64,000 bases of DNA from Terriglobia bacterium (GTDB taxonomy: Bacteria > Acidobacteriota > Terriglobia > Terriglobales > Acidobacteriaceae), in the NCBI GenBank assembly GCA_032252755.1, contig JAVUPY010000054.1:1-64000 (forward strand), given 5' to 3'. The stretch's first letter is position 1, and every line of letters begins with the position of its first letter. The position numbers and the translations under genes are program-made. Positions 1 through 64,000 of the stretch are shown here, piece after piece. A model generated the notes under the pieces. The model made no database searches. It was not told the origin of the DNA and worked only from the letters and a program-made list of their open reading frames with translations.

Positions 1-1086
1 ACGTGGCTCAACCATGTGGGCGACGAGGCTTTCAATCTGGCGGCCGAACCAAAACCGCGGGACTATGCGCGGATGAACTTCCCCGTTCTTACAGCGACGG
101 GCTATTTCGATGATGACCAGCCGGGGGCGCTTCGCTATTACCGTGCCTATGTAGCTCACGCACCGGCTGCGGAGATGGCAAAGCAGGTTCTCGTGATCGG
201 CCCATGGGACCACCTCGGAACCCAACATCCGGCGAAAGAAATCGAAGGTCTTGCGATTCCTCAGGCTGCTGTTTTGGACATGAACAAGTTGCAGGCGGAC
301 TGGTATGACTGGGCGCTCGGGCGGGGACCTCGGCCCGCCTTCCTGCGCGACTGGGTTGCCTATTTCATGCTGGGCGCCGATGAATGGCGGTATGCGCCGA
401 CCTTGGAATCGGCCTCGTCCGGACAAGTCCTGGATTTTTATTTGTCGGATCCCGAGGGCACTCCAAAGGACGTCTTTCATTCCGGGTTCCTGCTGTCAAA
501 CGCACCGGGCAATGAACCGCCTGCCACCATCGTCAGCGATCCGCATGAATTACCGGAACTGGATGTTGCGAAGTATGCCGAGAACGAAAACCTCCTGAGC
601 CAGTTCCGTGCCTTCCAGAAGCGAGCGATCACCTTCCATTCCGAACCTTTCGCTCACGATACCGAGGTTGCAGGACAAATGCGACTGAACTTGGTCGTGG
701 AGTCGGATGCTCCGGACTTCGATCTCTGGGCGCAGGTGTTGATGATTTTGCCGGACGGCTCTTCGGTCGAACTCGGTGAGGATATACGTCGGGCCCGCTT
801 CCGCAATAGCGTCTTCAAGATTGAGCTTCTTGCTCCAGACCAGGTCGCCGAAATTCCATTTGAGTTTTACTGGATGGCGCGAAGAATTCCGGCCGGCGCC
901 AGGTTGCGCCTGACCATCACTCCACTGAATTCTCCAAAGTATCAGAAGAACTACAACACCGGCGGGCGCATCGGGTACGAAAAGCTGGAAGATGCGCGTA
1001 TTGCTCACATCAAGATCTTTCACGATGCGAAGCGAAACAGTCGTTTGACTCTGCCTCTTGCGGCCCCAGTTGCCGCCGATCGCTGA
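1..1086 (+). CDS. CocE/NonD family hydrolase, C-terminal part (5' end outside window)
   Basis: The frame is open from base 1 and lacks its N-terminus, so this is the end of a larger gene. The visible part matches the CocE/X-Pro dipeptidyl-peptidase family of serine hydrolases, which cleave esters or amides with a Ser-Asp-His triad. TGYFDDDQPG near the start fits the strand that carries the catalytic Asp, and GPWDH the loop that carries the catalytic His. The nucleophile-elbow Ser would lie upstream of the window. The last ~150 residues fit the jelly-roll C-terminal domain (RIPAGARLRLTITP). The substrate cannot be told from this part. The next gene starts 55 bases downstream on the same strand. 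Confidence 0.85.
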   Translation, partial: TWLNHVGDEAFNLAAEPKPRDYARMNFPVLTATGYFDDDQPGALRYYRAYVAHAPAAEMAKQVLVIGPWDHLGTQHPAKEIEGLAIPQAAVLDMNKLQADWYDWALGRGPRPAFLRDWVAYFMLGADEWRYAPTLESASSGQVLDFYLSDPEGTPKDVFHSGFLLSNAPGNEPPATIVSDPHELPELDVAKYAENENLLSQFRAFQKRAITFHSEPFAHDTEVAGQMRLNLVVESDAPDFDLWAQVLMILPDGSSVELGEDIRRARFRNSVFKIELLAPDQVAEIPFEFYWMARRIPAGARLRLTITPLNSPKYQKNYNTGGRIGYEKLEDARIAHIKIFHDAKRNSRLTLPLAAPVAADR

Positions 1087-1141
1087 TTGGCGCAAGCCGA
1101 ATCAGCAGGCTCCATTCAACTCAATTGTATGGAAGGACAAT

Positions 1142-1789
1142 ATGAGAGCGTCAATTCTCGAAGTACTTTTGGTCGCGGTTGCATTGTGCTGTAACCCGGT
1201 GAGTGCGCAACAAGCCGGGAAACCAGTGCCGACCTCCCAGCATCCGCGGAATCTGGATGACAAATCCCAAGGCTCGGCCCAGCGCGCTGCGGAGCCCTCT
1301 GCCGAGCTGCGGAGCCTGACCAAGATTCTTTCCGGTAAGTGGTCCCTGGAGGTGAAGTCTGAGCCAAGTCCGGGGATGACGAACGGCGTCACGCGCTCAG
1401 GTGAAGAAACGTGGCGCGCTGGCCCCGGCGGATTCACATTGATCGAGGACGAAAGGCTGCCCACCCCGGCAGGCGACGTGTTTCTCCTCGGAATCATCTG
1501 GTGGGACAACGGTACCAAAAGCTTCCATGGCATGGAATGCAACAGCCAGCTCCCCTACACATGCGACCTTAAGGGCGCGCTAAATGACATCACGATGAAC
1601 TGGGATGGCAAGCAGTTCGCTATCGAGGAGCAGGAGACGCACAATGGGAAGAAGACACTGTGGCACGAGGTCTGGTCCGACATCACCGCAACGTCGTTCA
1701 CACAAACGGGTGAGAGCGAACAACCGGACGGGAGCAGGAAGATGGTCTTCACAATCCACGCAAAAAGGGTGAGCGATTCAGGAAAGTAG
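1142..1789 (+). CDS. Secreted protein, possibly DUF1579-like
   Basis: A 215-residue protein starting at the ATG at 1142, chosen because it is preceded by an AAGGA-type ribosome site and begins a clean signal peptide (MRASILEVLLVAVALC, cleavage near VSAQ). A longer reading from 1058 would overlap the previous gene and place the signal peptide internally. The mature part (SLTKILSGKWSLEV, then GEETWRAGPGGFTLIEDE) resembles lipocalin-like DUF1579 proteins that describe a 'sample weight' domain of unknown function. No catalytic motif is evident. It is probably periplasmic. The family assignment is weak and function is unknown. Confidence 0.75.
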   Translation: MRASILEVLLVAVALCCNPVSAQQAGKPVPTSQHPRNLDDKSQGSAQRAAEPSAELRSLTKILSGKWSLEVKSEPSPGMTNGVTRSGEETWRAGPGGFTLIEDERLPTPAGDVFLLGIIWWDNGTKSFHGMECNSQLPYTCDLKGALNDITMNWDGKQFAIEEQETHNGKKTLWHEVWSDITATSFTQTGESEQPDGSRKMVFTIHAKRVSDSGK

Positions 1790-1867
1790 TCTCCGTCATG
1801 TTGGAGATGCAAGAGCTCTGATGGGGTCGAAAATTAGCAAAAGAAACCTGGTTTAAGGGGAGAATGC

Positions 1868-2878
1868 ATGAACATGCGGGCGTTAGTTCTTGTTCTTTTT
1901 TCAGCTGCTGCGCCTCATTGGTGCGCGGCGCAAGCTGTCACCCCGTACAGCGGACCCATCATCGACATGCACTTGCATGCACTGCATGCCAATGATCTGG
2001 GACCACCTCCAGCCTTCATATGCGCGCCCAATCCTTCCTGGCCGACGCGCGACGCAAAGACACCAGGAGAGCAATACGGCGCAACGTTCGTTAAGACTCC
2101 GCCCTGCGCATCCCCCCTACGTTCGCCGCTGACCGATGACGAGCTAATACGCAGGACCGTTGCGATTATGAAGGCTCGCAATGTCACCGCAATTACCTCG
2201 GGAAATACGCTAGCTGACCCCCTGGGACTGCTCGGCAAGTGGAAACTGCAAGGTGGCGACCGGATCTTACCCGCAATTCCATTCGATCCCAGGTCCGGCA
2301 AACCGACGATCGATGAGCTTCGTCAACTTGTGCAGACAAAACAGATCGTCGCGTTCGCGGAAGTCAGCATTCAGTATTTCGGCGTACTTCCCAATGATCC
2401 GCGCATGGAGCCCTATTACGCCCTCGCCGAAGAATTGGACGTACCCATCGGTATTCATATGGGCCCTGGTCCGCCGGGCGCGCCCTACTATTCATCGCCG
2501 AATTACCGCATGCGTTCTTCGAGTCTGCTCTTATTGGAAGACGTACTGGTTCGGCATCCGAAACTGCGCATCTGGGCGATGCATGCCGGGTGGCCATTCG
2601 CCGACGATACGATTGCTGCTCTTTATGCGCACCCACAACTCTATGTCGACGTAGGTGTCATCTGTTACGCGTTCCCTCGAAAACAGTTCTACAGCTTCCT
2701 TCAGCGACTGATTGATGCCGGCTTCGAAAAACGCATCATGTTTGGCTCCGATGAAATGGTCTGGCCGGACGCACTCTCGGCAGGCATCGATTCCATTCTG
2801 AACGATCCTTTGCTTACTCCAGAACAAAAGCGGGACATTCTCCATGACAATGCCGCGCGATTTCTTCGCCTGAAATAG
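1868..2878 (+). CDS. Secreted amidohydrolase (amidohydrolase-2 family)
   Basis: A 336-residue TIM-barrel metal-dependent hydrolase with an N-terminal signal peptide (cleavage near CAAQA). DMHLHAL at about residues 33-39 is the first metal-binding HxH. IHMGPG, MHAGWP and FGSDEMVWP are the later strands that supply His and Asp ligands, and NAARFLRL is the usual family ending. The family cleaves C-N, C-C or C-O bonds in small molecules, including decarboxylation of aromatic acids. Export is atypical for the family but common for acidobacterial members. The start follows AAGGGGAG. The substrate is unknown. Confidence 0.88.
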   Translation: MNMRALVLVLFSAAAPHWCAAQAVTPYSGPIIDMHLHALHANDLGPPPAFICAPNPSWPTRDAKTPGEQYGATFVKTPPCASPLRSPLTDDELIRRTVAIMKARNVTAITSGNTLADPLGLLGKWKLQGGDRILPAIPFDPRSGKPTIDELRQLVQTKQIVAFAEVSIQYFGVLPNDPRMEPYYALAEELDVPIGIHMGPGPPGAPYYSSPNYRMRSSSLLLLEDVLVRHPKLRIWAMHAGWPFADDTIAALYAHPQLYVDVGVICYAFPRKQFYSFLQRLIDAGFEKRIMFGSDEMVWPDALSAGIDSILNDPLLTPEQKRDILHDNAARFLRLK

Positions 2879-3155
2879 CGATGGCAGTGAGAGAGCAACC
2901 TTCGACAGACCTCATTCAAGGTCAACTACGTCCGCAGCAATGCCGTCTCGCTGCTTCGCCATAATCCTGCGGCGTCATTAGGTTTCCCGATGAGCTGGCA
3001 CACATCGCTGAAAAGGACAGTAACCCAGCAATCCGTGGGGAGGTCCGTGCACCGCTCGCCTCTATCGACGCTCCGCCCTCATCCAGGCCATGGAGGTGGA
3101 GAGTTTGAGCAGATAGCGACGAACCAACGGTCCTGAGATTAACGATCGATACTCG

Positions 3156-4907
3156 GTGACTTCTGTCGTGGACACCTTCGGCTGCATTACGCCTGACATT
3201 GCCGGCGAGAGCACCGATATGCTTTCCGCCACAGAGACACAACCTTTGCTGCCAGGCAATGCTAGAATCTGGGGCAGAAATACAAGTGGTAGTTTCCGGC
3301 CCAATATGCCTCTGAAGCGAGATATACGGGCGAAGCTGGAAGAGCGTCTCGAGTTTGAGACCCTGGTCGCCGACCTCTCGGCACGTTTCGTGAATCTGCC
3401 TGCTAATCGAGTCGATGCTGAGATATTGGACGCACAGCGCCGCATTTGTGAATGCCTCCGTGTTGATGTATCCGCGCTATGGCAGAACGAAGTGGAAAGT
3501 TCGAGCACATACGTACTGACGCACCTTTTTCGTCCCCCGGGCGGGCCGCCCGCCCCAGACCGAATGGATGCGCAGGACTACTTCCCGTGGTGTCGCCGGG
3601 AACTGTTGGCCGGTAAAGACATTATTGTTTCGTCTCTGGATAAGCTGCCACCGGAGGCGGCACGCGATAAGGAATCATGGAAGTACTTCGGTGTGAAGAC
3701 CTCGCTTACCATTCCGCTAGCGGTGGGTGGCGGCCCGGCTATCGGCTTTCTGTCTTTCAATGATATCCAGCGAGCACGCGACTGGCCGGACGATTTGGTG
3801 AAGCGACTGAAACTCGTTGCGCAGATTATTGCCAGCACGCTGGCTCGTAAGAAGTCGGACGAAACCCTGCGAGAAAGCGAAGAACTCAGCCGAAGCACAT
3901 TTGATCAAGCAGCCGTGGGCATTGGCCATATTGCGACCGATGGTCGTTGGTTGCGGGTAAACGACAAACTATGCTCTCTACTGGGCTTTTCGAGAGAAGA
4001 GATGCTTCAGATGACCACCCACGATATAACCTGTGCTGAGGATCTCGAGAAAGACCTAAGTTGTGTGCAAGAACTTCTGTCTGGCGCGGCCAAGACGTTC
4101 TCGACCGAGAAACGCTATATACGGAAAGATCGGTCGCAGTTCTGGGCGAAGTCAACTGTATCGCTTGTGCAGACTGTTACAGAAAAACCCAAGTACTTCA
4201 TTTCTGTGGTGGAGGACATCACTGGGCAGAAGCGGGCCGAAGAAGGCTTGCGCAACTTGAGCGGACGCTTGATAACGGTGCAAGAGCAAGAGCGAGCGTG
4301 GGTCGCCAAGGAACTCCACGATGGAATATGTCAACACCTAGCCCTTCTGGCGGTCAATTTAGATCGGTTGAAAGACAATCCACCCGATCAACAGCACCTC
4401 TGTGCGCACATTGAGCAACTGTCTAAGCGGACCAAAGAAATGGCAGAAGACGTTCGGCGCCTGTCGCACGGACTACATCCGTTCCCTCTGGAACAATTGG
4501 GACTGACCGCAGCGCTGAATAGCTTCTGCCGCAGGTTGGAGCTTGGCGCAAACCTAAGAATCGAATGCACTGCTCATGACGTTGTGCGTATGCTGCCGAA
4601 AGATGTTGCACTGTGCCTCTATCGCGTTGCGCAGGAGGCTCTTCAAAATGTAATGAAGCACAGTGGTGCGAAGCGGGCAACTGTGGACTTAACACAAAAC
4701 AGTGACGAGATCCGCATGCGAATTGCCGATGATGGCAAGGGATTTGATTTGGAGTCCATCGATGCTGCGAACTCACTCGGGCTAGCAGGCATGCGCGAAC
4801 GTGTCGGACTTGTACAAGGCGAATTGAGTTTCGACTCGCACCCCGGTCAGGGCACGGTAGTAGATGCACACATCCCCTTGCAGTCCGGTCTCAAGAGCCT
4901 GCGATAA
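3156..4907 (+). CDS. GAF-PAS sensor histidine kinase (NarL-type partner)
   Basis: A soluble histidine kinase of about 530-583 residues. Order: GAF domain (roughly 65-230), PAS domain (245-365, SRSTFDQAAVGIGHI to VVEDITGQKRAEE), HisKA_3 dimerisation/phosphoacceptor helix with ELHDGICQHLALL, and an HATPase_c domain with an N-box (QEALQNVMKHSGA), DDGKGFD and GLAGMRERV. HisKA_3 kinases normally phosphorylate LuxR/NarL-type response regulators; three response regulators lie elsewhere in the window but none is adjacent. The start is uncertain: GTG at 3156 is the longest, while ATGs at 3219 and 3306 are alternatives and 3306 begins just before the first predicted helix. There is no membrane segment, so the signal is likely intracellular. 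Confidence 0.88.
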   Translation: MTSVVDTFGCITPDIAGESTDMLSATETQPLLPGNARIWGRNTSGSFRPNMPLKRDIRAKLEERLEFETLVADLSARFVNLPANRVDAEILDAQRRICECLRVDVSALWQNEVESSSTYVLTHLFRPPGGPPAPDRMDAQDYFPWCRRELLAGKDIIVSSLDKLPPEAARDKESWKYFGVKTSLTIPLAVGGGPAIGFLSFNDIQRARDWPDDLVKRLKLVAQIIASTLARKKSDETLRESEELSRSTFDQAAVGIGHIATDGRWLRVNDKLCSLLGFSREEMLQMTTHDITCAEDLEKDLSCVQELLSGAAKTFSTEKRYIRKDRSQFWAKSTVSLVQTVTEKPKYFISVVEDITGQKRAEEGLRNLSGRLITVQEQERAWVAKELHDGICQHLALLAVNLDRLKDNPPDQQHLCAHIEQLSKRTKEMAEDVRRLSHGLHPFPLEQLGLTAALNSFCRRLELGANLRIECTAHDVVRMLPKDVALCLYRVAQEALQNVMKHSGAKRATVDLTQNSDEIRMRIADDGKGFDLESIDAANSLGLAGMRERVGLVQGELSFDSHPGQGTVVDAHIPLQSGLKSLR

Positions 4908-5289
4908 CCGATGTAAGAACTGGCTATAGTACGTCGCATCAGTCTTGCATACGGTCATCTAAAAGGAGTTCGCTTTGCGGCAAACGTCTTTTTACCCGCC
5001 TTCTGTAAGCCGCGCTCAATTTTCAGTGACCCAGCAGCCAACCTGGCGACGCGGACGATGTTGATCGCCCAGGCTGACAAACACCACCTGTTACGCCAAC
5101 CGGGAAGGTTTTACACGCTCGTACAGGTAGTGGCTTTTGCGAAATTCCAGCTGGCATTTTTGCCAGTGTGCGGAGAGTGGGTTGCGTACGAAACTATCGT
5201 GCGAAACGGTTGCGTGTAGGTAATGGCCGCGAAAGTTGCCTAAGAACGGGAAACACTCCTGAACCAACTATTCCGTAGAGGCCTCACAC
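4908..5289. other. Intergenic region, no gene seen
   Basis: I see no convincing gene in these 382 bases. AAAAGGAG at 4961 is followed by a possible TTG start, but that frame runs only about 29 codons and looks like chance. The one notable element is the perfect palindrome at 5151-5166. Confidence 0.6.
5151..5166 (+). promoter_or_regulatory. Recurrent 16-bp palindrome (site 1)
   Basis: CTGGCATTTTTGCCAG is a perfect inverted repeat, CTGGCA/TGCCAG around TTTT, 123 bases before the next start. It is the most symmetric member of a motif family found before many genes in the first 46 kb. The regulator is unknown. Confidence 0.5.
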
Positions 5290-6507
5290 ATGGAAATAGC
5301 CCAAAAGGTCGTGGACTCGCACCCGACCAAGGAATCTACTGTCCTCGAGGGATCGTATAATTTCTCCCTGGTCTTGGGCGGTCCGACGTTCCAGTTGCTT
5401 CGTAAGGCGCTCCTCTCTGGAAAGAATCTGGAACTGCTTCATCGCAGGGTATTGTTCATCGCGCTGTTCACATGGGCGCCGTTGCTGCTATTCACCGTCC
5501 TGGGTTCTGGAAGCAGCGCAGGCCGAATCTCGTTCTTTCATGACATTGAGGTACATGCGCGGTTTCTTGTTGCTCTTCCAGTCCTGATCGCTGCCGAATT
5601 GCTTGCGCATTCGCGGCTCCGTTCCGCTGTTTGTGCCTTCGTTGACCGGAGAATTGTCCTGCCAGAGGATCTGTCCCGGTTTCACGACGCTATCAACTCG
5701 GCCGTCAGGCTGCGCAATTCGATCTGGCTGGAACTCGCGCTGTTGGTTCTGGTCTACACCGTTGGTCTATGGGTATGGAGCGGCCGAATTGTCCTGGATA
5801 TCTCGACGTGGTATGGGATGGCCGGCGGGCGATGGGAACTGACTCCGGCTGGGTACTGGTACGTGTTTGTCAGCATACCGGTTTTCCAGTTCATCCTGTT
5901 GCGCTGGTATATGCGGATATTTATCTGGTTTCGTTTCCTGTGGCAGGTCAGCCGAATGAACCTGAACCTGTTTCCTACGCACCCGGATCGTTGCACCGGA
6001 CTGGCCTTCTTGGGCAAGAGTGCTTACGCGTTCGGCCCGGTCCTGTTCGCGCAAGGAGTGCTCCTCGCTGGCATCGTAGCCACTCGCGTCCTCTACATGG
6101 GGGAGAACTTACTTTCCTTCAAGGTGCAGGCGCTCGGCTTTGTCGTGTTCTTTGTCGCTGCATTTCTCGCTCCATTGTTGATGTTCAGTCCCAAGATGGC
6201 TGCCTCAAGAAGGAAAGGATGGGCTGAATACGGACTGCTAGCCCAACGATACGTCGAGAAGTTTGATAATAAGTGGGTTCGCAACGGCACCGGCGAAGAA
6301 CTGCTAGGAACGAGCGATATCCAATCCCTCGCTGATCTTGCCAACAGCTACGACATTCTTCGCGAGATACGTACGGTTCCGATTCCTTTCGGGCTGCAGG
6401 AAATCGCCGTCCTGAGCGCCGCCGCTGCGGCGCCGATTATTCCTCTTCTGCTGACTATCTTCTCGCCTGAAGAACTCCTCACACGAATCATCAAAATGGC
6501 GTTCTAA
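5290..6507 (+). CDS. Polytopic membrane protein of unknown function
   Basis: A 405-residue protein with about seven hydrophobic segments, near residues 55-73, 90-107, 145-165, 188-205, 244-265, 278-297 and 378-395. A basic/aromatic cytoplasmic loop (RWYMRIFIWFRFLWQVSRM) precedes a conserved-looking FPTHPDRCTGLAFLG segment. I do not recognise a family. It is followed by a DUF2254-type membrane protein after about 200 bases on the same strand, and both genes have a copy of the recurrent palindrome upstream, so they may be co-regulated without being one transcript. Confidence 0.8.
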   Translation: MEIAQKVVDSHPTKESTVLEGSYNFSLVLGGPTFQLLRKALLSGKNLELLHRRVLFIALFTWAPLLLFTVLGSGSSAGRISFFHDIEVHARFLVALPVLIAAELLAHSRLRSAVCAFVDRRIVLPEDLSRFHDAINSAVRLRNSIWLELALLVLVYTVGLWVWSGRIVLDISTWYGMAGGRWELTPAGYWYVFVSIPVFQFILLRWYMRIFIWFRFLWQVSRMNLNLFPTHPDRCTGLAFLGKSAYAFGPVLFAQGVLLAGIVATRVLYMGENLLSFKVQALGFVVFFVAAFLAPLLMFSPKMAASRRKGWAEYGLLAQRYVEKFDNKWVRNGTGEELLGTSDIQSLADLANSYDILREIRTVPIPFGLQEIAVLSAAAAAPIIPLLLTIFSPEELLTRIIKMAF

Positions 6508-6532
6508 AGATGGACCGATCCTGCATCGGACG

Positions 6533-6548
6533 CTAGAAGTTTTGGCAG
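6533..6548 (+). promoter_or_regulatory. Recurrent 16-bp palindrome (site 2)
   Basis: CTAGAAGTTTTGGCAG, 162 bases before the DUF2254 gene. It aligns over its whole length with the copy at 12758 (minus strand), with three differences. Confidence 0.45.
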
Positions 6549-6710
6549 TTCCAGCGAGCTGACTCCACCTCAATACTACGAGGTGTGCAGCCGAACCGAG
6601 GCCTACGTGACAAGTCACCGGTCTATAGGAGCTAGTTGTCCGCCCTTTCTTTGCGCTCGTCTCGTGATACTGCCCCCTTCTGACCTCCGGACTTGCAGGT
6701 GGAGGCGCGA

Positions 6711-8054
6711 ATGATTGCATTCAACTCATTCTTTCCGAAGTTCAGGGATGTCTCTTCTAAATTTCGAATTGCGCAGATCCGGACCTGGCTCATTCCGGTG
6801 TCATACGTTGTTGCGGCGATAGTCGCAGGTTTTACTGTGCCCCGGTTCACCAGCATTTTCCTGCCGGAATTGGTTTCATCTATCAGCACGAGCGCTGCTA
6901 TGAGTATTTACTCTGCGATCGCCTCCGGCATGATTGCTCTGACCGGAATCGTATTTTCTCTTGCATTCTTGATGGTCCAATTCAGTGCGACGGTTTACTC
7001 GCCTCGGTTGGTCCTTTTGATGGCCAGAGACTCCTTGATTTCGCACGCGCTTGGAATATTCACTGCAACCTTTTTCTATGCACTAACAGCGCTGGCCTGG
7101 GTGGATAGGAGTAATTCGGGCGGCGTTTCTTTGATCTCTCTGGGGGTTGTTGTCGCCTTGCTGTTAGCGAGCATCGCAATGTTCATCGCTCTCATCAATC
7201 GAATCGGGATGCTTCAAGTTAACCGAATCTTGATCTTTATCGGCGATAAAGGAAGAGAAATAATCGGTGAACTTTATCCCCCGATCACGCACCATCCGGA
7301 ACTGGGTGTCCGGGAAGTGCAGAGGATACAGGGGAGCCAGGTCGTTCTGTACCACGGAAGTCCGCGGTTCGTTCAGGCAATTCGGCTCTCTACCTTAGAG
7401 CAGCTAGCGACACACTACGATTGCGTAATCGAGCTAATGGCGGCTGTAGGGGACAGCGTGTTGGAGTCGACACCGATTATGCAGGTTCGAGATGGCAAAG
7501 AGATGCTGCCCCGCGAAGATTTGATGAGAGCATTGGTGCTGGGTGATGAACGCACGTTTGAGCAAGATCCCAAATACGCGCTTCGCTTGCTCGTGGATAT
7601 TGCTATCCGAGCGCTTTCGCCAGCAATTAATGATCCAACGACGGCAGTCCAGGCATTGGACCAGATTGAAGACTTATTGACCCGGCTCGGGAGGCGTCGA
7701 TTGGAGATCGGGATATTCCATGACAATGAAGGCAAGGTTCGAGTCATGATTCCTTTTCCAAGCTGGGAAGATTTCCTTCGTGTCGCATTTGATGAGATTA
7801 GATTTTACGGATCGAGTAGTGTGCAGGTGATGCGCCGCATGAAGGCGGTATTTAGCGAGATGATGGCAGTCTTACCTCATGAACGCCATGCAGCGCTCAG
7901 ATACTGGCAAGATCGCCTCAAAACAACCATCGACCAGTCTTTCAGCGATTCACAAGACAGATTTGTCGCGTCTATGGAGGATCGTCAGGGGCTCGGGATT
8001 CCCCGTCAAGGTACGGATGAAGACGTATGCGTTCCGCCCGTTCTCCGGAGCTGA
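6711..8054 (+). CDS. DUF2254 family membrane protein
   Basis: A 447-residue inner-membrane protein. The start at 6711 is chosen because GGTGGAGG lies just upstream; an in-frame start at 6693 is less well placed. Four membrane segments fill the first ~200 residues and a soluble C-terminal half follows. The signature SPAINDPTTAVQALDQIEDLL at about residues 300-320 is typical of DUF2254 proteins, whose function is unknown. The last ~40 residues are polar and probably disordered. Confidence 0.88.
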   Translation: MIAFNSFFPKFRDVSSKFRIAQIRTWLIPVSYVVAAIVAGFTVPRFTSIFLPELVSSISTSAAMSIYSAIASGMIALTGIVFSLAFLMVQFSATVYSPRLVLLMARDSLISHALGIFTATFFYALTALAWVDRSNSGGVSLISLGVVVALLLASIAMFIALINRIGMLQVNRILIFIGDKGREIIGELYPPITHHPELGVREVQRIQGSQVVLYHGSPRFVQAIRLSTLEQLATHYDCVIELMAAVGDSVLESTPIMQVRDGKEMLPREDLMRALVLGDERTFEQDPKYALRLLVDIAIRALSPAINDPTTAVQALDQIEDLLTRLGRRRLEIGIFHDNEGKVRVMIPFPSWEDFLRVAFDEIRFYGSSSVQVMRRMKAVFSEMMAVLPHERHAALRYWQDRLKTTIDQSFSDSQDRFVASMEDRQGLGIPRQGTDEDVCVPPVLRS

Positions 8055-8123
8055 CGCTCACTTCATATATGCCCAGAAAGGTCCTGACGAAGAGAAGGGG
8101 GATGCCCCCCTTGGCAAGGAACT

Positions 8124-8363
8124 ATGGAGCGAACCAGTATGGCGGAACTAGATATCTCAAAGTGCGCTGGCCCAAACTGTCTGCAAAAGTGGTACCGATT
8201 TGGCGAAGGTAAGTTATTCAGTTTTCATGTCAGGTTGCCCGGTCTCGAACCGCGGATCGTGAAGAACGTGTGGCTTTGTGAGAGTTGCTTTCTCAGCTGG
8301 GAACCGATGATGCGCGAGGGAAATCACGTTGTATTGGTTCCTCTTCAGCGAAAGGCCGTGTGA
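8124..8363 (+). CDS. Small zinc-ribbon-like protein
   Basis: A 79-residue protein, or 74 residues if the ATG at 8139 is used. Two cysteine pairs are visible: KCAGPNC near residues 14-19 and CESC near residues 52-55. Together they form a CxxxxC...CxxC arrangement that could bind zinc or an iron-sulfur cluster. No family recognised. It follows the DUF2254 gene after 69 bases on the same strand. Confidence 0.6.
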   Translation: MERTSMAELDISKCAGPNCLQKWYRFGEGKLFSFHVRLPGLEPRIVKNVWLCESCFLSWEPMMREGNHVVLVPLQRKAV

Positions 8364-8821
8364 GGCTAAGTGTCTGAGAAAGCAGGCCATTTCAAAGCGA
8401 AAAAATTCTGAAACTGGATTTTGGGATATGGAATAACGTGGACCGCGGTTCGAGCTGCTGAAGCAACATCTCCTCCCCGCAAACTAAACCACACTGAGTT
8501 TCACTTCGTCGTACTTGTCCGTTCTGAAACATCAGGAGGCTCTAATCGTTGCTCCTTCTGCGGTGGGCGCCCGTGCGGCATTGGTATCGACGGTTCCGAT
8601 GTGATCCGCGACATCCACTCGCGAAGCCAATCTTCAAATGCGCGTTCTTTTAATTTGGCGCTCATCGGTCTGATGGATGAGAGTAACTCGTTAGCGTTGT
8701 CCACGGTACTGGCAGAACCTCCAGCTGTAGTTACAAATGAAACGCAGTACCTTCATCGAGTCGAGTCAACCGCCAAAGCGAGGAGACGCAACGCGCTTCC
8801 GAATTCAATAAGGTTTTCAAT
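8364..8821. other. Intergenic region with at most one weak small gene
   Basis: A 458-base stretch between the zinc-ribbon-like gene and a VWA gene. Both strands are open over part of it. The minus-strand reading (8501-8704) looks slightly more protein-like than the plus-strand reading, but neither is convincing. Confidence 0.4.
8501..8704 (-). CDS. Possible small hypothetical protein
   Basis: A 67-codon reading frame with a GTG start. The middle (AKLKERAFEDWLREWMSRI) is a plausible amphipathic helix, which is why it is listed. A GGAGG lies about 13 bases upstream of the start, somewhat far. No family recognised, and it may be chance. Confidence 0.25.
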   Translation of the reverse strand: MDNANELLSSIRPMSAKLKERAFEDWLREWMSRITSEPSIPMPHGRPPQKEQRLEPPDVSERTSTTK

Positions 8822-9805
8822 ATGAAGGCATTCGCTATTCTCCTGACTATTTATTTGTCTGTGGCAGGCGACAGTGTGCCAAGTCCATGCCAAGTGCTGA
8901 CAAGCGATGGCGAAGCACCGAAGCAGATGCTGGATCAGCGCTCCCCAGTTCGACAGGACCTGGGACTGTTCCGCTTCCGTAAGGAAGTTGAAGAAGTAGT
9001 CTTGAATCTGAGCGTCTTAGACGAAAGGCATCAGCCGGTTAGCTATCTCAACATCAGCAATTTCACAGTGACGGAAAGCGGAAAGCCGCAGAAAATCACA
9101 TCTTTTCGACGCGAAGATATTCCTGTTGCGATGGGATTGGTTGTAGACAGCTCAGCCTCAATGATCGAGATACGTTCGGCGGTAAACCAGGCAGCATTGA
9201 ATCTCGTCAATGCCAGCAACGAACGAGATCAAGTGTTTATTGTGAACTTTAACAAGGATTGGTACCTGGACCAAGGCTTCACATCTGACGTGAACAAACT
9301 GCGAAGTGCACTCGATCAAGTGGAATTCCGTGGCAGTACAGCCCTCTTTGACGCCATGAGGGCGTCAGTCGACTATTTGAAGACGAACGTGGCTCTGGAG
9401 AAAAGAGTTCTGATCGTGATTACTGATGGCGATGACAACATGAGTTCCAACACATTGCAGGAGACGGCCCAGGCCCTGGCGGTTAAGGACGGGCCAATCG
9501 TGTATACGATCGGAATTCTCCACGACGAAAGGAAAGAGCGGTTGGAGCGAGCTCTTCGCCTGATCGCGGAATCAACAGGCGGAATCGCCTACCTGCCAAA
9601 GAGTGTGGAAGAAGTAAACGCCATTAGCATGCAAGTGGCTCGAGACATTCGCAATCAGTACACGATCTCTTATCGACCCAGTACACCCAAGGAAGATTGC
9701 GGGTACCGGACAATCAAAGTGGTGGTCAATGCGCCTCGTAATGGGAAACTCATTGTGAGAACCAAGACCGGATATTTCCCCGAGCAACACTGCGCGTTTC
9801 GCTGA
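8822..9805 (+). CDS. Secreted VWA-domain protein (acidobacterial VWFA-related)
   Basis: A 327-residue protein with a short signal peptide, an N-terminal beta-rich segment (VLNLSVLDERHQPV, typical of the acidobacterial VWFA-related family), then a von Willebrand A domain at about 100-290. The metal-dependent adhesion site reads DSSASM, with a later GSTALFDA and TDGDDN. Such domains bind Mg2+ and mediate protein contacts. The ending RTKTGYFP matches the paralogue at 13721-14710 (minus). It is probably periplasmic or surface-bound. Partner unknown. Confidence 0.9.
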   Translation: MKAFAILLTIYLSVAGDSVPSPCQVLTSDGEAPKQMLDQRSPVRQDLGLFRFRKEVEEVVLNLSVLDERHQPVSYLNISNFTVTESGKPQKITSFRREDIPVAMGLVVDSSASMIEIRSAVNQAALNLVNASNERDQVFIVNFNKDWYLDQGFTSDVNKLRSALDQVEFRGSTALFDAMRASVDYLKTNVALEKRVLIVITDGDDNMSSNTLQETAQALAVKDGPIVYTIGILHDERKERLERALRLIAESTGGIAYLPKSVEEVNAISMQVARDIRNQYTISYRPSTPKEDCGYRTIKVVVNAPRNGKLIVRTKTGYFPEQHCAFR

Positions 9806-9863
9806 AGCTCGTGTAGCGAACTATGACCAGGCAATCTTTCCCCGGCCAGGCACGAAGCACGAA

Positions 9864-9879
9864 CTGGTAATTGTGGCAG
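9864..9879 (+). promoter_or_regulatory. Recurrent 16-bp palindrome (site 3)
   Basis: CTGGTAATTGTGGCAG, 123 bases before the HtrA-like start. That is the same distance as site 1 from its gene. Confidence 0.4.
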
Positions 9880-10002
9880 TGTCCACTGGAGATGTGTTGT
9901 CGTTAACCTTTTGTGAAAGGCAGGTCGTACTGCTCCTACGTTTGAAACGTGAACAAAGTTTTGCTGGTCTACAGCGGAAATATCTGGCGGAGGTTTCGTA
10001 AC

Positions 10003-11391
10003 ATGTGTCGCATTCCGGTCTGCACCATTATTCTTGGTCTGCTCATGTCCACTCCCTGCCTGGCGCAGAGAGATGATCCGCATCGAACGTCACTGTCAGA
10101 GTTCAGCGACTCGCTCACGGACCTTACACGGCATGTAGCTCCGGCTGTAGTTCAGATCTTTGCCACCGGATATCTCCCGGATGATGACGACGACAAGGCT
10201 ACTTTTACGAAACAACAGGTAATCGGTTCCGGAGTCATCGTAAGTTCTGACGGTTATATCGTCACCAACTTACATGTAGTCAGAGGTGCCAAACGGATTC
10301 GAGTTGCGCTGAATTCCCCGGACGCCCTATCGGCATCTGCGGTTCTGAAAGACGAGGGTCCCCAGTATGAAGCAGTGGTAGTGGGCTCCCACAAAGATAC
10401 CGATCTCGCTGTCTTGAAAATCAATGCAACGAATTTGCCGACCTTATCTCTCGCAGATTATTCGGAGCTGCGTCAGGGGCAGATTGTCATAGCGGTCGGA
10501 AATCCGGTCGGGATGAAGAACGCGGTATCGATCGGAATAGTCAGCTCGGTTGCGAGGCAATCGGAGGACAAGAGCGTTCCTCTTATTCAGACCGATGCAG
10601 CAGTTAATCCGGGAAACAGTGGTGGAGCCCTGGTCGACACTCACGGTCACCTGGTTGGGATAACGTCAGAGGCTATGAGTGGTGAGAGACTCGGATTTGC
10701 AATACCAAGCGAGGTTATCAAGTTTGTGTATGACCAAATCCGCCGAGAGGGAAAAGTCCACCACGGCGAGATCGGTGTGGATGTGCAAAATATTACGCCG
10801 GTGATTGCGCGCGGATTGAGCCTGCCTCGGCCATGGGGAGTGATCATAAGTGACGTCAAGCCCGATTCGCCCGCCAGCCATGCTGGTCTGAGACCTTTCG
10901 ACGTGATACTGACGGTGGACGGCAGGTCAATCGGGAGCACACCGGAGTTCGAGGGCCTGCTGTACTTCAAGAAGAATACAGAAGTCGTTACCCTCCAAGT
11001 GTCCCGGAAGAGTGGGGGTGTGACGCTAAAAATCCCGGTAGTTTACCGTGAAGAGGCTAGCTCTAGCGAAACAGTACCAGCGAACGACCCAGAAAAAAAC
11101 TTTATCCGTAAGCTGTGTATAGTGGCATCGGATGTTAGCAAAAGCCAGAGCGAAAGACTTATAGGTATACGGCAGCAGACAGGTGTTCTAGTCACTGGAA
11201 AACTTTCAGACAGTGAAAGTTTCGGATGTGAATTGCAGTCGCTTGATGTGATTCATTCGGTCAACGGCACCGACGTGTCCGACGTCGATTCATTGCGTAA
11301 GATGATTGACGGACTTTCGCCTGGGGACGCAGTCGTGCTGTGGATAGAGCGATCCCGCAAATATATGTATGTGGCGTTCGAAGTAAACTGA
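10003..11391 (+). CDS. HtrA/DegP-like periplasmic serine protease with two PDZ domains
   Basis: A 462-residue trypsin-like protease. The ATG at 10003 follows GGAGG and starts a signal peptide (MCRIPVCTIILGLLMS, cleavage after CLAQ); a GTG at 9949 is less likely. The triad is complete: His91 (TNLHVV), Asp134 (KDTDLAVLKI) and Ser206 (NPGNSGGAL). A first PDZ domain follows at about 265-345 (SPASHAGLRPFDVILTVDG) and a second, more divergent one at the C-terminus (FGCELQSLDVIHSVNGTDV). The family degrades or refolds damaged envelope proteins, consistent with the many envelope genes around it. Confidence 0.93.
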   Translation: MCRIPVCTIILGLLMSTPCLAQRDDPHRTSLSEFSDSLTDLTRHVAPAVVQIFATGYLPDDDDDKATFTKQQVIGSGVIVSSDGYIVTNLHVVRGAKRIRVALNSPDALSASAVLKDEGPQYEAVVVGSHKDTDLAVLKINATNLPTLSLADYSELRQGQIVIAVGNPVGMKNAVSIGIVSSVARQSEDKSVPLIQTDAAVNPGNSGGALVDTHGHLVGITSEAMSGERLGFAIPSEVIKFVYDQIRREGKVHHGEIGVDVQNITPVIARGLSLPRPWGVIISDVKPDSPASHAGLRPFDVILTVDGRSIGSTPEFEGLLYFKKNTEVVTLQVSRKSGGVTLKIPVVYREEASSSETVPANDPEKNFIRKLCIVASDVSKSQSERLIGIRQQTGVLVTGKLSDSESFGCELQSLDVIHSVNGTDVSDVDSLRKMIDGLSPGDAVVLWIERSRKYMYVAFEVN

Positions 11392-11486
11392 ACGCACACC
11401 ACTGAATGATCAGTTGCAGCGCGGTTGAAAGTTGGCTGTCGAGGCCCGCTTTCAGCGCTGATTAGGTAACACCGGGATGACTTACT

Positions 11487-12065
11487 TTAGGGCTTAGGCA
11501 ACATTGCCGCTTGCGCGAGCCGAAATTCGATAAGTGACTCGCTGGGGATCCTAAGTTGCTCGCCTTTCTTTGTTGCAGCCAGTGCGGTTCCGCCGGCAGC
11601 ACCGGCGGCTACGCCAATCGCCGCTCCCGCTCCACCGCCTGCTATTCCACCGATCAGGGCTCCCAAACCGGCTCCGCCAACTACTTTTCGAGCCGTTTTC
11701 TTCCCCTCTCCTTGTCCTCTAAGTTCAAAGCTGCTGGTGAGGAGAGGATAGGCTGTGCCCTTGATGACAATGTCCGTCAGTTCGAGCTTGAGCTTCGAGC
11801 TGCCTGACATCTTGCCGGCAGAACTTGCCTCTGCAAGTTGGCCATACACAGTGGCACCTCGAGGCGCCACAATAACATCGTCCATCAACAGGTTTGTTTC
11901 AAGCGTTGCGGTGAATCGATAACCTGTTTTGTTAGTGCTCGAATCAATCGGCTCTATGGTGCGGACGAGAATGCGCGTCCCAGCCGGAATTGTAATTCGG
12001 TTTTGTGAAATCGCTGAGATCGCCATCAAAACAATTACGCCAGCAATGGTAAGGAATCGTCTCAT
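11487..12065 (-). CDS. Secreted glycine-zipper protein
   Basis: A 192-residue protein with a signal peptide. It has a beta-rich middle (IPAGTRILVRTIEPI, VAPRGATVYGQL) and a glycine-zipper stretch near residues 128-160 (GGAGLGALIGGIAGG) that could insert into or pack against a membrane. It is a shorter paralogue of the lipoprotein at 30297-31151; both end in a segment reading IPSESLIEFRL or LPAEALVAFRL. Its start overlaps the stop of the upstream gene by 4 bases (ATGA), so the two are translationally coupled. Function unknown. Confidence 0.85.
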   Translation of the reverse strand: MRRFLTIAGVIVLMAISAISQNRITIPAGTRILVRTIEPIDSSTNKTGYRFTATLETNLLMDDVIVAPRGATVYGQLAEASSAGKMSGSSKLKLELTDIVIKGTAYPLLTSSFELRGQGEGKKTARKVVGGAGLGALIGGIAGGGAGAAIGVAAGAAGGTALAATKKGEQLRIPSESLIEFRLAQAAMLPKP

Positions 12066-12610
12066 TTCTTATCTCCTTCCGCGAGTTCAGATTGTTCTTC
12101 CATGAGTGGCAGGTTTGAAGCGATCTGAAGATCGATGATTAAGAGGAGCTGGTTTTCAACTTGCAGGAAGCGTGCTGCCATGACGGGACCGACAGAACCT
12201 CTCAACCGGTCGTAGCACTTCACCAGGAGATCTGTACGCTGCTTCTGGTAGTCGATGGCTTTCTTCATCAATTCATCGGCTTTGGCGTCCGTCAGTGAAT
12301 CGTAAGTGGCGGCATAATCGAGGATGTTGTCACTTCTTAGTTTGTTCAGTTTCGCCAGTTCGGCATCATACTGGTTATAGATGGGCCAAAATTGTGCCGC
12401 ATCAGCCGCGTCGAGTTGCATCACGGCGCCGAGTATCTGAGCTTTCTCTTGGCGGACATTGCTCCGGATCAACTCAATATATTCCTGTATATTTTGTTCC
12501 TGAGCTTTATTGGATGGCTTCGTATCTTGTGGCTTCTGCTGCGAGAGCGCAAAGGGACAGAAGGCCATAATCGTGAGGAATATCCCCACCGTTATGATTC
12601 GTCTCCTCAT
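12062..12610 (-). CDS. Periplasmic helical protein, CpxP/Spy-like in architecture
   Basis: A 182-residue protein with a signal peptide (cleavage near ALSQQ) and an almost entirely helical mature part. It is a paralogue of 23897-24391 (minus); both share DAAxFWPIY-type and QIENxLxLLINLQxA-type segments. All-helical periplasmic proteins of this size suggest a CpxP/Spy-type chaperone or sensor, but the family LTxxQ motif is not seen, so this is inference. It is the first gene of a two-gene unit with the glycine-zipper protein. The recurrent palindrome lies 147 bases upstream. Confidence 0.82.
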   Translation of the reverse strand: MRRRIITVGIFLTIMAFCPFALSQQKPQDTKPSNKAQEQNIQEYIELIRSNVRQEKAQILGAVMQLDAADAAQFWPIYNQYDAELAKLNKLRSDNILDYAATYDSLTDAKADELMKKAIDYQKQRTDLLVKCYDRLRGSVGPVMAARFLQVENQLLLIIDLQIASNLPLMEEQSELAEGDKK

Positions 12611-12757
12611 CAGTCATTCTCCTTTGTGACCGGGTTGGATACCGCAGGTCTTCTGAGGACGCCCCGCCTGTTCAAACTCGATGAGGCGTTCTGGTTGCGA
12701 CAGGCGGACGACATCAAGTCCATTGTGAAGGTAAGCTAAGAACATTCAGACAGGGGA

Positions 12758-12773
12758 CTGGCAAAACTGCTAG
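12758..12773 (-). promoter_or_regulatory. Recurrent 16-bp palindrome (site 4)
   Basis: On the minus strand it reads CTAGCAGTTTTGCCAG, matching the consensus almost exactly, 147 bases before the start at 12610. Confidence 0.5.
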
Positions 12774-12826
12774 CAGGGAGAATTGAAACTACGAAGATGT
12801 TGTCGGTTGGAACAACTAATATACCT

Positions 12827-13516
12827 TCAGTGGCACGAGCGATCGTCTTGAAACTGTCCGTTGGGTACCATGGCAGCGAGAAACTTTGTGCATGCCACAA
12901 TCTTCTGATATGTCTCGTCGCGGTCGATCAATTCTGGCGAAAGTGAATACTTACCGGTGTCCATGATTCGGCGCTCACCTATTAGTTGGTCACTCCACGC
13001 TTTGAGAGTGTTGTAGTTGTTTGTGAGCAACTGAAGTGCATTGTGATCAGCATTGGAGGATGCGTGTGCCTTTGCTTGGAGCAGAGTCTCTGTGGCGCGG
13101 TCTTGAAGGACCACGATTCGGCTTCCATCGCCCGGCACGCCACGCTTTGCGGCATAGGTAAGAGTATTGATCCATTCTTTGACGGCTCCCAAGGACTCGA
13201 TCGAGGTCTTCATGAACTCGTTTGACAGGACAGACTCGTCCTGCTGATTGTGTGCTGGAGTTTCCCGCGCGATGTTCTCCTTCGGGCCAGGAAAGGTGAG
13301 GATAACGGTGTTTCCCTCGAATGCTATTGATCCATTGGCGATTCGGACCAGGGTCTCCAATTCAACATAGGACTTTCCGTCAATGCGGTAAACGTTTACA
13401 TTTCCGCTTTGGCCGTTGACTAGAAGAGTCCTTTGTACGTGTTCGGATTGAGCCAATGCGGTTCCAGTAAAGCATGCATAAACAAACGATATCGAAAACA
13501 ACGTGCGCATAAGCAT
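12827..13516 (-). CDS. Secreted protein with copper-amine-oxidase-N-like domain
   Basis: A 229-residue protein from the ATG at 13516 (GAAAGG upstream, followed by a signal peptide ending near TALAQ). The first mature segment (VNVYRIDGKSYVELETLVRIANGSIAFEGNTVILTF) resembles the beta-rich domain seen at the N-terminus of copper amine oxidases and in many surface proteins. The rest is helical with no known motif. An upstream start at 13567 adds a basic stretch before the signal and is less likely. Function unknown. Confidence 0.78.
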   Translation of the reverse strand: MLMRTLFSISFVYACFTGTALAQSEHVQRTLLVNGQSGNVNVYRIDGKSYVELETLVRIANGSIAFEGNTVILTFPGPKENIARETPAHNQQDESVLSNEFMKTSIESLGAVKEWINTLTYAAKRGVPGDGSRIVVLQDRATETLLQAKAHASSNADHNALQLLTNNYNTLKAWSDQLIGERRIMDTGKYSLSPELIDRDETYQKIVACTKFLAAMVPNGQFQDDRSCH

Positions 13517-13576
13517 GGCAGCGGCCTTTCGTCGTTCAATCCTGATAACGCTAGCCGACATGCACACTCAAAACCA

Positions 13577-13592
13577 CTGGCAGAAATACAAG
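13577..13592 (-). promoter_or_regulatory. Recurrent 16-bp palindrome (site 5, right half only)
   Basis: Minus-strand CTTGTATTTCTGCCAG, 60 bases before 13516. Only the TTCTGCCAG half is well conserved. Confidence 0.35.
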
Positions 13593-13720
13593 ATATCGGA
13601 CGGCAGGGTGCCGCCACGACGAGATTGGTGCGAGGTGGCCTATTGTCTTGTTGTTTATTCGGAAGCGGCTACAAATGTGATACCCAGAAGTCGTCTCAGA
13701 AAGAAAAGGATCCTTTCAGA

Positions 13721-14710
13721 TCAGTTTTGCGGATCGAAATATCCCTTCTTGAAGTAAGTCTGAACCTGCGCATTCCGAAGTGGAGTGGCGAGCTCGACCT
13801 TGACTTTGCGCCAGTGTCCATCGTGCTTTAGCTCAGATGGATGATATCCGAGGATATACTGACTGCGCATTTCGCGACTCAGGTCCGCGAAGGTCTTCGG
13901 CACCTTTGCGGCGTTATCGACGCTAATGGTGCGGCCACCTGTCACATCGGTGAGCCTGGTGAGCAATCGTTTGCCCAACTTTTCTTCGAGAGGCTTCATG
14001 AAAAGCAACGGCTCATCGAAGATGGCCACAGCGTAGACATCCGCGTTCGACTCCTCAACTTCTTTGACAACATGACTGCTGGAGAGGTGACTGTCATTCT
14101 CTCCGCCGTCAGAAACAATGACCAGTGCCCGCCGCGAATAACGTGAATTCTTCATTATTCTGAGGGTGAGGTCCACTGCGTCCATTAGGGACGTCCACCC
14201 GACCGGTTGCTCATTGCTGAGAGCAGCTTCAATTTCGTGGAGCGACTGACTTCCCCGGGCGATTACTTTTGGGTTTGTCGAAACGGCAACAACGTAATAA
14301 TCGTCATCGGGATTAGCGTTGTTGAAAAACTGCCGTACCGATTCGCGCAAGGCGTCCATTTTTGGCTGCATGCTCCCGCTGAAATCGAGCACCAGGCCGA
14401 TAGACATTGGGGCGTCTTCTTCGAAGAAATACTCAATACGCTGTGGCTGCTTCTCGTCGAATAACAGGAAGTCCTTGCCCTCAAGTCCCAGAATCGGTCG
14501 GTCGAGTTCATCTGTCACCGTCACTGGAACGAGAACCAGGTTAACGTCGGTGCGCAAGACAGGGACTGCGGGATCTAGTGGCTCGGGAGCAGACATCAGT
14601 ACAGTCGGGCCACCCTGAGCCAGTACTGCGGGAGGAAGGACCAACACCGAACCGATCAGCGACAACAAGCCTGTCAAAACCGCAGAAGAGAGAAACGCTC
14701 GAGAACGCAT
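13721..14710 (-). CDS. Secreted VWA-domain protein (acidobacterial VWFA-related)
   Basis: A 329-residue paralogue of the VWA protein at 8822-9805. The start at 14710 begins a signal peptide ending near AVLAQ. The metal-dependent adhesion site reads DFSGSM, with GWTSLMDAVD and VSDGGEN completing it. The C-terminal FKKGYFD matches the paralogue's ending. Between the signal and the VWA domain, LVPVTVTDELDRPI is the usual beta-rich segment. It is probably periplasmic. It stands in the same orientation as the OmpA-domain gene upstream but is separated by about 190 bases. Confidence 0.9.
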   Translation of the reverse strand: MRSRAFLSSAVLTGLLSLIGSVLVLPPAVLAQGGPTVLMSAPEPLDPAVPVLRTDVNLVLVPVTVTDELDRPILGLEGKDFLLFDEKQPQRIEYFFEEDAPMSIGLVLDFSGSMQPKMDALRESVRQFFNNANPDDDYYVVAVSTNPKVIARGSQSLHEIEAALSNEQPVGWTSLMDAVDLTLRIMKNSRYSRRALVIVSDGGENDSHLSSSHVVKEVEESNADVYAVAIFDEPLLFMKPLEEKLGKRLLTRLTDVTGGRTISVDNAAKVPKTFADLSREMRSQYILGYHPSELKHDGHWRKVKVELATPLRNAQVQTYFKKGYFDPQN

Positions 14711-14897
14711 AGGCCTCTGGAAAATCCCCAAAGATTGCAGCCTTGCAGCACGTATAGCTGAGGCACTGACTGCTGTGGGTCAAGCAGATGCCATGGCTGG
14801 TTCTCAAGTTGCAATAATTTTGAGGCCTAGTTTTCCACAAGCTCGACTTCATCCTTTATATAGGTCCTTGCTTTCTGGCCGAGCTGGTTTCCGGGCC

Positions 14898-16361
14898 TTA
14901 CGTACCGATCTTTTGGCCGATGACCTCCCCCGAGACGATGATTTCGACCCGCCGATTAAGCTGACGTCCCGCTGGCGTCGCGTTGTCCGCTACCGGCTGT
15001 GTCTTGCCGAATCCTTTTGCGGTAACGCTCATATCAAGCAAGTTCTGGCTGATTAGATAATCCCGGACCGCGGAAGCTCGCTGCTCTGACAGTTTTTGGT
15101 TGAATTCGTCGCTCCCTACGCTGTCTGTATGGCCCTCAATGTCGAGCGTTAGTCCCGGATGTGCGAGGACAATGCCGGATAGCTTTGCGAGTTTCTCTCG
15201 CGCCTCAGGACGCAAGTTGAACTTGCCGGTGTCAAAGAGAACGTCTCCAAGATTGACGACAAGTCCTCGTGGCGTATCACGGGTCTCTAAGATGCGGTTA
15301 AACTGCTCGAGGAGCTGTGCTCGTAGCTGCTCGGCAGCCCTGCGATTCCTCTCGGCCTCGGCCTGCGCTGCCTGTTCCTTCACTCGCAAGACTTCTTCCT
15401 TTGCGGCTGCGAGTTCGGCCTGTCGCTGTGCTTCTTCGTCGGCCTTACGCTTTGCTTCGGCCGCTTCCTGTGCGGCCTTGGCTTCGGCTTCTGCCTTAGC
15501 TTTAGCGGCGGCTTCGTCGCGTTCGCTCGCGATGCGTTCCTCCTCCTGTTTCTGGACAGCAAGAGCGCGGGCGTCTTCGGCGAACTGAATCGTCTGCCGA
15601 GCCGTAGAAACGATAGTGCTTCTTTCCGCCTTGTTCTCCAGATACCTCTCGGTCATCTGCAGACCGCCTTCGGCCTTCGAGAGGATGTCTGGGGCGTACT
15701 TGTCAGCCGAGTTTGATTTTGCGATGTCGACAGCATTCCGTGCTTCATAGACCTCAAGAGGAATGCGCTGAGTGTCCGGGATTAACGCAAGTGGATTGCC
15801 GAGTTTTTGATACTGGGCACGCTTCATCAATTTGTATTCACTGACCGGAAATATCTTTCCCTTAGTGTCCTTTCTGATCTCGCTCTGAAGAACCACCATC
15901 TCGCTCGGCATTCGAACGGCGAAGTAGGGTTCGGCGGTGATAATAAGGGAAAAGGTCTGCGCTGGAGAGGTGACCTTGACGCTGCCTTCTTGTTTCGAGT
16001 TCAAGAGGATCTCTCCGGAGTTTCCGGTTCGTCCCTCAGGCGTAACAATCCAGAGAACATATGTCAGGAATTCCGCCCCGAGCTTGGAGGGAGGCGCGAG
16101 GTCCTTCACCCAAACCTGAATGGTGGAAGACGCCGCCTTATCTTTGATTTCGACCTTTGCTTCGCCGCGCGCCTGCGGCATCAAGTCGGTGCCTTTCAGG
16201 TCAACCTTTGTTCCACTCTCACCAACCTGATAACCGATAGCCGCCACCGACCTGGTAGTCAGCTGAGAGTCGCTGGGTTCTTGTTGCGTCTGTGCTGCCG
16301 CAGACGTGATGGCAAGGAAGACTAAGACAGCAGAAACAAGAAGGGAAGGAGTGCGTTTCAT
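14898..16361 (-). CDS. OmpA-family peptidoglycan-binding protein with long coiled coil
   Basis: A 487-residue protein from the ATG at 16361 (AAGGGAAGGAG region upstream is on the other strand, so the start rests on the signal peptide MKRTPSLLVSAVL, cleavage after SAAAQ). A beta-rich N-terminal part is followed by a charged, Ala/Glu/Lys-rich coiled coil at about 270-360. A C-terminal OmpA domain follows, with DVLFDTGKFNLRP, the conserved IEGHTDSVGSDEFN and LNRRVEI. This domain binds peptidoglycan non-covalently; the coiled coil probably spans the periplasm. The long open frames opposite the coiled coil are low-complexity artefacts. Confidence 0.9.
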   Translation of the reverse strand: MKRTPSLLVSAVLVFLAITSAAAQTQQEPSDSQLTTRSVAAIGYQVGESGTKVDLKGTDLMPQARGEAKVEIKDKAASSTIQVWVKDLAPPSKLGAEFLTYVLWIVTPEGRTGNSGEILLNSKQEGSVKVTSPAQTFSLIITAEPYFAVRMPSEMVVLQSEIRKDTKGKIFPVSEYKLMKRAQYQKLGNPLALIPDTQRIPLEVYEARNAVDIAKSNSADKYAPDILSKAEGGLQMTERYLENKAERSTIVSTARQTIQFAEDARALAVQKQEEERIASERDEAAAKAKAEAEAKAAQEAAEAKRKADEEAQRQAELAAAKEEVLRVKEQAAQAEAERNRRAAEQLRAQLLEQFNRILETRDTPRGLVVNLGDVLFDTGKFNLRPEAREKLAKLSGIVLAHPGLTLDIEGHTDSVGSDEFNQKLSEQRASAVRDYLISQNLLDMSVTAKGFGKTQPVADNATPAGRQLNRRVEIIVSGEVIGQKIGT

Positions 16362-16382
16362 GGCGAATATCCTATCGTCGAG

Positions 16383-16410
16383 ACCTGCCGTCGCGAAGGC
16401 AACGGCAGGT
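16383..16410. terminator. Inverted repeat, 9-bp stem
   Basis: ACCTGCCGT and ACGGCAGGT are perfectly complementary around a 10-base loop. The repeat lies 22 bases before the OmpA start on the minus strand, so it would fold in that gene's 5' leader rather than end it. Confidence 0.4.
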
Positions 16411-16427
16411 CCGGCCAATTCTCGCGT

Positions 16428-16457
16428 CTCGCGTTAGTCGATGATGACTAACGCGAG
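16428..16457. terminator. Perfect 12-bp hairpin downstream of the DUF2950 gene
   Basis: CTCGCGTTAGTC and GACTAACGCGAG flank a 6-base loop, 10 bases past the DUF2950 stop on the minus strand. There is no T-run after it, so it may be a processing or attenuation structure as well as a terminator. Confidence 0.5.
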
Positions 16458-16466
16458 GCAGTGGGG

Positions 16467-17465
16467 TCATTGCTGGTTTGTGGATACCGAGACCTTGGCG
16501 ACAGGCCATTGATCGTTAGTCGGTTGCCAGCTGTTGTCAGGGTTGTAGAGGTCGATGTCGGCAAACGCCTTCAACGTGTCAGGGCCAAGATCCTTCTGGT
16601 AGACGAGTCCATCGTGGCTCACCATGAAGGTCTTGATACCTGTGACTCCATACTCAGCGGGCGCGGCAATCAGGGCAAATCCCCCAATCATGACTCCGTC
16701 GATGACGAAATCGATTCGGCCCAAGGGTGCTGCGGGTCCTTGCCCTTTCAATATCTTGAAGAAGTAGCCATGATACGGAGATTTCTTTTCCAAAGAGTAC
16801 CCTTCCGTGATGGCACGAGCAATCGCTTCGCTGATTGGACCTGCTGGGGTACCATCCGCATTCTGCCAAAACAGTCCGTCCTGCTTGCCGGGGCTGCTGA
16901 TGATTTTCTGGGCATATTGATGTACGCCATCGTGAGGCTGGGTAGCGTATTCCTTTTGCGCATCAACGTAACCTCGGCAAATTGCGATGGCATCGAGTTC
17001 ATTGGCTCCAATTCGGCGCTGCAGTATTTCTTCACGCCCGCTTTGCGAATCGAAGTACCACTTTCCCTTGTATTTGACGATTGGAATCGGCAGCGGCCAT
17101 TCGTCATCTCCAACCAGCAGAATCGCTTTGTTTTTGTGTTTCTCGAAGGATTTCTTTTCATTTGCCTTGGCGATGAAATCGGAGATTCTCTTTTTGTCCT
17201 GAACCTCGTCGCCGGTAGAAACAATGTCGTTGCCGTCTGGACCGAGGATGATTCGCAGAGAGTCTTGGTCAGAATCTGCCGCGGCCCTGATTAGTGCTGC
17301 TGCGGCAAGCTCCGGAGACTCGAAACCTGTCTGAGAGGTTGAGGGTGCGAAGCTTTTCTGATTCTGCGCCGAAGTGGATTGGGTAACACAAATCAGGCAC
17401 GCGATGAAGATAGCAGCTGCGCAAACCAGCTTACCGGGGGCTGAACTTGAGATTTTGATTGTCAT
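16467..17465 (-). CDS. DUF2950 family secreted protein
   Basis: A 332-residue secreted protein (signal peptide ending near STSAQ) typical of DUF2950: an N-terminal FESPELAAAALIRAAADSD segment, central SPYHGYFFKILKGQG and a C-terminal GVTGIKTFMVSHDGLVYQKDLG. Function unknown. It lies 21 bases after a DUF3300 gene in the same orientation. This pairing recurs across many bacteria and suggests joint work at the envelope. Confidence 0.92.
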   Translation of the reverse strand: MTIKISSSAPGKLVCAAAIFIACLICVTQSTSAQNQKSFAPSTSQTGFESPELAAAALIRAAADSDQDSLRIILGPDGNDIVSTGDEVQDKKRISDFIAKANEKKSFEKHKNKAILLVGDDEWPLPIPIVKYKGKWYFDSQSGREEILQRRIGANELDAIAICRGYVDAQKEYATQPHDGVHQYAQKIISSPGKQDGLFWQNADGTPAGPISEAIARAITEGYSLEKKSPYHGYFFKILKGQGPAAPLGRIDFVIDGVMIGGFALIAAPAEYGVTGIKTFMVSHDGLVYQKDLGPDTLKAFADIDLYNPDNSWQPTNDQWPVAKVSVSTNQQ

Positions 17466-17486
17466 TGTGTCCTCGCAAGAATGTCG

Positions 17487-18755
17487 TTAACGCCGCCGTC
17501 CACCGCCGCCCGAACGTCCACCGCCGGACCGGCCCATACTAGATGCCCCACGTGAACTACTGGCGCTGGCTGAAGCGCGGTTGCTGCCTCCGCCACCAAA
17601 TGCGCTGCCCTTGGATCCGGAATCGCGCGAGACGCTCTGATTTCCGATACGATCTCCGCCACCTCCGCGGCTGCCGGAATCACGAGTACCAGCTGAAGCA
17701 CGATTGCCGCCCATGTAACTCTCGCCGCGATTTCCCGCACCGGACCCGCTGGCGCGATTGCTGACGCCGGCCTGCCCGCGCGACTGCTGGCGCGCGTTCG
17801 CCTGCCGCGTGGACATCGAATCTCCACGCGCGGTTCCGCCAAACTTGTTTGCAGTTGCACGATCGGAATAGGGGGCCCCACCGCGGTGCTCCGGATTGTG
17901 CTGCCAGTTGCTTTTGCCCTGGGCATTTACCCGATTGCGGTTTCCGCCCTGAATGTTCTGACGATTCGAGTTATTGACGAAATTGTTGTTGTGGTTGATA
18001 TAGACATTGTTATTGCCGCCCCATCCAGCTCCCCATCCCCATCCCCCGCCTCCCCACGCAGCTCCGACCATCATTCCCACGCCGAACGAGATCGCAGCGC
18101 CGGCGGCATAGTAGCCCGGCGGTGGATATGCATAAGCCGGGTACGGGTATGCCGGTGCTCCGTAAACGACCATTGGGTCGTAGGAGGGGACGTACACGAC
18201 ATCCGTCTTGGCAGGTTCGATGACAACGATTGTTTTGTTCTCGACGACTTTGGTTTCAACCTTTTGCTGTTCGCTGCTCTTCAGATTGCCCTTGTCCTTG
18301 GCCTTCACGCGCATTCTTTGAACTGCATCCATAACATCGTTCTGCTGTGCAAGGAATGCATTCCCGATATCGGTCGTCCACTTAATATTCTCAGCAAGAT
18401 TCTTAACCAGGTCCGGGAGTGCAACCAGGGCCTGGACACTCGCGTCCCAGCTTTCCTTTTTCACGGCTTCGATCATCTTGTCCTGGCCCATCTTGCTGTT
18501 CTTCTGCATCCATTGGCTCAGTTGCACGATTTCGAGAGGGTAAGTGGATGCAACAAGAATCTGGCTTAGGAGAGGATCGGGATATAGAGCAATTGGAGCC
18601 ACGAGAGAATCGAGTTGGTCATTCGGGATAGCCGCAGCTTCGGGTGCCGCCTGCTGCTCCTGGACTACTGTCCCAAACGCGAGCGGCTCGGCATAGATCA
18701 TGAGGCTCATGCATAAAAGCGCCGCAATCCCGCGATTGAATATCTTGAATAACAT
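17487..18755 (-). CDS. DUF3300 family secreted protein with Gly/Ser/Arg-rich tail
   Basis: A DUF3300 protein of about 422 residues (ATG at 18755, signal MLFKIFNRGIAALLCMSLMI); a start at 18809 would add 18 residues before the signal. The N-terminal domain has LVAPIALYPDPLLSQILVA and QALVALPDLV, both characteristic. PAKTDVVYVPSYDP leads into a Tyr/Pro-rich and then Gly/Trp-rich stretch. The last ~170 residues are low-complexity Asn, Gly, Ser and Arg, probably disordered. It is the first gene of the DUF3300-DUF2950 unit. Function unknown. Confidence 0.9.
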   Translation of the reverse strand: MLFKIFNRGIAALLCMSLMIYAEPLAFGTVVQEQQAAPEAAAIPNDQLDSLVAPIALYPDPLLSQILVASTYPLEIVQLSQWMQKNSKMGQDKMIEAVKKESWDASVQALVALPDLVKNLAENIKWTTDIGNAFLAQQNDVMDAVQRMRVKAKDKGNLKSSEQQKVETKVVENKTIVVIEPAKTDVVYVPSYDPMVVYGAPAYPYPAYAYPPPGYYAAGAAISFGVGMMVGAAWGGGGWGWGAGWGGNNNVYINHNNNFVNNSNRQNIQGGNRNRVNAQGKSNWQHNPEHRGGAPYSDRATANKFGGTARGDSMSTRQANARQQSRGQAGVSNRASGSGAGNRGESYMGGNRASAGTRDSGSRGGGGDRIGNQSVSRDSGSKGSAFGGGGSNRASASASSSRGASSMGRSGGGRSGGGGRRR

Positions 18756-18809
18756 CCTGAACTCAAAAGATCTTGGCATCATGTGATTGCACCATTCTTC
18801 CTGCTGCAC

Positions 18810-19062
18810 TTCGCCGGGAATAGGAACTGCTTTAGTTGCCCTCTAATCGGACAGAAGTGTTCTCAGCAAAGATATGAACCGCGTGTGATCTTTTGCACTG
18901 GGAGAATTACTAGAAACACACCTTATTTATGCGATGAGTTCCCAACTCGAGTTCGCACTTAACAAAGTCCTGTGTCCGGTTTCAGCCGAGTTATCCGCAT
19001 CCTTCTGCGAGTTCGTCCGCTATGACGGAAACCGATCCGATAGAAAATATCGGAGGCTTGGT
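18810..19062. other. Divergent promoter region, no gene seen
   Basis: This separates the minus-strand DUF3300 gene from the plus-strand cassette at 19063. It contains palindrome site 6 and no credible reading frame. Confidence 0.5.
18898..18913 (-). promoter_or_regulatory. Recurrent 16-bp palindrome (site 6)
   Basis: Minus-strand CTAGTAATTCTCCCAG, 142 bases before the DUF3300 start. It differs from site 15 (CTAGCAATTCTGCCAG) at two positions. Confidence 0.42.
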
Positions 19063-19197
19063 ATCTTGGCGAACTAGGAGTTTTGCCAATGGTAGGCACA
19101 TCATTTGAACGGCTATTTTGACCGAAGCGTCACAAACGACCAGGCGGACGAAGATGCATCCCAACCTGAAGTGTCTTGTCAAGCGCACAGCGTTGCG
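19063..19197 (+). repeat. Duplicated promoter/leader cassette, copy A
   Basis: About 135 bases nearly identical (roughly 85-90% by eye) to 22061-22192. It spans ATCTTGGCG, palindrome site 7, a long shared untranslated stretch and the first codons of a leader reading frame. In copy B the leader codons continue into an intact secreted-protein gene; here they run into a stop after 28 codons. Confidence 0.8.
19074..19089 (+). promoter_or_regulatory. Recurrent 16-bp palindrome (site 7)
   Basis: CTAGGAGTTTTGCCAA, identical to site 8, inside the duplicated cassette and 65 bases before the leader ATG at 19154. Confidence 0.42.
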
Positions 19198-19240
19198 CGG
19201 CATGGATACCAGGGGACCCACGGGGCGCGGTTTCAAATGA
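19154..19240 (+). pseudogene. Truncated signal-peptide leader, translationally coupled to next gene
   Basis: A 28-codon frame beginning MHPNLKCLVKRTAL, homologous to the start of the secreted protein at 22152 (MYPNVKCLVKTATL). After about 15 codons homology stops and the frame ends in TGA at 19238-19240, overlapping the ATG of the alkylsulfatase-like gene (ATGA). It looks like the 5' end of a gene whose body was lost or replaced. It may now serve as a leader whose translation delivers ribosomes to the downstream start. Confidence 0.55.
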
Positions 19241-21036
19241 ATCCACACACGCCACGAACAGTTAGGTCCAACCCTGCGGAAACTAACCCCTACATGGGGG
19301 CGCCAGTCGAGCTGACCAAAGCGCCAAACGGGGCCATCACGAACAAGAAGTTGCTCGATCGCATTGGAGACTTCAGCTGGCTCAAGCCGACGATCGAGAA
19401 TCCTGCAAAAGGGATATGGGTCTTCGGAGGTTATGCGCTCGCCCCCATGAGTGTCATCGAAGCCGAAGATGGCCTCATCGCGTTCGATACCGGCGATACC
19501 AAGCACGACGGCGAATGCATGTTCGAAGCCCTCCGCACGGTTACCAAGAAACCTGTCAAGGCGATCATCTACGGCCACTCGCACCCGGTGGCAGGGGCTG
19601 GCGTGCTGGCGGAGGGTAATAAGGACGTGATGGTGATAGGCCACCCGAATCTGAACGAGGTGGTTAAGCAGAATATGGGGACCGGCGGAGCTCCGGCTTT
19701 CTATCCAGAAGTGGGTCCCTATCTCACGGCGCGAGCACTGACGCAGTTCAATGCTTACATGCCGAGCGAAGGTCCGGATGCCTATGTGGTGCCAACCAAC
19801 CTGACCAAGGTTGATTTCGCTTTTCTGCCCGTGAATCGGCCCGTGCAGGACGGCGAGGAGATGACGATCCTGGGGATCAAGCTTAAGTTCTTCACCAAGT
19901 ATGGTTCAGACGACAAGGTCCATACGACCGTTTGGCTCCCCGACCGCAAGATCGTCTTTACAACGCTTCTCTGGAACGCACCGCCGCAACTGTACCCGCT
20001 GCGTGGCGATGTGTTCCGTGACCCAAGGGAGTGGATAGCCGGTCTGAAATTCACGCGTGACCTGAATCCCGAAGTGCTGATCTCTTCAGCGTCCAGGCCG
20101 GTCGTCGGTGCCAAGAACGTGCGGGACACGCTGGAGCAATACCTTGACGGTGTGAGCTTCGTCCTCGATCAATCCCTCCGCGGCATCCTGGGCGGGATGG
20201 GTCCGGATGAGCTGCGTCACTTCGTTAAGTTTCCAAAGTATCTTGATGAGGCGCCTCCTAACCTCCAGTCCTACGGGGAGATTTCAACGTATCCTCCGGC
20301 GATCTATTACCAGACGGTTGGGTGGTATGACAACGACGCAGCGAATCTCAAGCCGCTTGCGCCTGGCGACGAAGCCCGCCGATTGGTGCCGCTTATGGGC
20401 GGCCGCGAGAAAGTCCTTGAGGCGGCGCGAGCCGCACTGGACAAGAAGGAATATGCTTGGGCAGCCAAACTCGCCAACCTGCTTTACCTGGTCGACAACC
20501 AGGACAAGGATGCGCGCCAACTCAAGGCCGATGCCTTGCGCCAGATGGCCATTGTCTCGACTGGCGCCAACGATCGCGCCCACCTTATGTCGCAAGCACT
20601 TGCCCTGGAAGGAAAGACGACGATCGCACGCCTCATCCCGCCGCCAGCGGAGTCCATCATGGCGGCCCCTTCAAAATTCATCGACTACTTCCGTGTTCGA
20701 ATTGACCCGGCAAAAAGCGACACGACAAACAAGCTCATTCGCTTTGAGTTTTCCGACGGGTCCAAGGCGGGTCTTCATATTCGGCGTGCGGTTGCTGAGT
20801 TCATTCCGGAGCCTGAAAAGTACCACCGCAAGCCCGACGTCACGCTGGCGATGTCTGGAGAGACCTGGGTCAAACTCTATTTAAGCCGGGCAACACCGGA
20901 AGACTTGATAAGGAGCGGAGAGGTCATGGTCAAAGGCGATACGGCAGAAGCCGCTCGCTTGATCAACTTGTTCGACCGTTACCGACCAGAGAATGCAGTG
21001 GTGATTCCACCGGCCTACCTGGACCACGCACACTGA
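19237..21036 (+). CDS. Alkylsulfatase-like metallo-beta-lactamase-fold protein with degenerate metal site
   Basis: A 599-residue protein resembling type III linear alkylsulfatases (SdsA1/BDS1). Order: MBL domain (about 50-350), dimerisation helices (MGGREKVLEAARAALDKKEYAWAAKLANLLYLV) and a C-terminal SCP2-like domain (KFIDYFRVRIDP to VMVKGD). In active members the metal site reads HSHxDH with a later His in a GHxxPxxG-type loop. Here it reads HSHPVAG (His114, His116), losing the Asp and third His, and the later loop reads SASRPVVG with no His. Sulfatase activity is therefore doubtful. The ATG at 19237 is chosen because it overlaps the leader stop; the longer reading from 19105 runs through the duplicated non-coding cassette. 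No signal peptide. Confidence 0.85.
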   Translation: MNPHTPRTVRSNPAETNPYMGAPVELTKAPNGAITNKKLLDRIGDFSWLKPTIENPAKGIWVFGGYALAPMSVIEAEDGLIAFDTGDTKHDGECMFEALRTVTKKPVKAIIYGHSHPVAGAGVLAEGNKDVMVIGHPNLNEVVKQNMGTGGAPAFYPEVGPYLTARALTQFNAYMPSEGPDAYVVPTNLTKVDFAFLPVNRPVQDGEEMTILGIKLKFFTKYGSDDKVHTTVWLPDRKIVFTTLLWNAPPQLYPLRGDVFRDPREWIAGLKFTRDLNPEVLISSASRPVVGAKNVRDTLEQYLDGVSFVLDQSLRGILGGMGPDELRHFVKFPKYLDEAPPNLQSYGEISTYPPAIYYQTVGWYDNDAANLKPLAPGDEARRLVPLMGGREKVLEAARAALDKKEYAWAAKLANLLYLVDNQDKDARQLKADALRQMAIVSTGANDRAHLMSQALALEGKTTIARLIPPPAESIMAAPSKFIDYFRVRIDPAKSDTTNKLIRFEFSDGSKAGLHIRRAVAEFIPEPEKYHRKPDVTLAMSGETWVKLYLSRATPEDLIRSGEVMVKGDTAEAARLINLFDRYRPENAVVIPPAYLDHAH

Positions 21037-21258
21037 GTCCAGCGCCCGAAGATAGCGATCGATATCCAGAGCAGCGGGATTGGCTGCCGGAATCTCCGTT
21101 CTGAACAATTATCCGCGACAGGTTAGGTATATGGTTGTGCCTGTTACCGTCCAACAACGCTGGGGCCGCTACGGTGCTGCTCATGGATAGGCTGGATGTG
21201 GTCTATTTCTTGTAGTTTATCTGGACAAACGCATAGCCATATCACAGGATGTATCGCT

Positions 21259-21940
21259 ATGAAAGCGCACATGGTTTTCACCCGGCAACCATTCGCGTCT
21301 ACGTTCGCAACTCTGGGCGTAATTCTTCTATTGATTCCCGCTGCTCTCGCTGCCCAGGAGTCAACCGAGACAAGCTTTCGGCATTTCGACCTGACACCGC
21401 TGTTTGGATACCGCACCCCTGTCAGCTTTGCAATCGAACCCGCTGTCCAGGAAACACATCCGCGACTCGTGTTCGATGGCGGCCCGAGCTACGGAGTTGC
21501 TTTTGGAGTACGGTTTCACAATGATGACGTAATTGAGATGAGGTGGGCGAGGCAGGAGTCGCACAGTCATCTGGAAGATGTCAGTGTGTTCTCTTCGCCA
21601 CAACGAGCGACTCTCGACCAGTATCACGGGGATTTTACTCACGAGTACGTTATCGATAAATGGCCTGCGTGGGCGAAACCATTTGTCATCGGCAGTGTTG
21701 GCGCCACTAGAGTGAGCGGTAACGCAAACACGAGTTTCACACGCTTTTCTTTCGGGATCGGTGGCGGTGTAAAGCTATTCGCTGGGAAGCATCTGGGAGT
21801 TCGAGTGCAGGCGCAGTGGCCTGCCAATAGTATTGGACCCTCACGCTACGGTTTTTTGCGGTGGAGGATGCGTCGTTCACGTAGGCGGCACTCTCGGCTC
21901 TCAAGGCGAGATGGTGGTGGGACCGCTATTTCGATTCTAA
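21259..21940 (+). pseudogene. Outer-membrane beta-barrel gene with single-base frameshift
   Basis: Starts at the ATG at 21259 with a signal peptide (ending near ALAAQ) and reads as a beta-barrel protein to GVRVQAQW. From there the original frame becomes an unnatural Arg-rich tail ending at 21978. Removing one C at 21820-21821 restores LPIVLDPHATVF and a terminal VVGPLFRF followed by TAA at 21938-21940. A C-terminal Phe after alternating hydrophobics is the normal outer-membrane protein ending. So the gene carries a +1 insertion, either a real mutation or a sequence error. Function unknown. Confidence 0.72.
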
Positions 21941-21981
21941 AAGCGCAGCTCTTCGAGAATCTTTTCAGAGTTCGTTAGAGC

Positions 21982-22010
21982 AATGGTGAGCCAAACGCAG
22001 GCTCGCCATT
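21982..22010 (+). terminator. Hairpin after the frameshifted barrel gene
   Basis: AATGGTGAGCC pairs with GGCTCGCCATT (one G-T wobble) around a 7-base loop, shortly after both possible stops. There is no strong T-run. Confidence 0.5.
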
Positions 22011-22060
22011 CCAGAACAAACGATGCCGTGAAAGTCACGTTTTGTCACCACGGGGGGTAG

Positions 22061-22192
22061 CATCTTGGCGGACTAGGAGTTTTGCCAATGGTAGGCACAT
22101 CATTTGACGGCTATTTTGATCGAAGAGTCACAAACAACGAGGCGAACGAAGATGTATCCGAACGTGAAGTGTCTTGTCAAAACCGCAACGTT
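22061..22192 (+). repeat. Duplicated promoter/leader cassette, copy B
   Basis: The second copy of the sequence at 19063-19197. Here the shared sequence runs into an intact gene at 22152, so this copy is probably the original arrangement. Confidence 0.8.
22073..22088 (+). promoter_or_regulatory. Recurrent 16-bp palindrome (site 8)
   Basis: CTAGGAGTTTTGCCAA, 63 bases before the ATG at 22152. Confidence 0.42.
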
Positions 22193-22733
22193 GTGCCTGC
22201 TGTTGCTGGTTGGAGCCAGTACCATTCAGGCGCAAAAGCGAATCACGATCCAGGCAAATGCAAGAGGGACGAGCACCCAAATGGGTCAGATGGTCTCAGT
22301 AAGAATCATCATCGAGTCGTTCTCAACGGCTGAAGACCAGAGATTACTCATTGAGGGTTTTAAGAAGAACCGTACGGAAGGCATGCGGAGCGCTCTTGAG
22401 AAGATGAAACCGAAGGGCCGTATCTCGCCCGAACGCTCTGTGGGCAATGACGTGAAATATATTCGAGAACTTCCTGCCGAGAAGGGACAGCGGCGTTTCC
22501 GACTCGTTACGGACCGAAATCTTGCATTCGCGGAATTGTATGGGGGTACGCGCTCTAGAGATTACAGCGTCGGTGCGCTTGAACTAACAATTAGTGCTGA
22601 CGGCAAAAGCGGATCCGGGACTGTGCTTCCGGCGTGCCTCTTGAGCCTAAACAAGGAAACCAACGAGATTGAGATAGAGACATACCAGAACCCGTGGCAG
22701 CTGGTTAATTTTATCGTCCATTTCGAGGAGTAG
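22152..22733 (+). CDS. Secreted protein of unknown function
   Basis: A 193-residue protein. The ATG at 22152 is preferred to 22104 because it begins a normal signal peptide (MYPNVKCLVKTATLCLLLLV, cleavage after TIQAQ) and because the upstream part is shared non-coding cassette sequence. The mature part (KRITIQANARGTSTQMG, later DRNLAFAELYGGTRSRDYSVGALELTI) is beta-rich with no recognised motif. It is probably periplasmic. Confidence 0.75.
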   Translation: MYPNVKCLVKTATLCLLLLVGASTIQAQKRITIQANARGTSTQMGQMVSVRIIIESFSTAEDQRLLIEGFKKNRTEGMRSALEKMKPKGRISPERSVGNDVKYIRELPAEKGQRRFRLVTDRNLAFAELYGGTRSRDYSVGALELTISADGKSGSGTVLPACLLSLNKETNEIEIETYQNPWQLVNFIVHFEE

Positions 22734-22844
22734 CACGGTAAACAGGAGACATTAGGGTCCCCACTGTTTGTGCCCCTGGTTTTTATCTGTCAGGGTGTTC
22801 CTTTCCTTCTTAGATTACATTCCTACGGCGCGATCTCCTGCACG

Positions 22845-23696
22845 TCAGCGAGGATAGAGGAAAGTTGCCGCCAGGCGAAACCGCCAGCTTGGAGCGCCTG
22901 ACGGGCGGGCAACATAAGGGCCGGCCGCCATCGATAATTTCACCGGGCGTTTACCTAGCATCGTGACCTTACTCACGTTGAACAGCAATGGCGCAGACCA
23001 AACTTCCTCCGCCTTCCAGTTTGCCGAGGCCTCCATGCTGGCCCCAATGGATAGTCCCTTCCCCAAGTTGTAATGCATAAACGGCTGCAGGTACATCGCA
23101 TTGACGGAGGGGCGATCCTTCGCTCCGCTGGCCGACCAGAGCTGGTTGCCGAGTAGGCCCAACGTCCACTTGCCGGGCTGGGTCAGGACAACCATCGAGG
23201 GACCCAGGGAGAATTTCTCGGTTCCGAGAGCCTGGTTGGTGGCAGTAGGCAGCAGCAAGGCCGGCCCAACTCCCCAGATAATGCGCCCCGCCTTCGATGG
23301 CGCGAAAAATATCGTGGCAAGCGTGTCGTCCAAACCGCTGTAGCGTGTACTCCCGTCTGGAGCGGGTTGAGAGCTTAACGGCATGATCACACGAAGAACG
23401 ATATTCGTGCTCGAGTTGATTGGAAAGGGGACGACCGGCTGAAAGTTGAGCAGTTCGCCGGTGGCCTTCCGCTCACCTATACCGAAGTCCGAATTGGCCT
23501 CGAACGGAACACTGATCAAGCTCGCAATCGGGTTTTGCGTTTGTTTCGCCAGTTCACTGGCAGATGGTTCGCTGGCCGGCGGCTGACCTCCGGGAGCCGC
23601 GCCAGTTGCAGACTGTGCGGCGCCGCTGTTCGAAAGAAACACCACTATAGCCATCGCAGTTAGGAAGTTCATGATTCTGGGCCAAAGAGACTTCAT
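22845..23696 (-). CDS. Outer-membrane beta-barrel protein (transporter/neuromedin-U-like)
   Basis: A 283-residue protein with a signal peptide (ending near SGAAQ), a Pro/Ala/Ser-rich linker, then alternating beta strands (FQPVVPFPINSSTNIVLRVIMPL, GPALLLPTATNQALGTEKFSLGPSMVVL, WRFRLAATFLYPR). This pattern is common in proteins annotated 'transporter' or 'neuromedin U' in Acidobacteriota and Planctomycetes. They are probably small outer-membrane channels. No substrate is indicated. The gene lies beside a broken anion-permease gene, but no link is proven. Confidence 0.78.
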   Translation of the reverse strand: MKSLWPRIMNFLTAMAIVVFLSNSGAAQSATGAAPGGQPPASEPSASELAKQTQNPIASLISVPFEANSDFGIGERKATGELLNFQPVVPFPINSSTNIVLRVIMPLSSQPAPDGSTRYSGLDDTLATIFFAPSKAGRIIWGVGPALLLPTATNQALGTEKFSLGPSMVVLTQPGKWTLGLLGNQLWSASGAKDRPSVNAMYLQPFMHYNLGKGLSIGASMEASANWKAEEVWSAPLLFNVSKVTMLGKRPVKLSMAAGPYVARPSGAPSWRFRLAATFLYPR

Positions 23697-23718
23697 GACT
23701 TAGTTCCCCTTTCCTCTT

Positions 23719-23919
23719 CTAAAAGCGATAACTCAGCCGCACCAGCGTAACGGTGATAAGCATCGTCAACAAAAGCAGAGGCGTCCCGATCTTGACGTAA
23801 TCCCAAAATGAATAGCCGCCAGGTTCCATGACCAGCAAATTCCAGGTGGACGACACAAGAGGGCGCACCCGAGCCGAAACTGAGCTGAAGAAAACCTTAC
23901 TGTATGAGTGGTATTTCAT
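23719..23919 (-). pseudogene. 3' relic of an SLC13/DASS-type anion permease
   Basis: Only the last ~45 residues of a transporter are visible: [18 protein letters not shown] followed by [18 protein letters not shown]. The [22 protein letters not shown] pattern is the C-terminal end of SLC13/CitT-type sodium-dicarboxylate permeases, which normally have ~450-600 residues. Everything upstream is replaced by the neighbouring gene at 23897, so the permease has been truncated by a deletion or rearrangement with its breakpoint near 23855-23897. Confidence 0.6.
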
Positions 23920-24391
23920 TTGCCAGTTGCAAATTGATTAGTAAGGTCAAACGGTTCTCAATCTGGTAGAACTTCGCTGCTCTCTTGCCGCCTACCGCTG
24001 CCTCAAATTTCGGCAAATACTTCTGCTTCAAGGAGACGAGTTCGTCGTCGATGCTCATCATTCCTGCCGTCAAGTCATGAGCCTTCGCCGAATCAAGGTT
24101 CTCCATTGCACGGGCGTATTCGTGGATGATGTCCAGGCGTTTTGCGTTAATAGCGTTCTGCTCATTCGCATACTCTCGATAGACAGGCCAAAATGCGTCT
24201 GCTTCTGGTTTAGTTAGTTCCATTGAAGCGGAAATAACATCCACTTTGCTTCGAGTAAGATCCTGTCGAAGTGAGGCGATATCGTTTTCGGTCAGGGGCT
24301 TCGCGCTAACTTCAGCTGTTTGACTGAATGAACTAGCCGCGCTCAACAGAACGATCACGACACAGACGAGCCCTGCTATTGTCGATTTCAT
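23897..24391 (-). CDS. Periplasmic helical protein, CpxP/Spy-like in architecture
   Basis: A 164-residue paralogue of 12062-12610 (minus): signal peptide (ending near SSFSQ), [17 protein letters not shown], and a C-terminal [21 protein letters not shown] that matches the paralogue's ending. Helical throughout. It follows the DUF4136 gene by 21 bases, probably in one transcript. Chaperone or sensor roles are inference from architecture only. Confidence 0.8.
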
Positions 24392-24412
24392 TTCTTTTCT
24401 CCGGCCTGCTGA

Positions 24413-24973
24413 TTATTTCGAACTAGGTGGATAGTTCTTGAGCATCTTTGCAACGGCCTTCTTCAGATTCTTCTCCTGTTTTTCCGGCTTGGCCTTCGCG
24501 TCGAGTGTCTTGCTCGCACTGCTACGCCACACCATTGCTTTGGCCGCGCGATCGTACATAACCAGGTCGATCTGTCCGATCTGTACTGTACTGGTGCTGC
24601 CGTAGGTAGTGGAGCTACCCGTGCCACCGTACCACCGGCCACCCCATCCCGGTCCGTAACCCCAGTCCGTGCTGTACGAGGTGAACTGTTTTTCCTGGCT
24701 GATAGCAGCTTCGTACCCGATATAGAGATCCGCATCATCACTGTCCGATTTCTGCAGACCTTTCGTTAGTAACTCTGCATCGACAGCCTGTTTCAGCTGC
24801 CGGTCAGCCATATCGTTCAGTTGATCAGCACCTTTGATTTGTACCCACTTGTATGTTTTGAACTTTGAGAAGTCCGTGTTCTTGTCGAAGTTGTAACGGA
24901 CATCCTGCGCGAGAACCGAACCAACAGCGAAGGCGAAGAAGGCAATCGCCATGATACGTGTCGTCAGCTTCAT
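24413..24973 (-). CDS. DUF4136 family secreted protein
   Basis: A 186-residue protein with a signal peptide (ending near SVLAQ). VRYNFDKNTDFSKFKTYKWV is the DUF4136 opening, and the ending KNLKKAVAKMLKNYPP is also typical. A Gly/Trp/Tyr-rich stretch (about 95-120) sits in the middle. A second DUF4136 protein lies at 41090-41629. The family is envelope-associated with unknown function. It is first in a two-gene unit with 23897-24391. Confidence 0.88.
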   Translation of the reverse strand: MKLTTRIMAIAFFAFAVGSVLAQDVRYNFDKNTDFSKFKTYKWVQIKGADQLNDMADRQLKQAVDAELLTKGLQKSDSDDADLYIGYEAAISQEKQFTSYSTDWGYGPGWGGRWYGGTGSSTTYGSTSTVQIGQIDLVMYDRAAKAMVWRSSASKTLDAKAKPEKQEKNLKKAVAKMLKNYPPSSK

Positions 24974-25336
24974 TTCTTTGCTCCTGATCTGCTTCGCAGA
25001 GATTGCTGTGCGAACGCAGTACGCGTTCGCTTCCGGCCGTATGCTGTATGGAGAAGGGAGTAGAGGCTACTGCGAAAAATACCAGCGCATCCGGCGAGAA
25101 TCTCCTAACGCCGTTCGGCTGTCGCGGTTGAAACCTCGCTGGGGAGTGTTCTGCCGATAAGCTCGGATGCGGTTCCTGCGGCTACAGCGAAGAGACCGGA
25201 TCAACAGACGCTTACGCCCCCAGGAGCGCTGTTCTTTTATTTGCAGGACGGCTGCAATTACTACCAGTTCCGTAGACAGTATCCACCAGCTATGTTCATC
25301 GCGAAAGCCTCCGAGGAGGAAGAAGAGAGGACACAT
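24974..25336. other. Divergent intergenic region, no gene seen
   Basis: This 363-base stretch separates the minus-strand DUF4136 gene and the plus-strand barrel gene at 25337. It contains a strong hairpin at 25010-25030 and no copy of the recurrent palindrome that I could find. Confidence 0.5.
25010..25030. other. Perfect 8-bp hairpin in the DUF4136 5' region
   Basis: GCGAACGC and GCGTTCGC around the loop AGTAC, 37 bases upstream of the DUF4136 start. It could be an operator or a 5' leader structure. Confidence 0.35.
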
Positions 25337-25942
25337 ATGCATCTATTCAAAGCGGCACTCGCGATGTTTGCATTTACGGCGGTGGCGATGGTTGCCGTCG
25401 CCCAAGAGGAATACCCAAAGGCTGAAGTGGCCCTTGGATATTCGCTGGTTCGATATTCAACAACTGGACCTCTTGAGCAATTCACCGCCAACGGCGGCAG
25501 CACAAGCATCGCATACAACTTCAACCGAAAGATCGGCCTCGTTGCCGATTTGGGCGGTTACAACAACAACAACATTCGTGGCTACGACGTGGACAACACA
25601 ATGTTTACGTATCTGTTTGGTCCACGGTTCACGGCTCGAGGCGAGCATGTGAACATCTTTGGCCACGCCATGTTTGGTGGCGCTCACATTTCAGGTAGCG
25701 CGGGACCGCTGCTCGTTCCTGGTGGTGGATCGACCACCTCGTTTGAGGAAGCAAACAACTCAGCAGCATTTCTGATTGGCGGCGGATTCGACGTGCACCT
25801 CAGCAAGCACATCGCGCTCCGACCCGCCCAGTTGGACTATTTGCTAATTCGTTTCAATCCCACAGTTCAGGGCGTCGAGTTGAGCTCGACACAGAACAAC
25901 CTACGCTTCTCTGCTCAGCTAGTGTTCAAGTTCGGACACTAA
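25337..25942 (+). CDS. Outer-membrane beta-barrel protein (OmpA-barrel-like)
   Basis: A 201-residue protein. The ATG at 25337 follows a strong GAGGAGGAAGAAGAGAGG purine tract and begins a signal peptide (MHLFKAALAMFAFTAVAMVA, ending near AVAQ). Eight or so amphipathic strands follow, ending in FSAQLVFKFGH, as in small outer-membrane barrels (OmpW/OprF N-terminal type). A 32-residue upstream extension in frame is unlikely. A terminator hairpin follows at 25984. Confidence 0.82.
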   Translation: MHLFKAALAMFAFTAVAMVAVAQEEYPKAEVALGYSLVRYSTTGPLEQFTANGGSTSIAYNFNRKIGLVADLGGYNNNNIRGYDVDNTMFTYLFGPRFTARGEHVNIFGHAMFGGAHISGSAGPLLVPGGGSTTSFEEANNSAAFLIGGGFDVHLSKHIALRPAQLDYLLIRFNPTVQGVELSSTQNNLRFSAQLVFKFGH

Positions 25943-25983
25943 GGTACGACGTACGCCTTTCTCGGAGTGCGTCGATAGCCGCG

Positions 25984-26018
25984 GTCGGGGAGCGCCGCCA
26001 ATTTGGCTCCCCGACTTT
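25984..26018 (+). terminator. Rho-independent-type terminator
   Basis: GTCGGGGAGC and GCTCCCCGAC form a perfect 10-bp GC-rich stem with a 12-base loop and a short TTT tail, 41 bases after the barrel gene's stop. Confidence 0.65.
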
Positions 26019-26046
26019 ATGCAGTTCGTCCCCTGAGAGGAACCAC

Positions 26047-26079
26047 AACATCGCAGAATCACCCCGTTCCTGCGATGTT
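26047..26079. terminator. Inverted repeat downstream of the REC gene
   Basis: AACATCGCAG and CTGCGATGTT, a perfect 10-bp stem with a 13-base loop, 12 bases beyond the stop of the minus-strand response regulator. It is probably that gene's transcription end. Confidence 0.5.
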
Positions 26080-26090
26080 TGCAATCGTTT

Positions 26091-26525
26091 CTATTCAGTT
26101 ATATCGGAAATGAACACTTGGTGGTTCGCGACCGCATGAAGCGCCGGAATTAGATCCGATCGGAGACGGCGCTTGATTACATAGGCGGTACCTCCAGCTT
26201 CGAAGCTCGCCTTTACAAATTCTTCATCTTCGTAAACAGTCAGGAACAAGATCTGAGCAGTGGACCCGCCCTCTCGCAACATCCTGGCTACATCGAAACC
26301 GTTGGAATCTCCAAGTGACACGTCGAGAATGATGACATCGGGCTTTACGGTTTCATTGTGTTGCAGGACGGACTTGCCATCGGCGAAGAGCCCAACGATA
26401 GAGAACTCGTCGCCCAACAGATCAGAAACCATCTCGAGAATCTCGGGATTGTCGTCGGCAAGGGCGAGCCTTAACTGTTTCACGGGGAACCTCTCAGCGT
26501 ACCGAGCTTCAAGTCGTGAGCGCAT
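26091..26525 (-). CDS. Single-domain response regulator (REC only)
   Basis: A 144-residue receiver domain with no output domain. LALADDNPEI supplies the acidic pair, DVIILDVSLGDSNGFD the phosphoacceptor Asp, LTVYEDE the Thr switch region and AYVIKRRL the conserved Lys. About 14 residues precede the fold, so translation might start a little further in. Stand-alone receivers act in phosphorelays or by protein contact. It precedes a LuxR-type regulator gene in the same orientation after about 330 bases. Its kinase is unknown; the HisKA_3 kinases at 3156 and 61980 are candidates. Confidence 0.88.
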   Translation of the reverse strand: MRSRLEARYAERFPVKQLRLALADDNPEILEMVSDLLGDEFSIVGLFADGKSVLQHNETVKPDVIILDVSLGDSNGFDVARMLREGGSTAQILFLTVYEDEEFVKASFEAGGTAYVIKRRLRSDLIPALHAVANHQVFISDITE

Positions 26526-26852
26526 ATTGCTCTTGATGACGATGAATTGCTACTAGGAAATGAACGTTCTTTCTTTTCAATAATTGCCAGAGAGCACAGG
26601 TAGAAATTCAAAATCGGTCGCAAAACTAAGTTGCCAAAACAAAGCGATCACCAGTGAAAAGAGACGACCCCCGAGCACCAGGAGAGGTTCGTGTCGGGGG
26701 TCGGGCAGGAGGCTGCGTCTCAGGCTATCGGTGTAAAGCGCCCACTGTTCTGATCAAACTATACTTCTTGCCGTTCTCGTTCTGAACTATCAAAAATACC
26801 CGTTAAGAACTGATTTATTCCTGATATGCAGTGACGCGCGGTTTCCTCTCGA
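26526..26852. other. Intergenic region between two response regulator genes
   Basis: This holds the terminator hairpin at 26665-26703 and, at 26575-26590, a palindrome-like sequence (TTTCAATAATTGCCAG) oriented away from both flanking genes, which I treat as a weak match. No gene seen. Confidence 0.45.
26665..26703 (-). terminator. GC-rich hairpin ending the LuxR-type regulator gene
   Basis: CGACCCCCGA and TCGGGGGTCG form a perfect 10-bp stem with a 19-base loop. On the minus strand it is followed by TCTCTTTTC, a loose T-run. Confidence 0.55.
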
Positions 26853-27497
26853 CTATTCAACCAAATGATGTTCGATAGCATACCGGAGCAATTCGGCATT
26901 TGTCCGAAGCCCAAGAGATTCCATGGTCTTGTACTTGTGGAACGCAACCGTACCAGTCCTGATTGACAGAATGCTGGCAACCTCCTTCATGGACTTACCT
27001 TCGGCAAGTAGCTGAAGGATTTCACGCTGCCGCCTTGTAATGCGTTTTTCGGGCGTGGAAGTGTCACCACTCCGCAATAGAAAGTCGACGGTGTCCTTGA
27101 CGATGAGAGGAGTGATATACGAACCGTTCCGGAGCACTGCTCTGACGGCTCGCACAAGCTCTTCCGACGCAGACTGCTTCAAGACATATCCTGACGCTCC
27201 GCGACGAAAGGCTTCTGCACAAACGTCTGGTTCTGCATGAAAGCTCAAATACACAATTTTAACGTTGCGCATCATGTGCTTCAGTTGTTCGCCTGCATCC
27301 AGACCGTTCAAGCCGGGCATAGCGATGTCGAGGATTACGACATCAGGCCGAAGCTGGGCCGCGGCCTGTAACAACGCCCGTCCATCGTTGGCCGTTCCAA
27401 CAACTTCGAACTCCGGTTCGAGAAAACTTTTACAGGCTTGCGCAACAAGAATGTGGTCATCGGCGATTAAAATTCTGGAGCGATGGTGGTGTTCCAT
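26853..27497 (-). CDS. NarL/LuxR-family response regulator
   Basis: A 214-residue regulator from the ATG at 27497, preceded by GAAAGGGCAG; an in-frame ATG at 27521 is an alternative. The receiver domain has LIADDH, phosphoacceptor VVILDIAMPG and the YVLKQSA Lys. The C-terminal LuxR helix-turn-helix has KRITRRQREILQLLAEGKSMKEVA and TVAFHKYK. It is closely similar to the regulator at 31350-31994 along its whole length. It is the natural partner class for HisKA_3 kinases such as those at 3156 and 61980. A GTGAT-N4-ATCAC site lies about 180 bases upstream. Confidence 0.93.
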   Translation of the reverse strand: MEHHHRSRILIADDHILVAQACKSFLEPEFEVVGTANDGRALLQAAAQLRPDVVILDIAMPGLNGLDAGEQLKHMMRNVKIVYLSFHAEPDVCAEAFRRGASGYVLKQSASEELVRAVRAVLRNGSYITPLIVKDTVDFLLRSGDTSTPEKRITRRQREILQLLAEGKSMKEVASILSIRTGTVAFHKYKTMESLGLRTNAELLRYAIEHHLVE

Positions 27498-27675
27498 AAT
27501 CTGCCCTTTCAAAGGACGCATGGACTAGCGAGAAGATCCCTCGCCGAATGAACGAGAAGAAACACATGGGGTCAGGCCTGCAAATCTAATTCCGGGGGAA
27601 GACGGATACATCAGTCAACGTGGGTGACAGGATCTCGAAGCGTAGCAAAGGTACTTAAGAGATCCTTTCTAGTCA

Positions 27676-27689
27676 GTGATATAGATCAC
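27676..27689. promoter_or_regulatory. CRP/FNR-type palindrome
   Basis: GTGATATAGATCAC has the CRP/FNR-family half-sites GTGAT and ATCAC separated by 4 bases, intermediate between FNR (TTGAT-N4-ATCAA) and CRP spacing. It is located between the response regulator gene at 26853-27497 and the end of the 27708 gene, so only the regulator lies downstream. Confidence 0.4.
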
Positions 27690-27707
27690 GTTGCTTCTGT
27701 TCGCTAT

Positions 27708-29423
27708 TTACCACGTCCCCATACGTAGCACTAGTCCACTGGTCCACTGCAAACTGTTGCGATAGTCGACGCCATTGATGGGTGAGAGCCAATTCCTGCC
27801 ATAGTTCACATCAATGATCCGTACCGAGAGTGCGCTATTGATGTTATACCCAATCCCGGCTCCGGCCTTAATCGCAACGCTGTTTTCCTCCCAAATCATT
27901 GAGTACAGGTCATGAGGAGGCGCTTTCTTTTTCGATTTATAGATGACTTGCAGCTCCGCTTTTGCTGCGTCATTCACTAGTTCTTGAGTTACATGTGTGC
28001 CGCCGATCAGTAAATGCATGTATGGCTTCCACTTGCTATCAACTGTCCCAGTCCAGCGTGAACCGATAGAGTAATCGAGTAGGTCGCCGCTGCGGGGGTA
28101 GTCCAAACCATTTACCTTGCATCCGGCGACTTCACCAAGGATCTGCCAGTGGGCATCGATCCGGAATGCGGCCGTGCCGGATGCACCAGAACAACCAGAC
28201 GGCAAGGAACTGTCCAGGAACGCGCGGTAGTCTGCGGTGACTGCGAATTCGAACGGAGCATTCCCTCTAATTTCACTGTTGGTGGTGGTTCGTGTCTCAG
28301 GTTGTGGACGCATGCTCAGCGTTTCATGTCGACGAAATACGCCAGGTCGGTCGTCGCGATGCCATGGAACATTGCCGCTCATTACATTCGCGAAGCTCCG
28401 CGAAGGGTTGAGCCCACTGCGCAAGAGCAGGCGAAGCCAGCTGTTGTGCAGTTTTGTTTCAGCACGCTGGATTAACTCACGGTCCAGGTAATCCTCGGCA
28501 ATTGTCCATCCAGTTCCAATCGTCGGTGTTATGACCTGGTCTACAAATCCGACTTGTGGATACTCCTGCTGAATGTGGCCGATAGAGGCCTCGCTGAGAG
28601 GCCCTATTTCGAACTGCACACTGTATACATACGAGAATGCCAGGCTGCGGAGCTTGGATTTCCAGTACCTTCGGTTCTTGCCAAACTCGACATCCCGGTA
28701 GCCACGGTCGTTGTGTTGCCAGATGTAACCTGCTATCGCACCCTGCATCGGATGTCCGATGTAATTGACGTAAAAAGGATCGCCATCCGACCAACCGTGG
28801 AGACTTCCGACAGAATCACGATATCCTGCGAAAAAAGGTTCGTTGACAATTCGATCGCGCGTACCCTGTTCGGTGATGCAGCGAAAGGCGTGTTCAACAG
28901 CAAGGAATCGCATCGAGTCTTCTATTAGTGCCATCCATGCGACTCCAGTTGAGTGCGATTGCGCTGAGTTGGTCACCAAGACCAGCGAGGAATCGAGTTC
29001 TGTTTTTGCGACGGTGACTGGCGTTCGTTCCTTTGCACTTGTATCTTCCAAATCCATCAGTTGGAGGTTTTGCGCGAATGTGACGCTTGGACTTAGATGA
29101 ATCACCAGTGCAACTAGGAGGAATAGGAGGGCCTGCCCACACTGTGCAAGAGCGTAACGGCTCCGATTGATGCGCCTGAATGATTCCAAGAAACCCGACC
29201 CCAATAAAGGAATTCGAGCATGTGAGCACTGCAAACCGACACAGGCCCTCAACGAAAGGTAGGATATGAGTTGTTGTGCAACAACTAGAAGAACCTTTGG
29301 TAGGACGTGAAGAATGTCCGAGTTTTGGTGATCCAGTCCTGAATACACGGTTTCACTTGGAAAACTTGATTCTGCATTGCCACAGCGTAGTGTCGCTGTG
29401 GAATTGATCATAGAGTTATCCAA
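27708..29423 (-). CDS. Probable outer-membrane protein of unknown function
   Basis: A frame of up to 571 residues. A hydrophobic export signal (ALLFLLVALVIHLSPSVTFAQ) lies about 95-118 residues from the first ATG, so the true start is probably internal at a non-ATG codon; the first ~90 residues look non-coding. The mature part has DPFYVNYIGHPMQGAIAGYIW and later barrel-like strands ending in SGLVLRMGTW. The GHPMQGA segment recalls DUF3943-type proteins, but I am not sure. Function unknown. It lies 9 bases downstream of the Ig-like lipoprotein gene. Confidence 0.7.
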   Translation of the reverse strand: MDNSMINSTATLRCGNAESSFPSETVYSGLDHQNSDILHVLPKVLLVVAQQLISYLSLRACVGLQCSHARIPLLGSGFLESFRRINRSRYALAQCGQALLFLLVALVIHLSPSVTFAQNLQLMDLEDTSAKERTPVTVAKTELDSSLVLVTNSAQSHSTGVAWMALIEDSMRFLAVEHAFRCITEQGTRDRIVNEPFFAGYRDSVGSLHGWSDGDPFYVNYIGHPMQGAIAGYIWQHNDRGYRDVEFGKNRRYWKSKLRSLAFSYVYSVQFEIGPLSEASIGHIQQEYPQVGFVDQVITPTIGTGWTIAEDYLDRELIQRAETKLHNSWLRLLLRSGLNPSRSFANVMSGNVPWHRDDRPGVFRRHETLSMRPQPETRTTTNSEIRGNAPFEFAVTADYRAFLDSSLPSGCSGASGTAAFRIDAHWQILGEVAGCKVNGLDYPRSGDLLDYSIGSRWTGTVDSKWKPYMHLLIGGTHVTQELVNDAAKAELQVIYKSKKKAPPHDLYSMIWEENSVAIKAGAGIGYNINSALSVRIIDVNYGRNWLSPINGVDYRNSLQWTSGLVLRMGTW

Positions 29424-29432
29424 TAACCGACA

Positions 29433-30065
29433 TTAAGGCATAACCGTGAGGGTTGTTGAGTCAGTGATGGTGCCCGACGTTATTTTGATGATTGCGGTGC
29501 CGACCGTTTTTGCGGTCGCCAGTCCAGTCGAACTGACCGTGGCGACCACAGTATTCGAGGAAGTCCACGACACAGAATTGGTAATGTCCCGTTCGGATCC
29601 ATCGCCGAACGTTGCGATGGCGGCGAATTGCTGGGTGGTTGTTTGGGCCAGGCTGACAGAGGGATTGATTGGAGTAATTCTAAGTGCGACCAAGGGCGAC
29701 TCGTTTATTGTTACCGTTGTTGAGCCAATTCCCACGTCGTAAGTTGCCGTCAGCGTGGCTGAGCCGGCAGAAATAGCCGTGCCAATACCAGTTTTATTGA
29801 CGAGAAGAATGGACGTATTCGAAGAAGTCCAGACGCATTCGCTCAGAACCTTCGTTGCTCCATCTTCATACGTAGCAACGGCGTTGAACTGCAACACCGC
29901 TCCCGTGACCATGGATGGGCTGGGAGGGGTTACCGTAATCGATGTGATCTGCGGGCTAACGAAAAATCCTTCGCAGGAGCACATACCAGCGACGCATATT
30001 AGAACTATTACGCTTGTGAAGAAACGAGAGTTGACGTTCACGGCATACCCCCGCGTAGAAAGCAC
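29433..30065 (-). CDS. Lipoprotein with two bacterial Ig-like (BIG2) domains
   Basis: A protein of up to 210 residues with a signal ending in ICVAGMCSC, a lipobox-like Cys. Two BIG2 repeats follow: ITVTPPSPSMVTGAVLQFNAVATYEDGATK and LRITPINPSVSLAQTTTQQFAAIATFGDGSE (each shown only in part by these openings), both with WTSSNT cores. Such domains form surface stalks or adhesin parts. Probably co-transcribed with the following 27708 gene. The start may lie a few codons inside. Confidence 0.82.
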   Translation of the reverse strand: MLSTRGYAVNVNSRFFTSVIVLICVAGMCSCEGFFVSPQITSITVTPPSPSMVTGAVLQFNAVATYEDGATKVLSECVWTSSNTSILLVNKTGIGTAISAGSATLTATYDVGIGSTTVTINESPLVALRITPINPSVSLAQTTTQQFAAIATFGDGSERDITNSVSWTSSNTVVATVSSTGLATAKTVGTAIIKITSGTITDSTTLTVMP

Positions 30066-30099
30066 GAGAAGATTAGGCCTGCAGCGGGTGCAGCAGTAA

Positions 30100-30115
30100 C
30101 TAGCAAAAATAGGAG
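30100..30115 (-). promoter_or_regulatory. Recurrent 16-bp palindrome (site 9)
   Basis: Minus-strand CTCCTATTTTTGCTAG, 35 bases before the Ig-like gene's first ATG. The right half TTTTTGCTAG is conserved. Confidence 0.38.
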
Positions 30116-30218
30116 GCTGCCACAGAAACGATCGGAGGGGAACTCACGTTCAGTGGAATGAGGGTCTTCTCTGGGTTGTGAAACAAACGAAAATAGGTTC
30201 GTTGGCGCCTTGAGAGTA

Positions 30219-30234
30219 CTGAAAGTTTTGCCAG
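30219..30234 (+). promoter_or_regulatory. Recurrent 16-bp palindrome (site 10)
   Basis: CTGAAAGTTTTGCCAG, 63 bases before the TTG start at 30297. Sites 9 and 10 serve two divergent genes. The site would be inside the next gene if that gene began at 30210, which argues for the later start. Confidence 0.45.
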
Positions 30235-30296
30235 TTTCCAGAGAGTGCAATGCTTCTTATTATCCCAGCGACTCTCAGCCAGTCGAGAGGTGCCAC

Positions 30297-31151
30297 TTGT
30301 TTGGAACTGCGAGCGCGGAAAAGAAGAACCGATTTACGATTGCGCGCTTGTGGATTATCCCCCTGAGTGTGGTCCTCATTCAGTGCGCGTGTACTTCGAA
30401 GCCAAGTTCACGCGATCGATCTGAGCCAGACCACAAGCCAGCCAAAACGGGGCCAGCAACCTCTACGCCAGCGGTCCCGAGTGGAACGTCACCCTCCACA
30501 ACGCAGCCTGCTTCTTCAGGATCACAAATCAGCGGTAGTAAGGCAGGGAGCGATTTCGATCAGATCGCGAGAGAGGCCGAGATAGAGGATGCGAAGAAGC
30601 TCCGGAAAGCCCTCGAACCGATCGTGCTACCGGTTGGAACCACATTCTATATACATCTCGAAAATGAGGTTGGCTCGAAAATCAGCAAGTCGGGGGATGA
30701 GTTCAGCGGCACTCTAGGCGCACCAGTCGCTGTTCAGGGCAGAGTTGTGATTCCTGCAGGGACGATTGTCGGGGGCAGGGTTGTCAAGGCGAAGCCGGCG
30801 GGGAGATTCAAAGGTGGTGCGATTCTGGCGCTTGAACTCAGATCGGTGGTTGTGAATGGTAAGAAGGTTCTGATGCACACTCAGATGGTTACTACAGAAT
30901 CGAAGGGGAAAGGCAAGCGAACGGCTGGGATGATTGCAGGCGGCGGCGGGGGCGGTGCGGTAATTGGTGGCCTCGCTGGTGGAGGTAAAGGAGCTGCAGT
31001 TGGGGCTGCTGTGGGTGCATCGGCCGGGGCAACGACCGCCGCATTGACAGGGAAGCGCGACATTACGCTTCCAGCTGAGGCTCTTGTTGCTTTTCGGCTC
31101 AGTGATCCGATTGAACTCAAGCAGAATGTCACGGAGAAAGCAAAACCGTGA
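30297..31151 (+). CDS. Glycine-zipper lipoprotein
   Basis: About 284 residues if translation begins at the TTG at 30297, which has GAGAGG six bases upstream; an ATG at 30210 would add 29 residues overlapping the palindrome. The signal ends in VVLIQCAC, a plausible lipobox. A Pro/Ser/Thr-rich linker follows, then a beta domain (LPVGTTFYIHLENEV, VIPAGTIVGGRVVKA), a Gly-rich zipper (GGGGGAVIGGLAGGGKGAA) and the ending LPAEALVAFRLSDPI. It is a longer paralogue of 11487-12065. Function unknown; probably envelope-anchored. Confidence 0.82.
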   Translation: MFGTASAEKKNRFTIARLWIIPLSVVLIQCACTSKPSSRDRSEPDHKPAKTGPATSTPAVPSGTSPSTTQPASSGSQISGSKAGSDFDQIAREAEIEDAKKLRKALEPIVLPVGTTFYIHLENEVGSKISKSGDEFSGTLGAPVAVQGRVVIPAGTIVGGRVVKAKPAGRFKGGAILALELRSVVVNGKKVLMHTQMVTTESKGKGKRTAGMIAGGGGGGAVIGGLAGGGKGAAVGAAVGASAGATTAALTGKRDITLPAEALVAFRLSDPIELKQNVTEKAKP

Positions 31152-31188
31152 ACCTGAACCTGCTTACTGTGATTCCTTCAGACCGCTT

Positions 31189-31204
31189 CCAAAGCTTTTG
31201 CCAG
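31189..31204 (+). promoter_or_regulatory. Recurrent 16-bp palindrome (site 11)
   Basis: CCAAAGCTTTTGCCAG, 146 bases before the response regulator at 31350. The right half is exact. Confidence 0.38.
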
Positions 31205-31349
31205 TGCATCTTGATCCAACGTTTCGCTTACATTGAGTCTGGAACTTCTGGGCCATCTTAGAAGTCGTATTGTCTGAAATGGAAGGAAAGCCTTCCGCGT
31301 ACCGATGACGGAAATCGTAACCGACTAATCCTTGTTCTGCGGCTAACTT

Positions 31350-31994
31350 ATGGAGCGTCGTCATAGACCTCGACTGCTTTTGGCTGATGATCACACCTTG
31401 ATTGCCGAGGGTTGCAAGAGCTTTCTGGAACCCGAGTTCGAGGTTGTGGCAGTAGTGAATGATGGTCGCGCGATGTTGAAGGCGGCAACGGAATTAAAAC
31501 CAGATGTAGTAATTCTGGATATTGCAATGCCGAATTTGAATGGGTTGGATGCTGGCGAACAGCTCAGAGGCGCATTACGAAATGTCAAAATCATCTACTT
31601 GACCATGCATATCGAACCCGAAGTCGCCGCAGAGGCGTTTCGGCGAGGGGCATCAGCGTATGTTCTCAAGAGTTCCGCGGCAGAGGAGCTCACCCTGGCG
31701 GTACGGTCGGTCTTGCGGGGAGAGTCCTACCTTACTCCCCTTATCACGAAAGATACGGTCACGTTCTTATTGCGAAGCGGTTCCTCCGGCATGCCCGAAA
31801 AACGAATCACCTCTCGGCAGTCGGAAGTATTGCAACTGCTGGCTGAGGGGAAGTCGATGAAAGAGATCGCAGATATCTTGCAATTGAAGCCAGGGACTGT
31901 CGCTTTCCACAAATACAAGATCATGGAAACACTAGGGCTGCGAACCAATGCTGAACTCCTTCGATACGCCATCGAGCACCACATGCTTGGCTGA
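31350..31994 (+). CDS. NarL/LuxR-family response regulator
   Basis: A 214-residue regulator closely similar to the one at 26853-27497: LLADDH, VVILDIAMPN (phosphoacceptor Asp), AYVLKSSA, then KRITSRQSEVLQLLAEGKSMKEIA and TVAFHKYK in the LuxR helix-turn-helix. The two are probably recent duplicates on opposite strands. The MscS-type channel gene follows after about 115 bases on the same strand. Confidence 0.93.
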   Translation: MERRHRPRLLLADDHTLIAEGCKSFLEPEFEVVAVVNDGRAMLKAATELKPDVVILDIAMPNLNGLDAGEQLRGALRNVKIIYLTMHIEPEVAAEAFRRGASAYVLKSSAAEELTLAVRSVLRGESYLTPLITKDTVTFLLRSGSSGMPEKRITSRQSEVLQLLAEGKSMKEIADILQLKPGTVAFHKYKIMETLGLRTNAELLRYAIEHHMLG

Positions 31995-32109
31995 TGAGCA
32001 ACTACCCATTCGGTATCATTCTCCCGCCAATTCGATCCACTTCGTATCCGCGCCCAAAAGCTTCTTAGGCCTAAGTCGAAGGAAACAGGGTCTTCCAGCC
32101 TTACTACTG

Positions 32110-33696
32110 ATGGCACGTTGGCTGTTTTGTATTCTGATTATTCTCACGGAGCAATCACTATTCTCTCAAAACATTTCTGACGCTCTGGTTTCGAAGAAGG
32201 CAGACAAAATTGAGGAACCATCGGCGCGTGATCCACTCGGCAGAGACACACCGCGTGGGACGATTTTCGGGTTTGTTCGCTATTCACGTCGCGAAGATTA
32301 CACAACAGCAGCGCAATACCTGCAGCCAACGTACGGGAAAGATCCTGAAGCGGTAGCGCGGGAGCTTCAGGAGCTGATGGATCTGAAGTTCAGGGGCAGA
32401 TTGGAGTTTATCAGCGACAAGCCAGAAGGCAGTATTGACGATGGTCTTCCGCTGGATCGCGATCGCGTGGGCACGATCGAGTTTGCAGACCGGTCGGTGA
32501 ACCTCATCCTTGTGCGTACCCAGGACAGCGCCAGCAAGAGGATGATATGGCTGATCTCTGAGGAGACGGTAGTAGAAGCACAATCGCTGTACACCGAGAT
32601 ACAGCCATCACCCCTGGTGCGATATTTGCCCGAGGTAACAACAACAAATTATTTCTTGTACATCTCAGCGGCACAGTGGATTGGTTGGTTGCTCTCTATT
32701 CCTGCCGCATATTTCCTGGCATGGTGTATTGTCCTTTTGCTTCGACTCTTGTATCGGGTAATTCCTGAGGACCGGCGAGCGAAAGGCCCCAAGTTCGCGA
32801 GCTTTAGATCTCCATTTCGCTTTATCTGTTTTGTGATTTTGCATGCCTACTTCGTTTACTTACTCAGGATCCCTCTCTTCTATCGCTGGTATTATCTGCG
32901 CTTCGTCCTGGCATTGTTTTTCGGCGGAGCGTTCTGGCTTGCAAGTAGAGGCGTAGAAGTCTTCTTCGGGCGGGCTGTCGGGAAGCTCGGTTCATGGGCC
33001 GTCGAGCGAGCGTCTATGCTCGTTTTAGTTAGTCGAATGATCCGAGTCGGTGTGTTTATATTGGCGGTGATTGCCATCGCGACAGTACTGGGATTCGATA
33101 CAAAGGCAATGCTGGCAGGAGTTGGAATTGGCGGGCTGGCGATTGCATTAGCAGGACAAAAGACACTCGAGAACGTCATTGGCGGAGTGTCCTTACTTCT
33201 AGATCGTGCAGTTCACGTTGGAGACACCTGCAGAATCGGCGATAAACTTGGGAAAGTTGAAGACATTGGACTGCGGTCTTTGCGATTGCGAATGCTGGAC
33301 CAAACCCTGGTGGTTGTGCCGAACGGGGTACTGGCCCAAGTGCAATTTGAAAATCTAACATCACGTACAAAGCTTCTTATACAGAACAGGTTTTCCGTCA
33401 GGAGCGAGACTCCTGTCGAAAAGCTACAAGCAATGCTGGACTCGTTACAGCATATGCTTGATCAGCTCGCGTACGTGGAGCGCTGCTCTTCGAGAATTCG
33501 AATTGTCAGGTTTGCCGGAGCAGCTACCGAGATTGAGTTATTTGCGTACATATTGACAACCGATTGGGCAAAGTTCACAGTCCTTCGCCAGAATGTGATG
33601 ATCAAGGCACTTGAGATCGTTGAAGCGGAAGGCATCAGATTAACAGGAACAACTCAGCTCAGTTACGTAGAAGTGGCATCGGAGTCCCACCGCTGA
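32110..33696 (+). CDS. MscS-family mechanosensitive channel with periplasmic N-terminal domain
   Basis: A 528-residue protein. The ATG at 32110 begins a signal peptide (MARWLFCILIILTEQSLFSQ); the earlier start at 31948 would overlap the regulator gene. A soluble, probably periplasmic, domain fills residues 30-170. Membrane segments follow near 180-205, 235-255, 265-285 and the pore-lining helix near 320-350 (AMLAGVGIGGLAIALAGQ). VGDTCRIGDKLGKVEDIGLRSLRLR is the conserved MscS beta domain. The family releases solutes on osmotic downshift. Confidence 0.92.
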   Translation: MARWLFCILIILTEQSLFSQNISDALVSKKADKIEEPSARDPLGRDTPRGTIFGFVRYSRREDYTTAAQYLQPTYGKDPEAVARELQELMDLKFRGRLEFISDKPEGSIDDGLPLDRDRVGTIEFADRSVNLILVRTQDSASKRMIWLISEETVVEAQSLYTEIQPSPLVRYLPEVTTTNYFLYISAAQWIGWLLSIPAAYFLAWCIVLLLRLLYRVIPEDRRAKGPKFASFRSPFRFICFVILHAYFVYLLRIPLFYRWYYLRFVLALFFGGAFWLASRGVEVFFGRAVGKLGSWAVERASMLVLVSRMIRVGVFILAVIAIATVLGFDTKAMLAGVGIGGLAIALAGQKTLENVIGGVSLLLDRAVHVGDTCRIGDKLGKVEDIGLRSLRLRMLDQTLVVVPNGVLAQVQFENLTSRTKLLIQNRFSVRSETPVEKLQAMLDSLQHMLDQLAYVERCSSRIRIVRFAGAATEIELFAYILTTDWAKFTVLRQNVMIKALEIVEAEGIRLTGTTQLSYVEVASESHR

Positions 33697-33887
33697 CCCG
33701 CTATTAGTCGGCTATCAGTAGTTGATTCTTTCACTGGCAGTTATGGGAGTCCTCGCTCTTTCAGACCCCGCCCTAATCTCATTACTGTGCACAAAGCAGG
33801 CTAAGCGCGATGTCGGCATACATCCCACTCTCCGGGTATAAGCCCACTTGGCGCAAAGTGGAATCGGCACCTACCGTGAGGATACTT

Positions 33888-35342
33888 ATGAAGCCACGCA
33901 GAATTGCTGTATCACTCGCTCTCCTGGCGGTGTGGAGTTGTGGTTGTTCGGTCAGTGCTTTTCCCCAGGATCAGAATACGAATCACGCGCAGGTCGAGGC
34001 CCTACAAAAGCAAGTCGATGACCTTCGAGCCCAGATGGCGGTCCTTCAAGAGCAAATCAAGACTCTTACCCCGACGCCACAGCCAGCCGCAGCGAAGGCA
34101 GAAGAGCAAGATGCAGAAAAATCGCTAATGAGTAAGAGCCCACAGGTCAGTAAGGCAACGTCAGAGTATGAGACGTTCTCGCAAGATTCGGTGGCGGCTG
34201 CTCGGATGGACAACGCACCGCTCGATCCACGCTATCCGGGATATTTCCGTATCCCAGGTACGACGACATTTATGAAGATCGGTGGGTACTTTAAAAGCGA
34301 TTTTATCTACGACTTGAAGCCTGTCGGTGACGGCGAAAGGTTTATTCCTTCCACAATTCCAGTCCCCACTCCAGCCGGCGTGAACAACTCGACAGTATCT
34401 GTCCGACCGACTCGTATCAATGCTGACTTCCTGATCCCAACCGAATCCGTCGATACTGTTCGGTTTTTTGTCGAAGGCGATATGTTCGGTTCCACTTCCA
34501 CTACTCCCCGGCTACGACACGCATACGCACAAGTCAAGAACTTCCTCATTGGCCAATCGTTTTCCAATTTCCAGGACCCGGACTCTGGGCCCGACCAATT
34601 GGAGTTCCAGGGGCCAAATGGACAGGTGTCGATCCGCAACCCCCAGCTTCGTTACGCATTTAAGGTTGGTGGGAAGACAAGTCTTCGGTTTGCAGTGGAG
34701 AAGCCGACTTCAGACGTTGCCTTCAAGACCCCGGAGTTTAGCGCTCTGCCGAACAGTCCCGCTCCAGATGGAACTATCACACTGCGGCATGACATGGACT
34801 CTGGACACTTGCAACTCTCAGGTCTGTTCCGCTCCGTTTCAGCGTATCTCCCCGACAATCGTAGCGATGCTGTGTTTGGCTGGGGCGTAAATTTCACCGG
34901 CTCGCAGAGGTTGATTGGTAAAGATACGTTCGTTTACCAAGGTGCTTACGGGTTTGGAATCGAGCGTTACCTGAATGATACGTCTGGCCTGGGGATCGAT
35001 GCAGGCGTGGAGGGGTTTGAGAGACCGCACCTAGTTGCGATCCCGGTTGTCGGGACCTACGGTGGTTACCAGCACTTCTGGAACTCACGCCTGCGTTCCT
35101 CCGCAATTTACGGATTCGTCCAGGTGGAGAACTCGGATCGGCAAACAGACGCAACATTTCACAAGAGCCATTACATGGCCACCAACTTGATTTGGAATCC
35201 GATTGGATCTCTCAATGTCGGCACGGAGTTTCTGTATGGCTGGCAAATCAAGAAGGATGGCAGTTCCGGAAATGCGTCCAGGATCATGTTCAGTGCGAAA
35301 TACAACTTCGTCCAAATGAAACCGCCTGAGAAGAAGCACTAG
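33888..35342 (+). CDS. DcaP-like trimeric outer-membrane porin
   Basis: A 484-residue protein starting at the ATG at 33888 (GAGG upstream, signal MKPRRIAVSLALLAVWSCG). After the signal comes a coiled coil (QVEALQKQVDDLRAQMAVL), as in DcaP porins where it forms a periplasmic stalk. A long barrel domain follows, beginning FRIPGTTTFMKIGGYFKSD and ending in SRIMFSAKYNFVQM. DcaP proteins import negatively charged small molecules such as dicarboxylates. A starting ATG at 33810 is less likely. Confidence 0.87.
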   Translation: MKPRRIAVSLALLAVWSCGCSVSAFPQDQNTNHAQVEALQKQVDDLRAQMAVLQEQIKTLTPTPQPAAAKAEEQDAEKSLMSKSPQVSKATSEYETFSQDSVAAARMDNAPLDPRYPGYFRIPGTTTFMKIGGYFKSDFIYDLKPVGDGERFIPSTIPVPTPAGVNNSTVSVRPTRINADFLIPTESVDTVRFFVEGDMFGSTSTTPRLRHAYAQVKNFLIGQSFSNFQDPDSGPDQLEFQGPNGQVSIRNPQLRYAFKVGGKTSLRFAVEKPTSDVAFKTPEFSALPNSPAPDGTITLRHDMDSGHLQLSGLFRSVSAYLPDNRSDAVFGWGVNFTGSQRLIGKDTFVYQGAYGFGIERYLNDTSGLGIDAGVEGFERPHLVAIPVVGTYGGYQHFWNSRLRSSAIYGFVQVENSDRQTDATFHKSHYMATNLIWNPIGSLNVGTEFLYGWQIKKDGSSGNASRIMFSAKYNFVQMKPPEKKH

Positions 35343-35448
35343 CCCCCTCCGGGTGCTGCAGATACGTGACAGGCGCTCAGCGACAAGCGTTTTCAAGGGC
35401 TTAGTGTGTGAGGGCTCTGTTCATGTCTGAGACTTAAAGACAACGCCG

Positions 35449-35464
35449 CTATTAAAGTTGCTAG
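35449..35464 (+). promoter_or_regulatory. Recurrent 16-bp palindrome (site 12)
   Basis: CTATTAAAGTTGCTAG, 100 bases before the ATG at 35564. The right half TTGCTAG is conserved. Confidence 0.35.
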
Positions 35465-35563
35465 TGGTGATTCCAACGTCGGTGAAATAAGAAAACGGTG
35501 CACCCTGTTGGGGTGGTGGTCGGGAGTGTTAGCTCGCGGTCTGGCCCTCCCCGGAGGCTTCCA

Positions 35564-35917
35564 ATGCGAACGTTTATTGTTGCGATACTCATGGGCATTG
35601 CACTTGCGGCGGTCTCACAGCAATCGACCCCGAAATTTGAGGCAGCAACGGTCACTTCAGTCGAGGAGAATAAGAATCCGGCAATGAAAGAAGATGGTAC
35701 TGACCGACAATACAAAGTCGGCTTACGCACTGCCACACGAGAGTACGTTGTTCTCTACACCCCTGCGTATGGCTCCAGGTCGGTGGAGTACGGTGTCGGA
35801 TCCCAGGTGTCAATCTTGGTATTGAAAAAGACCGTCAGGTTTAGCGATGTTGGGGGAAAAACCGCGGATATGCCGATTATCAGTTCACGCAAGATTGAGC
35901 TCAAGAAGCCCGAGTAA
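35564..35917 (+). CDS. Small secreted protein of unknown function
   Basis: A 117-residue protein starting at the ATG at 35564, preceded by CCGGAGG, with a signal peptide (MRTFIVAILMGIALAAVSQ). The mature part is beta-rich (QYKVGLRTATREYVVLYTP, VGSQVSILVLKKTVRF). No family recognised. It lies about 65 bases upstream of a barrel protein on the same strand. Confidence 0.75.
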   Translation: MRTFIVAILMGIALAAVSQQSTPKFEAATVTSVEENKNPAMKEDGTDRQYKVGLRTATREYVVLYTPAYGSRSVEYGVGSQVSILVLKKTVRFSDVGGKTADMPIISSRKIELKKPE

Positions 35918-35982
35918 TCAGCTGCACTCAACGTTCATCGGCAAATCGATCTGGAACCGCACCAGAAGCATGATGGAGCAAC

Positions 35983-36936
35983 TTGGTGGCCCGGAACATC
36001 GTAAAAGCGCTCGGCCTCACGACTGTTCTTTTAGCCTGCTTGACCTCTGCATCCCAGGACCTGGCACCCCGGGCATACCTCATCACTCCCGTCGGTTCTA
36101 ATGCCTTGACATTGAACGCAGCATTCTACAACGGCGAGCTGTTGTTCAACAGTGTCGTGCCGATAACGGATGCAACCGCCAGGATCAGTGTCCAAACCCT
36201 CACCTACTATCGTTCGCTGAGCTTCTTCGGGCGCTCGGCGAATATCACCGCTACTGTGCCATATGGCCTCGGTACGTTCGAAGGCAATGTCATGGAGGAA
36301 AAAACCAGTGCCTACCGGTCTGGCATGCTGGATAGCGTTTACCGCTTCTCCGTAAACCTGAAGGGTGGACCGGCAATGTCGCTGGAGCAATTTCGCTCTT
36401 GGCAACAAAAGTTCATTATCGGAGCGAGCGTGAGAGTGGTCGCTCCGACGGGCCAGTATGACTCTACGAAGTTGATCAACTGCGGCTCCAACCGTTGGGC
36501 GTTCAAACCTGAGCTTGGCGTTTCCAAGCGGAGAGGGCACTGGATCCTGGACGCATACACCGGCGTGTGGTTCTACACTACAAACCCAAAGTTCTTTTCA
36601 GAGAACGCATATTTCAGCGGAACGAGGTCGCAATCGCAAAAGCCAATTTTGTCGTTCGAAGGACATTTCAGCTATGACGTGAAGCCCAGGCTCTGGGTCT
36701 CGTTGGACGGCAATTACTGGCACGGTGGTCGCACAAGTGTGAACGGTGTCGAGAATCCAGATACCTTACAATCCAATTCCAGAATCGGCGCGACCGCTTC
36801 CATTCCGCTTTCACGGCACCAATCAGTCAAAGTCAGTTATAACTATGGCGCGCATATCAGATTTGGCGGGAACTATCACAACGTATCTGTAGCCTGGCAA
36901 TATTCCTGGATTGGCCGAGTTCTCCCCTCCTTTTAG
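35983..36936 (+). CDS. Outer-membrane protein, phenol-degradation MetA-pathway type
   Basis: A 317-residue protein with a GTG start and a signal peptide (ending near SASQ). It contains APRAYLITPVGSNALTL near the start, then barrel strands, and ends VSVAWQYSWIGRVLPSF. These features fit the 'MetA-pathway of phenol degradation' group of outer-membrane channels (for example the Phenol_MetA_deg family), which probably pass aromatic compounds. The family assignment is by pattern and the substrate is not shown. Confidence 0.8.
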   Translation: MVARNIVKALGLTTVLLACLTSASQDLAPRAYLITPVGSNALTLNAAFYNGELLFNSVVPITDATARISVQTLTYYRSLSFFGRSANITATVPYGLGTFEGNVMEEKTSAYRSGMLDSVYRFSVNLKGGPAMSLEQFRSWQQKFIIGASVRVVAPTGQYDSTKLINCGSNRWAFKPELGVSKRRGHWILDAYTGVWFYTTNPKFFSENAYFSGTRSQSQKPILSFEGHFSYDVKPRLWVSLDGNYWHGGRTSVNGVENPDTLQSNSRIGATASIPLSRHQSVKVSYNYGAHIRFGGNYHNVSVAWQYSWIGRVLPSF

Positions 36937-37085
36937 TTGCTGACTAGTAGTTTTTACCATCCTTAATGCTTTACGGAGTGAGGATCGTTGCCAACTACTC
37001 GCGCTATCTGAGACAAAACACAAAACAGATATCGAACACGTCGTCCCTCAATCCCGAATTTCCTTCGTAGAATGCAGTTGCGAAT

Positions 37086-37101
37086 CTAGCAAATCTTGCA
37101 G
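37086..37101 (+). promoter_or_regulatory. Recurrent 16-bp palindrome (site 13)
   Basis: CTAGCAAATCTTGCAG, 47 bases before the sortase ATG. The left half is exact and the right half diverges. Confidence 0.38.
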
Positions 37102-37147
37102 TTGTCGCCGACACTCTGCCCCTCTACCCTGCTCAAAGAATCAGGCC

Positions 37148-37828
37148 ATGACTGTGAAAGTGGTTTCAATTCTCGAACGCATTTTCCTGAGTTTAGGCCT
37201 GATCCTCATGGGCTTTGCAATCGTGGCGATGGTGCAGAGTGCGCTCTTGTCTAGAGCTGCGATCGCGAAGTTCGACCGAGCGACGGAAGCCAAGAATAAA
37301 GCGTCTTTCGAAGAACTTGGCAGGATTGACTTTAGTCTGTGGGAACCGCAGAGGGTCAAGGCTTACTTGAGCACCCTCTCAGTCCCAATCGACACGCCTT
37401 TGGCAGTGCTCAGGGTACCGCGATTGGCGATTGAGGTTCCGGTCTTGCAGGGAACAGACGAATTCTCATTGAACCGTGGTGTCGGGTGGGTCGCCGGTAC
37501 GGCCCGTCCGGGTAGCACAGGAAATTCAGGCATCGCGGGGCACCGGGATGGTTTTTTCCGGGCCTTAAAGGACATAAGGATTGGGGATACGGTTGAGATT
37601 GCCGCGGTTACAGCGACCAACCGCTATAGGGTGGACGAGATTGAAATCGTTCCTCCAAGCGACACAGCGGTACTGAGGCCTCGACCCAAGAGTTCCGTCA
37701 CTTTAATTACGTGTTACCCGTTCTACTTCGTAGGTAACGCACCGCTTAGGTTCGTCGTGCACGCTTCGCTGGCTGACGAAAGCGAGCATGTCAAAGGAAG
37801 CCCGAATTCGCATAACAAGAACTACTAA
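37148..37828 (+). CDS. Class D sortase
   Basis: A 226-residue membrane-anchored transpeptidase with one N-terminal segment (FLSLGLILMGFAIVAMVQ). The sortase catalytic set is complete: His132 (AGHRDGFF), Cys189 (LITCYPF) and Arg201 (APLRFVV). Sortases cut LPxTG-like motifs and join the protein to an amine, usually cell-wall material in Gram-positive bacteria. In Gram-negative bacteria class D enzymes occur as single enzyme-substrate pairs. The next gene, 14 bases downstream, encodes a matching LPKTA protein, so the pair is very likely dedicated. Confidence 0.93.
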   Translation: MTVKVVSILERIFLSLGLILMGFAIVAMVQSALLSRAAIAKFDRATEAKNKASFEELGRIDFSLWEPQRVKAYLSTLSVPIDTPLAVLRVPRLAIEVPVLQGTDEFSLNRGVGWVAGTARPGSTGNSGIAGHRDGFFRALKDIRIGDTVEIAAVTATNRYRVDEIEIVPPSDTAVLRPRPKSSVTLITCYPFYFVGNAPLRFVVHASLADESEHVKGSPNSHNKNY

Positions 37829-37842
37829 AAGGAGAAAGGAAT

Positions 37843-38604
37843 ATGAAGAAGAGACTGACCATCAGGTTGCTGGCGATAGCGATTCTGGCTCTCTTTGCTG
37901 CTTTCGCTATTGCACAAGAACGTTCTGAAACGCAGATAACCCAAGAACAAAGCACACACGAATACCAAGTCGAAAAAGGCGAAGTCGTATACGTCTCCGG
38001 AAACGAGATCGTAGTCAGAATGGAAAATGGGGAAGTCAGAAATATGACCGTTCCTCCCGACGCCACGGCGACCGTTGACGGAAAGACGATCACTGTAAAA
38101 GATCTGAAGCCTGGCATGAAACTGGAGAGGACGATTAAGAGTACGACAACTCCTGAACTCGTCACCACCGTCCGAACGATCGAAGGTACGGTCTGGCATG
38201 TCAACGCTCCAAAAACTGTGATCCTGACACTGGCGAACGGCGAGAACAAAAAGTACAACGTTCCGAAGGATCAGATCTTCCAAATCGACGGCCAGGACAA
38301 GACAGTGTTTGACCTCAGGAAGGGCATGAAGGTGACGGCTACTGTAATTACCCGCGTGCCGCAGAGCGTCATTGCCCAGGAGAAGTCCGTGACCGGAAAG
38401 ATGCCTCCGCCTCCGCCCACGCCCCCAATACAGGGAGCACTATTGATTGAAGAGAAGACGGTACCCGTCGAAGTCGCAACCACGGCTGCCCCCCAAACTC
38501 AGGAAAAATTACCAAAGACAGCGAGCATTATTCCCCTGATTGGCCTTTTAGGGTTGGGGTGTACTTTGCTTGGTCTCGGAATCAACCACCTTCGTTCCAG
38601 ATAA
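37843..38604 (+). CDS. Sortase substrate with C-terminal LPKTA sorting signal
   Basis: A 253-residue protein with a strong AAAGGAGAAAGG ribosome site, signal peptide (ending near AIAQ) and two related beta domains: EVVYVSGNEIVVRMENGE with KDLKPGMKL, then GTVWHVNAPKTVILTLANGE with FDLRKGMKV. A Pro-rich linker leads to a tripartite sorting signal: LPKTA at residues 223-227, a hydrophobic segment (IPLIGLLGLGCTLLGLGI) and a basic tail (LRSR). This is the expected target of the adjacent sortase. What it would be attached to in a Gram-negative envelope is unknown. Confidence 0.9.
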   Translation: MKKRLTIRLLAIAILALFAAFAIAQERSETQITQEQSTHEYQVEKGEVVYVSGNEIVVRMENGEVRNMTVPPDATATVDGKTITVKDLKPGMKLERTIKSTTTPELVTTVRTIEGTVWHVNAPKTVILTLANGENKKYNVPKDQIFQIDGQDKTVFDLRKGMKVTATVITRVPQSVIAQEKSVTGKMPPPPPTPPIQGALLIEEKTVPVEVATTAAPQTQEKLPKTASIIPLIGLLGLGCTLLGLGINHLRSR

Positions 38605-38625
38605 GCGTGCGCTCCAGTCCTAAAA

Positions 38626-38657
38626 CACAGGCGACCATTAAGGTCGCCTGTGGTTTT
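38626..38657 (+). terminator. Rho-independent terminator of the sortase operon
   Basis: CACAGGCGACC and GGTCGCCTGTG form a perfect 11-bp stem with the 5-base loop ATTAA, followed by GTTTT, 22 bases after the substrate stop. Confidence 0.8.
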
Positions 38658-38725
38658 GCCGTCAACGTAGATCTCAGCGCGCGAAAAAAATAGAATTCAG
38701 GAATAGAAGAAACAGGAATGCAGAG

Positions 38726-39061
38726 ATGAGTAGCAGGGAAGCTACTGCGAGACAGAATCTGTCTTCTTCATTGAAAGCCCCACTCGCATCATGCCTTGGG
38801 AGCTTTCCCTGCAATCTTCCGGACATGAATGCGTCCATCATTTTGTTCCGGACGAAGCCTGCAAGCGCTATTCGTCACCTTTCAGAATATGGAAGTTCCA
38901 GTCAGTCGGAAACTAGCAGAATGGTGAGTTGGGGCCCAAAGAACCTTGATACACAAGATCAGGAGCGTGAGTCTTTGCTATTGTTAGGCCAAGACACGTG
39001 CGCTTTGATTCTGGTTCCTTTGCCCGGGCCGGAAATCACGCAATTGCAGTCACGATGGTAA
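38726..39061 (+). CDS. Hypothetical protein, weakly supported
   Basis: A 111-codon frame with an ATG and an AGGA-like sequence upstream. The second half (ASAIRHLSEY, LLLLGQDTCALILVPLPGPE) looks more protein-like than a chance frame. No family is recognised, the composition is unusual for the window, and it may be spurious or a decayed gene. Confidence 0.3.
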   Translation: MSSREATARQNLSSSLKAPLASCLGSFPCNLPDMNASIILFRTKPASAIRHLSEYGSSSQSETSRMVSWGPKNLDTQDQERESLLLLGQDTCALILVPLPGPEITQLQSRW

Positions 39062-39292
39062 TGAACGGGAGGTCTTTCATAAGTAGCCAGATGTGCAAAA
39101 TGATCTCGATGAAGTTATCTCAGTTCGCGAATCCTCGGTAAGAATTGTTTGCGGTATGCCCACAGAGGGGACGGTATCGCCCCTTCCGCCGGGCTCGATC
39201 CTCATGGGTTGAGCTTTTTTCAATTTCGTTGTAAAGTTCGTGGCAAATGTTCTCTGACCTGGCCGAGTGGCTCTCCCAGAGGAGCGCTTACT

Positions 39293-39721
39293 ATGCCTAT
39301 TCGCTACCGATGTGATCGCACAAAAGGGATCACGTACGTGGCGTGGAAAGGGTCTCCCTCGCGTCAAGAATGGCAGGAATCCACCAATCGCATGTTAACG
39401 GATCCGCTTTGGCCAGGCGGCGATTTGTATCTCACCGATACACGCCTTGCTGATGTGAGGCACCTTGAAGATCCGCCCTTTCTGGAGCAGATTGCACGTA
39501 ATTTCGTGGGACGAGTTTCGCAGCTAAAGCACGCAATTGTTGCTGCGTCTGGATACGCTACTGCCGAGAGATTTCAGGAAAAGATGAATAAGCTGGGGTT
39601 CACTTGTATAGTGTTCTCGAGTCTCGACACCGCCTGCCTATGGCTGGGTATTGAATTAAGAGAGACTGAGAAGATTTTGCAGGAACTCCAGTCCGAGTCA
39701 GTCGGCCCACCCGCCTCTTAA
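39293..39721 (+). CDS. STAS/SpoIIAA-like protein of unknown function
   Basis: A 142-residue protein from the ATG at 39293, preceded by AGAGGAG; a 48-residue upstream extension from 39149 looks non-coding. The fold pattern, alternating strands and helices (GITYVAWKGSPSRQEWQE, DLYLTDTRLADV, HAIVAASGYATAERFQEKM), resembles SpoIIAA/STAS-like single-domain proteins used as anti-sigma antagonists or sensory modules. No membrane segment or signal. The assignment is tentative. Confidence 0.65.
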   Translation: MPIRYRCDRTKGITYVAWKGSPSRQEWQESTNRMLTDPLWPGGDLYLTDTRLADVRHLEDPPFLEQIARNFVGRVSQLKHAIVAASGYATAERFQEKMNKLGFTCIVFSSLDTACLWLGIELRETEKILQELQSESVGPPAS

Positions 39722-40026
39722 ACGTCTTAACCGATGACGGGATAAGGATAAAGCGCCGAAATTTGCCCCCTGTCGTGCAAATCGCAATCCCGGAGCTACC
39801 CTCCTAACGGCTTTCCGTTCGCCAAATTCTGGCAGATTTCCTTCACGTCGCGATCGATATGGTGCCAGAACTTCTGCAGCCCGCGCACAAGTAGTTCAAT
39901 CCCGGTTCACTGGTACGGGTATCTGTCTAGCAATTCTGCCAGTGGCAGGCCAGTTCCGGGCTGCCTAGAATCTCATTTTGTCGGCTCGGCAGAGCAATCA
40001 TTCGAGACCTCCAGAGGGTCAATCCC
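39722..40026. other. Intergenic region upstream of the M48 protease
   Basis: No gene seen. It contains palindrome site 14 (39927-39942) and a weaker second copy, CGCCAAATTCTGGCAG, at 39820-39835. Confidence 0.5.
39927..39942 (+). promoter_or_regulatory. Recurrent 16-bp palindrome (site 14)
   Basis: CTAGCAATTCTGCCAG, one of the closest matches to the consensus, 85 bases before the GTG at 40027. Confidence 0.5.
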
Positions 40027-41085
40027 GTGCAGAAGTTTGCTACGACTCCGCGATGGCTCGTGTACCTGTTCGCTTGGGTATCTATCTTTCCTGGAATTTG
40101 CGTCTCGAGAGCCCAGGTCGCACCGGATCCTCCTGTTGATTCCCCGCAAACGGCGTTAGTGGAACCTCGCGATCTCGTCAAATCCTCCTCCATGACGGGT
40201 TCCAAGCAGGACAAGCTGCGAAAGAAATACGACATAACCAAGATTGGCGCACGAAGCATTGGGGCGGGATTGAATTTTTATTCGTTCGAACGTGAGGCCC
40301 GCCTTGGCAAAGATATCGCCGACCAAATCGATGCGTCGGTGAAATTGAACACCGATCCGCTTGTTAATGGTTACATCGGAAGGATCGCGCTGAAACTGGT
40401 AACGCACTCCGATTCGAAGATTCCACTCACAGTCAAGGTTATATATGACGCTCAGCCGAATGCCTTTGCCGTCCCAGGTGGATATCTATACGTAACTACA
40501 GGCCTGATTCTTTTCTGCGATGATGAGGCAGAACTTGCTGGCGCAATGGCACACGAGATTGCGCACATTGCGGCTCGCCACGGAACAAAAAACCTGACCA
40601 AACGAGAACTATGGGGATTGGCCGCGATCCCCCTTACGATGGTAGGTGGGCCAGCGGGAGCCGCCGTGACCAGCTTCGCAAGTGTTGCTGGACCTCTGAC
40701 CTTCCTTAAGCTTGGCAGGAATGAAGAGCTCGAGGCAGATCTCCTCGGTGTCGAGTATGCGTACCTTGCCGGCTACGATCCACAGGAATTTATCAAGTTT
40801 TTCGAGAAGACAAAGATAGCCGCCGGTGCCCGGGCGAATTTTTTCGGCAGAGCCTTTGCAACTCACCCGCAGGCGGAAGACCGGATCCGGCGCGTTCAGT
40901 CAGGAGTGCAAATCCTGCTCCCACCTCGGGACGAATATATCCTCGATACTAACGATTTTCAGGAAGTGAAGAGCGCTCTCGCAAGCGATCTTGCCGAGAA
41001 GGCCGCGGTTGAGAAGCCAGTCCTCCTGCACTCGACCCCCGAGGATCCAGATGTACCGCCGGATGAGCAGGAAACCCAAGACTAG
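40027..41085 (+). CDS. Secreted M48-family metalloprotease (BepA/Oma1-like)
   Basis: A 352-residue periplasmic protease with a GTG start and signal peptide (VYLFAWVSIFPGICVSRAQ). The zinc motif is HEIAHIAARHG, with the third ligand in EELEADLLGVEYAYLAGYDP. SFEREARLGKDIADQID is the usual family segment before the catalytic core. In Gram-negative bacteria such M48 proteases monitor outer-membrane protein and LPS assembly. The C-terminal 60 residues are acidic and Pro-rich. No TPR domain is obvious, unlike BepA. Confidence 0.92.
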   Translation: MQKFATTPRWLVYLFAWVSIFPGICVSRAQVAPDPPVDSPQTALVEPRDLVKSSSMTGSKQDKLRKKYDITKIGARSIGAGLNFYSFEREARLGKDIADQIDASVKLNTDPLVNGYIGRIALKLVTHSDSKIPLTVKVIYDAQPNAFAVPGGYLYVTTGLILFCDDEAELAGAMAHEIAHIAARHGTKNLTKRELWGLAAIPLTMVGGPAGAAVTSFASVAGPLTFLKLGRNEELEADLLGVEYAYLAGYDPQEFIKFFEKTKIAAGARANFFGRAFATHPQAEDRIRRVQSGVQILLPPRDEYILDTNDFQEVKSALASDLAEKAAVEKPVLLHSTPEDPDVPPDEQETQD

Positions 41086-41089
41086 CAAC

Positions 41090-41629
41090 CTATTTCTTGG
41101 GTGGGTAACGTTCAACTAGCTTGGCTATCGCTTTGCGGACGCGCTCTGTATTCTTGGTGTGCTTTTCAGTGTCCATCTTCTCGGAGACAGACCCCTGCCA
41201 AACCAGGGTCTTGGTCGAGCGATCGATGAAATCGAGCACCAGCGTTCCACTGATGACGTAGTTACCAGCAGCTGCTGGAGCCCCGCTCCACATGGTGGCC
41301 GTAGGGTAGTAAAAATCCGCCGGAACGGGTCGTATTGCATCCTGGTGCTGTCCCCCTATTTCACCACCTATTGAACCAGTTGCTGCTAGAAGAAGGTCTC
41401 CGCCTTCGTCGACCACCTCCAGCCCCCTCTGTTTCAGGGCGTAGTCAATCTCGGCCATAATCGCAGCGCGACGAAGGGTAAGTTCTGTTGAGTTGTCACT
41501 TACCCATGAGTAGGTGCGGTACTTGGAGAAGTCAACCGATTTGTCGTAACCGACTTTAACTTTTTGCGCCTGTGCAGCGAAGGCAAGAACGAAGATGAGC
41601 ACGCCAAGCACAGTGATTTTGGATCTCAT
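41090..41629 (-). CDS. DUF4136 family secreted protein
   Basis: A 179-residue paralogue of 24413-24973. The ATG at 41629 follows a GGAG and begins a signal peptide (ending near AAQAQ); an upstream reading to 41683 is unlikely. VKVGYDKSVDFSKYRTYSWV is the family opening and RVRKAIAKLVERYPPKK the ending. Its stop lies 4 bases from the convergent M48 protease stop. Function unknown. Confidence 0.87.
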   Translation of the reverse strand: MRSKITVLGVLIFVLAFAAQAQKVKVGYDKSVDFSKYRTYSWVSDNSTELTLRRAAIMAEIDYALKQRGLEVVDEGGDLLLAATGSIGGEIGGQHQDAIRPVPADFYYPTATMWSGAPAAAGNYVISGTLVLDFIDRSTKTLVWQGSVSEKMDTEKHTKNTERVRKAIAKLVERYPPKK

Positions 41630-41648
41630 ATAGGCTCCGGAACCGCAG

Positions 41649-42059
41649 CTAATTAGGTAGAGTCTCGGCGAGGGCCCAATCAATACGATCTACTTCTTCC
41701 CGAATAACCCGTATCGCTTGTTGGTGTAGTGGCAGAGGAGCGATCACGGAGAGGGCGTTCCGGATGCGTTCGTTCCGAGCTCGAATCATTCTGATCCTGA
41801 TACGAGTTTCCTTTTTGCGCCGGTAATATCTCAGAAGCTCACGCATGACTAGTAACGCGAAGAACATACCAAACGACAATTCGATTGGAAGTCGGTCGGT
41901 GGCGCCGTCGAATTGGAAGAATGTAATGCGGTAAACGGCTTCACCAAGTCCCAGCGATGCGAACACGACTCCAAAAGCAATGGTCGCCAGGCGGACTTGA
42001 TCGGGAGGACGAAGCTCCAACCATCCCAGTAATGTTTCGCGAAGGGAAGCGAACGACAT
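41649..42059 (-). CDS. Small membrane protein of unknown function
   Basis: A 136-residue protein from the ATG at 42059, chosen for the GAGGAGG seven bases upstream; the longer frame to 42182 has no ribosome site. Two hydrophobic segments (TIAFGVVFASLGLGEAV and LSFGMFFALLVMREL) precede a strongly basic helix (RYYRRKKETRIRIRMIRAR) and an acidic C-terminal helix. It is upstream of the DUF4136 gene on the same strand by 20 bases, so probably co-transcribed. No family recognised. Confidence 0.65.
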   Translation of the reverse strand: MSFASLRETLLGWLELRPPDQVRLATIAFGVVFASLGLGEAVYRITFFQFDGATDRLPIELSFGMFFALLVMRELLRYYRRKKETRIRIRMIRARNERIRNALSVIAPLPLHQQAIRVIREEVDRIDWALAETLPN

Positions 42060-42568
42060 CACGAACCTCCTCGAGCCACAGCTTCGTTGCAGTGGTCGAC
42101 GTACCCAATGAGAAGTTATACCGACTTCTTGCACTCGCTGTAACGTGCCAACTGCTTTGGTGTCATCTGATAGAGGCACCATTCAATATCTGCACCAGTC
42201 TGCTGTGGTTCGACGAGCGAACAGACAGCTGCACGAACTGCCTGTAAGCTAATCGAACTACGCACGTGCAGGTGCCATTGTAGGGACCTGGCTCCTGCTA
42301 ACCCACTGGTAAAAGTTGTAGCCCAATTTCGGAGAAACTAGATAGAGCTGCGCCAAGTCGGATGACGAAGCGGCAAAAATAGACAAGCGTGTTAGGCCGC
42401 CGACCATGGCCGGACTCCGACACTCGAAATGAAGCGTTGACGGTAACCCGAGCTCTCTTGTTGATTTATCTACCCGTTCACTAGCAATTTGCGTAGTTGG
42501 TTCTTGCTCGTTTAGAGACGAGACTCTCGCTTCGAACGGATAGGCCGATCAGCTCGTGGAGGCATAGG
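42060..42568. other. Long intergenic region upstream of the ECF sigma factor
   Basis: About 509 bases without a convincing gene on either strand. It contains palindrome site 15 near its right end and ACCCACTGGTAAAAG at 42301, a partial match in the other direction. Confidence 0.5.
42481..42496 (+). promoter_or_regulatory. Recurrent 16-bp palindrome (site 15)
   Basis: CTAGCAATTTGCGTAG, 73 bases before the sigma factor's ATG. The left half is exact. Confidence 0.4.
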
Positions 42569-43144
42569 ATGTGCGCTACTTCAGTATTCGCAAGCTCAGC
42601 TGGTAATGACGAGGTGAGGGATGTCGATCAGGCCTTGGCAGGCGATGGAAAAGCCTTTGATCGTATTATGGTTCGCTGGCAGAGGCCTCTGTTGAGTTTG
42701 GCTCGGCGCCTTGGGCATGAGGAAAATCGCGCTGAAGATCTGACGCAGGATGTGTTTTTACATGCCTACCTCGCTCTCCCGTGGTGGCGGCGCGAATCCT
42801 CGTTCGGAACGTGGTTGTATGCAATTGCCAAGAACGTGTACCTCGGCGAACACCGCCGTGCACGCCAGGTTGAAGTTCGTCTGCAAGACCTTCCAGAACT
42901 GCGGGATCTCCGCTTGCCCGATCGCGGGCTCTTTCTCGATGACCGAGACCGATTGGTCCGAGAGGCGCTCTTATCCTTACCGCCAACCTATCGTGATGTG
43001 CTGATTCTCTATTATTTCAACGATTGTGGAATCTCAGCCATTCGCCAAAAACTCCAACTGTCTGAGGGCGCAGTAAAAACCAGATTGCTGCGGGGTCGAG
43101 CAATTCTGCGCAAGAAACTTTCCCCCCTCCTTTTGTGCGCATGA
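42569..43144 (+). CDS. ECF-type RNA polymerase sigma factor
   Basis: A 191-residue sigma-70-family protein from the ATG at 42569 (GTGGAGG upstream). Region 2 has FDRIMVRWQRPLLSLARRLG and DLTQDVFLHAYLALP; region 4 has LPPTYRDVLILYYFNDCGISAI and LSEGAVKTRLLRGRAILRKKL. There is no recognisable anti-sigma factor next to it: the following gene is a convergent small membrane protein, which could be a non-homologous anti-sigma but shows no motif. ECF factors often direct envelope-stress regulons and often act on their own promoter. Confidence 0.92.
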   Translation: MCATSVFASSAGNDEVRDVDQALAGDGKAFDRIMVRWQRPLLSLARRLGHEENRAEDLTQDVFLHAYLALPWWRRESSFGTWLYAIAKNVYLGEHRRARQVEVRLQDLPELRDLRLPDRGLFLDDRDRLVREALLSLPPTYRDVLILYYFNDCGISAIRQKLQLSEGAVKTRLLRGRAILRKKLSPLLLCA

Positions 43145-43163
43145 ATGTGCTCAGCGAACCAAC

Positions 43164-43445
43164 TCACTTATGGACGACGTTTTCATTCTGTCGAATCGGT
43201 GTTCCCCGAATCCATGTGGATAAGAGCAGCCAGGCAATTACTACTGAAAGGAAGCCAGTCAGATCACCCAACAATTGGGAAAAAAGATGCGACGGGTCAA
43301 CATGAATCGACCAAACGGCATTCGATATCGTGACTGCAAGGCTCAGGCCGATCAGAACCGCACGGCCCCTCCTCCGCAATTTGAACACTGCTTCCAAGGC
43401 GAGTAACACGACCGCGCCGAGCATTATCAGAATAAAGTCCGCCAT
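43164..43445 (-). CDS. Small inner-membrane protein of unknown function
   Basis: A 93-residue protein with three hydrophobic segments (FILIMLGAVVLLALEAV, AVLIGLSLAVTISNAVW, LTGFLSVVIAWLLLSTW) separated by short charged loops. It is convergent with the ECF sigma factor, with 19 bases between stops. No family recognised. Its position leaves open a role in controlling the sigma factor, but nothing in its sequence shows this. Confidence 0.6.
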   Translation of the reverse strand: MADFILIMLGAVVLLALEAVFKLRRRGRAVLIGLSLAVTISNAVWSIHVDPSHLFSQLLGDLTGFLSVVIAWLLLSTWIRGTPIRQNENVVHK

Positions 43446-43505
43446 GATGGCTCTTTTCTAGAACATCAGACCATCGAATTTATTCTCGCCAGGACAATGA
43501 TTCCA

Positions 43506-43521
43506 CTCTAAATTCTGCTAG
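43506..43521 (+). promoter_or_regulatory. Recurrent 16-bp palindrome (site 16)
   Basis: CTCTAAATTCTGCTAG, 153 bases before the Sel1-repeat gene. The right half ATTCTGCTAG is conserved. Confidence 0.38.
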
Positions 43522-43673
43522 CGAAGCATGGGCGGGATGAGTCGGAGTTGAGTCCCCTCGTGTCATTCTGCGCTACCACAAATCTTCATAAATTTCATGA
43601 CGTCGCCTCGTATTTCGCCTAGTACAGATCATTCCCGTCGATACTTATTCTTTACATGAGTTGACGTGAATGA

Positions 43674-45011
43674 ATGTTCTCGTTCGAGGTCCCGGTGATT
43701 TGCAGGGGGATCATCAGCGTAGTTGTGGGGCTCACGATCGGCGCGTTCGGCCAAGACGTCGAGAAACTGAAGACTATCGACGATCCAACTCAAGATTCCG
43801 CCACAGCCACTGTTCAGACGATTGGCGCACTCGTTGCACGAGCGGAGTCTGGAGACGCAGTCGCACAACGTCAGTTGGGGATCGCCTACATCGTAGGTCG
43901 AGCAGTTCAACCTGACCAGCAAAAAGGAGCAGGCTGGCTTCTCAAAGCTGCGCAGGCGGGTGAACCATTTGCACAAGTGCATCTGGGAAACCTTTACAGA
44001 TCGGGTCTGGGAGTGCAGCAGAGCGAAGCAGAAGCTGCCAATTGGTATCGCAAATCAGCGGATCAGGGCAACGCAGTTGCGCAAAACAACCTTGGATACA
44101 TGTATTTATATGGAAAAGGTGGTCTTCCGCAGAGTGAGAACGAAGCTTTGAAATGGTTCACAAAGGGGGCAATGCAGGGCCTGCCGGCTGCTGAAGTGAA
44201 CTTGGCATCGATGTACATGCGAGGGAACCCCAACTACTCAGAGGCGGAGAAATGGTTCCAAAAAGCGGCGGCACAGAACAGTCCGAAAGCTTATGCATGG
44301 TTAGGAGTGATGTATGAAAAGGGCGTTGGAGTCGAGAAGAATCTCACCAGGGCTTTCAGTCTATTTAAGACAGGGGCCGAACTGGGCGATCGTGCTGCCG
44401 AAGCGGAGTTGGGTTTTATGTACTTGGAGGGGCTAGGAACAAAGAGAAATAGTGCCGACGCCCTGAAGTGGATTCAAAGCGCGGCGCTCAAAGGTGAACC
44501 TCACGCCCAGCTGAATCTTGCATACATGTATCGCTTAGGCCGCGGAGTCGCACAGAATTTCAATGAGGCGGTCCGGTGGTTTTGTTATGCAGCAGAAAAT
44601 AGCATGCCAGAAGCGCAAAGCCAGATTGCGTATTTTCTATTTGTTGCGCGTGACTATCAGAGGTCGGCCGAATGGTATGCAAGAGCGGCTGAAAAAGGTT
44701 TTGCTGGGGCACAGGTGAACCTGGGTCTCCTGTATTCGCGCGGTATGGGCGTACCCCTTGACTATATTGAGGCGCTTGCCTTGTTCACCGTTGCGGGGGG
44801 CAGAGGCGCCCCAGCGGCAGCTGAGAACATCAAGAACCTTCAAATCATAATGACTCCGAACCAGCTCAAGCGAGCACAGGCGAGAGCTAAGGAACTGACG
44901 GCAAGGATAGCGGAGTTTGAGACACATACCGAATCCCCGAAACAAGGTCAATGTCCACTTCTAAAACTACAGCAGCAAACGATTGCGGTTCAGGGAACTC
45001 CCGCTAATTGA
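43674..45011 (+). CDS. Secreted Sel1-repeat protein
   Basis: A 445-residue protein with a signal peptide (VICRGIISVVVGLTIGAFG). About nine Sel1-like repeats fill residues 60-380, each near 36 residues with AQxxLGxxYxxGxGVxxxxxxAxxWxxKAA (examples: AQVHLGNLYRSGLGV, AYAWLGVMYEKGVGV, AQLNLAYMYRLGRGV). Sel1 repeats are TPR-like scaffolds for protein-protein contact. The C-terminal ~60 residues are helical and polar. It is followed by a small anchored protein. Confidence 0.93.
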   Translation: MFSFEVPVICRGIISVVVGLTIGAFGQDVEKLKTIDDPTQDSATATVQTIGALVARAESGDAVAQRQLGIAYIVGRAVQPDQQKGAGWLLKAAQAGEPFAQVHLGNLYRSGLGVQQSEAEAANWYRKSADQGNAVAQNNLGYMYLYGKGGLPQSENEALKWFTKGAMQGLPAAEVNLASMYMRGNPNYSEAEKWFQKAAAQNSPKAYAWLGVMYEKGVGVEKNLTRAFSLFKTGAELGDRAAEAELGFMYLEGLGTKRNSADALKWIQSAALKGEPHAQLNLAYMYRLGRGVAQNFNEAVRWFCYAAENSMPEAQSQIAYFLFVARDYQRSAEWYARAAEKGFAGAQVNLGLLYSRGMGVPLDYIEALALFTVAGGRGAPAAAENIKNLQIIMTPNQLKRAQARAKELTARIAEFETHTESPKQGQCPLLKLQQQTIAVQGTPAN

Positions 45012-45058
45012 GAGCCTGTTTCGGGACTGCAAGATATAGCCGCGCTTGTGAGGGCACT

Positions 45059-45331
45059 ATGAAGAAACTTACCAATGACTTCGCATCTGGAAAGCAGGAG
45101 CATTACCGGGTTGATCTGCGTGTCTGGTCCGAGATCCGGTACTTGGATTCCCCGACAGACTACCGCGAATACCTTCCTGGCAACAGCCACGTCTCCGCGA
45201 AGCAATGTGACGAATCTTTAGTGCTCTTGGATGGTTGCGAACGATCGTTTTGGGGTTGGTTCATCTCGCTGGTGCTTCTGACCGGGGCCATCGCAATAGT
45301 GGTCGTGTGGATGGTAGAGAACGCAGTGTGA
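45059..45331 (+). CDS. Small tail-anchored membrane protein
   Basis: A 90-residue protein from the ATG at 45059, 47 bases after the Sel1-repeat gene, so probably in one transcript. A polar N-terminal part (about 65 residues) is followed by a single C-terminal membrane segment (WFISLVLLTGAIAIVVVWMV). It may anchor or regulate the Sel1 protein, but this is inference from position. No family recognised. Confidence 0.6.
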   Translation: MKKLTNDFASGKQEHYRVDLRVWSEIRYLDSPTDYREYLPGNSHVSAKQCDESLVLLDGCERSFWGWFISLVLLTGAIAIVVVWMVENAV

Positions 45332-45340
45332 TGAATAGGC

Positions 45341-46501
45341 TCAGAAAGCTTCCGCGAGCCCCATGCTGAATGTGTGGCCGTTCTTTCCTTGCGCAATATC
45401 GGCCCTGAGATTTACATGATATTTCTTGCTCAAATTGAAGCGAAGTCCAACTCCTCCGCTGGGGAGGAGGTTGTCGTAGTTGAATTTTGAGAGACTCGAT
45501 CCGACCTCCCCTATTCCCGCAAATGCGACTGCTCCCATCCGCCACGGCAACACAACGCGGTACTCCACCTGGGTCGCAAGCATCTTGTCGTCGATATATC
45601 GTCCCGCCGGGTATCCACGAAGTTCGTTGCGCATTCCAAAAATGCATTGGCCGAAAAACGGCGCTTCGCCTCCTGTGGAACACGCGAATGCGTTGTACGC
45701 CAGCACTTGTCTGTCGTCAAAACTTCGGTACGCATTGAATGTGAACTGGTACGACTGGAAACTAAACGTACTACCCAAAGTGTTCGCAAAGAAGTCAGCA
45801 CTGAATTTGAGGGACGTGCCTTTCACAGGGTAAAAGCGATTAGGAACAGTGTCCCGTTCGAGTTGAACGCCTATCGCGCGAAGATTGAAAGGCAGATTCA
45901 AGGGTGGTAGATCGGGATGGTTCTCTCCAAATTCTTTTGGAGCGAGCGTGGATGCTCCCATCCAGATTCTCGGTCCTACAAAAATTTTCCCGGGGAGCCT
46001 GCGCATTACAGCGCCGAAGAACAGTGTTCCGGTCTCGTTCAGTCCGAATTTACGGCCAGCATCTCCGGCGCTTGTACCTGTGCCATAGAAGTCGTAATTC
46101 AGGTCCCCATGGGCAACGCCCGCGATCACATGGTACCGATCCTCTTTGAAATAGAGTTCGCCTGCGAGCGCAAATGCCCGCGAGCTGTTGTTGGTGAAAA
46201 CGGCAGCGCCTCCGAGAACGGATGGCGGCGAGATTCTGTCTTTCTTGCTCAGGGAGAAGATGTATCCGCCCATGATATTGATTCCCGTGCCCAACGCCGG
46301 GCTTGAAATGGGAATCGGCGCTACGACGAATGAGCCGCGTTGACGGTTGTCCTGGTTCCGTTGGCAGTCTGTGGTCTTGCCCGTTGAATTCTCGACAGGG
46401 CAGGGAATTGTTTCAGGTACGGCGGTGGGTGCCTGCTGACCCACGGCGAGGACAGAACTGATGAACAGCAGCGTAAACCAGGGAAAACGTACGCGGATCA
46501 T
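45341..46501 (-). CDS. Omp85/BamA-type surface antigen (D15-like barrel)
   Basis: A 386-residue protein from the ATG at 46501 (signal peptide MIRVRFPWFTLLFISSVLAV). The C-terminal part matches the D15/bacterial surface antigen barrel: RDTVPNRFYPVKGTSLKF, RNELRGYPAGRYIDDKMLATQVEYR (the L4/L6 'RGY' signature) and GGVGLRFNLSKKYHVNLRADIA. There are no POTRA repeats, so it is a barrel-only member of the kind found in lipoprotein or lipase-linked Omp85 proteins. Possible roles are outer-membrane insertion or secretion of a partner. Confidence 0.88.
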   Translation of the reverse strand: MIRVRFPWFTLLFISSVLAVGQQAPTAVPETIPCPVENSTGKTTDCQRNQDNRQRGSFVVAPIPISSPALGTGINIMGGYIFSLSKKDRISPPSVLGGAAVFTNNSSRAFALAGELYFKEDRYHVIAGVAHGDLNYDFYGTGTSAGDAGRKFGLNETGTLFFGAVMRRLPGKIFVGPRIWMGASTLAPKEFGENHPDLPPLNLPFNLRAIGVQLERDTVPNRFYPVKGTSLKFSADFFANTLGSTFSFQSYQFTFNAYRSFDDRQVLAYNAFACSTGGEAPFFGQCIFGMRNELRGYPAGRYIDDKMLATQVEYRVVLPWRMGAVAFAGIGEVGSSLSKFNYDNLLPSGGVGLRFNLSKKYHVNLRADIAQGKNGHTFSMGLAEAF

Positions 46502-46654
46502 ACATCCCTGAATTGCAGTTCCAAGGAAAAACTTCAACTCCGAAAACTACTAGCGGGAACTGTAACTGGGAGGCAGACAGGTACTCTCAGACCTTCCTCA
46601 AGTAGCCGAGCTTAGGAATCAGGAACGCAAAGGCACAACAGTCAGAGAAGGTCC

Positions 46655-46828
46655 TTACCCCTCGGCAGAGACTCCTTGCTTGAGTCCTAGCAGAATTTCT
46701 AGCTCTGACTGAGAGTCCTGCAGTTGTTTGGGAATCTCCTGAATGGGACATTCCGTTACGCAGCCGTGCGGACTGACATTGCACAATCCAACTTTGTGTG
46801 CGCAGTGAACGGAGTTTGCGGACCACAT
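46655..46828 (-). CDS. Possible 57-residue cysteine-rich protein
   Basis: A minus-strand frame from the ATG at 46828 reading MWSANSVHCAHKVGLCNVSP, then HGCVTECPIQEIPKQL and a helical tail. Four Cys and two His lie within 21 residues (C-x6-C-x6-C-x3-C), a plausible iron-sulfur or zinc site. It faces away from the glycyl radical gene at 46864, with the two starts 35 bases apart. Some GREs have small iron-sulfur subunits, but those lie on the same strand, so a link is not established. The ribosome site is weak (GGGAGG about 14 bases upstream). Confidence 0.4.
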   Translation of the reverse strand: MWSANSVHCAHKVGLCNVSPHGCVTECPIQEIPKQLQDSQSELEILLGLKQGVSAEG

Positions 46829-46863
46829 CCGCAGGTCCACCGCCTCCCGACTGGAGAAAAAAG

Positions 46864-49380
46864 ATGAACGCAACCCTTGCCCCTATTGCTCCCCCGCTAT
46901 CCCTGCAGGAACAGGCCATTCTCGATGGCAAAAAGGTATTGACTGGAACAGCGACCGAGCGCGTTCTCAGGATGTTTGAGGCTATTCGTACTTTTGGCCC
47001 ACCTCGTGTTGCGCTGGAACGTGCGATCTACTTTACGGAGTCTTTCAAGGCCACAGAAGGCCAGCCGCTGGTACTGCGCTGGGCAAAAGCCCTGAAGAAC
47101 ATTGCTGAGAAGATGACTGTCGCCATCTTCGACGATGAACTGATTGTGGGCCGTCCTAACACTTGGTTCGGACGGTACACCCTGGTCTATCCCGAGCTTG
47201 ACGGCACAATCATCCAAGCCGGAGCGGAAGCATTCATCGCGGCGAAAGGGGCTCCAGACGCCGTTACCGTAACCAATGAGGACAAGAAGTTCATTGACGA
47301 GGTCCTTTTCCCTTATTGGAATGGCAAAGACTTCACGCCCAACTTCATTAAGGCCCTGCCTCCTGAAACCAGACACCTCTTTTGGGGCTCTGACCCCGAG
47401 AATGTCGGGACCAAGTTTTCGTTCGTGATTATCTCTACTTCCACGATGCGCCATTCCCAGAACTGGGTCATCGATTTCGAAAAGATGCTGAAACGTGGCT
47501 GCAAGGGCTTGCGCGAAGAGGCCCAGACACGATTGAATGCGCTGGAAGACCCGCGCGACCTGGCCTTCAAAAAGCCCTTCTACGAAGCGTCCATCATCGC
47601 TTGTGACGCACTGTCTCTCATCGCCAAGCGCTACTCCGAGTTTGCCGCCGAGTTGGCAGCCAAAACGACGAACATACAGCGCAAGAAGGAACTCGAGGAG
47701 ATCGCAGCGATCTGCGCCTGGGTTCCGGAGAATCCGGCGCGTACCTTCCGGGAGGCGATCCAGGCGCAGTGGTTCACACAGCTCTTCTCGCGACTGGAGG
47801 AGATGGTCGGAGGACAGATCAACCAGGGCAGGATGGATCAGTACTTCTATCCCTTTTACAAGAAGGACATTGAAGAAGGGCGGATCACCCCGGAGGGCGC
47901 GCAGGAACTGTTCCAGTGCCTCTGGCTGAACCTGATGCAGAGCATCGAGTCCCAAATGTCACCATCCGCGGCCAAGGGCCGCGAGGGATTCTCTCACCAC
48001 GAGACGGTGACCATCGGCGGCCAGACAACCGACGGTTTCGATGCCACCAACGAGCTCTCTTACTTGATCCTGGAATCGACGCGGCCTCTTCGGAGCAGCT
48101 ACCCGGAGTTGGGAGTCCGGATCCACGCCAATACACCCGACCGGTTCCTGCATGCAGTGGCCGAGACCATCAAGGACGGAAAAGGTTCACCCAAACTGAT
48201 CAACGACGAGTTCGAAGTGCCGTGGTTTTTGAGCAACGGGATCGAAAAGAGGGAAGCCCTGGATTACGCCATGTCGGGGTGCTCGGAATCGCGCCTGCCC
48301 AACCGCGAGACCCACAAGACCGGCAATGGCGGCATCAATTACGGCATTGTCATGGAGATGACTCTCCGTGATGGCAGGGTGAAGATTTACAACGATGAGC
48401 AGTTCGGCCTGAAGACGGGTGACCCGAGGACCTTCGAGACATACCACGATGTGTGGAATGCCTACCGGCTGCAACTGGAAAACGTCGTCAAGCACATCAT
48501 GATCCAGAACTATATTGCGGCCGGGTTGAAGTCCAAGTACATCGCGGCTCCCCTGGCCTCCACGCTGCACGACCTGTGCATGGAGAACGGCAGGGACCTC
48601 CATACACACGCTGATTACATACCGGGAGCGCTGGATGCGTCCTGTATCGACGGGCTCGGAGGATTTGCGACCTGCATCGATTCTCTCGCTGCTATCAAGC
48701 ACCTTATCTATGACACGAAGAAACTGACCTGGGACCAGCTCCTCGATGCCCTCGAGAAGAACTGGGAGGGCAAGGAAGCCATCCGACAGATGTGCCTCAA
48801 TGCCCCGAAGTACGGCAATGGCATCGAGTGGGTGGACACCATCGGCTACCAGATACAGCGCACCGTTATGGAGTATGCCCACAGGCATCCCAGGCCGCAT
48901 GGCCAGAGCGCCAACATGCGCATCATTCCGATTACGTTCCATAACCCCAGCGGCAGGGTGACAATGGCCACCCCGAACGGCCGGCATGCCGGGGAGTATC
49001 TCTCCGACGGGATCGTTCCCTCGCACGGCTGCGACACCAAGGGGCCCACGGTGACTCTGCAGTCCATCGCAAGGGCGACCTGCCAGCTCTACAAAGAGCA
49101 TCGCGAAGACCTGCTCAACATGAAGATGTCGCCGGCGAACGTGAAAGGCGAGGAAGGAACGCGGCGGCTCATGCAGCTCATACGTGCCTGGAGCAGCCAA
49201 AAGCATGCGCACATCCAGTTCAACATTCTCAACAGAGAATCCTTGCTGGACGCGCAGAAGCACCCTGAGAAATATCGGGATCTCGTTGTGCGTGTTGCTG
49301 GTTACTGCGCGTACTTTGTCGACCTGTCGCCTTCGCAGCAGGCGGAGATCATTGCGCGGACGGAAGAACAGATGGGCTGA
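46864..49380 (+). CDS. Glycyl radical enzyme of unassigned substrate
   Basis: An 838-residue glycyl radical enzyme (pyruvate-formate-lyase family). The ATG at 46864 follows GGAG. The thiyl-radical Cys473 sits in SGCSESRLPNRE, a GCxE motif (Glu475) shared with eliminating GREs (choline, glycerol, isethionate and hydroxyproline types) and hydroxyphenylacetate decarboxylase. The radical Gly813 sits in VRVAGYCAYFV, with LSPSQQAEIIARTEEQ after it. TPNGRHAGEYLSDG and SPANVKGEEG are other family segments. Strict need for anoxia and for an activating enzyme (gene at 53047) follows from the family. The substrate is not assignable here: a dehydratase, C-S/C-N lyase or an arylacetate decarboxylase such as PhdB, first reported from an uncultivated acidobacterium, are all possible. 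It starts a same-strand cluster running to 57602. Confidence 0.95.
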   Translation: MNATLAPIAPPLSLQEQAILDGKKVLTGTATERVLRMFEAIRTFGPPRVALERAIYFTESFKATEGQPLVLRWAKALKNIAEKMTVAIFDDELIVGRPNTWFGRYTLVYPELDGTIIQAGAEAFIAAKGAPDAVTVTNEDKKFIDEVLFPYWNGKDFTPNFIKALPPETRHLFWGSDPENVGTKFSFVIISTSTMRHSQNWVIDFEKMLKRGCKGLREEAQTRLNALEDPRDLAFKKPFYEASIIACDALSLIAKRYSEFAAELAAKTTNIQRKKELEEIAAICAWVPENPARTFREAIQAQWFTQLFSRLEEMVGGQINQGRMDQYFYPFYKKDIEEGRITPEGAQELFQCLWLNLMQSIESQMSPSAAKGREGFSHHETVTIGGQTTDGFDATNELSYLILESTRPLRSSYPELGVRIHANTPDRFLHAVAETIKDGKGSPKLINDEFEVPWFLSNGIEKREALDYAMSGCSESRLPNRETHKTGNGGINYGIVMEMTLRDGRVKIYNDEQFGLKTGDPRTFETYHDVWNAYRLQLENVVKHIMIQNYIAAGLKSKYIAAPLASTLHDLCMENGRDLHTHADYIPGALDASCIDGLGGFATCIDSLAAIKHLIYDTKKLTWDQLLDALEKNWEGKEAIRQMCLNAPKYGNGIEWVDTIGYQIQRTVMEYAHRHPRPHGQSANMRIIPITFHNPSGRVTMATPNGRHAGEYLSDGIVPSHGCDTKGPTVTLQSIARATCQLYKEHREDLLNMKMSPANVKGEEGTRRLMQLIRAWSSQKHAHIQFNILNRESLLDAQKHPEKYRDLVVRVAGYCAYFVDLSPSQQAEIIARTEEQMG

Positions 49381-49422
49381 GTAACCGAACAAGAGTCTCG
49401 CCGGGCCTCCGCTGGTTGTGGC
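49381..49422 (+). repeat. 42-bp direct repeat, left copy
   Basis: Directly after the GRE stop, GTAACCGAACAA and CTCGCCGGGCCTCCGC match 51535-51576 at 37 of 42 positions. In the right copy the bases encode the start of a decayed aconitase-X gene (GNRTISSPGLRWL); here they are out of any intact gene. The pair flanks the intact aconitase-X genes. Confidence 0.7.
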
Positions 49423-49558
49423 TGGTCAATAGCCAACGGATGGGCTGGGAGGTCAACGATGTCGGAAAAGAGGACGTGATCGTTCTCGTAAGTTTCCGCC
49501 AGTTAAGGTTAATTCGGGCCGCTCCTCAATGGCGCCCAAATTCAGAAGGAGAACAAAA

Positions 49559-49987
49559 ATGGAAAAAATAGTATTGAAAGGCACTACCAGGACCGTCGGG
49601 AAGGCAGAAGGCGAAGCTCTGGTTAGTGACATGCCTCTTAGTTGGGCACCCTGTTCCATTCTGAACGATGGAACAATCACGATGGTTGGAAATCCGGTCA
49701 GTGGTCAGAACGTAAAAGACAAGATCGTTATCTACCCGACTGTGACAGGTTCCACTTCCGGCGCCTTCGGTTTGCTTTTCAAGATCAAGGGCACCAAAAA
49801 GGGTCCGGCTGGAATCATCTGCCGAGAACTTCATACCATCGATCTCTCCGGCGCACTCGCTGGCGATATTCCTTCCGTGGATGGCTTGGATAAGGACCCG
49901 ATCAACACCATCAAGTCCGGCGACTGGGTGAAGATCGACGCTCCAGCGATCGGCAAGCAGGCCACCATCACCGTGGAAAGGAGATAG
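49559..49987 (+). CDS. Aconitase X small (swivel) subunit, DUF126
   Basis: A 142-residue protein from the ATG at 49559 (AAGGAG upstream). GKAEGEALVSDMPLSW, then VSGQNVKDKIVIYPT and GSTSGAF are characteristic of the DUF126 swivel domain of aconitase X. IICRELHTIDLSGALAGDIPSVDG completes the fold. Aconitase X enzymes dehydrate hydroxy acids, such as mevalonate 5-phosphate in archaea and cis-3-hydroxyproline in bacteria, and the small subunit supplies part of the active site including a Ser. It is followed after 2 bases by the large subunit. No known aconitase X that I recall is encoded beside a glycyl radical enzyme. Confidence 0.9.
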   Translation: MEKIVLKGTTRTVGKAEGEALVSDMPLSWAPCSILNDGTITMVGNPVSGQNVKDKIVIYPTVTGSTSGAFGLLFKIKGTKKGPAGIICRELHTIDLSGALAGDIPSVDGLDKDPINTIKSGDWVKIDAPAIGKQATITVERR

Positions 49988-49989
49988 CG

Positions 49990-51396
49990 ATGAAACTCAC
50001 AACCTACGAAAAAGAAATGCTCGATGGTAAACACGGAGAGGCCAAACAGTACGCCATGGAAAAGCTGGTGGCCTTTGGCGAAGCTGTAGGCGCCGAAGAA
50101 ATGGTCAAGGTATCGTTCATCCACTACATCGGCTGTGTCGAGGGCTTGCCAACCACCTCGAAGGAATATCAGCAGTTCGAGTGGGGACAGGGTCTAGTCT
50201 TGCAGCCGTTCTGGGACAAGGGCGCCAAGTTGGCCGACGATCCCAACCTTACTTGCTGTTGCGACCCATTCCTGATGCAGCTCGACAGGTATGAAGAGGA
50301 AGGGACTCCCTGGAACAACAAGTACTACAAAATGCCGGAGTCCGTTTATAAAGCGACGGTCGACGGCTACAACAAAATGAAGGAGCAGGGCTGGCTGCCT
50401 ACCTACGCGTGCACGCCCCACTTCAACAGCGCATTGCCCAAGCCCGGGGAATATGCGGCATGCTGCGAATCCAGCGCCGCGTGTTATCTCAACACCATTC
50501 TCGGTGTTAAGACGAATCGGGAGAGTGCGATTGCCGCCCCGTATGCGGCGTTCACCGGTTGTATTCCGAAGTACGGAATGCTGCTGGACAAAAATCGCAT
50601 ACCGAAGGTGATCTACGAACTGGACGATGACATCAAGAACAACATTCTGGATGATCCGGGCGATTGGGCCGCTTTGGGCGGCGCCATCGCAAAGAGGGCG
50701 AATAACCGGTTACCGGCCGTGCTCAATATGCCCACCCGCTTGAAGAGTTCAGCAGCCAAGGCGTTGTGCGCATGCGCATCTCCTGGCATGAATGACCCAA
50801 TGCTCCATCTGATCGGCATCACGCCTGGTTCTCCTACGCTGGAAGCTGCGTTTGGAGGCAAGGTCCCAGCAGATATCGAGCGAATCCACCTCAGCCTCAA
50901 GGATGTCGCAGACATGTATGCGGAGCTGAGAAACACCAAGAGCAACAAGGTGGACATCGTTCACTTCGGTTGCCCCGTCCTGATCTACGAAGAAATTCAG
51001 CAGATCGCTCGCGCCATCAAAGGCAAAAAAGTCCACAAAGACGTCATGCTCTGGGTGCAGTGCGATACGCCGAGCTATCTCATGGCTAAACACTACGGAG
51101 ATGCCCAGATCATTGAGGAGGCCGGCGGGAAGATCTACCACCAGACATGTTGGGGCATGAATCAGTTGAGTGTCCCAGGCGTGTGGGGCAAGAACTTCAA
51201 CGTCTGCACCAATAGCTTCAAGCAGTACAAGATCTTCGGAGGCTATGGGAACGGGACGACCTTCTGCAGCATGGACGAGATGATTCACGCCGCCGTGACA
51301 GGCGAGTACGTGCCAACTCGGTGGAAGCAGAAATACACAACCAAGATGGTCGACGCTGAGGAGTTCCAGGACGAGCGGTCATTGGTAAGTGTGTAA
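49990..51396 (+). CDS. Aconitase X large (catalytic) subunit, DUF521
   Basis: A 468-residue protein. The opening TTYEKEMLDGKHGEAKQYAM is the DUF521 start. Three Cys expected to hold the iron-sulfur cluster are conserved: Cys141 (YACTPHF), Cys328 (FGCPVLIYEE) and Cys387 (HQTCWGMN). GEYAACCESSAACYLNTILG and KTNRES are further family segments. A Cys-rich run CCC at residues 89-91 and CxC at 260-262 are not typical of members I can recall. With the small subunit it should form a hydro-lyase; the dehydrated substrate is unknown. It is in the middle of the GRE cluster, suggesting that GRE and aconitase X act in one pathway. Confidence 0.92.
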   Translation: MKLTTYEKEMLDGKHGEAKQYAMEKLVAFGEAVGAEEMVKVSFIHYIGCVEGLPTTSKEYQQFEWGQGLVLQPFWDKGAKLADDPNLTCCCDPFLMQLDRYEEEGTPWNNKYYKMPESVYKATVDGYNKMKEQGWLPTYACTPHFNSALPKPGEYAACCESSAACYLNTILGVKTNRESAIAAPYAAFTGCIPKYGMLLDKNRIPKVIYELDDDIKNNILDDPGDWAALGGAIAKRANNRLPAVLNMPTRLKSSAAKALCACASPGMNDPMLHLIGITPGSPTLEAAFGGKVPADIERIHLSLKDVADMYAELRNTKSNKVDIVHFGCPVLIYEEIQQIARAIKGKKVHKDVMLWVQCDTPSYLMAKHYGDAQIIEEAGGKIYHQTCWGMNQLSVPGVWGKNFNVCTNSFKQYKIFGGYGNGTTFCSMDEMIHAAVTGEYVPTRWKQKYTTKMVDAEEFQDERSLVSV

Positions 51397-51431
51397 AGGG
51401 GCGTAGCACTTTGTCGGAACGCGGAAGGATC

Positions 51432-51482
51432 CGGCGAAGTATCGGAGATTGCGGGGCAGATTGCAGTCTGGATACTTCGCCG
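51432..51482. repeat. 12-bp perfect inverted repeat after aconitase X
   Basis: CGGCGAAGTATC and GATACTTCGCCG are perfectly complementary around a 27-base loop, 35 bases after the large-subunit stop. It could be a terminator, or with the nearby direct repeats and relic gene a scar of rearrangement. Confidence 0.55.
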
Positions 51483-51527
51483 ACCTGAAAGTAAGGTTTC
51501 AAATGTTCTCCTGACGGAAGAATCGAT

Positions 51528-51782
51528 GTGCTGGGTAACCGAACAATATCCTCGCCGGGCCTTCGCTGGTTGCGGCGCAGCTTCAAGTACGTGAAGCTGT
51601 GCGCCGGCTTCGGGTCGGAGGGGACGACTTGGATCTACGCCAACCCGGAGGCCCTCGTCAATGCCGCGGTAACTGGCGTGTTCACGCCGACCACGCGTTG
51701 GGACTACTGGAGCCAGCCAAAGGAGAAGCGGTTGGATATGGATGAAGACCAAGTCCACGAGTTCGTAGGCATAGGGCACTAG
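51528..51782 (+). pseudogene. 3' fragment of a second aconitase X large-subunit gene
   Basis: An 84-codon frame. GNRTISSPGLRWL and SFKYVKLCAGFGSEGTTWIY, then ALVNAAVTGVFTPTTRW line up with the last ~75 residues of the adjacent large subunit (NQLSVPGVW, SFKQYKIFGGYGNGTTFCSM, MIHAAVTGEYVPTRW). Identity is low enough that this is a paralogue's end rather than a fresh copy of the neighbour. The remaining ~380 residues are missing. No ribosome site is evident. The likely history is deletion of a second aconitase X gene. Confidence 0.65.
51535..51576 (+). repeat. 42-bp direct repeat, right copy
   Basis: The match to 49381-49422, lying at the start of the aconitase X fragment. Spacing between copies is 2154 bases and encloses both intact aconitase X genes. 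Confidence 0.7.
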
Positions 51783-51804
51783 GCCCGGACAACTCATGAA
51801 GAGT

Positions 51805-51824
51805 GCCCCCGGGAAACCGGGGGC
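51805..51824 (+). terminator. GC-rich hairpin with GAAA loop
   Basis: GCCCCCGG-GAAA-CCGGGGGC, a perfect 8-bp stem with a stable tetraloop, 39 bases before the PFK-like start. It has no T-run, so it may be a terminator, an mRNA stabiliser or an attenuator dividing the cluster. Confidence 0.5.
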
Positions 51825-51862
51825 GCATGATCTCAACCAATGACTAACTCGTGAGAGCGGCC

Positions 51863-53035
51863 ATGAATTCACAGATGCCACGAATCGCCATCAACATCGG
51901 CAGCGGTTACCTCCCAGGTATCGACTTTGTCGTGGCTGGTGCAGTGCTGGCTGCGAGCGAACTCGGATGGGAAATTGTCGGAATTCGCGACGGCTACGAT
52001 GGCCTACTTTTCCCAGGGCGTTATCCCCATGGAGGTTTGGTCAATCTTCGTCCGGAAATGATAGACGCGTCGGGTCGCGGAAGAAGTTTGATCGGGTCTG
52101 CTGCAAGGACTGATCCGTTCCACGTCAGGTCGATCAATCCCGAGAACCAGGTCGAGGAAGTCGACCGCTCTGACGATTTATTGAAAGCGCTGCACGAAGC
52201 GGGTATTGGAGCCGTTATTTCTCTGGTCGGAGGGAGCGCAATCACGGGGCTCCATGCCCTGAGTGTGGCGTTCAAACTGTACCGAAAGGGTTTGCGCACG
52301 ATCTGCGTACCGAAGTCAGTCGAGAACGAAATCGCCTGCGTATCACAGGCATTTGGCTACAACAGTGTTCTCTCCCACACAGCCGAAACACTCGAACGGA
52401 TTCGTATCGGTGCCGAGGACGTGGGCCGTCTTGCTGTAGTCGAAGTTCCGGGGCAACATGCCGGCTGGCTAGCATTGCAGTCCGGCATGGCCGCTCTCGC
52501 AGACGCGATCCTGGTACCGGAGATTCCCTTCGATCTCAAGAAAGTCGCAGACGCACTTCGTACTCACGAAAACGAGGGACGGCGACCCACTCTCGTCGTG
52601 GTTGCCGACGGCGCGCGCCCGGTAAATGGCGTCGAGGTTGCGGAAGCGCAGGGTGGGTTACGCACCAGCTTGACCCCCAATGCGGATCCTGATTTCGGCG
52701 AAGGAGAACACGTCATTGACCGTACCGGCGCGACGTCAAAGTCCGTGGCGATGGGACTGCAGAGGCTGACAGATCGCGATGTGCTGCCGTTTGCGCTTGG
52801 GCACCTGATTCGCGGCGGCGTCCCGACTGTAGTAGATCGTCAGCTTGGACTTGCTTATGGCGCCGGTGCCGTCAAGGCGCTGCACGCCGGTTCTGAAGGA
52901 GTAATGATCACGTTCGAACTGCCCGATATCAAGCGTGTCCCGCTGGCAGAGACACTTGGACGCATTCGCACCGTACCTGCCGGGAGCGAAATCATGAAGA
53001 TTGCTCGCTCACTCGGCATCGCCTTCGGCGACTAG
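51863..53035 (+). CDS. Phosphofructokinase-fold protein with altered catalytic motifs
   Basis: About 390 residues (ATG at 51863; GTG at 51851 and ATG at 51875 are alternatives). The PFK fold is clear: VPKSVENEIACVSQAFGYNSVLSHTAETLERI lies where PFKs have PKTIDND and the TFGF helix (shown here by position 150-178), and VPGQHAGWLALQSGMAALAD matches the MGRHAGWIAL segment, with VPEIPFDL after it. But the nucleotide/phosphate loop GGDG reads GGSA, the catalytic TIDND reads SVENE (first Asp to Glu), and the N-terminal GGDxPGxN reads GSGYLPGID. It is therefore unlikely to be a standard ATP- or PPi-dependent PFK; it may phosphorylate another substrate or be non-catalytic. It lies between aconitase X and the GRE activase, so it is probably part of the same pathway. 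Confidence 0.82.
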   Translation: MNSQMPRIAINIGSGYLPGIDFVVAGAVLAASELGWEIVGIRDGYDGLLFPGRYPHGGLVNLRPEMIDASGRGRSLIGSAARTDPFHVRSINPENQVEEVDRSDDLLKALHEAGIGAVISLVGGSAITGLHALSVAFKLYRKGLRTICVPKSVENEIACVSQAFGYNSVLSHTAETLERIRIGAEDVGRLAVVEVPGQHAGWLALQSGMAALADAILVPEIPFDLKKVADALRTHENEGRRPTLVVVADGARPVNGVEVAEAQGGLRTSLTPNADPDFGEGEHVIDRTGATSKSVAMGLQRLTDRDVLPFALGHLIRGGVPTVVDRQLGLAYGAGAVKALHAGSEGVMITFELPDIKRVPLAETLGRIRTVPAGSEIMKIARSLGIAFGD

Positions 53036-53046
53036 AGGAAAGACCT

Positions 53047-53994
53047 ATGAGCCTAGCAACCGAGCGCGTAGCCAAACTGACCGGAAGGGTACTCAACGTC
53101 CAGCATTTCTGCACGAATGATGGCCCGGGTATACGTACAAACGTGTTCCTCAAGGGATGTTCATTGCGCTGTAAGTGGTGCTGCAACCCTGAGAGTATTC
53201 AACTCAAGCCTGAGCTCGCCTTTGATCTCAAGCTCTGCATCGGCGTGAAGGAATGCGGGCTTTGTCTCAAAGAGTGCCCTGAGAGCGCGATTTATGTCAT
53301 CGATGCCGATGGTAAGGTGCGAATCAACTGGGACCTGTGCACGAATTGCAGCAAGTGTTGCCCAGTATGTCCAGGCAATTCGCTATACAACTTCGGCAAG
53401 GAGATGACCGTTGACGATGTACTTGCCGAAGTAGAGCAGGATTCTTCGTTCTATCGGGAATCAGGCGGTGGCATAACGCTCTCCGGTGGAGAGTGCACAC
53501 TCCAGCCTGATTTCAGCGCCGCGCTGCTCGCCGAAGCACATCAGCGTGGGATCAACACGGCGATCGAGACAGCGGGCAACGTGCCTTGGGAGTTTTTCCG
53601 TCGCGTCGTCGAACACACCGACATTGTCATGCACGACCACAAACTCAGCGATCCGTCTCGCCACAAGAAATGGGTCGGTGTCGACAACGTCAGGATTAAG
53701 GCAAATTTCCGGCGTGCTTACGAAACGTTTCCGGACAAGACCTTTATCGCTCGCACACCCGTGATTCCGGGCGTCAACGACGATGAGGAACATATTCGAG
53801 CAGTACTCGACTTCATTCGCCCTTACAAGAACGTGGTCGACTACCAGTTGTTGCCATACCACCGATATGGCGAAACGAAATACAGCTTCCTGGGACGTGT
53901 TTTTGAACTGAAAGATTTCCCGTCGTTGCCCACAGAAACACTGCGCCGCCTGCAGGCGATCGTCGACGAGGCGTTTGGCCGCACGGCGAAATGA
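53047..53994 (+). CDS. Glycyl radical enzyme activating enzyme (radical SAM)
   Basis: A 315-residue radical SAM enzyme that installs the Gly radical on its GRE using SAM and a [4Fe-4S] cluster. The SAM-cluster Cys are 38, 42 and 45 (GCSLRCKWC). An inserted ferredoxin-like domain has two further sets, Cys64/70/73/77 and Cys98/101/104/108 (CTNCSKCCPVC), as in activases of non-PFL GREs. SGGECTLQPDF and ETAGNVPWEF are the SAM-binding segments. It starts after AGAGGAAAG, 11 bases past the PFK-like gene, so the two are co-transcribed. Its target should be the GRE at 46864. Confidence 0.95.
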   Translation: MSLATERVAKLTGRVLNVQHFCTNDGPGIRTNVFLKGCSLRCKWCCNPESIQLKPELAFDLKLCIGVKECGLCLKECPESAIYVIDADGKVRINWDLCTNCSKCCPVCPGNSLYNFGKEMTVDDVLAEVEQDSSFYRESGGGITLSGGECTLQPDFSAALLAEAHQRGINTAIETAGNVPWEFFRRVVEHTDIVMHDHKLSDPSRHKKWVGVDNVRIKANFRRAYETFPDKTFIARTPVIPGVNDDEEHIRAVLDFIRPYKNVVDYQLLPYHRYGETKYSFLGRVFELKDFPSLPTETLRRLQAIVDEAFGRTAK

Positions 53995-54094
53995 GGTGCT
54001 GATAGGCAACAGACGACGTGTGTGGAGTGAGGCCCCAATTGCCTGATTCTCGGCGGTGTGAATTATTAGGCCGCAAGAAAGGGGTAAAGGTTCG

Positions 54095-55027
54095 ATGGAA
54101 CAGATACTTCACAAGATTCAGGCCATTACGATCGTCATCTTCATGGTGGGCAACCTGCTGGAGGTGGGACTCAGGCTCAAGGTTGCCGAAGCCCTCGCTG
54201 TCTTCCGGAACGTGCGCTTCCTGGTGACATCGTTGGTCTGGTGTTTTGTCCTGGGTCCAGCCCTGGCCGTGTTGCTCACGAAACTCATTCCGTTAGCTGC
54301 ACCCTACGCCATCGGCCTGGTGTTACTGGGGATGGCGCCATGCTCCCCGGCTATCCCGGTCATGATGAAAAAATCAGGTGGAAGCTTGGCTTACATGTCG
54401 GCTTTCATGCTGATCGCCTATGCCGGAACAGTGCTGTTGATGCCGTTTATGGTGCCATGGTTGGTGAAGGGATTCGCCGCGGATCCTTGGACTATCGCCA
54501 AGCCGCTCCTGTTTTTCATTACGCTACCGCTGATCATCGGAGCAGCGATTCGACACGTCACGGAAACGACTGCGGAGAAAGCAGCTCCCATCGTCAACAA
54601 GGTGACGGGCTTGAATACGCTCATCCTGTGTCTCATTCTGCTCTGGGTTTACAGGGGAGAGATATTTAGCGCGGTTGGGACATACGCAATCGGCAGCCAG
54701 ATCCTGTGCTACGCATTGCTGGGATTTGGGTCGTATTTACTTAGCTTCGGACTTTCCTATGAACAGAAAGCCCCGATGGTTCTCGGCGTCTGCACGCGCA
54801 ACGTCGGCCCTGCTCTTGCAACACTACTTGGGGTAGCCAGCGCGCCCCAGGGCGCGATCACGATGTGCATCCTGGCAATATTCCTCGGAGCCATCCTCTC
54901 CGGGTTCGTCGCTGCGGCGGTGCTGAAACGCTTTTGTGCTCCGGTCATCCGGCCAAGTCGGGAAGCTTCCTCGGATCAGGGAGGAGAGCATGTCGAAGTG
55001 CCTAAACAACATGCAATTCACCTCTGA
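54095..55027 (+). CDS. BASS-family (bile acid:sodium symporter-like) transporter
   Basis: A 310-residue inner-membrane protein with about nine membrane segments. LVLLGMAPCSPAIPVMMKKSGG and ALLGVASAPQGAITMCILAIFLG are the two crossover regions typical of the SBF/BASS fold, and SYEQKAPMVLGVCTRNVGPAL fits the second one's neighbour. These proteins move organic anions (bile acids, pyruvate, pantothenate) with sodium. It starts 101 bases after the GRE activase, after AAAGGGG. It is likely the uptake or export step for this cluster's substrate or product. Confidence 0.9.
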   Translation: MEQILHKIQAITIVIFMVGNLLEVGLRLKVAEALAVFRNVRFLVTSLVWCFVLGPALAVLLTKLIPLAAPYAIGLVLLGMAPCSPAIPVMMKKSGGSLAYMSAFMLIAYAGTVLLMPFMVPWLVKGFAADPWTIAKPLLFFITLPLIIGAAIRHVTETTAEKAAPIVNKVTGLNTLILCLILLWVYRGEIFSAVGTYAIGSQILCYALLGFGSYLLSFGLSYEQKAPMVLGVCTRNVGPALATLLGVASAPQGAITMCILAIFLGAILSGFVAAAVLKRFCAPVIRPSREASSDQGGEHVEVPKQHAIHL

Positions 55028-55194
55028 GCCGGTCCGTCATCGCGTTTGCCGCCGCGTTTTGTCGGTAACGGCAGTTTGGTACGTGAGCCTGCTTCGCCAT
55101 AGTGAGGGGTGGACTCACTTGGACTGCCGAGAAGGGTTTGCTTGCTGAGGGGGAGAGATCCGTTATGTAGCAACGCTGCGCAAGGGCAGCACTC

Positions 55195-56802
55195 ATGGAA
55201 TTGATTCAGACATTCTTGACTCAGCAGCCTTTCCTGGCGCTCTTCCTTGTGATCGCCCTGGGCTACGGCCTTGGCTCCATCAACATCAAAGGCTTTTCGC
55301 TCGGGGTCGGTGCCGTTATCTTTTCAGGACTCTTCATTGGGGCGATCGCACCGAAGTGTCAGCCACCTGCCATGGTGGGAACACTCGGCTTGGTAATGTT
55401 CCTCTATGGCTTGGGAGTTCAGTTCGGAAAACAGTTCTTCGAGGGTTTGGCCGGAGCAGCCGGACGACGCTACAACCTGCTTTCAATCATTGCGCTGACC
55501 GCCGCAGCAATTGTTACTGTCGTGGAACTTTTTTTAATGAATATTCCCCGCGCGCTATTGGCGGGGCTTTTCGCTGGTTCTGGCACGAGCGCCGCAACGA
55601 TGCAGGCAGCAATGGAAGCAGCGAAGAACAGCGATCCCGCGGTGGGATACAGCGTCGCGTTCCCCTTTGGTCTGGTCGGAGCAATCTTGTGCATGTACTT
55701 CATGCAAGTGTTCGTGAAGCCCGATCTGGAATCTGCCTTAAAGCCGGGATTACAAACCCTCGAGGTCGCGGTTCATTCAGCTGACGTGGTGGGGCATCCT
55801 CTCGGGGAGTTAATGTCACGATTGCCTGAAGGTGTACAGGTGCTGCTTGTGCGCGCAGGCAATGAAAACAAGTTCCCAACGCCGGAGCTGATCATAGAAG
55901 AAGGCGACATATTGTTTCTTGGAAGCAAAGACAAGGCGCCGTTGGCGGAGGCCAGAGACCTATTGGGCAAAAGTGCATCGGGTAAGGTCACCAGTGATCG
56001 GTCCAAGATTGATTACATGTTTGCCTTCGTATCAAAGCCAGACCTTGTGGGTACTCGGTTGTCGAGCCTGACAATGCCCGCGGGCGTGGAAGCAAGGATT
56101 ATGCACGTTCAACGCGGCGATAACGAGATGCTGGCAGGGCCAGGGATCACACTGGAAATGGGTGATCGTGTGGGAGTGCTGACGGATCGCGCGAACTTCC
56201 AAATGTTGCGGAAATTCTTCGGGAACTCGATTCGGGGTACAACAGAATTCAGCTATGTCAGCCTCGGAATCGGGATCATGCTGGGAGTGTTTCTCGGTAT
56301 AGCGCCAGTACCACTGCCGGGCGTCGGAACGCTGCGACTTGGGGTTGCTGGTGGTGCGCTCATTGTCGCGTTAATCCTGGGAAAACTCGGGCGGACCGGA
56401 AACTTGACTTGGACCATGCCAATATCCGCAAACCTCACCTTGAGAAACGCCGGACTCTCAATTTTTCTTGCGCAGGTGGGAATGAGTTCGGGCGGACCCT
56501 TCGTCAAGGTTGTGCATGACAGTGGGCTGGTCCTGCTAGGTGCAGGCGCCTGTATTCTGTTAGCACTGGCACTAACGCCACTGCTCATCGGCCACTTCGG
56601 GATGCGCATGCCATTCGACGACCTCTTAGGGGTTACCGCCGGCGTGACCGGCACGCCAGCGATCCTCGCATATGCATACCGGTCTTATCCGTCCGACCGC
56701 GTAGAGATTTCCTACGCGATGATCTATCCCGCTGCAACTATCGTCAAAATCGTAATTGCGCAGTTACTTATCGCTGTCGGCACAACTGGGGGCAGTTCTT
56801 AG
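55195..56802 (+). CDS. AspT/YidE-family antiporter with RCK-C domains
   Basis: A 535-residue transporter of the aspartate:alanine exchanger family. Membrane segments in the N- and C-terminal halves (GLVMFLYGLGVQFGKQFFEG, LAGLFAGSGTSAATMQAAM; NAGLSIFLAQVGMSSGGPFV, DDLLGVTAGVTGTPAILAY) flank two soluble TrkA-C domains at about 190-260 and 275-345 (GEDILFLGSKDK and GPGITLEMGDRVGVLTDR-type ends). AspT exchanges a dicarboxylate for its decarboxylation product and creates a proton gradient. That would fit a decarboxylating or eliminating pathway here, but it is inference. It is second of two transporters in the cluster. Confidence 0.9.
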   Translation: MELIQTFLTQQPFLALFLVIALGYGLGSINIKGFSLGVGAVIFSGLFIGAIAPKCQPPAMVGTLGLVMFLYGLGVQFGKQFFEGLAGAAGRRYNLLSIIALTAAAIVTVVELFLMNIPRALLAGLFAGSGTSAATMQAAMEAAKNSDPAVGYSVAFPFGLVGAILCMYFMQVFVKPDLESALKPGLQTLEVAVHSADVVGHPLGELMSRLPEGVQVLLVRAGNENKFPTPELIIEEGDILFLGSKDKAPLAEARDLLGKSASGKVTSDRSKIDYMFAFVSKPDLVGTRLSSLTMPAGVEARIMHVQRGDNEMLAGPGITLEMGDRVGVLTDRANFQMLRKFFGNSIRGTTEFSYVSLGIGIMLGVFLGIAPVPLPGVGTLRLGVAGGALIVALILGKLGRTGNLTWTMPISANLTLRNAGLSIFLAQVGMSSGGPFVKVVHDSGLVLLGAGACILLALALTPLLIGHFGMRMPFDDLLGVTAGVTGTPAILAYAYRSYPSDRVEISYAMIYPAATIVKIVIAQLLIAVGTTGGSS

Positions 56803-56867
56803 GCTACAAAAGGAACATTCATAACGATGACTGCGCATTTTACAAAACGTCGTGAAGGGTGATCAGC

Positions 56868-57602
56868 ATGAAACGATCAGCGTGGTTCGCGCTCGTATTG
56901 GCATTGATTTCCGCGTCGGCGACGTCTGTCGCTCAAGTTCAAGATGAAGCCACGCTTGCAGACAACAAAATCCATCTCGAATTCATGCCTTATCTCATTG
57001 CTCCAGGAATGGGCGGCGACGTAACAGTGAACGGGACAACGGAAACTCTGAATGCGAGTGCTGGAGATGTATTGAGCCATCTTCAGTTCGGGTTCATGGC
57101 CCGTACCGGTATTAGTTACAACCGACTCTTCGTTGGAACCGATACTGTATATATGGGGCTCGGCGGTGCTAACGATGCGGTGGATGTTGGATTCGATCAA
57201 TGGGCTGCAGAACTGCTAGGCGGCTATCGCGTACACCCACGTATCTCCTTGCTGGGCGGTGTTAGATACAACAGTCTCAGCGCAAACCTCAAGTTCAAGG
57301 GACCCCTTGAATCGAATATTCGCGGTTCGCAGGTATGGTGGGACCCGTTTTTCGGCGCCGTCGGCAATATTCCCCTTGGCAAGAAACTAAGTGCCTCGAC
57401 TCGATTCGATATAGGCGGATTTGGCGCCGGATCACAAATCGCCGTCAATGCCGAGCCGCTTCTGAACTATCAATTCACCCGACGCTTCATGGGAACCGTG
57501 GGTTGGAAGTTCCTCTACCAAGATTACGTGAACAAGGGACAGGCGTTTGAATACGACGTGTTAACACAGGGTCCGGTGCTTGGTCTCGCGATTCGTTGGT
57601 GA
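56868..57602 (+). CDS. Outer-membrane beta-barrel protein
   Basis: A 244-residue protein (ATG at 56868, GAAGGGTGATC upstream) with a signal peptide (MKRSAWFALVLALISASATS, ending near VAQ). Strands such as KIHLEFMPYLIAPGMGGDV, GFMARTGISYNRLFVGTDTVY and a terminal GPVLGLAIRW mark a barrel. It ends the same-strand series that begins with the GRE, and could be the outer-membrane entry for the substrate, though it is separated by about 65 bases from the AspT-type gene and 32 from the glucosidase. Confidence 0.78.
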   Translation: MKRSAWFALVLALISASATSVAQVQDEATLADNKIHLEFMPYLIAPGMGGDVTVNGTTETLNASAGDVLSHLQFGFMARTGISYNRLFVGTDTVYMGLGGANDAVDVGFDQWAAELLGGYRVHPRISLLGGVRYNSLSANLKFKGPLESNIRGSQVWWDPFFGAVGNIPLGKKLSASTRFDIGGFGAGSQIAVNAEPLLNYQFTRRFMGTVGWKFLYQDYVNKGQAFEYDVLTQGPVLGLAIRW

Positions 57603-57634
57603 TGCGATAACGCTGACCGAGAAGAGAGGCAAGT

Positions 57635-60376
57635 ATGAAATCGAAGCAGAACCTTCCAATCGACTATGTGCAGACTTCTGAGCAGAAGCGCCTGAATGAT
57701 TACCGCGAGATCGGCATACCCTGGAAGAAATGGGGCCCCTATCTCAGCGAGCGACAGTGGGGTACAGTTCGCGAAGACTATAGTCAGGGCGGCAACGCCT
57801 GGGATTATTTTACCCATGATCAGGCGCGTTCTCGTGCGTACCGGTGGGGCGAAGACGGACTGGCCGGCATTTCAGACGATCAACAGCAACTCTGTTTTGC
57901 TGTCGCCATGTGGAACGGCCGCGATCCTATTCTAAAGGAGCGCCTGTTCGGATTAACGAACAGCGAGGGTAATCACGGCGAGGATGTCAAAGAATACTAT
58001 TTCTACATCGACAGCACTCCTACCCACTCGTATATGAAGTATCTCTACAAGTACCCTCAGCGGGATTATCCCTATCGCGACCTTGTGGAAACAAACAGGC
58101 GTCTCTCGAGGGACGAGTTCGAGTATGAATTACTCGATACCGGAGTCTTTGACGATGATCGTTACTTCGATGTGTTTGTCGAATACGCCAAGGCTGACCC
58201 CGAAGATCTCTTGATCCGTATCTCCGCCCACAATCGTGGACCGGAAACAGCTGAAATCCACTTGCTTCCAACATTGTGGTTTCGTAACACGTGGTCGTGG
58301 GCGGAGGGCGATATTAAGCCGAATCTGAGGAAGACAGGTGAAGGCGAAGTGCTTGCGTCGCATCCGGTACTTGTCAACTACAAGTTACAGTGCGAGGGCA
58401 ACCCGGCCCTACTCTTCACGGAGAATGAGTCCAACGCGAGCCGACTGTGGGGCCAACCGAACCCGACTCCCTACGTCAAAGACGCCTTCCATGAGTGCGT
58501 GGTATCAGGCAAGAAAGACGCGGTGAATCCGGATTGCTCCGGCACAAAGGCTGCGGCCCATTATGTACTGCAGATTCCCGCCGGTGGTCACAAGTCAGTT
58601 CGGCTGCGCCTGAGCGCGAATCCGGTAATGGATGCCTTTTCGAACTTTGACAAGATCTTTGCTGGTCGACTTGACGAAGCAAATGAGTTTTATGATCGAA
58701 TCACCCCAAGCTCTTTAAGTGAGGATGAACGGCGCGTTCATCGGCAAGCTCTTGCCGGAATGTTGTGGACTAAGCAGTTCTACTATTTCGACCTTGATAG
58801 ATGGCTCGCTGAGCATGACGCTCATCCAATGACGGGAGCGGGTAGCCACAATATTCGGAACACCGAATGGTTCCACATGTTGAATCGCGACATCATTTCG
58901 ATGCCGGACAAATGGGAATACCCCTGGTATGCGGCCTGGGATTTGGCTTTTCACACTCTCTCCCTTTCTTTGGTGGATTTCGATTTTGCCAAAGACCAAC
59001 TCTTGCTCATGCTGCGGAACCTCTATGCTCACCCCAATGGGCAGATCCCGGCCTACGAATGGAATTTCAGCGATGTAAATCCGCCAGTACACGCCTGGGC
59101 CACCCTGTTCCTTTACAACATCGAGAAAGAATTGGGTCGTGCCGACCTACGTTTCCTGGAACGCTCCTTCCAGGGCCTGATGCTCAATTTCAACTGGTGG
59201 GTCAATCGCAAAGATCCCGAAGGCCGTAATGTGTTTGCCGGGGGATTTCTCGGGCTGGACAACATTGGCGTCTTCGATCGAAGTTCCAAGTTGCCAACCG
59301 GAGGTCATCTCGACCAGGCAGATGGAACCGCATGGATGGCTTTCTACTGCCAGTGCATGTTGGAGATCGCGCTGATCCTCACTGAGTACGATTCAATGTA
59401 TGAGGAAATCGCCTTCAAGTTTCTGGAGCAGTTCGTCTGGATCACCTATGCCATGGATCGTATCGGAGGGGGTCACGACGGAATGTGGGACGCGCAGGAC
59501 GGATTCTTCTATGACCTGTTGCACTTCCCGAACGGCGACTCCATGCGACTCAAGATTCGTTCGATGGTTGGATTGCTGCCTCTTTGTGCTTCCACCGTAT
59601 TTGAACCCGGATTTGTAGCGCGCCATCCACGCATTTTGGAGTTGGGCCAGTTGTTCAGGAAGCGCCATCCCGATGTATTGAAACATGCCAGAGGCTCAGA
59701 AGAAGCGTTAATAGGCCAATGTGGTCGACGGTTGCTCGCGGTACTTAACAAGGAGAAATTGCAGCGAACACTCCATTACATGCTCGACGAGAATGAGTTC
59801 CTGAGCCCTTATGGCATCCGTTCTCTGTCCCGTTACCACCTTGAGCATCCATTTGTCTTCCAGGTTGGATCGCAGGAGTACAGAGTGGACTATCTGCCCG
59901 CTGAATCTAATACAGGAATGTTCGGCGGCAATTCCAACTGGCGTGGTCCGGTGTGGATGCCGGTGAATGTGCTCTTAATACGAGGCCTCATGAACCTCTA
60001 TCAGTTCTACGGAGATGATTTTAAAGTCGAGTGCCCCACGGGCTCCGGAACACAAATGACTCTGTTTGAGGTTGCTCAGGAAATCTCCCGCAGACTTTCT
60101 GGCATTTTCCTCCGCGACCAGAATGGAAACCGTCCAGTTTACGGTGGTACCAAGAAGTTCCAGGAAGATCCTTACTGGCGAGACTACATCTTGTTCTACG
60201 AATATTTTCACGGTGATAACGGAGCAGGACTTGGTGCCAGTCATCAAACGGGATGGACTGGAGTTGTTGCGCGGATTATGGACCTGTTTGCTCGGACGAA
60301 TGCGGCTGACCTATTGGAGACGTCGAAACACGAACTGCTCGCAAAGCAGACAAGAGAACAAGTGGCAGGCCGCTAA
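57635..60376 (+). CDS. GH63-type glucosidase (MGH1-like), cytoplasmic
   Basis: A 913-residue glycoside hydrolase related to GH63 alpha-glucosidases and glucosylglycerate hydrolases. KWGPYLSERQWGTVREDYSQ is the usual opening. The (alpha/alpha)6 barrel has DKWEYPWYAAWDLAFH (catalytic Asp in AAWD), GGNSNWRGPVWMPVN and FYEYFHGDNGAGLGASHQTG (catalytic Glu in YEYF). It has no signal peptide, so it acts in the cytoplasm. It starts after GAGAGG, 32 bases past the barrel gene. The natural substrate is probably a small alpha-glucoside or compatible solute. It is paired with a GH13 enzyme. Confidence 0.9.
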   Translation: MKSKQNLPIDYVQTSEQKRLNDYREIGIPWKKWGPYLSERQWGTVREDYSQGGNAWDYFTHDQARSRAYRWGEDGLAGISDDQQQLCFAVAMWNGRDPILKERLFGLTNSEGNHGEDVKEYYFYIDSTPTHSYMKYLYKYPQRDYPYRDLVETNRRLSRDEFEYELLDTGVFDDDRYFDVFVEYAKADPEDLLIRISAHNRGPETAEIHLLPTLWFRNTWSWAEGDIKPNLRKTGEGEVLASHPVLVNYKLQCEGNPALLFTENESNASRLWGQPNPTPYVKDAFHECVVSGKKDAVNPDCSGTKAAAHYVLQIPAGGHKSVRLRLSANPVMDAFSNFDKIFAGRLDEANEFYDRITPSSLSEDERRVHRQALAGMLWTKQFYYFDLDRWLAEHDAHPMTGAGSHNIRNTEWFHMLNRDIISMPDKWEYPWYAAWDLAFHTLSLSLVDFDFAKDQLLLMLRNLYAHPNGQIPAYEWNFSDVNPPVHAWATLFLYNIEKELGRADLRFLERSFQGLMLNFNWWVNRKDPEGRNVFAGGFLGLDNIGVFDRSSKLPTGGHLDQADGTAWMAFYCQCMLEIALILTEYDSMYEEIAFKFLEQFVWITYAMDRIGGGHDGMWDAQDGFFYDLLHFPNGDSMRLKIRSMVGLLPLCASTVFEPGFVARHPRILELGQLFRKRHPDVLKHARGSEEALIGQCGRRLLAVLNKEKLQRTLHYMLDENEFLSPYGIRSLSRYHLEHPFVFQVGSQEYRVDYLPAESNTGMFGGNSNWRGPVWMPVNVLLIRGLMNLYQFYGDDFKVECPTGSGTQMTLFEVAQEISRRLSGIFLRDQNGNRPVYGGTKKFQEDPYWRDYILFYEYFHGDNGAGLGASHQTGWTGVVARIMDLFARTNAADLLETSKHELLAKQTREQVAGR

Positions 60377-60466
60377 TTAACTCCACCGGGGTGTTTTGCA
60401 GGAAGTAGGCAAGTATCTTTGCGATGAGCCAGTTGAGCCAATGACGGCCCACAAGAGGAGATCGAG

Positions 60467-61978
60467 ATGAAACCGTGGCCGAAGCATCCTGTCATTTACG
60501 AAATCAACACGTGGGTCTGGCTTGCAGAACTGGCTCAAAGGTTTGGAACCTTCGTGGATCTCGGTTCTGTGCCTCAGTCCGAATACGATGCGATTGCAGC
60601 GGGTGGCTTCGATGCGGTCTGGTTTATGGGTGTATGGGAACGCAGCCCCGCCGGCATTTCTATTGCGAACCGGAACGAAAACCTGCTCGCAGATTTTCGC
60701 CGTGCTCTCCCAGACTTTCGTCCTGAAGACAATGTAGGTTCTCCTTATTGCATTCGACGTTACGTGGTGGATCAGCACCTGGGTGGGGCGGCTGGCTTGG
60801 CGATTGCGCGCAGAGAACTTGCTAAGCGAGGCATGCGGCTGATCCTGGACTTCGTGCCGAATCACGTCGCGCCCGATCATCCGTGGGCAAACGAGCATCC
60901 TGAGTACTTTATCCAGGGAAGCGCTGACGACCTTCGAAACGACCCGGCCTCCTACCTTCAAATGGGTAGCTTGGTGTACGCCTGCGGAAGGGATCCGTAT
61001 TTCCCGGCATGGCCAGATGTGCTGCAACTCAACGCTTTTCAACCGGAGCTGCGAGCTGCTGTCGTGGAGACGGTATCGGATATTGCTGCTCAGTGCGATG
61101 GTGTGCGATGCGACATGGCAATGCTCCTGGTGAACTCGGTCTTCGAGCGGACGTGGGGTGGGCGCGCGGGAACAAAACCAACAACAGAGTACTGGGTCGA
61201 ACCAATCCGCGCTGCGAAGCTGAAATATCCCAACTTCCTCTTCATCGCCGAGGCGTATTGGGATATGGAATGGGAGTTGCAGCAACTGGGCTTTGACTTT
61301 TGCTACGACAAACGACTTTACGATCGTCTTGAGCATGACGGCGCAGAAAACATTCGTCTTCATCTCTGCGCTGAGGTGGCGTACCAGGAGAAACTGTTGA
61401 GGTTCATCGAGAACCACGACGAGCCTCGGGCAGCGGCGGCATTTTATCCAGCCAAAGAAAAAGCCGCTGCGGTGGTGACCTCGACCCTGATGGGCGCAAG
61501 GCTCTTTCACGAAGGGCAGCTCGAGGGTCGCAAGGTGAGGCTGCCTGTCTTTCTGGGCAGGCGCCCAAGCGAGAGTGTCGATCCGGATATTCAGGAGTTC
61601 TACAAGAAGCTGTTGCTGGCCATCGATAAACCAGTATTTCGAGAAGGTGAGTGGAGCCTCTGCCAATGCACGGGTTGGCCCGACAATCGGTCTTTTCAAA
61701 ATGTGGTCGCTTGGCGCTGGAGTAACCTCGACGAGCGATTCCTGATCGTCGTGAATCTGAGCGACGCTCCTGCTCAAGCAATTGTTCACGTCGGGTGGGA
61801 GGATTTAGCAGGTCAGAACTGGATCTTCAGAGACACGTTGTCGGACGCAACTTACGACCGCTGCGGAGATGAACTTCTGTCGTCAGGTTTGTACATCGAG
61901 CTTGCACCGTGGAACTGTCACTTTTGTGAGTGCCAAAAGAGGGTACCAGCACAATTCGTAGTGGAAACTGCGGCTTGA
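60467..61978 (+). CDS. GH13 alpha-amylase-family enzyme, cytoplasmic
   Basis: A 503-residue TIM-barrel glycoside hydrolase from an ATG after AAGAGGAG. GH13 conserved regions: LILDFVPNHVA (region I), DGVRCDMAML (region II, nucleophile Asp), FLFIAEAYWDME (region III, acid Glu) and FIENHDEPR (region IV, Asp). No signal peptide or carbohydrate-binding module. In this size class, enzymes act as alpha-glucosidases, phosphorylases or transglycosylases on small sugars. The GH63 partner 90 bases upstream points to joint breakdown of an intracellular alpha-glucan or glucoside. Confidence 0.92.
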   Translation: MKPWPKHPVIYEINTWVWLAELAQRFGTFVDLGSVPQSEYDAIAAGGFDAVWFMGVWERSPAGISIANRNENLLADFRRALPDFRPEDNVGSPYCIRRYVVDQHLGGAAGLAIARRELAKRGMRLILDFVPNHVAPDHPWANEHPEYFIQGSADDLRNDPASYLQMGSLVYACGRDPYFPAWPDVLQLNAFQPELRAAVVETVSDIAAQCDGVRCDMAMLLVNSVFERTWGGRAGTKPTTEYWVEPIRAAKLKYPNFLFIAEAYWDMEWELQQLGFDFCYDKRLYDRLEHDGAENIRLHLCAEVAYQEKLLRFIENHDEPRAAAAFYPAKEKAAAVVTSTLMGARLFHEGQLEGRKVRLPVFLGRRPSESVDPDIQEFYKKLLLAIDKPVFREGEWSLCQCTGWPDNRSFQNVVAWRWSNLDERFLIVVNLSDAPAQAIVHVGWEDLAGQNWIFRDTLSDATYDRCGDELLSSGLYIELAPWNCHFCECQKRVPAQFVVETAA

Positions 61979-61979
61979 T

Positions 61980-63863
61980 TCATTCCTCCATCCGACTCTC
62001 GCACGGATGTTTATCCTCGTTTCTGCTGAGCGGAATACGTACGCTTATTTCCGTCCCTTTCATCGGCTTGGACGCAATCGAGATCGTCCCATTGAGAGGG
62101 AGGACTCGTTCCCGCATACTGATCAGTCCGAGGCCACGCGGTGTTGCCGCTTCAACATCGAATCCCATTCCGGGGTCACGAACCCTCAACTCCAGGTGGC
62201 TTGCTGTGCCAAGGAGCGCCACTTCGAAGTCTTTTGCACCACTGTACTTCACCGCATTGTTAAGTGCTTCCTGCGTGATACGGAACAACGCAAGGCTCAC
62301 TTCTCCCGGAATTGTCTTGGGTACACCACTATGCGAAAACTTAACCGTAACTTGATGGCTCCGTGCAAATTCACGGCGGAAACTCTCAATTCCTGCGGCC
62401 AATCCCAACAGGTCCAGACTCGCCGAATGCAAGTGGTGGGAAAGTGCTTGTATATCCGATGAAACCGACTTTGTTTCCTCCATGAGTTTGTGGACTTCGT
62501 CTCGCGTATCGGCCGCCAGTTCGGTGTTGTCAATCTTCTGGATCCCCATCGAAATCAGGGCGAGACGCTGGTTGATATTGTCATGAAGCTCCCGCGCAAT
62601 CCGTTTGCGTTCATCTTCCTGGGCGTTGATCAGCCGCTGGGTCAGATTGCGTAAATTGTCTTCAGCGATTTTCTGCTCCGTAACATCCTTTAACGCCGTT
62701 AGTACATGTGCTGTGCCGCCGATATCAATCAGGTCTGACGACAAGAGGCCCACACGTATCTCCCCAGACTTTTTTCGAAACTTGTGTTCAACATCCCGGA
62801 GTTGTTCTTCGGCGAGAAGCCTGCTGCGAATGTATTCTCTCTGAGTGGAGTCAGCCCAAAGTTGTAACTCTTTTGCAGTCTGCCCGACTGTCTCTTGACG
62901 TGTGTATCCTGTCGCGGTCTCGAATGCATCGTTTACGTCAACAAACCTTCCGTCCAAGGTATTCAAGGCCATCGCAGTCGGTGCCGCGCGGAACAAGGTG
63001 AGAAACTTCTGTTCAGACTGGACCAATGCTTCCTCTGCATGCTTACGTTCCGTAATATCGCGGTCCATACCTCGATATCCGACAAACTCCTCGTATTCGT
63101 TAAATATAGGAACACCATTGGTCTCGAGCACAACACGCCTGCCATTCTTGTGCCGGTTGACGTTCTCCAGGTTATGGAATGGCTTGCGTTCTTTAGCGAT
63201 TGCCTTAAATGCTTCAGCTACCCGCGATGCCTCAGGTTCGGGCATCAAATCGAATGGAGTTTTACCGAGAATCTCTTCAGGCCGGTAGCCCAGGATCTGA
63301 AAACATTGAGGACCGGCGTATGTATACCTCGCTTCGGAGTCGACTTCCCATATCCAGTCGTGAGAAGACTCTACAAGGTTGCGATACCTCATCTCGCTCT
63401 GGCGAAGTGCTCGCTCCGCAAGCTTCCGCTGGGTAATGTCTTGGACCGTTCCTCTCAGGTGAGTAATCTGACCGAGCTCATCCCGCACCACCTCGCCCCG
63501 ATTGGTGAACCAGGCCTTTCTACCGTCGGGGTATCTTCCTTCGGTCTCCACTTCGTATGGAGTTCCTGTGCGCAACGTGTTCTGCACCGCACCGTCCAAT
63601 CTCCGGAAATTGTCATCGTCGAAGAACTGAATGTAGCCAGCCAACACAATCATTTCTTCTGACCAGGTAATCACATCGGTTTGTGGATTCCATGTCCAGC
63701 TCCCGACAAGCGAAAGTCGTTGAGCTTCTGCCAATTCCGACGTTTTCCGCCGTAGATCTTCCTCCATCTGCTTGCGGGCTGTGATGTCTCTTATTGCTGA
63801 TTGAGTGCCGATCAGTTTCCCATTTGGGCCATGGATGGGAACCACATCGACCCCCAGCCACAT
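61980..63863 (-). CDS. Multi-PAS sensor histidine kinase (HisKA_3)
   Basis: A soluble kinase, at least 627 residues. At least three PAS/PAC units are visible (IRDITARKQMEEDLRR, TVQDITQRKLAERALRQ, MDRDITERKHAEEALVQ, LKDVTEQKIAEDNLRN as PAC ends). HisKA_3 then gives the phosphoacceptor in ELHDNINQRLALI and an HATPase_c domain with QEALNNAVKYSGA, DPGMGFD and GLGLISMRERV. It ends 1 base past the convergent GH13 stop. The start is not defined: the frame begins inside a PAC domain and the coding sequence upstream is in another frame (see 63895-64000), so the protein is either truncated or interrupted. It pairs with NarL-type regulators like those at 26853 and 31350. Confidence 0.85.
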   Translation of the reverse strand: MWLGVDVVPIHGPNGKLIGTQSAIRDITARKQMEEDLRRKTSELAEAQRLSLVGSWTWNPQTDVITWSEEMIVLAGYIQFFDDDNFRRLDGAVQNTLRTGTPYEVETEGRYPDGRKAWFTNRGEVVRDELGQITHLRGTVQDITQRKLAERALRQSEMRYRNLVESSHDWIWEVDSEARYTYAGPQCFQILGYRPEEILGKTPFDLMPEPEASRVAEAFKAIAKERKPFHNLENVNRHKNGRRVVLETNGVPIFNEYEEFVGYRGMDRDITERKHAEEALVQSEQKFLTLFRAAPTAMALNTLDGRFVDVNDAFETATGYTRQETVGQTAKELQLWADSTQREYIRSRLLAEEQLRDVEHKFRKKSGEIRVGLLSSDLIDIGGTAHVLTALKDVTEQKIAEDNLRNLTQRLINAQEDERKRIARELHDNINQRLALISMGIQKIDNTELAADTRDEVHKLMEETKSVSSDIQALSHHLHSASLDLLGLAAGIESFRREFARSHQVTVKFSHSGVPKTIPGEVSLALFRITQEALNNAVKYSGAKDFEVALLGTASHLELRVRDPGMGFDVEAATPRGLGLISMRERVLPLNGTISIASKPMKGTEISVRIPLSRNEDKHPCESRMEE

Positions 63864-63894
63864 CCGTGTCTGATCGGATCGAAATCCCTGGTAT

Positions 63895-64000
63895 TCGAAG
63901 TGCGTCGGTACGGATTACGAGATCGCCGCGTGCGTTCTTCTCCGCCTCAGCCCTTGCCGAAACCCAACGTTTACTCCCATCAGGACGCACCAATTCCAGG
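63895..64000 (-). pseudogene. Upstream part of the kinase in a shifted frame
   Basis: On the minus strand, RPDGSKRWVSARAEAEKNARGD reads as a PAC-like beta sheet, but continues into a non-PAS tail in this frame, while the kinase frame has a TAA near 63915. So the two parts of the gene are out of frame by one base. A frameshift or a small deletion merging two PAS units is likely; a sequencing error is the alternative. The gene continues outside the window. Confidence 0.5.

Follow-up and report, generated by a model that had tools for sequence, protein, structure and literature searches.

A protein of the phosphofructokinase fold, apparently without phosphofructokinase catalysis, is co-inherited with a glycyl-radical enzyme activase

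The roles of individual residues in phosphofructokinases (PFKs) used here come in part from general knowledge of PFK structures. They come in part also from a 2025 review of the PFK superfamily (PMC12203962), in which the donor signature GGDG belongs to the ATP-dependent enzymes and GGDD to the PPi-dependent ones, and in which no member described as inactive, non-catalytic, pseudo- or linked to a glycyl-radical enzyme (GRE) was found. No description of a PFK-like protein beside GREs was found in the open-licence papers searched. Among the closest described systems, SqiK is a sulfofructose kinase of the PF00365 family in the sulfo-EMP2 pathway (PMC9594981), and HpsG/HpsH and IslA/IslB are pairs of a C-S-cleaving GRE and its activase, of which the active-site residues of IslA and HpsG (PMC8473560) serve here as the reference for the GREs that we call class A. 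As far as can be seen, membership in the PFK superfamily is known for proteins like the one described below, and its coupling to a GRE activase is new.

The window is the whole stretch of 64,000 nucleotides that was analysed (contig JAVUPY010000054.1 of a Terriglobia bacterium, assembly GCA_032252755.1). It contains a gene for a PFK-like protein (PFKL), the subject of this report, followed directly by a GRE activating enzyme (AE); family-wide counts refer to 17 PFKL loci.

46867 to 49380, forward strand: GRE, HpsG/IslA-like, with the Cys, the Glu, the Gly-radical motif and two anion-binding Arg kept; best PDB matches 5ymr, 6lon and 7kq3
49529 to 49987, forward strand: aconitase X (AcnX) small (swivel) subunit (PF01989, E 4.6e-16); aconitase X genes in 7/17 loci
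49990 to 51396, forward strand: aconitase X large subunit, 468 aa (PF04412, E 3.5e-100)
51579 to 51752, forward strand: remains of another aconitase X large subunit of a different type, reduced to its C-terminal 58 aa (67% identity to AcnX of L035/L043, E ~1e-20)
51863 to 53035, forward strand: PFKL, a PFK-fold protein of 390 aa (PF00365, E 1.1e-50), with 16 relatives that share its losses
53047 to 53994, forward strand: GRE activating enzyme, radical SAM, 315 aa, with CxxxCxxC and Fer4 inserts (NF048010, 371.9 bits against a cut-off of 430)
54095 to 55027, forward strand: bile acid:sodium symporter family (SBF/BASS) transporter (PF01758, E 3.4e-17); SBF-type gene in 12/17 loci
55195 to 56802, forward strand: AspT/YidE-type antiporter, in 5/17 loci
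57635 to 60376, forward strand: MGH1-like/GH63 glycoside hydrolase (PF22422), a recurrent neighbour with 57 to 64% identical copies in L034, L038, L045 (two) and L106

The PFKL open reading frame is intact, with an ATG start and a TAG stop, and in a Pfam search the PF00365 match spans residues 7 to 340, which corresponds to a full-length PFK fold. The protein is 26% identical to E. coli PfkA and lies below the curated cut-off of every NCBIfam PFK model, the best being TIGR02483 (213 against 430.55 bits). AlphaFold2 models of PFKLs show a complete PFK fold: the window model has a pLDDT of 71.6, with the loop that carries E154 uncertain, and that of L036 has a pLDDT of 81.7 and a pTM of 0.80, with best PDB matches that are all PFKs at a TM of ~0.9. 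Structure prediction had been proposed as a check in an earlier, sequence-only reading of this DNA. Because two further PFK genes are present in the source genome, PFKL is not its housekeeping PFK, and at least one other PFK gene was present in all searched host genomes except the metagenome assembly G403.

The 16 relatives are 45 to 58% identical and, with the window protein, make 17 in all. A scan of 396 genomes of the same phylum gave two orthologues at 55%, followed by a gap down to ordinary PFKs at 38 to 43%; the three PFKL sequences were also searched against 84,980 species genomes, which gave 13 loci at 45 to 56% (of which L037 and L034 are one contig), and two further copies came from searches of sampled phyla. 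No relative was found in the viral contig collection searched. The hosts belong to the Acidobacteriota, Myxococcota, Desulfobacteraceae, Verrucomicrobiota and Cyanobacteriota, together with some metagenome assemblies that have no placed phylum. In the tree the 17 PFKLs form one clade (support 100/100), which lies within the PFK_mixed-type enzymes and has a stem 0.91 changes per site long. Since phyla are mixed inside this clade, the tree indicates horizontal transfer of PFKL between phyla.

For residue mapping, the 17 PFKLs were aligned with E. coli PfkA, whose numbering is used unless stated otherwise, together with 27 ordinary PFKs from the phylum of the window. The sequence-only reading had picked out GSGYLPGID, GGSA (in full, GGSAITGLH), PKSVENE, HAGW and PEIPFD as altered or retained PFK motifs and had named their misplacement as a possible error; all five were confirmed in the window reading frame, and the alignment agrees with their placement, so that misplacement was rejected. 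On the donor side, the GGDG loop with its Mg-binding Asp103 is absent from all 17 PFKLs. Position 103 is occupied by at least six different residues, including P, G, A, S, T and L, the donor-loop D12 is replaced in every case by Tyr, Phe or Ile, and G104 by Arg, Gln, His or Asn. GGDD, the PPi donor signature, was also looked for and was found in 0/17, and a PPi-PFK identity was rejected on this ground. On the acceptor side, the F6P-binding and transition-state residues R171 and R243 are present in none of the proteins, H249 in one and R162 in seven, and the R252 position, part of the F6P phosphate site, is R or K. The segments HAGW and PEIPFD, which had been regarded as kept, are there to the letter, but the first stands in VEVPGQHAGW where the PFK motif is VEVMGRYAGW, and R171 has gone from it.

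The general base of PFK, D127, is Glu in 17/17 PFKLs. The TIDND Asp is replaced, as had been claimed, but a carboxylate remains. Nearby, T125 has become S, position 129 is D or E in all 17, E222 is E or D in 16 of the 17, and G170 is invariant. It had also been asked whether GGSA and SVENE are fixed among homologues; the catalytic losses are common to the whole family, but these particular letters are not, because GGSAITGLH contains a six-residue insertion in the GGDG region that is peculiar to the window (the others have VxG-x-(R/Q)-(A/G)L), and SVENE is matched by xEND in 15 of the 16 other PFKLs. The proposed departure from the PFK reaction is borne out, given that the catalytic motifs are lost in every member, the window protein included. 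By sequence, the site for nucleotide, PPi and Mg is lost, as is the one for the phosphate of F6P, with the PFK fold kept. We consider it near certain that PFKL does not use the known mechanism to phosphorylate F6P.

A kinase in which both the donor and the acceptor have changed, acting for example on a hydroxy acid or a sugar acid of the cluster, was one of two roles put forward in the sequence-only reading. The complete PFK fold, the carboxylate still at the base position and the existence of PFK-family enzymes with new acceptors, such as SqiK for sulfofructose (PMC9594981), would all suit such an enzyme. However, D103, D12, G104 and R171 are absent from all 17 proteins and the residues that replace them vary, so that the donor side is destroyed, and because neither the ATP nor the PPi donor signature of PMC12203962 is left, phosphorylation of another acceptor is not favoured and we judge an altered kinase to be unlikely.

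While the lost catalytic sites vary freely, R89, E154, N167, S168, Q206, Q327 and Y332 are fixed and specific to PFKLs, which is the pattern expected after a change of function. An acidic pocket predicted to face a substrate hydroxyl (E154, D/E156 and E/D249, window numbering) is kept under selection, and dN/dS between close pairs is 0.06 to 0.20, which denotes purifying selection. The clade also has a disordered insert of about 25 residues with a conserved L-K-A-x-L-S-P, missing only in L047 and L048. A functionless, divergent or decaying PFK paralogue might have been suspected from the loss of catalytic motifs and because nearly every host genome also encodes canonical PFKs, but 17 intact reading frames in at least four phyla, the low dN/dS and the fixation of new residues make this extremely improbable. 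We consider a decaying or lone copy to be refuted by this selection and conservation and by the 16 relatives that share the changes.

In the window, the AE gene starts 11 bp past the PFKL stop codon. The gene directly downstream of PFKL is a radical-SAM GRE activase in 17/17 loci, at a spacing of −4 to +26 bp, and the PFKL-linked AEs form one clade (100/99). A GRE gene lies within the fetched locus or within ~13 kb in 15/17; the assembly of L040 has it on a different contig, and for L046 the end of the contig is reached. The tie to GRE genes that had been suggested earlier holds more widely, as PFKL and a close GRE co-occur in the same 3 of 396 Acidobacteriota genomes (p ~1e-7). Pairwise distances were also compared by the mirror-tree approach. 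PFKL and AE distances are correlated with an r of 0.81 (partial r of 0.72 given the GRE), whereas the partial r of PFKL and GRE distances given the AE is −0.11. As a caveat, the distances of AE and GRE also correlate with each other (r 0.73), and 16 loci underlie the partial correlation.

The GREs do not follow this pattern of common descent. Those linked to PFKL fall into at least three separate lineages, split by unlinked GREs, and formed a single lineage in 0% of bootstrap trees; two PFKL genomes also contain HpsG-like GREs (L147 and L148) that have another AE and no PFKL. The window GRE reaches 1002 bits with the HpsG model NF048011 (cut-off 1000), and the related GREs of L034 and L038 are below the cut-off. 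As in the window, class A GREs retain the two anion-binding Arg, the Cys, the Glu and the Gly of IslA/HpsG. In contrast, class C GREs (that of G1082 C78 and that of the second copy in G400) lack both Arg and the Glu, and the accompanying AE is still 63 to 65% identical to the window AE. It was observed that class C GREs (L153 and L159) have GACVGSY at the active-site Cys, where the usual Glu is absent, and judged from these motifs their chemistry must for this reason differ from that of class A. As a separate observation, the cyanobacterial GRE gene of locus L044 (genome G403, contig C243:31870-34355) is split into two overlapping frames, by either a frameshift or an assembly error.

PFKL is therefore co-inherited with, and immediately upstream of, one AE clade, and the GRE partner has been exchanged. 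Since the same PFKL/AE pair occurs with GREs whose active sites are unrelated, the link of PFKL points to the activase and not to one pathway product. The earlier suggestion of a link to a hydroxy acid made by the cluster is accordingly not favoured, nor is a tie between PFKL and the substrate of the GRE, which was considered and set aside because the GREs are swapped under the same pair.

The genes around PFKL vary more than the activase does. An SDR gene is present in 6/17 loci and an MGH1-like GH63 gene in 5/17, the latter beside PFKL loci of several phyla. Because SBF transporters, aconitase X, SDR, the AspT antiporter and GH63 recur across the 17 loci, the gene content suggests that a hydroxylated organic anion, a sulfonate or a carboxylate, is taken up and degraded, with the substrate varying by locus. 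Glycerate-type and sulfonate-type anions are both compatible with the Arg pair of the GRE, the SBF importers and the GH63 neighbours, and the GH63 hydrolase may supply the cluster with a released substrate of the glycerate or glycerol type.

Several further features of the loci were observed. The 58-aa AcnX remnant, located between the intact aconitase X large subunit and PFKL, is unlike its intact neighbour, and by its sequence marks a past gene replacement in the cluster. A conserved protein of 400 to 490 aa without a Pfam or NCBIfam match is encoded near aconitase X genes (L041:6961-8427, with similar reading frames in L040, L043 and L035); by eye, part of the L041 protein recalls a SAM-dependent methyltransferase. 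S-adenosylmethionine synthetase genes lie inside two clusters (L035:11538-12719, recognised by eye, and L044:1841-3016, by Pfam), and an NfuA-like Fe-S carrier is encoded at L035:12823-13698; both would be expected for the supply of a radical-SAM activase and of Fe-S dehydratases.

The adjacency and co-inheritance described above also fit an enzyme that acts at a step common to these pathways, and the main rival to a partner of the activase is a new enzymatic activity. PFKL would then use its acidic pocket, with Glu154 as the acid/base, for a non-phosphoryl reaction such as an isomerisation, lyase reaction or dehydration on an intermediate shared by the GRE pathways. Glu at position 127 is fixed and not drifting, which could mean catalysis; the change from D127 in 17/17, the S at position 125 and the functional-looking D129 and E222 agree with this, as do the strong purifying selection and the presence in the clusters of other catabolic genes (aconitase X, SDR, SBF importers and GH63). 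However, PFKL persists with GREs of different active sites, and the pathway genes are variable (AcnX in 7/17 and SDR in 6/17) where the activase alone is constant. Moreover, we know of no PFK-superfamily member with non-phosphoryl chemistry, and we hold a new enzyme to be a real but doubtful possibility.

Some GRE operons are substrate-responsive, and PFKL might instead regulate transcription or translation of its operon, or be a scaffold subunit of a catabolic complex, without being directed at the activase. Its tight operon position and ligand-binding fold would be in keeping with such roles, but the Pfam search found no nucleic-acid-binding domain in PFKL, and co-inheritance is specific to the AE and does not extend to the enzymes of the operon; we regard an operon regulator or scaffold as improbable, slightly more so than an altered kinase.

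The sequence comparisons taken together suggest that PFKL descends from a PFK, is no longer a kinase, and probably serves the activase as a ligand-binding partner or a sensor. Of the two roles offered in the sequence-only reading, that of a sensor or binding protein seems the better one. Our preferred reading, held tentatively although it may well be right, is that PFKL is a non-phosphotransferring, ligand-binding partner or sensor in GRE activation. Phosphate transfer would have been lost and the PFK fold retained; a small polyhydroxy or hydroxy-acid ligand would occupy what was once the acceptor pocket; surfaces specific to the family, for example the disordered L-K-A-x-L-S-P insert, might make contact with the activase, alone or paired with the GRE; and installation of the glycyl radical would be gated or assisted by PFKL according to substrate supply. 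In a stronger form of this proposal, the PFK fold would have become a dedicated regulator or cofactor of GRE activation, sensing a small metabolite where F6P once bound and binding to the activase; PFKL and activase would have travelled together from phylum to phylum as one radical enzyme was exchanged for another. This is a fair possibility, and we advance it with more reserve.

Proteins of the PFK superfamily seldom lose phosphoryl transfer, and the annotation '6-phosphofructokinase' would be wrong for the PFKL clade. A conserved partner gene that tracks the activase rather than the GRE offers a concrete handle on the control of the activase, as its effect on the radical yield is directly measurable by EPR. 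Its place just before the activase gene in at least four bacterial phyla suggests that an old metabolic enzyme was turned to the activation of radical enzymes, as a partner or a sensor.

Among known systems, SqiK resembles PFKL as a PFK-family protein in an organosulfur-type cluster, but, compared by description only (PMC9594981), it is an active kinase and is not linked to a GRE activase. The window GRE and AE are nearest to HpsG/HpsH and IslA/IslB, and the equivalents of R189, R678, C468 and E470 are kept (PMC8473560). The window GRE differs from HpsG and IslA in having Asn at the equivalent of Q193, and its cluster adds AcnX and an SBF transporter. The ATP-PFKs (PfkA and the TIGR02483 PFK_mixed group) share with PFKL the fold, length, domain order and whole-length PF00365 match and are its nearest kin in the tree; PFKL is set apart by the loss of D12, D103, G104, R171 and R243 in 17/17 and of H249 in 16/17, by Glu in place of D127, and by its low TIGR02483 score. 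Like the PPi-PFKs (GGDD, PKTIDxD), PFKL has Pro-Lys/Thr/Arg before a TIDND-like loop, but it has neither GGDD nor a Mg-binding Asp, and it scores 27.9 to 75.5 bits against cut-offs of 273 to 550. Non-catalytic PFK halves, such as the regulatory half of eukaryotic PFK, are comparable in that the PFK fold was kept as a ligand-binding regulatory unit once catalysis had been lost; those halves are fused to an active PFK half, whereas the bacterial PFKL stands alone and has its tie to a radical SAM activase.
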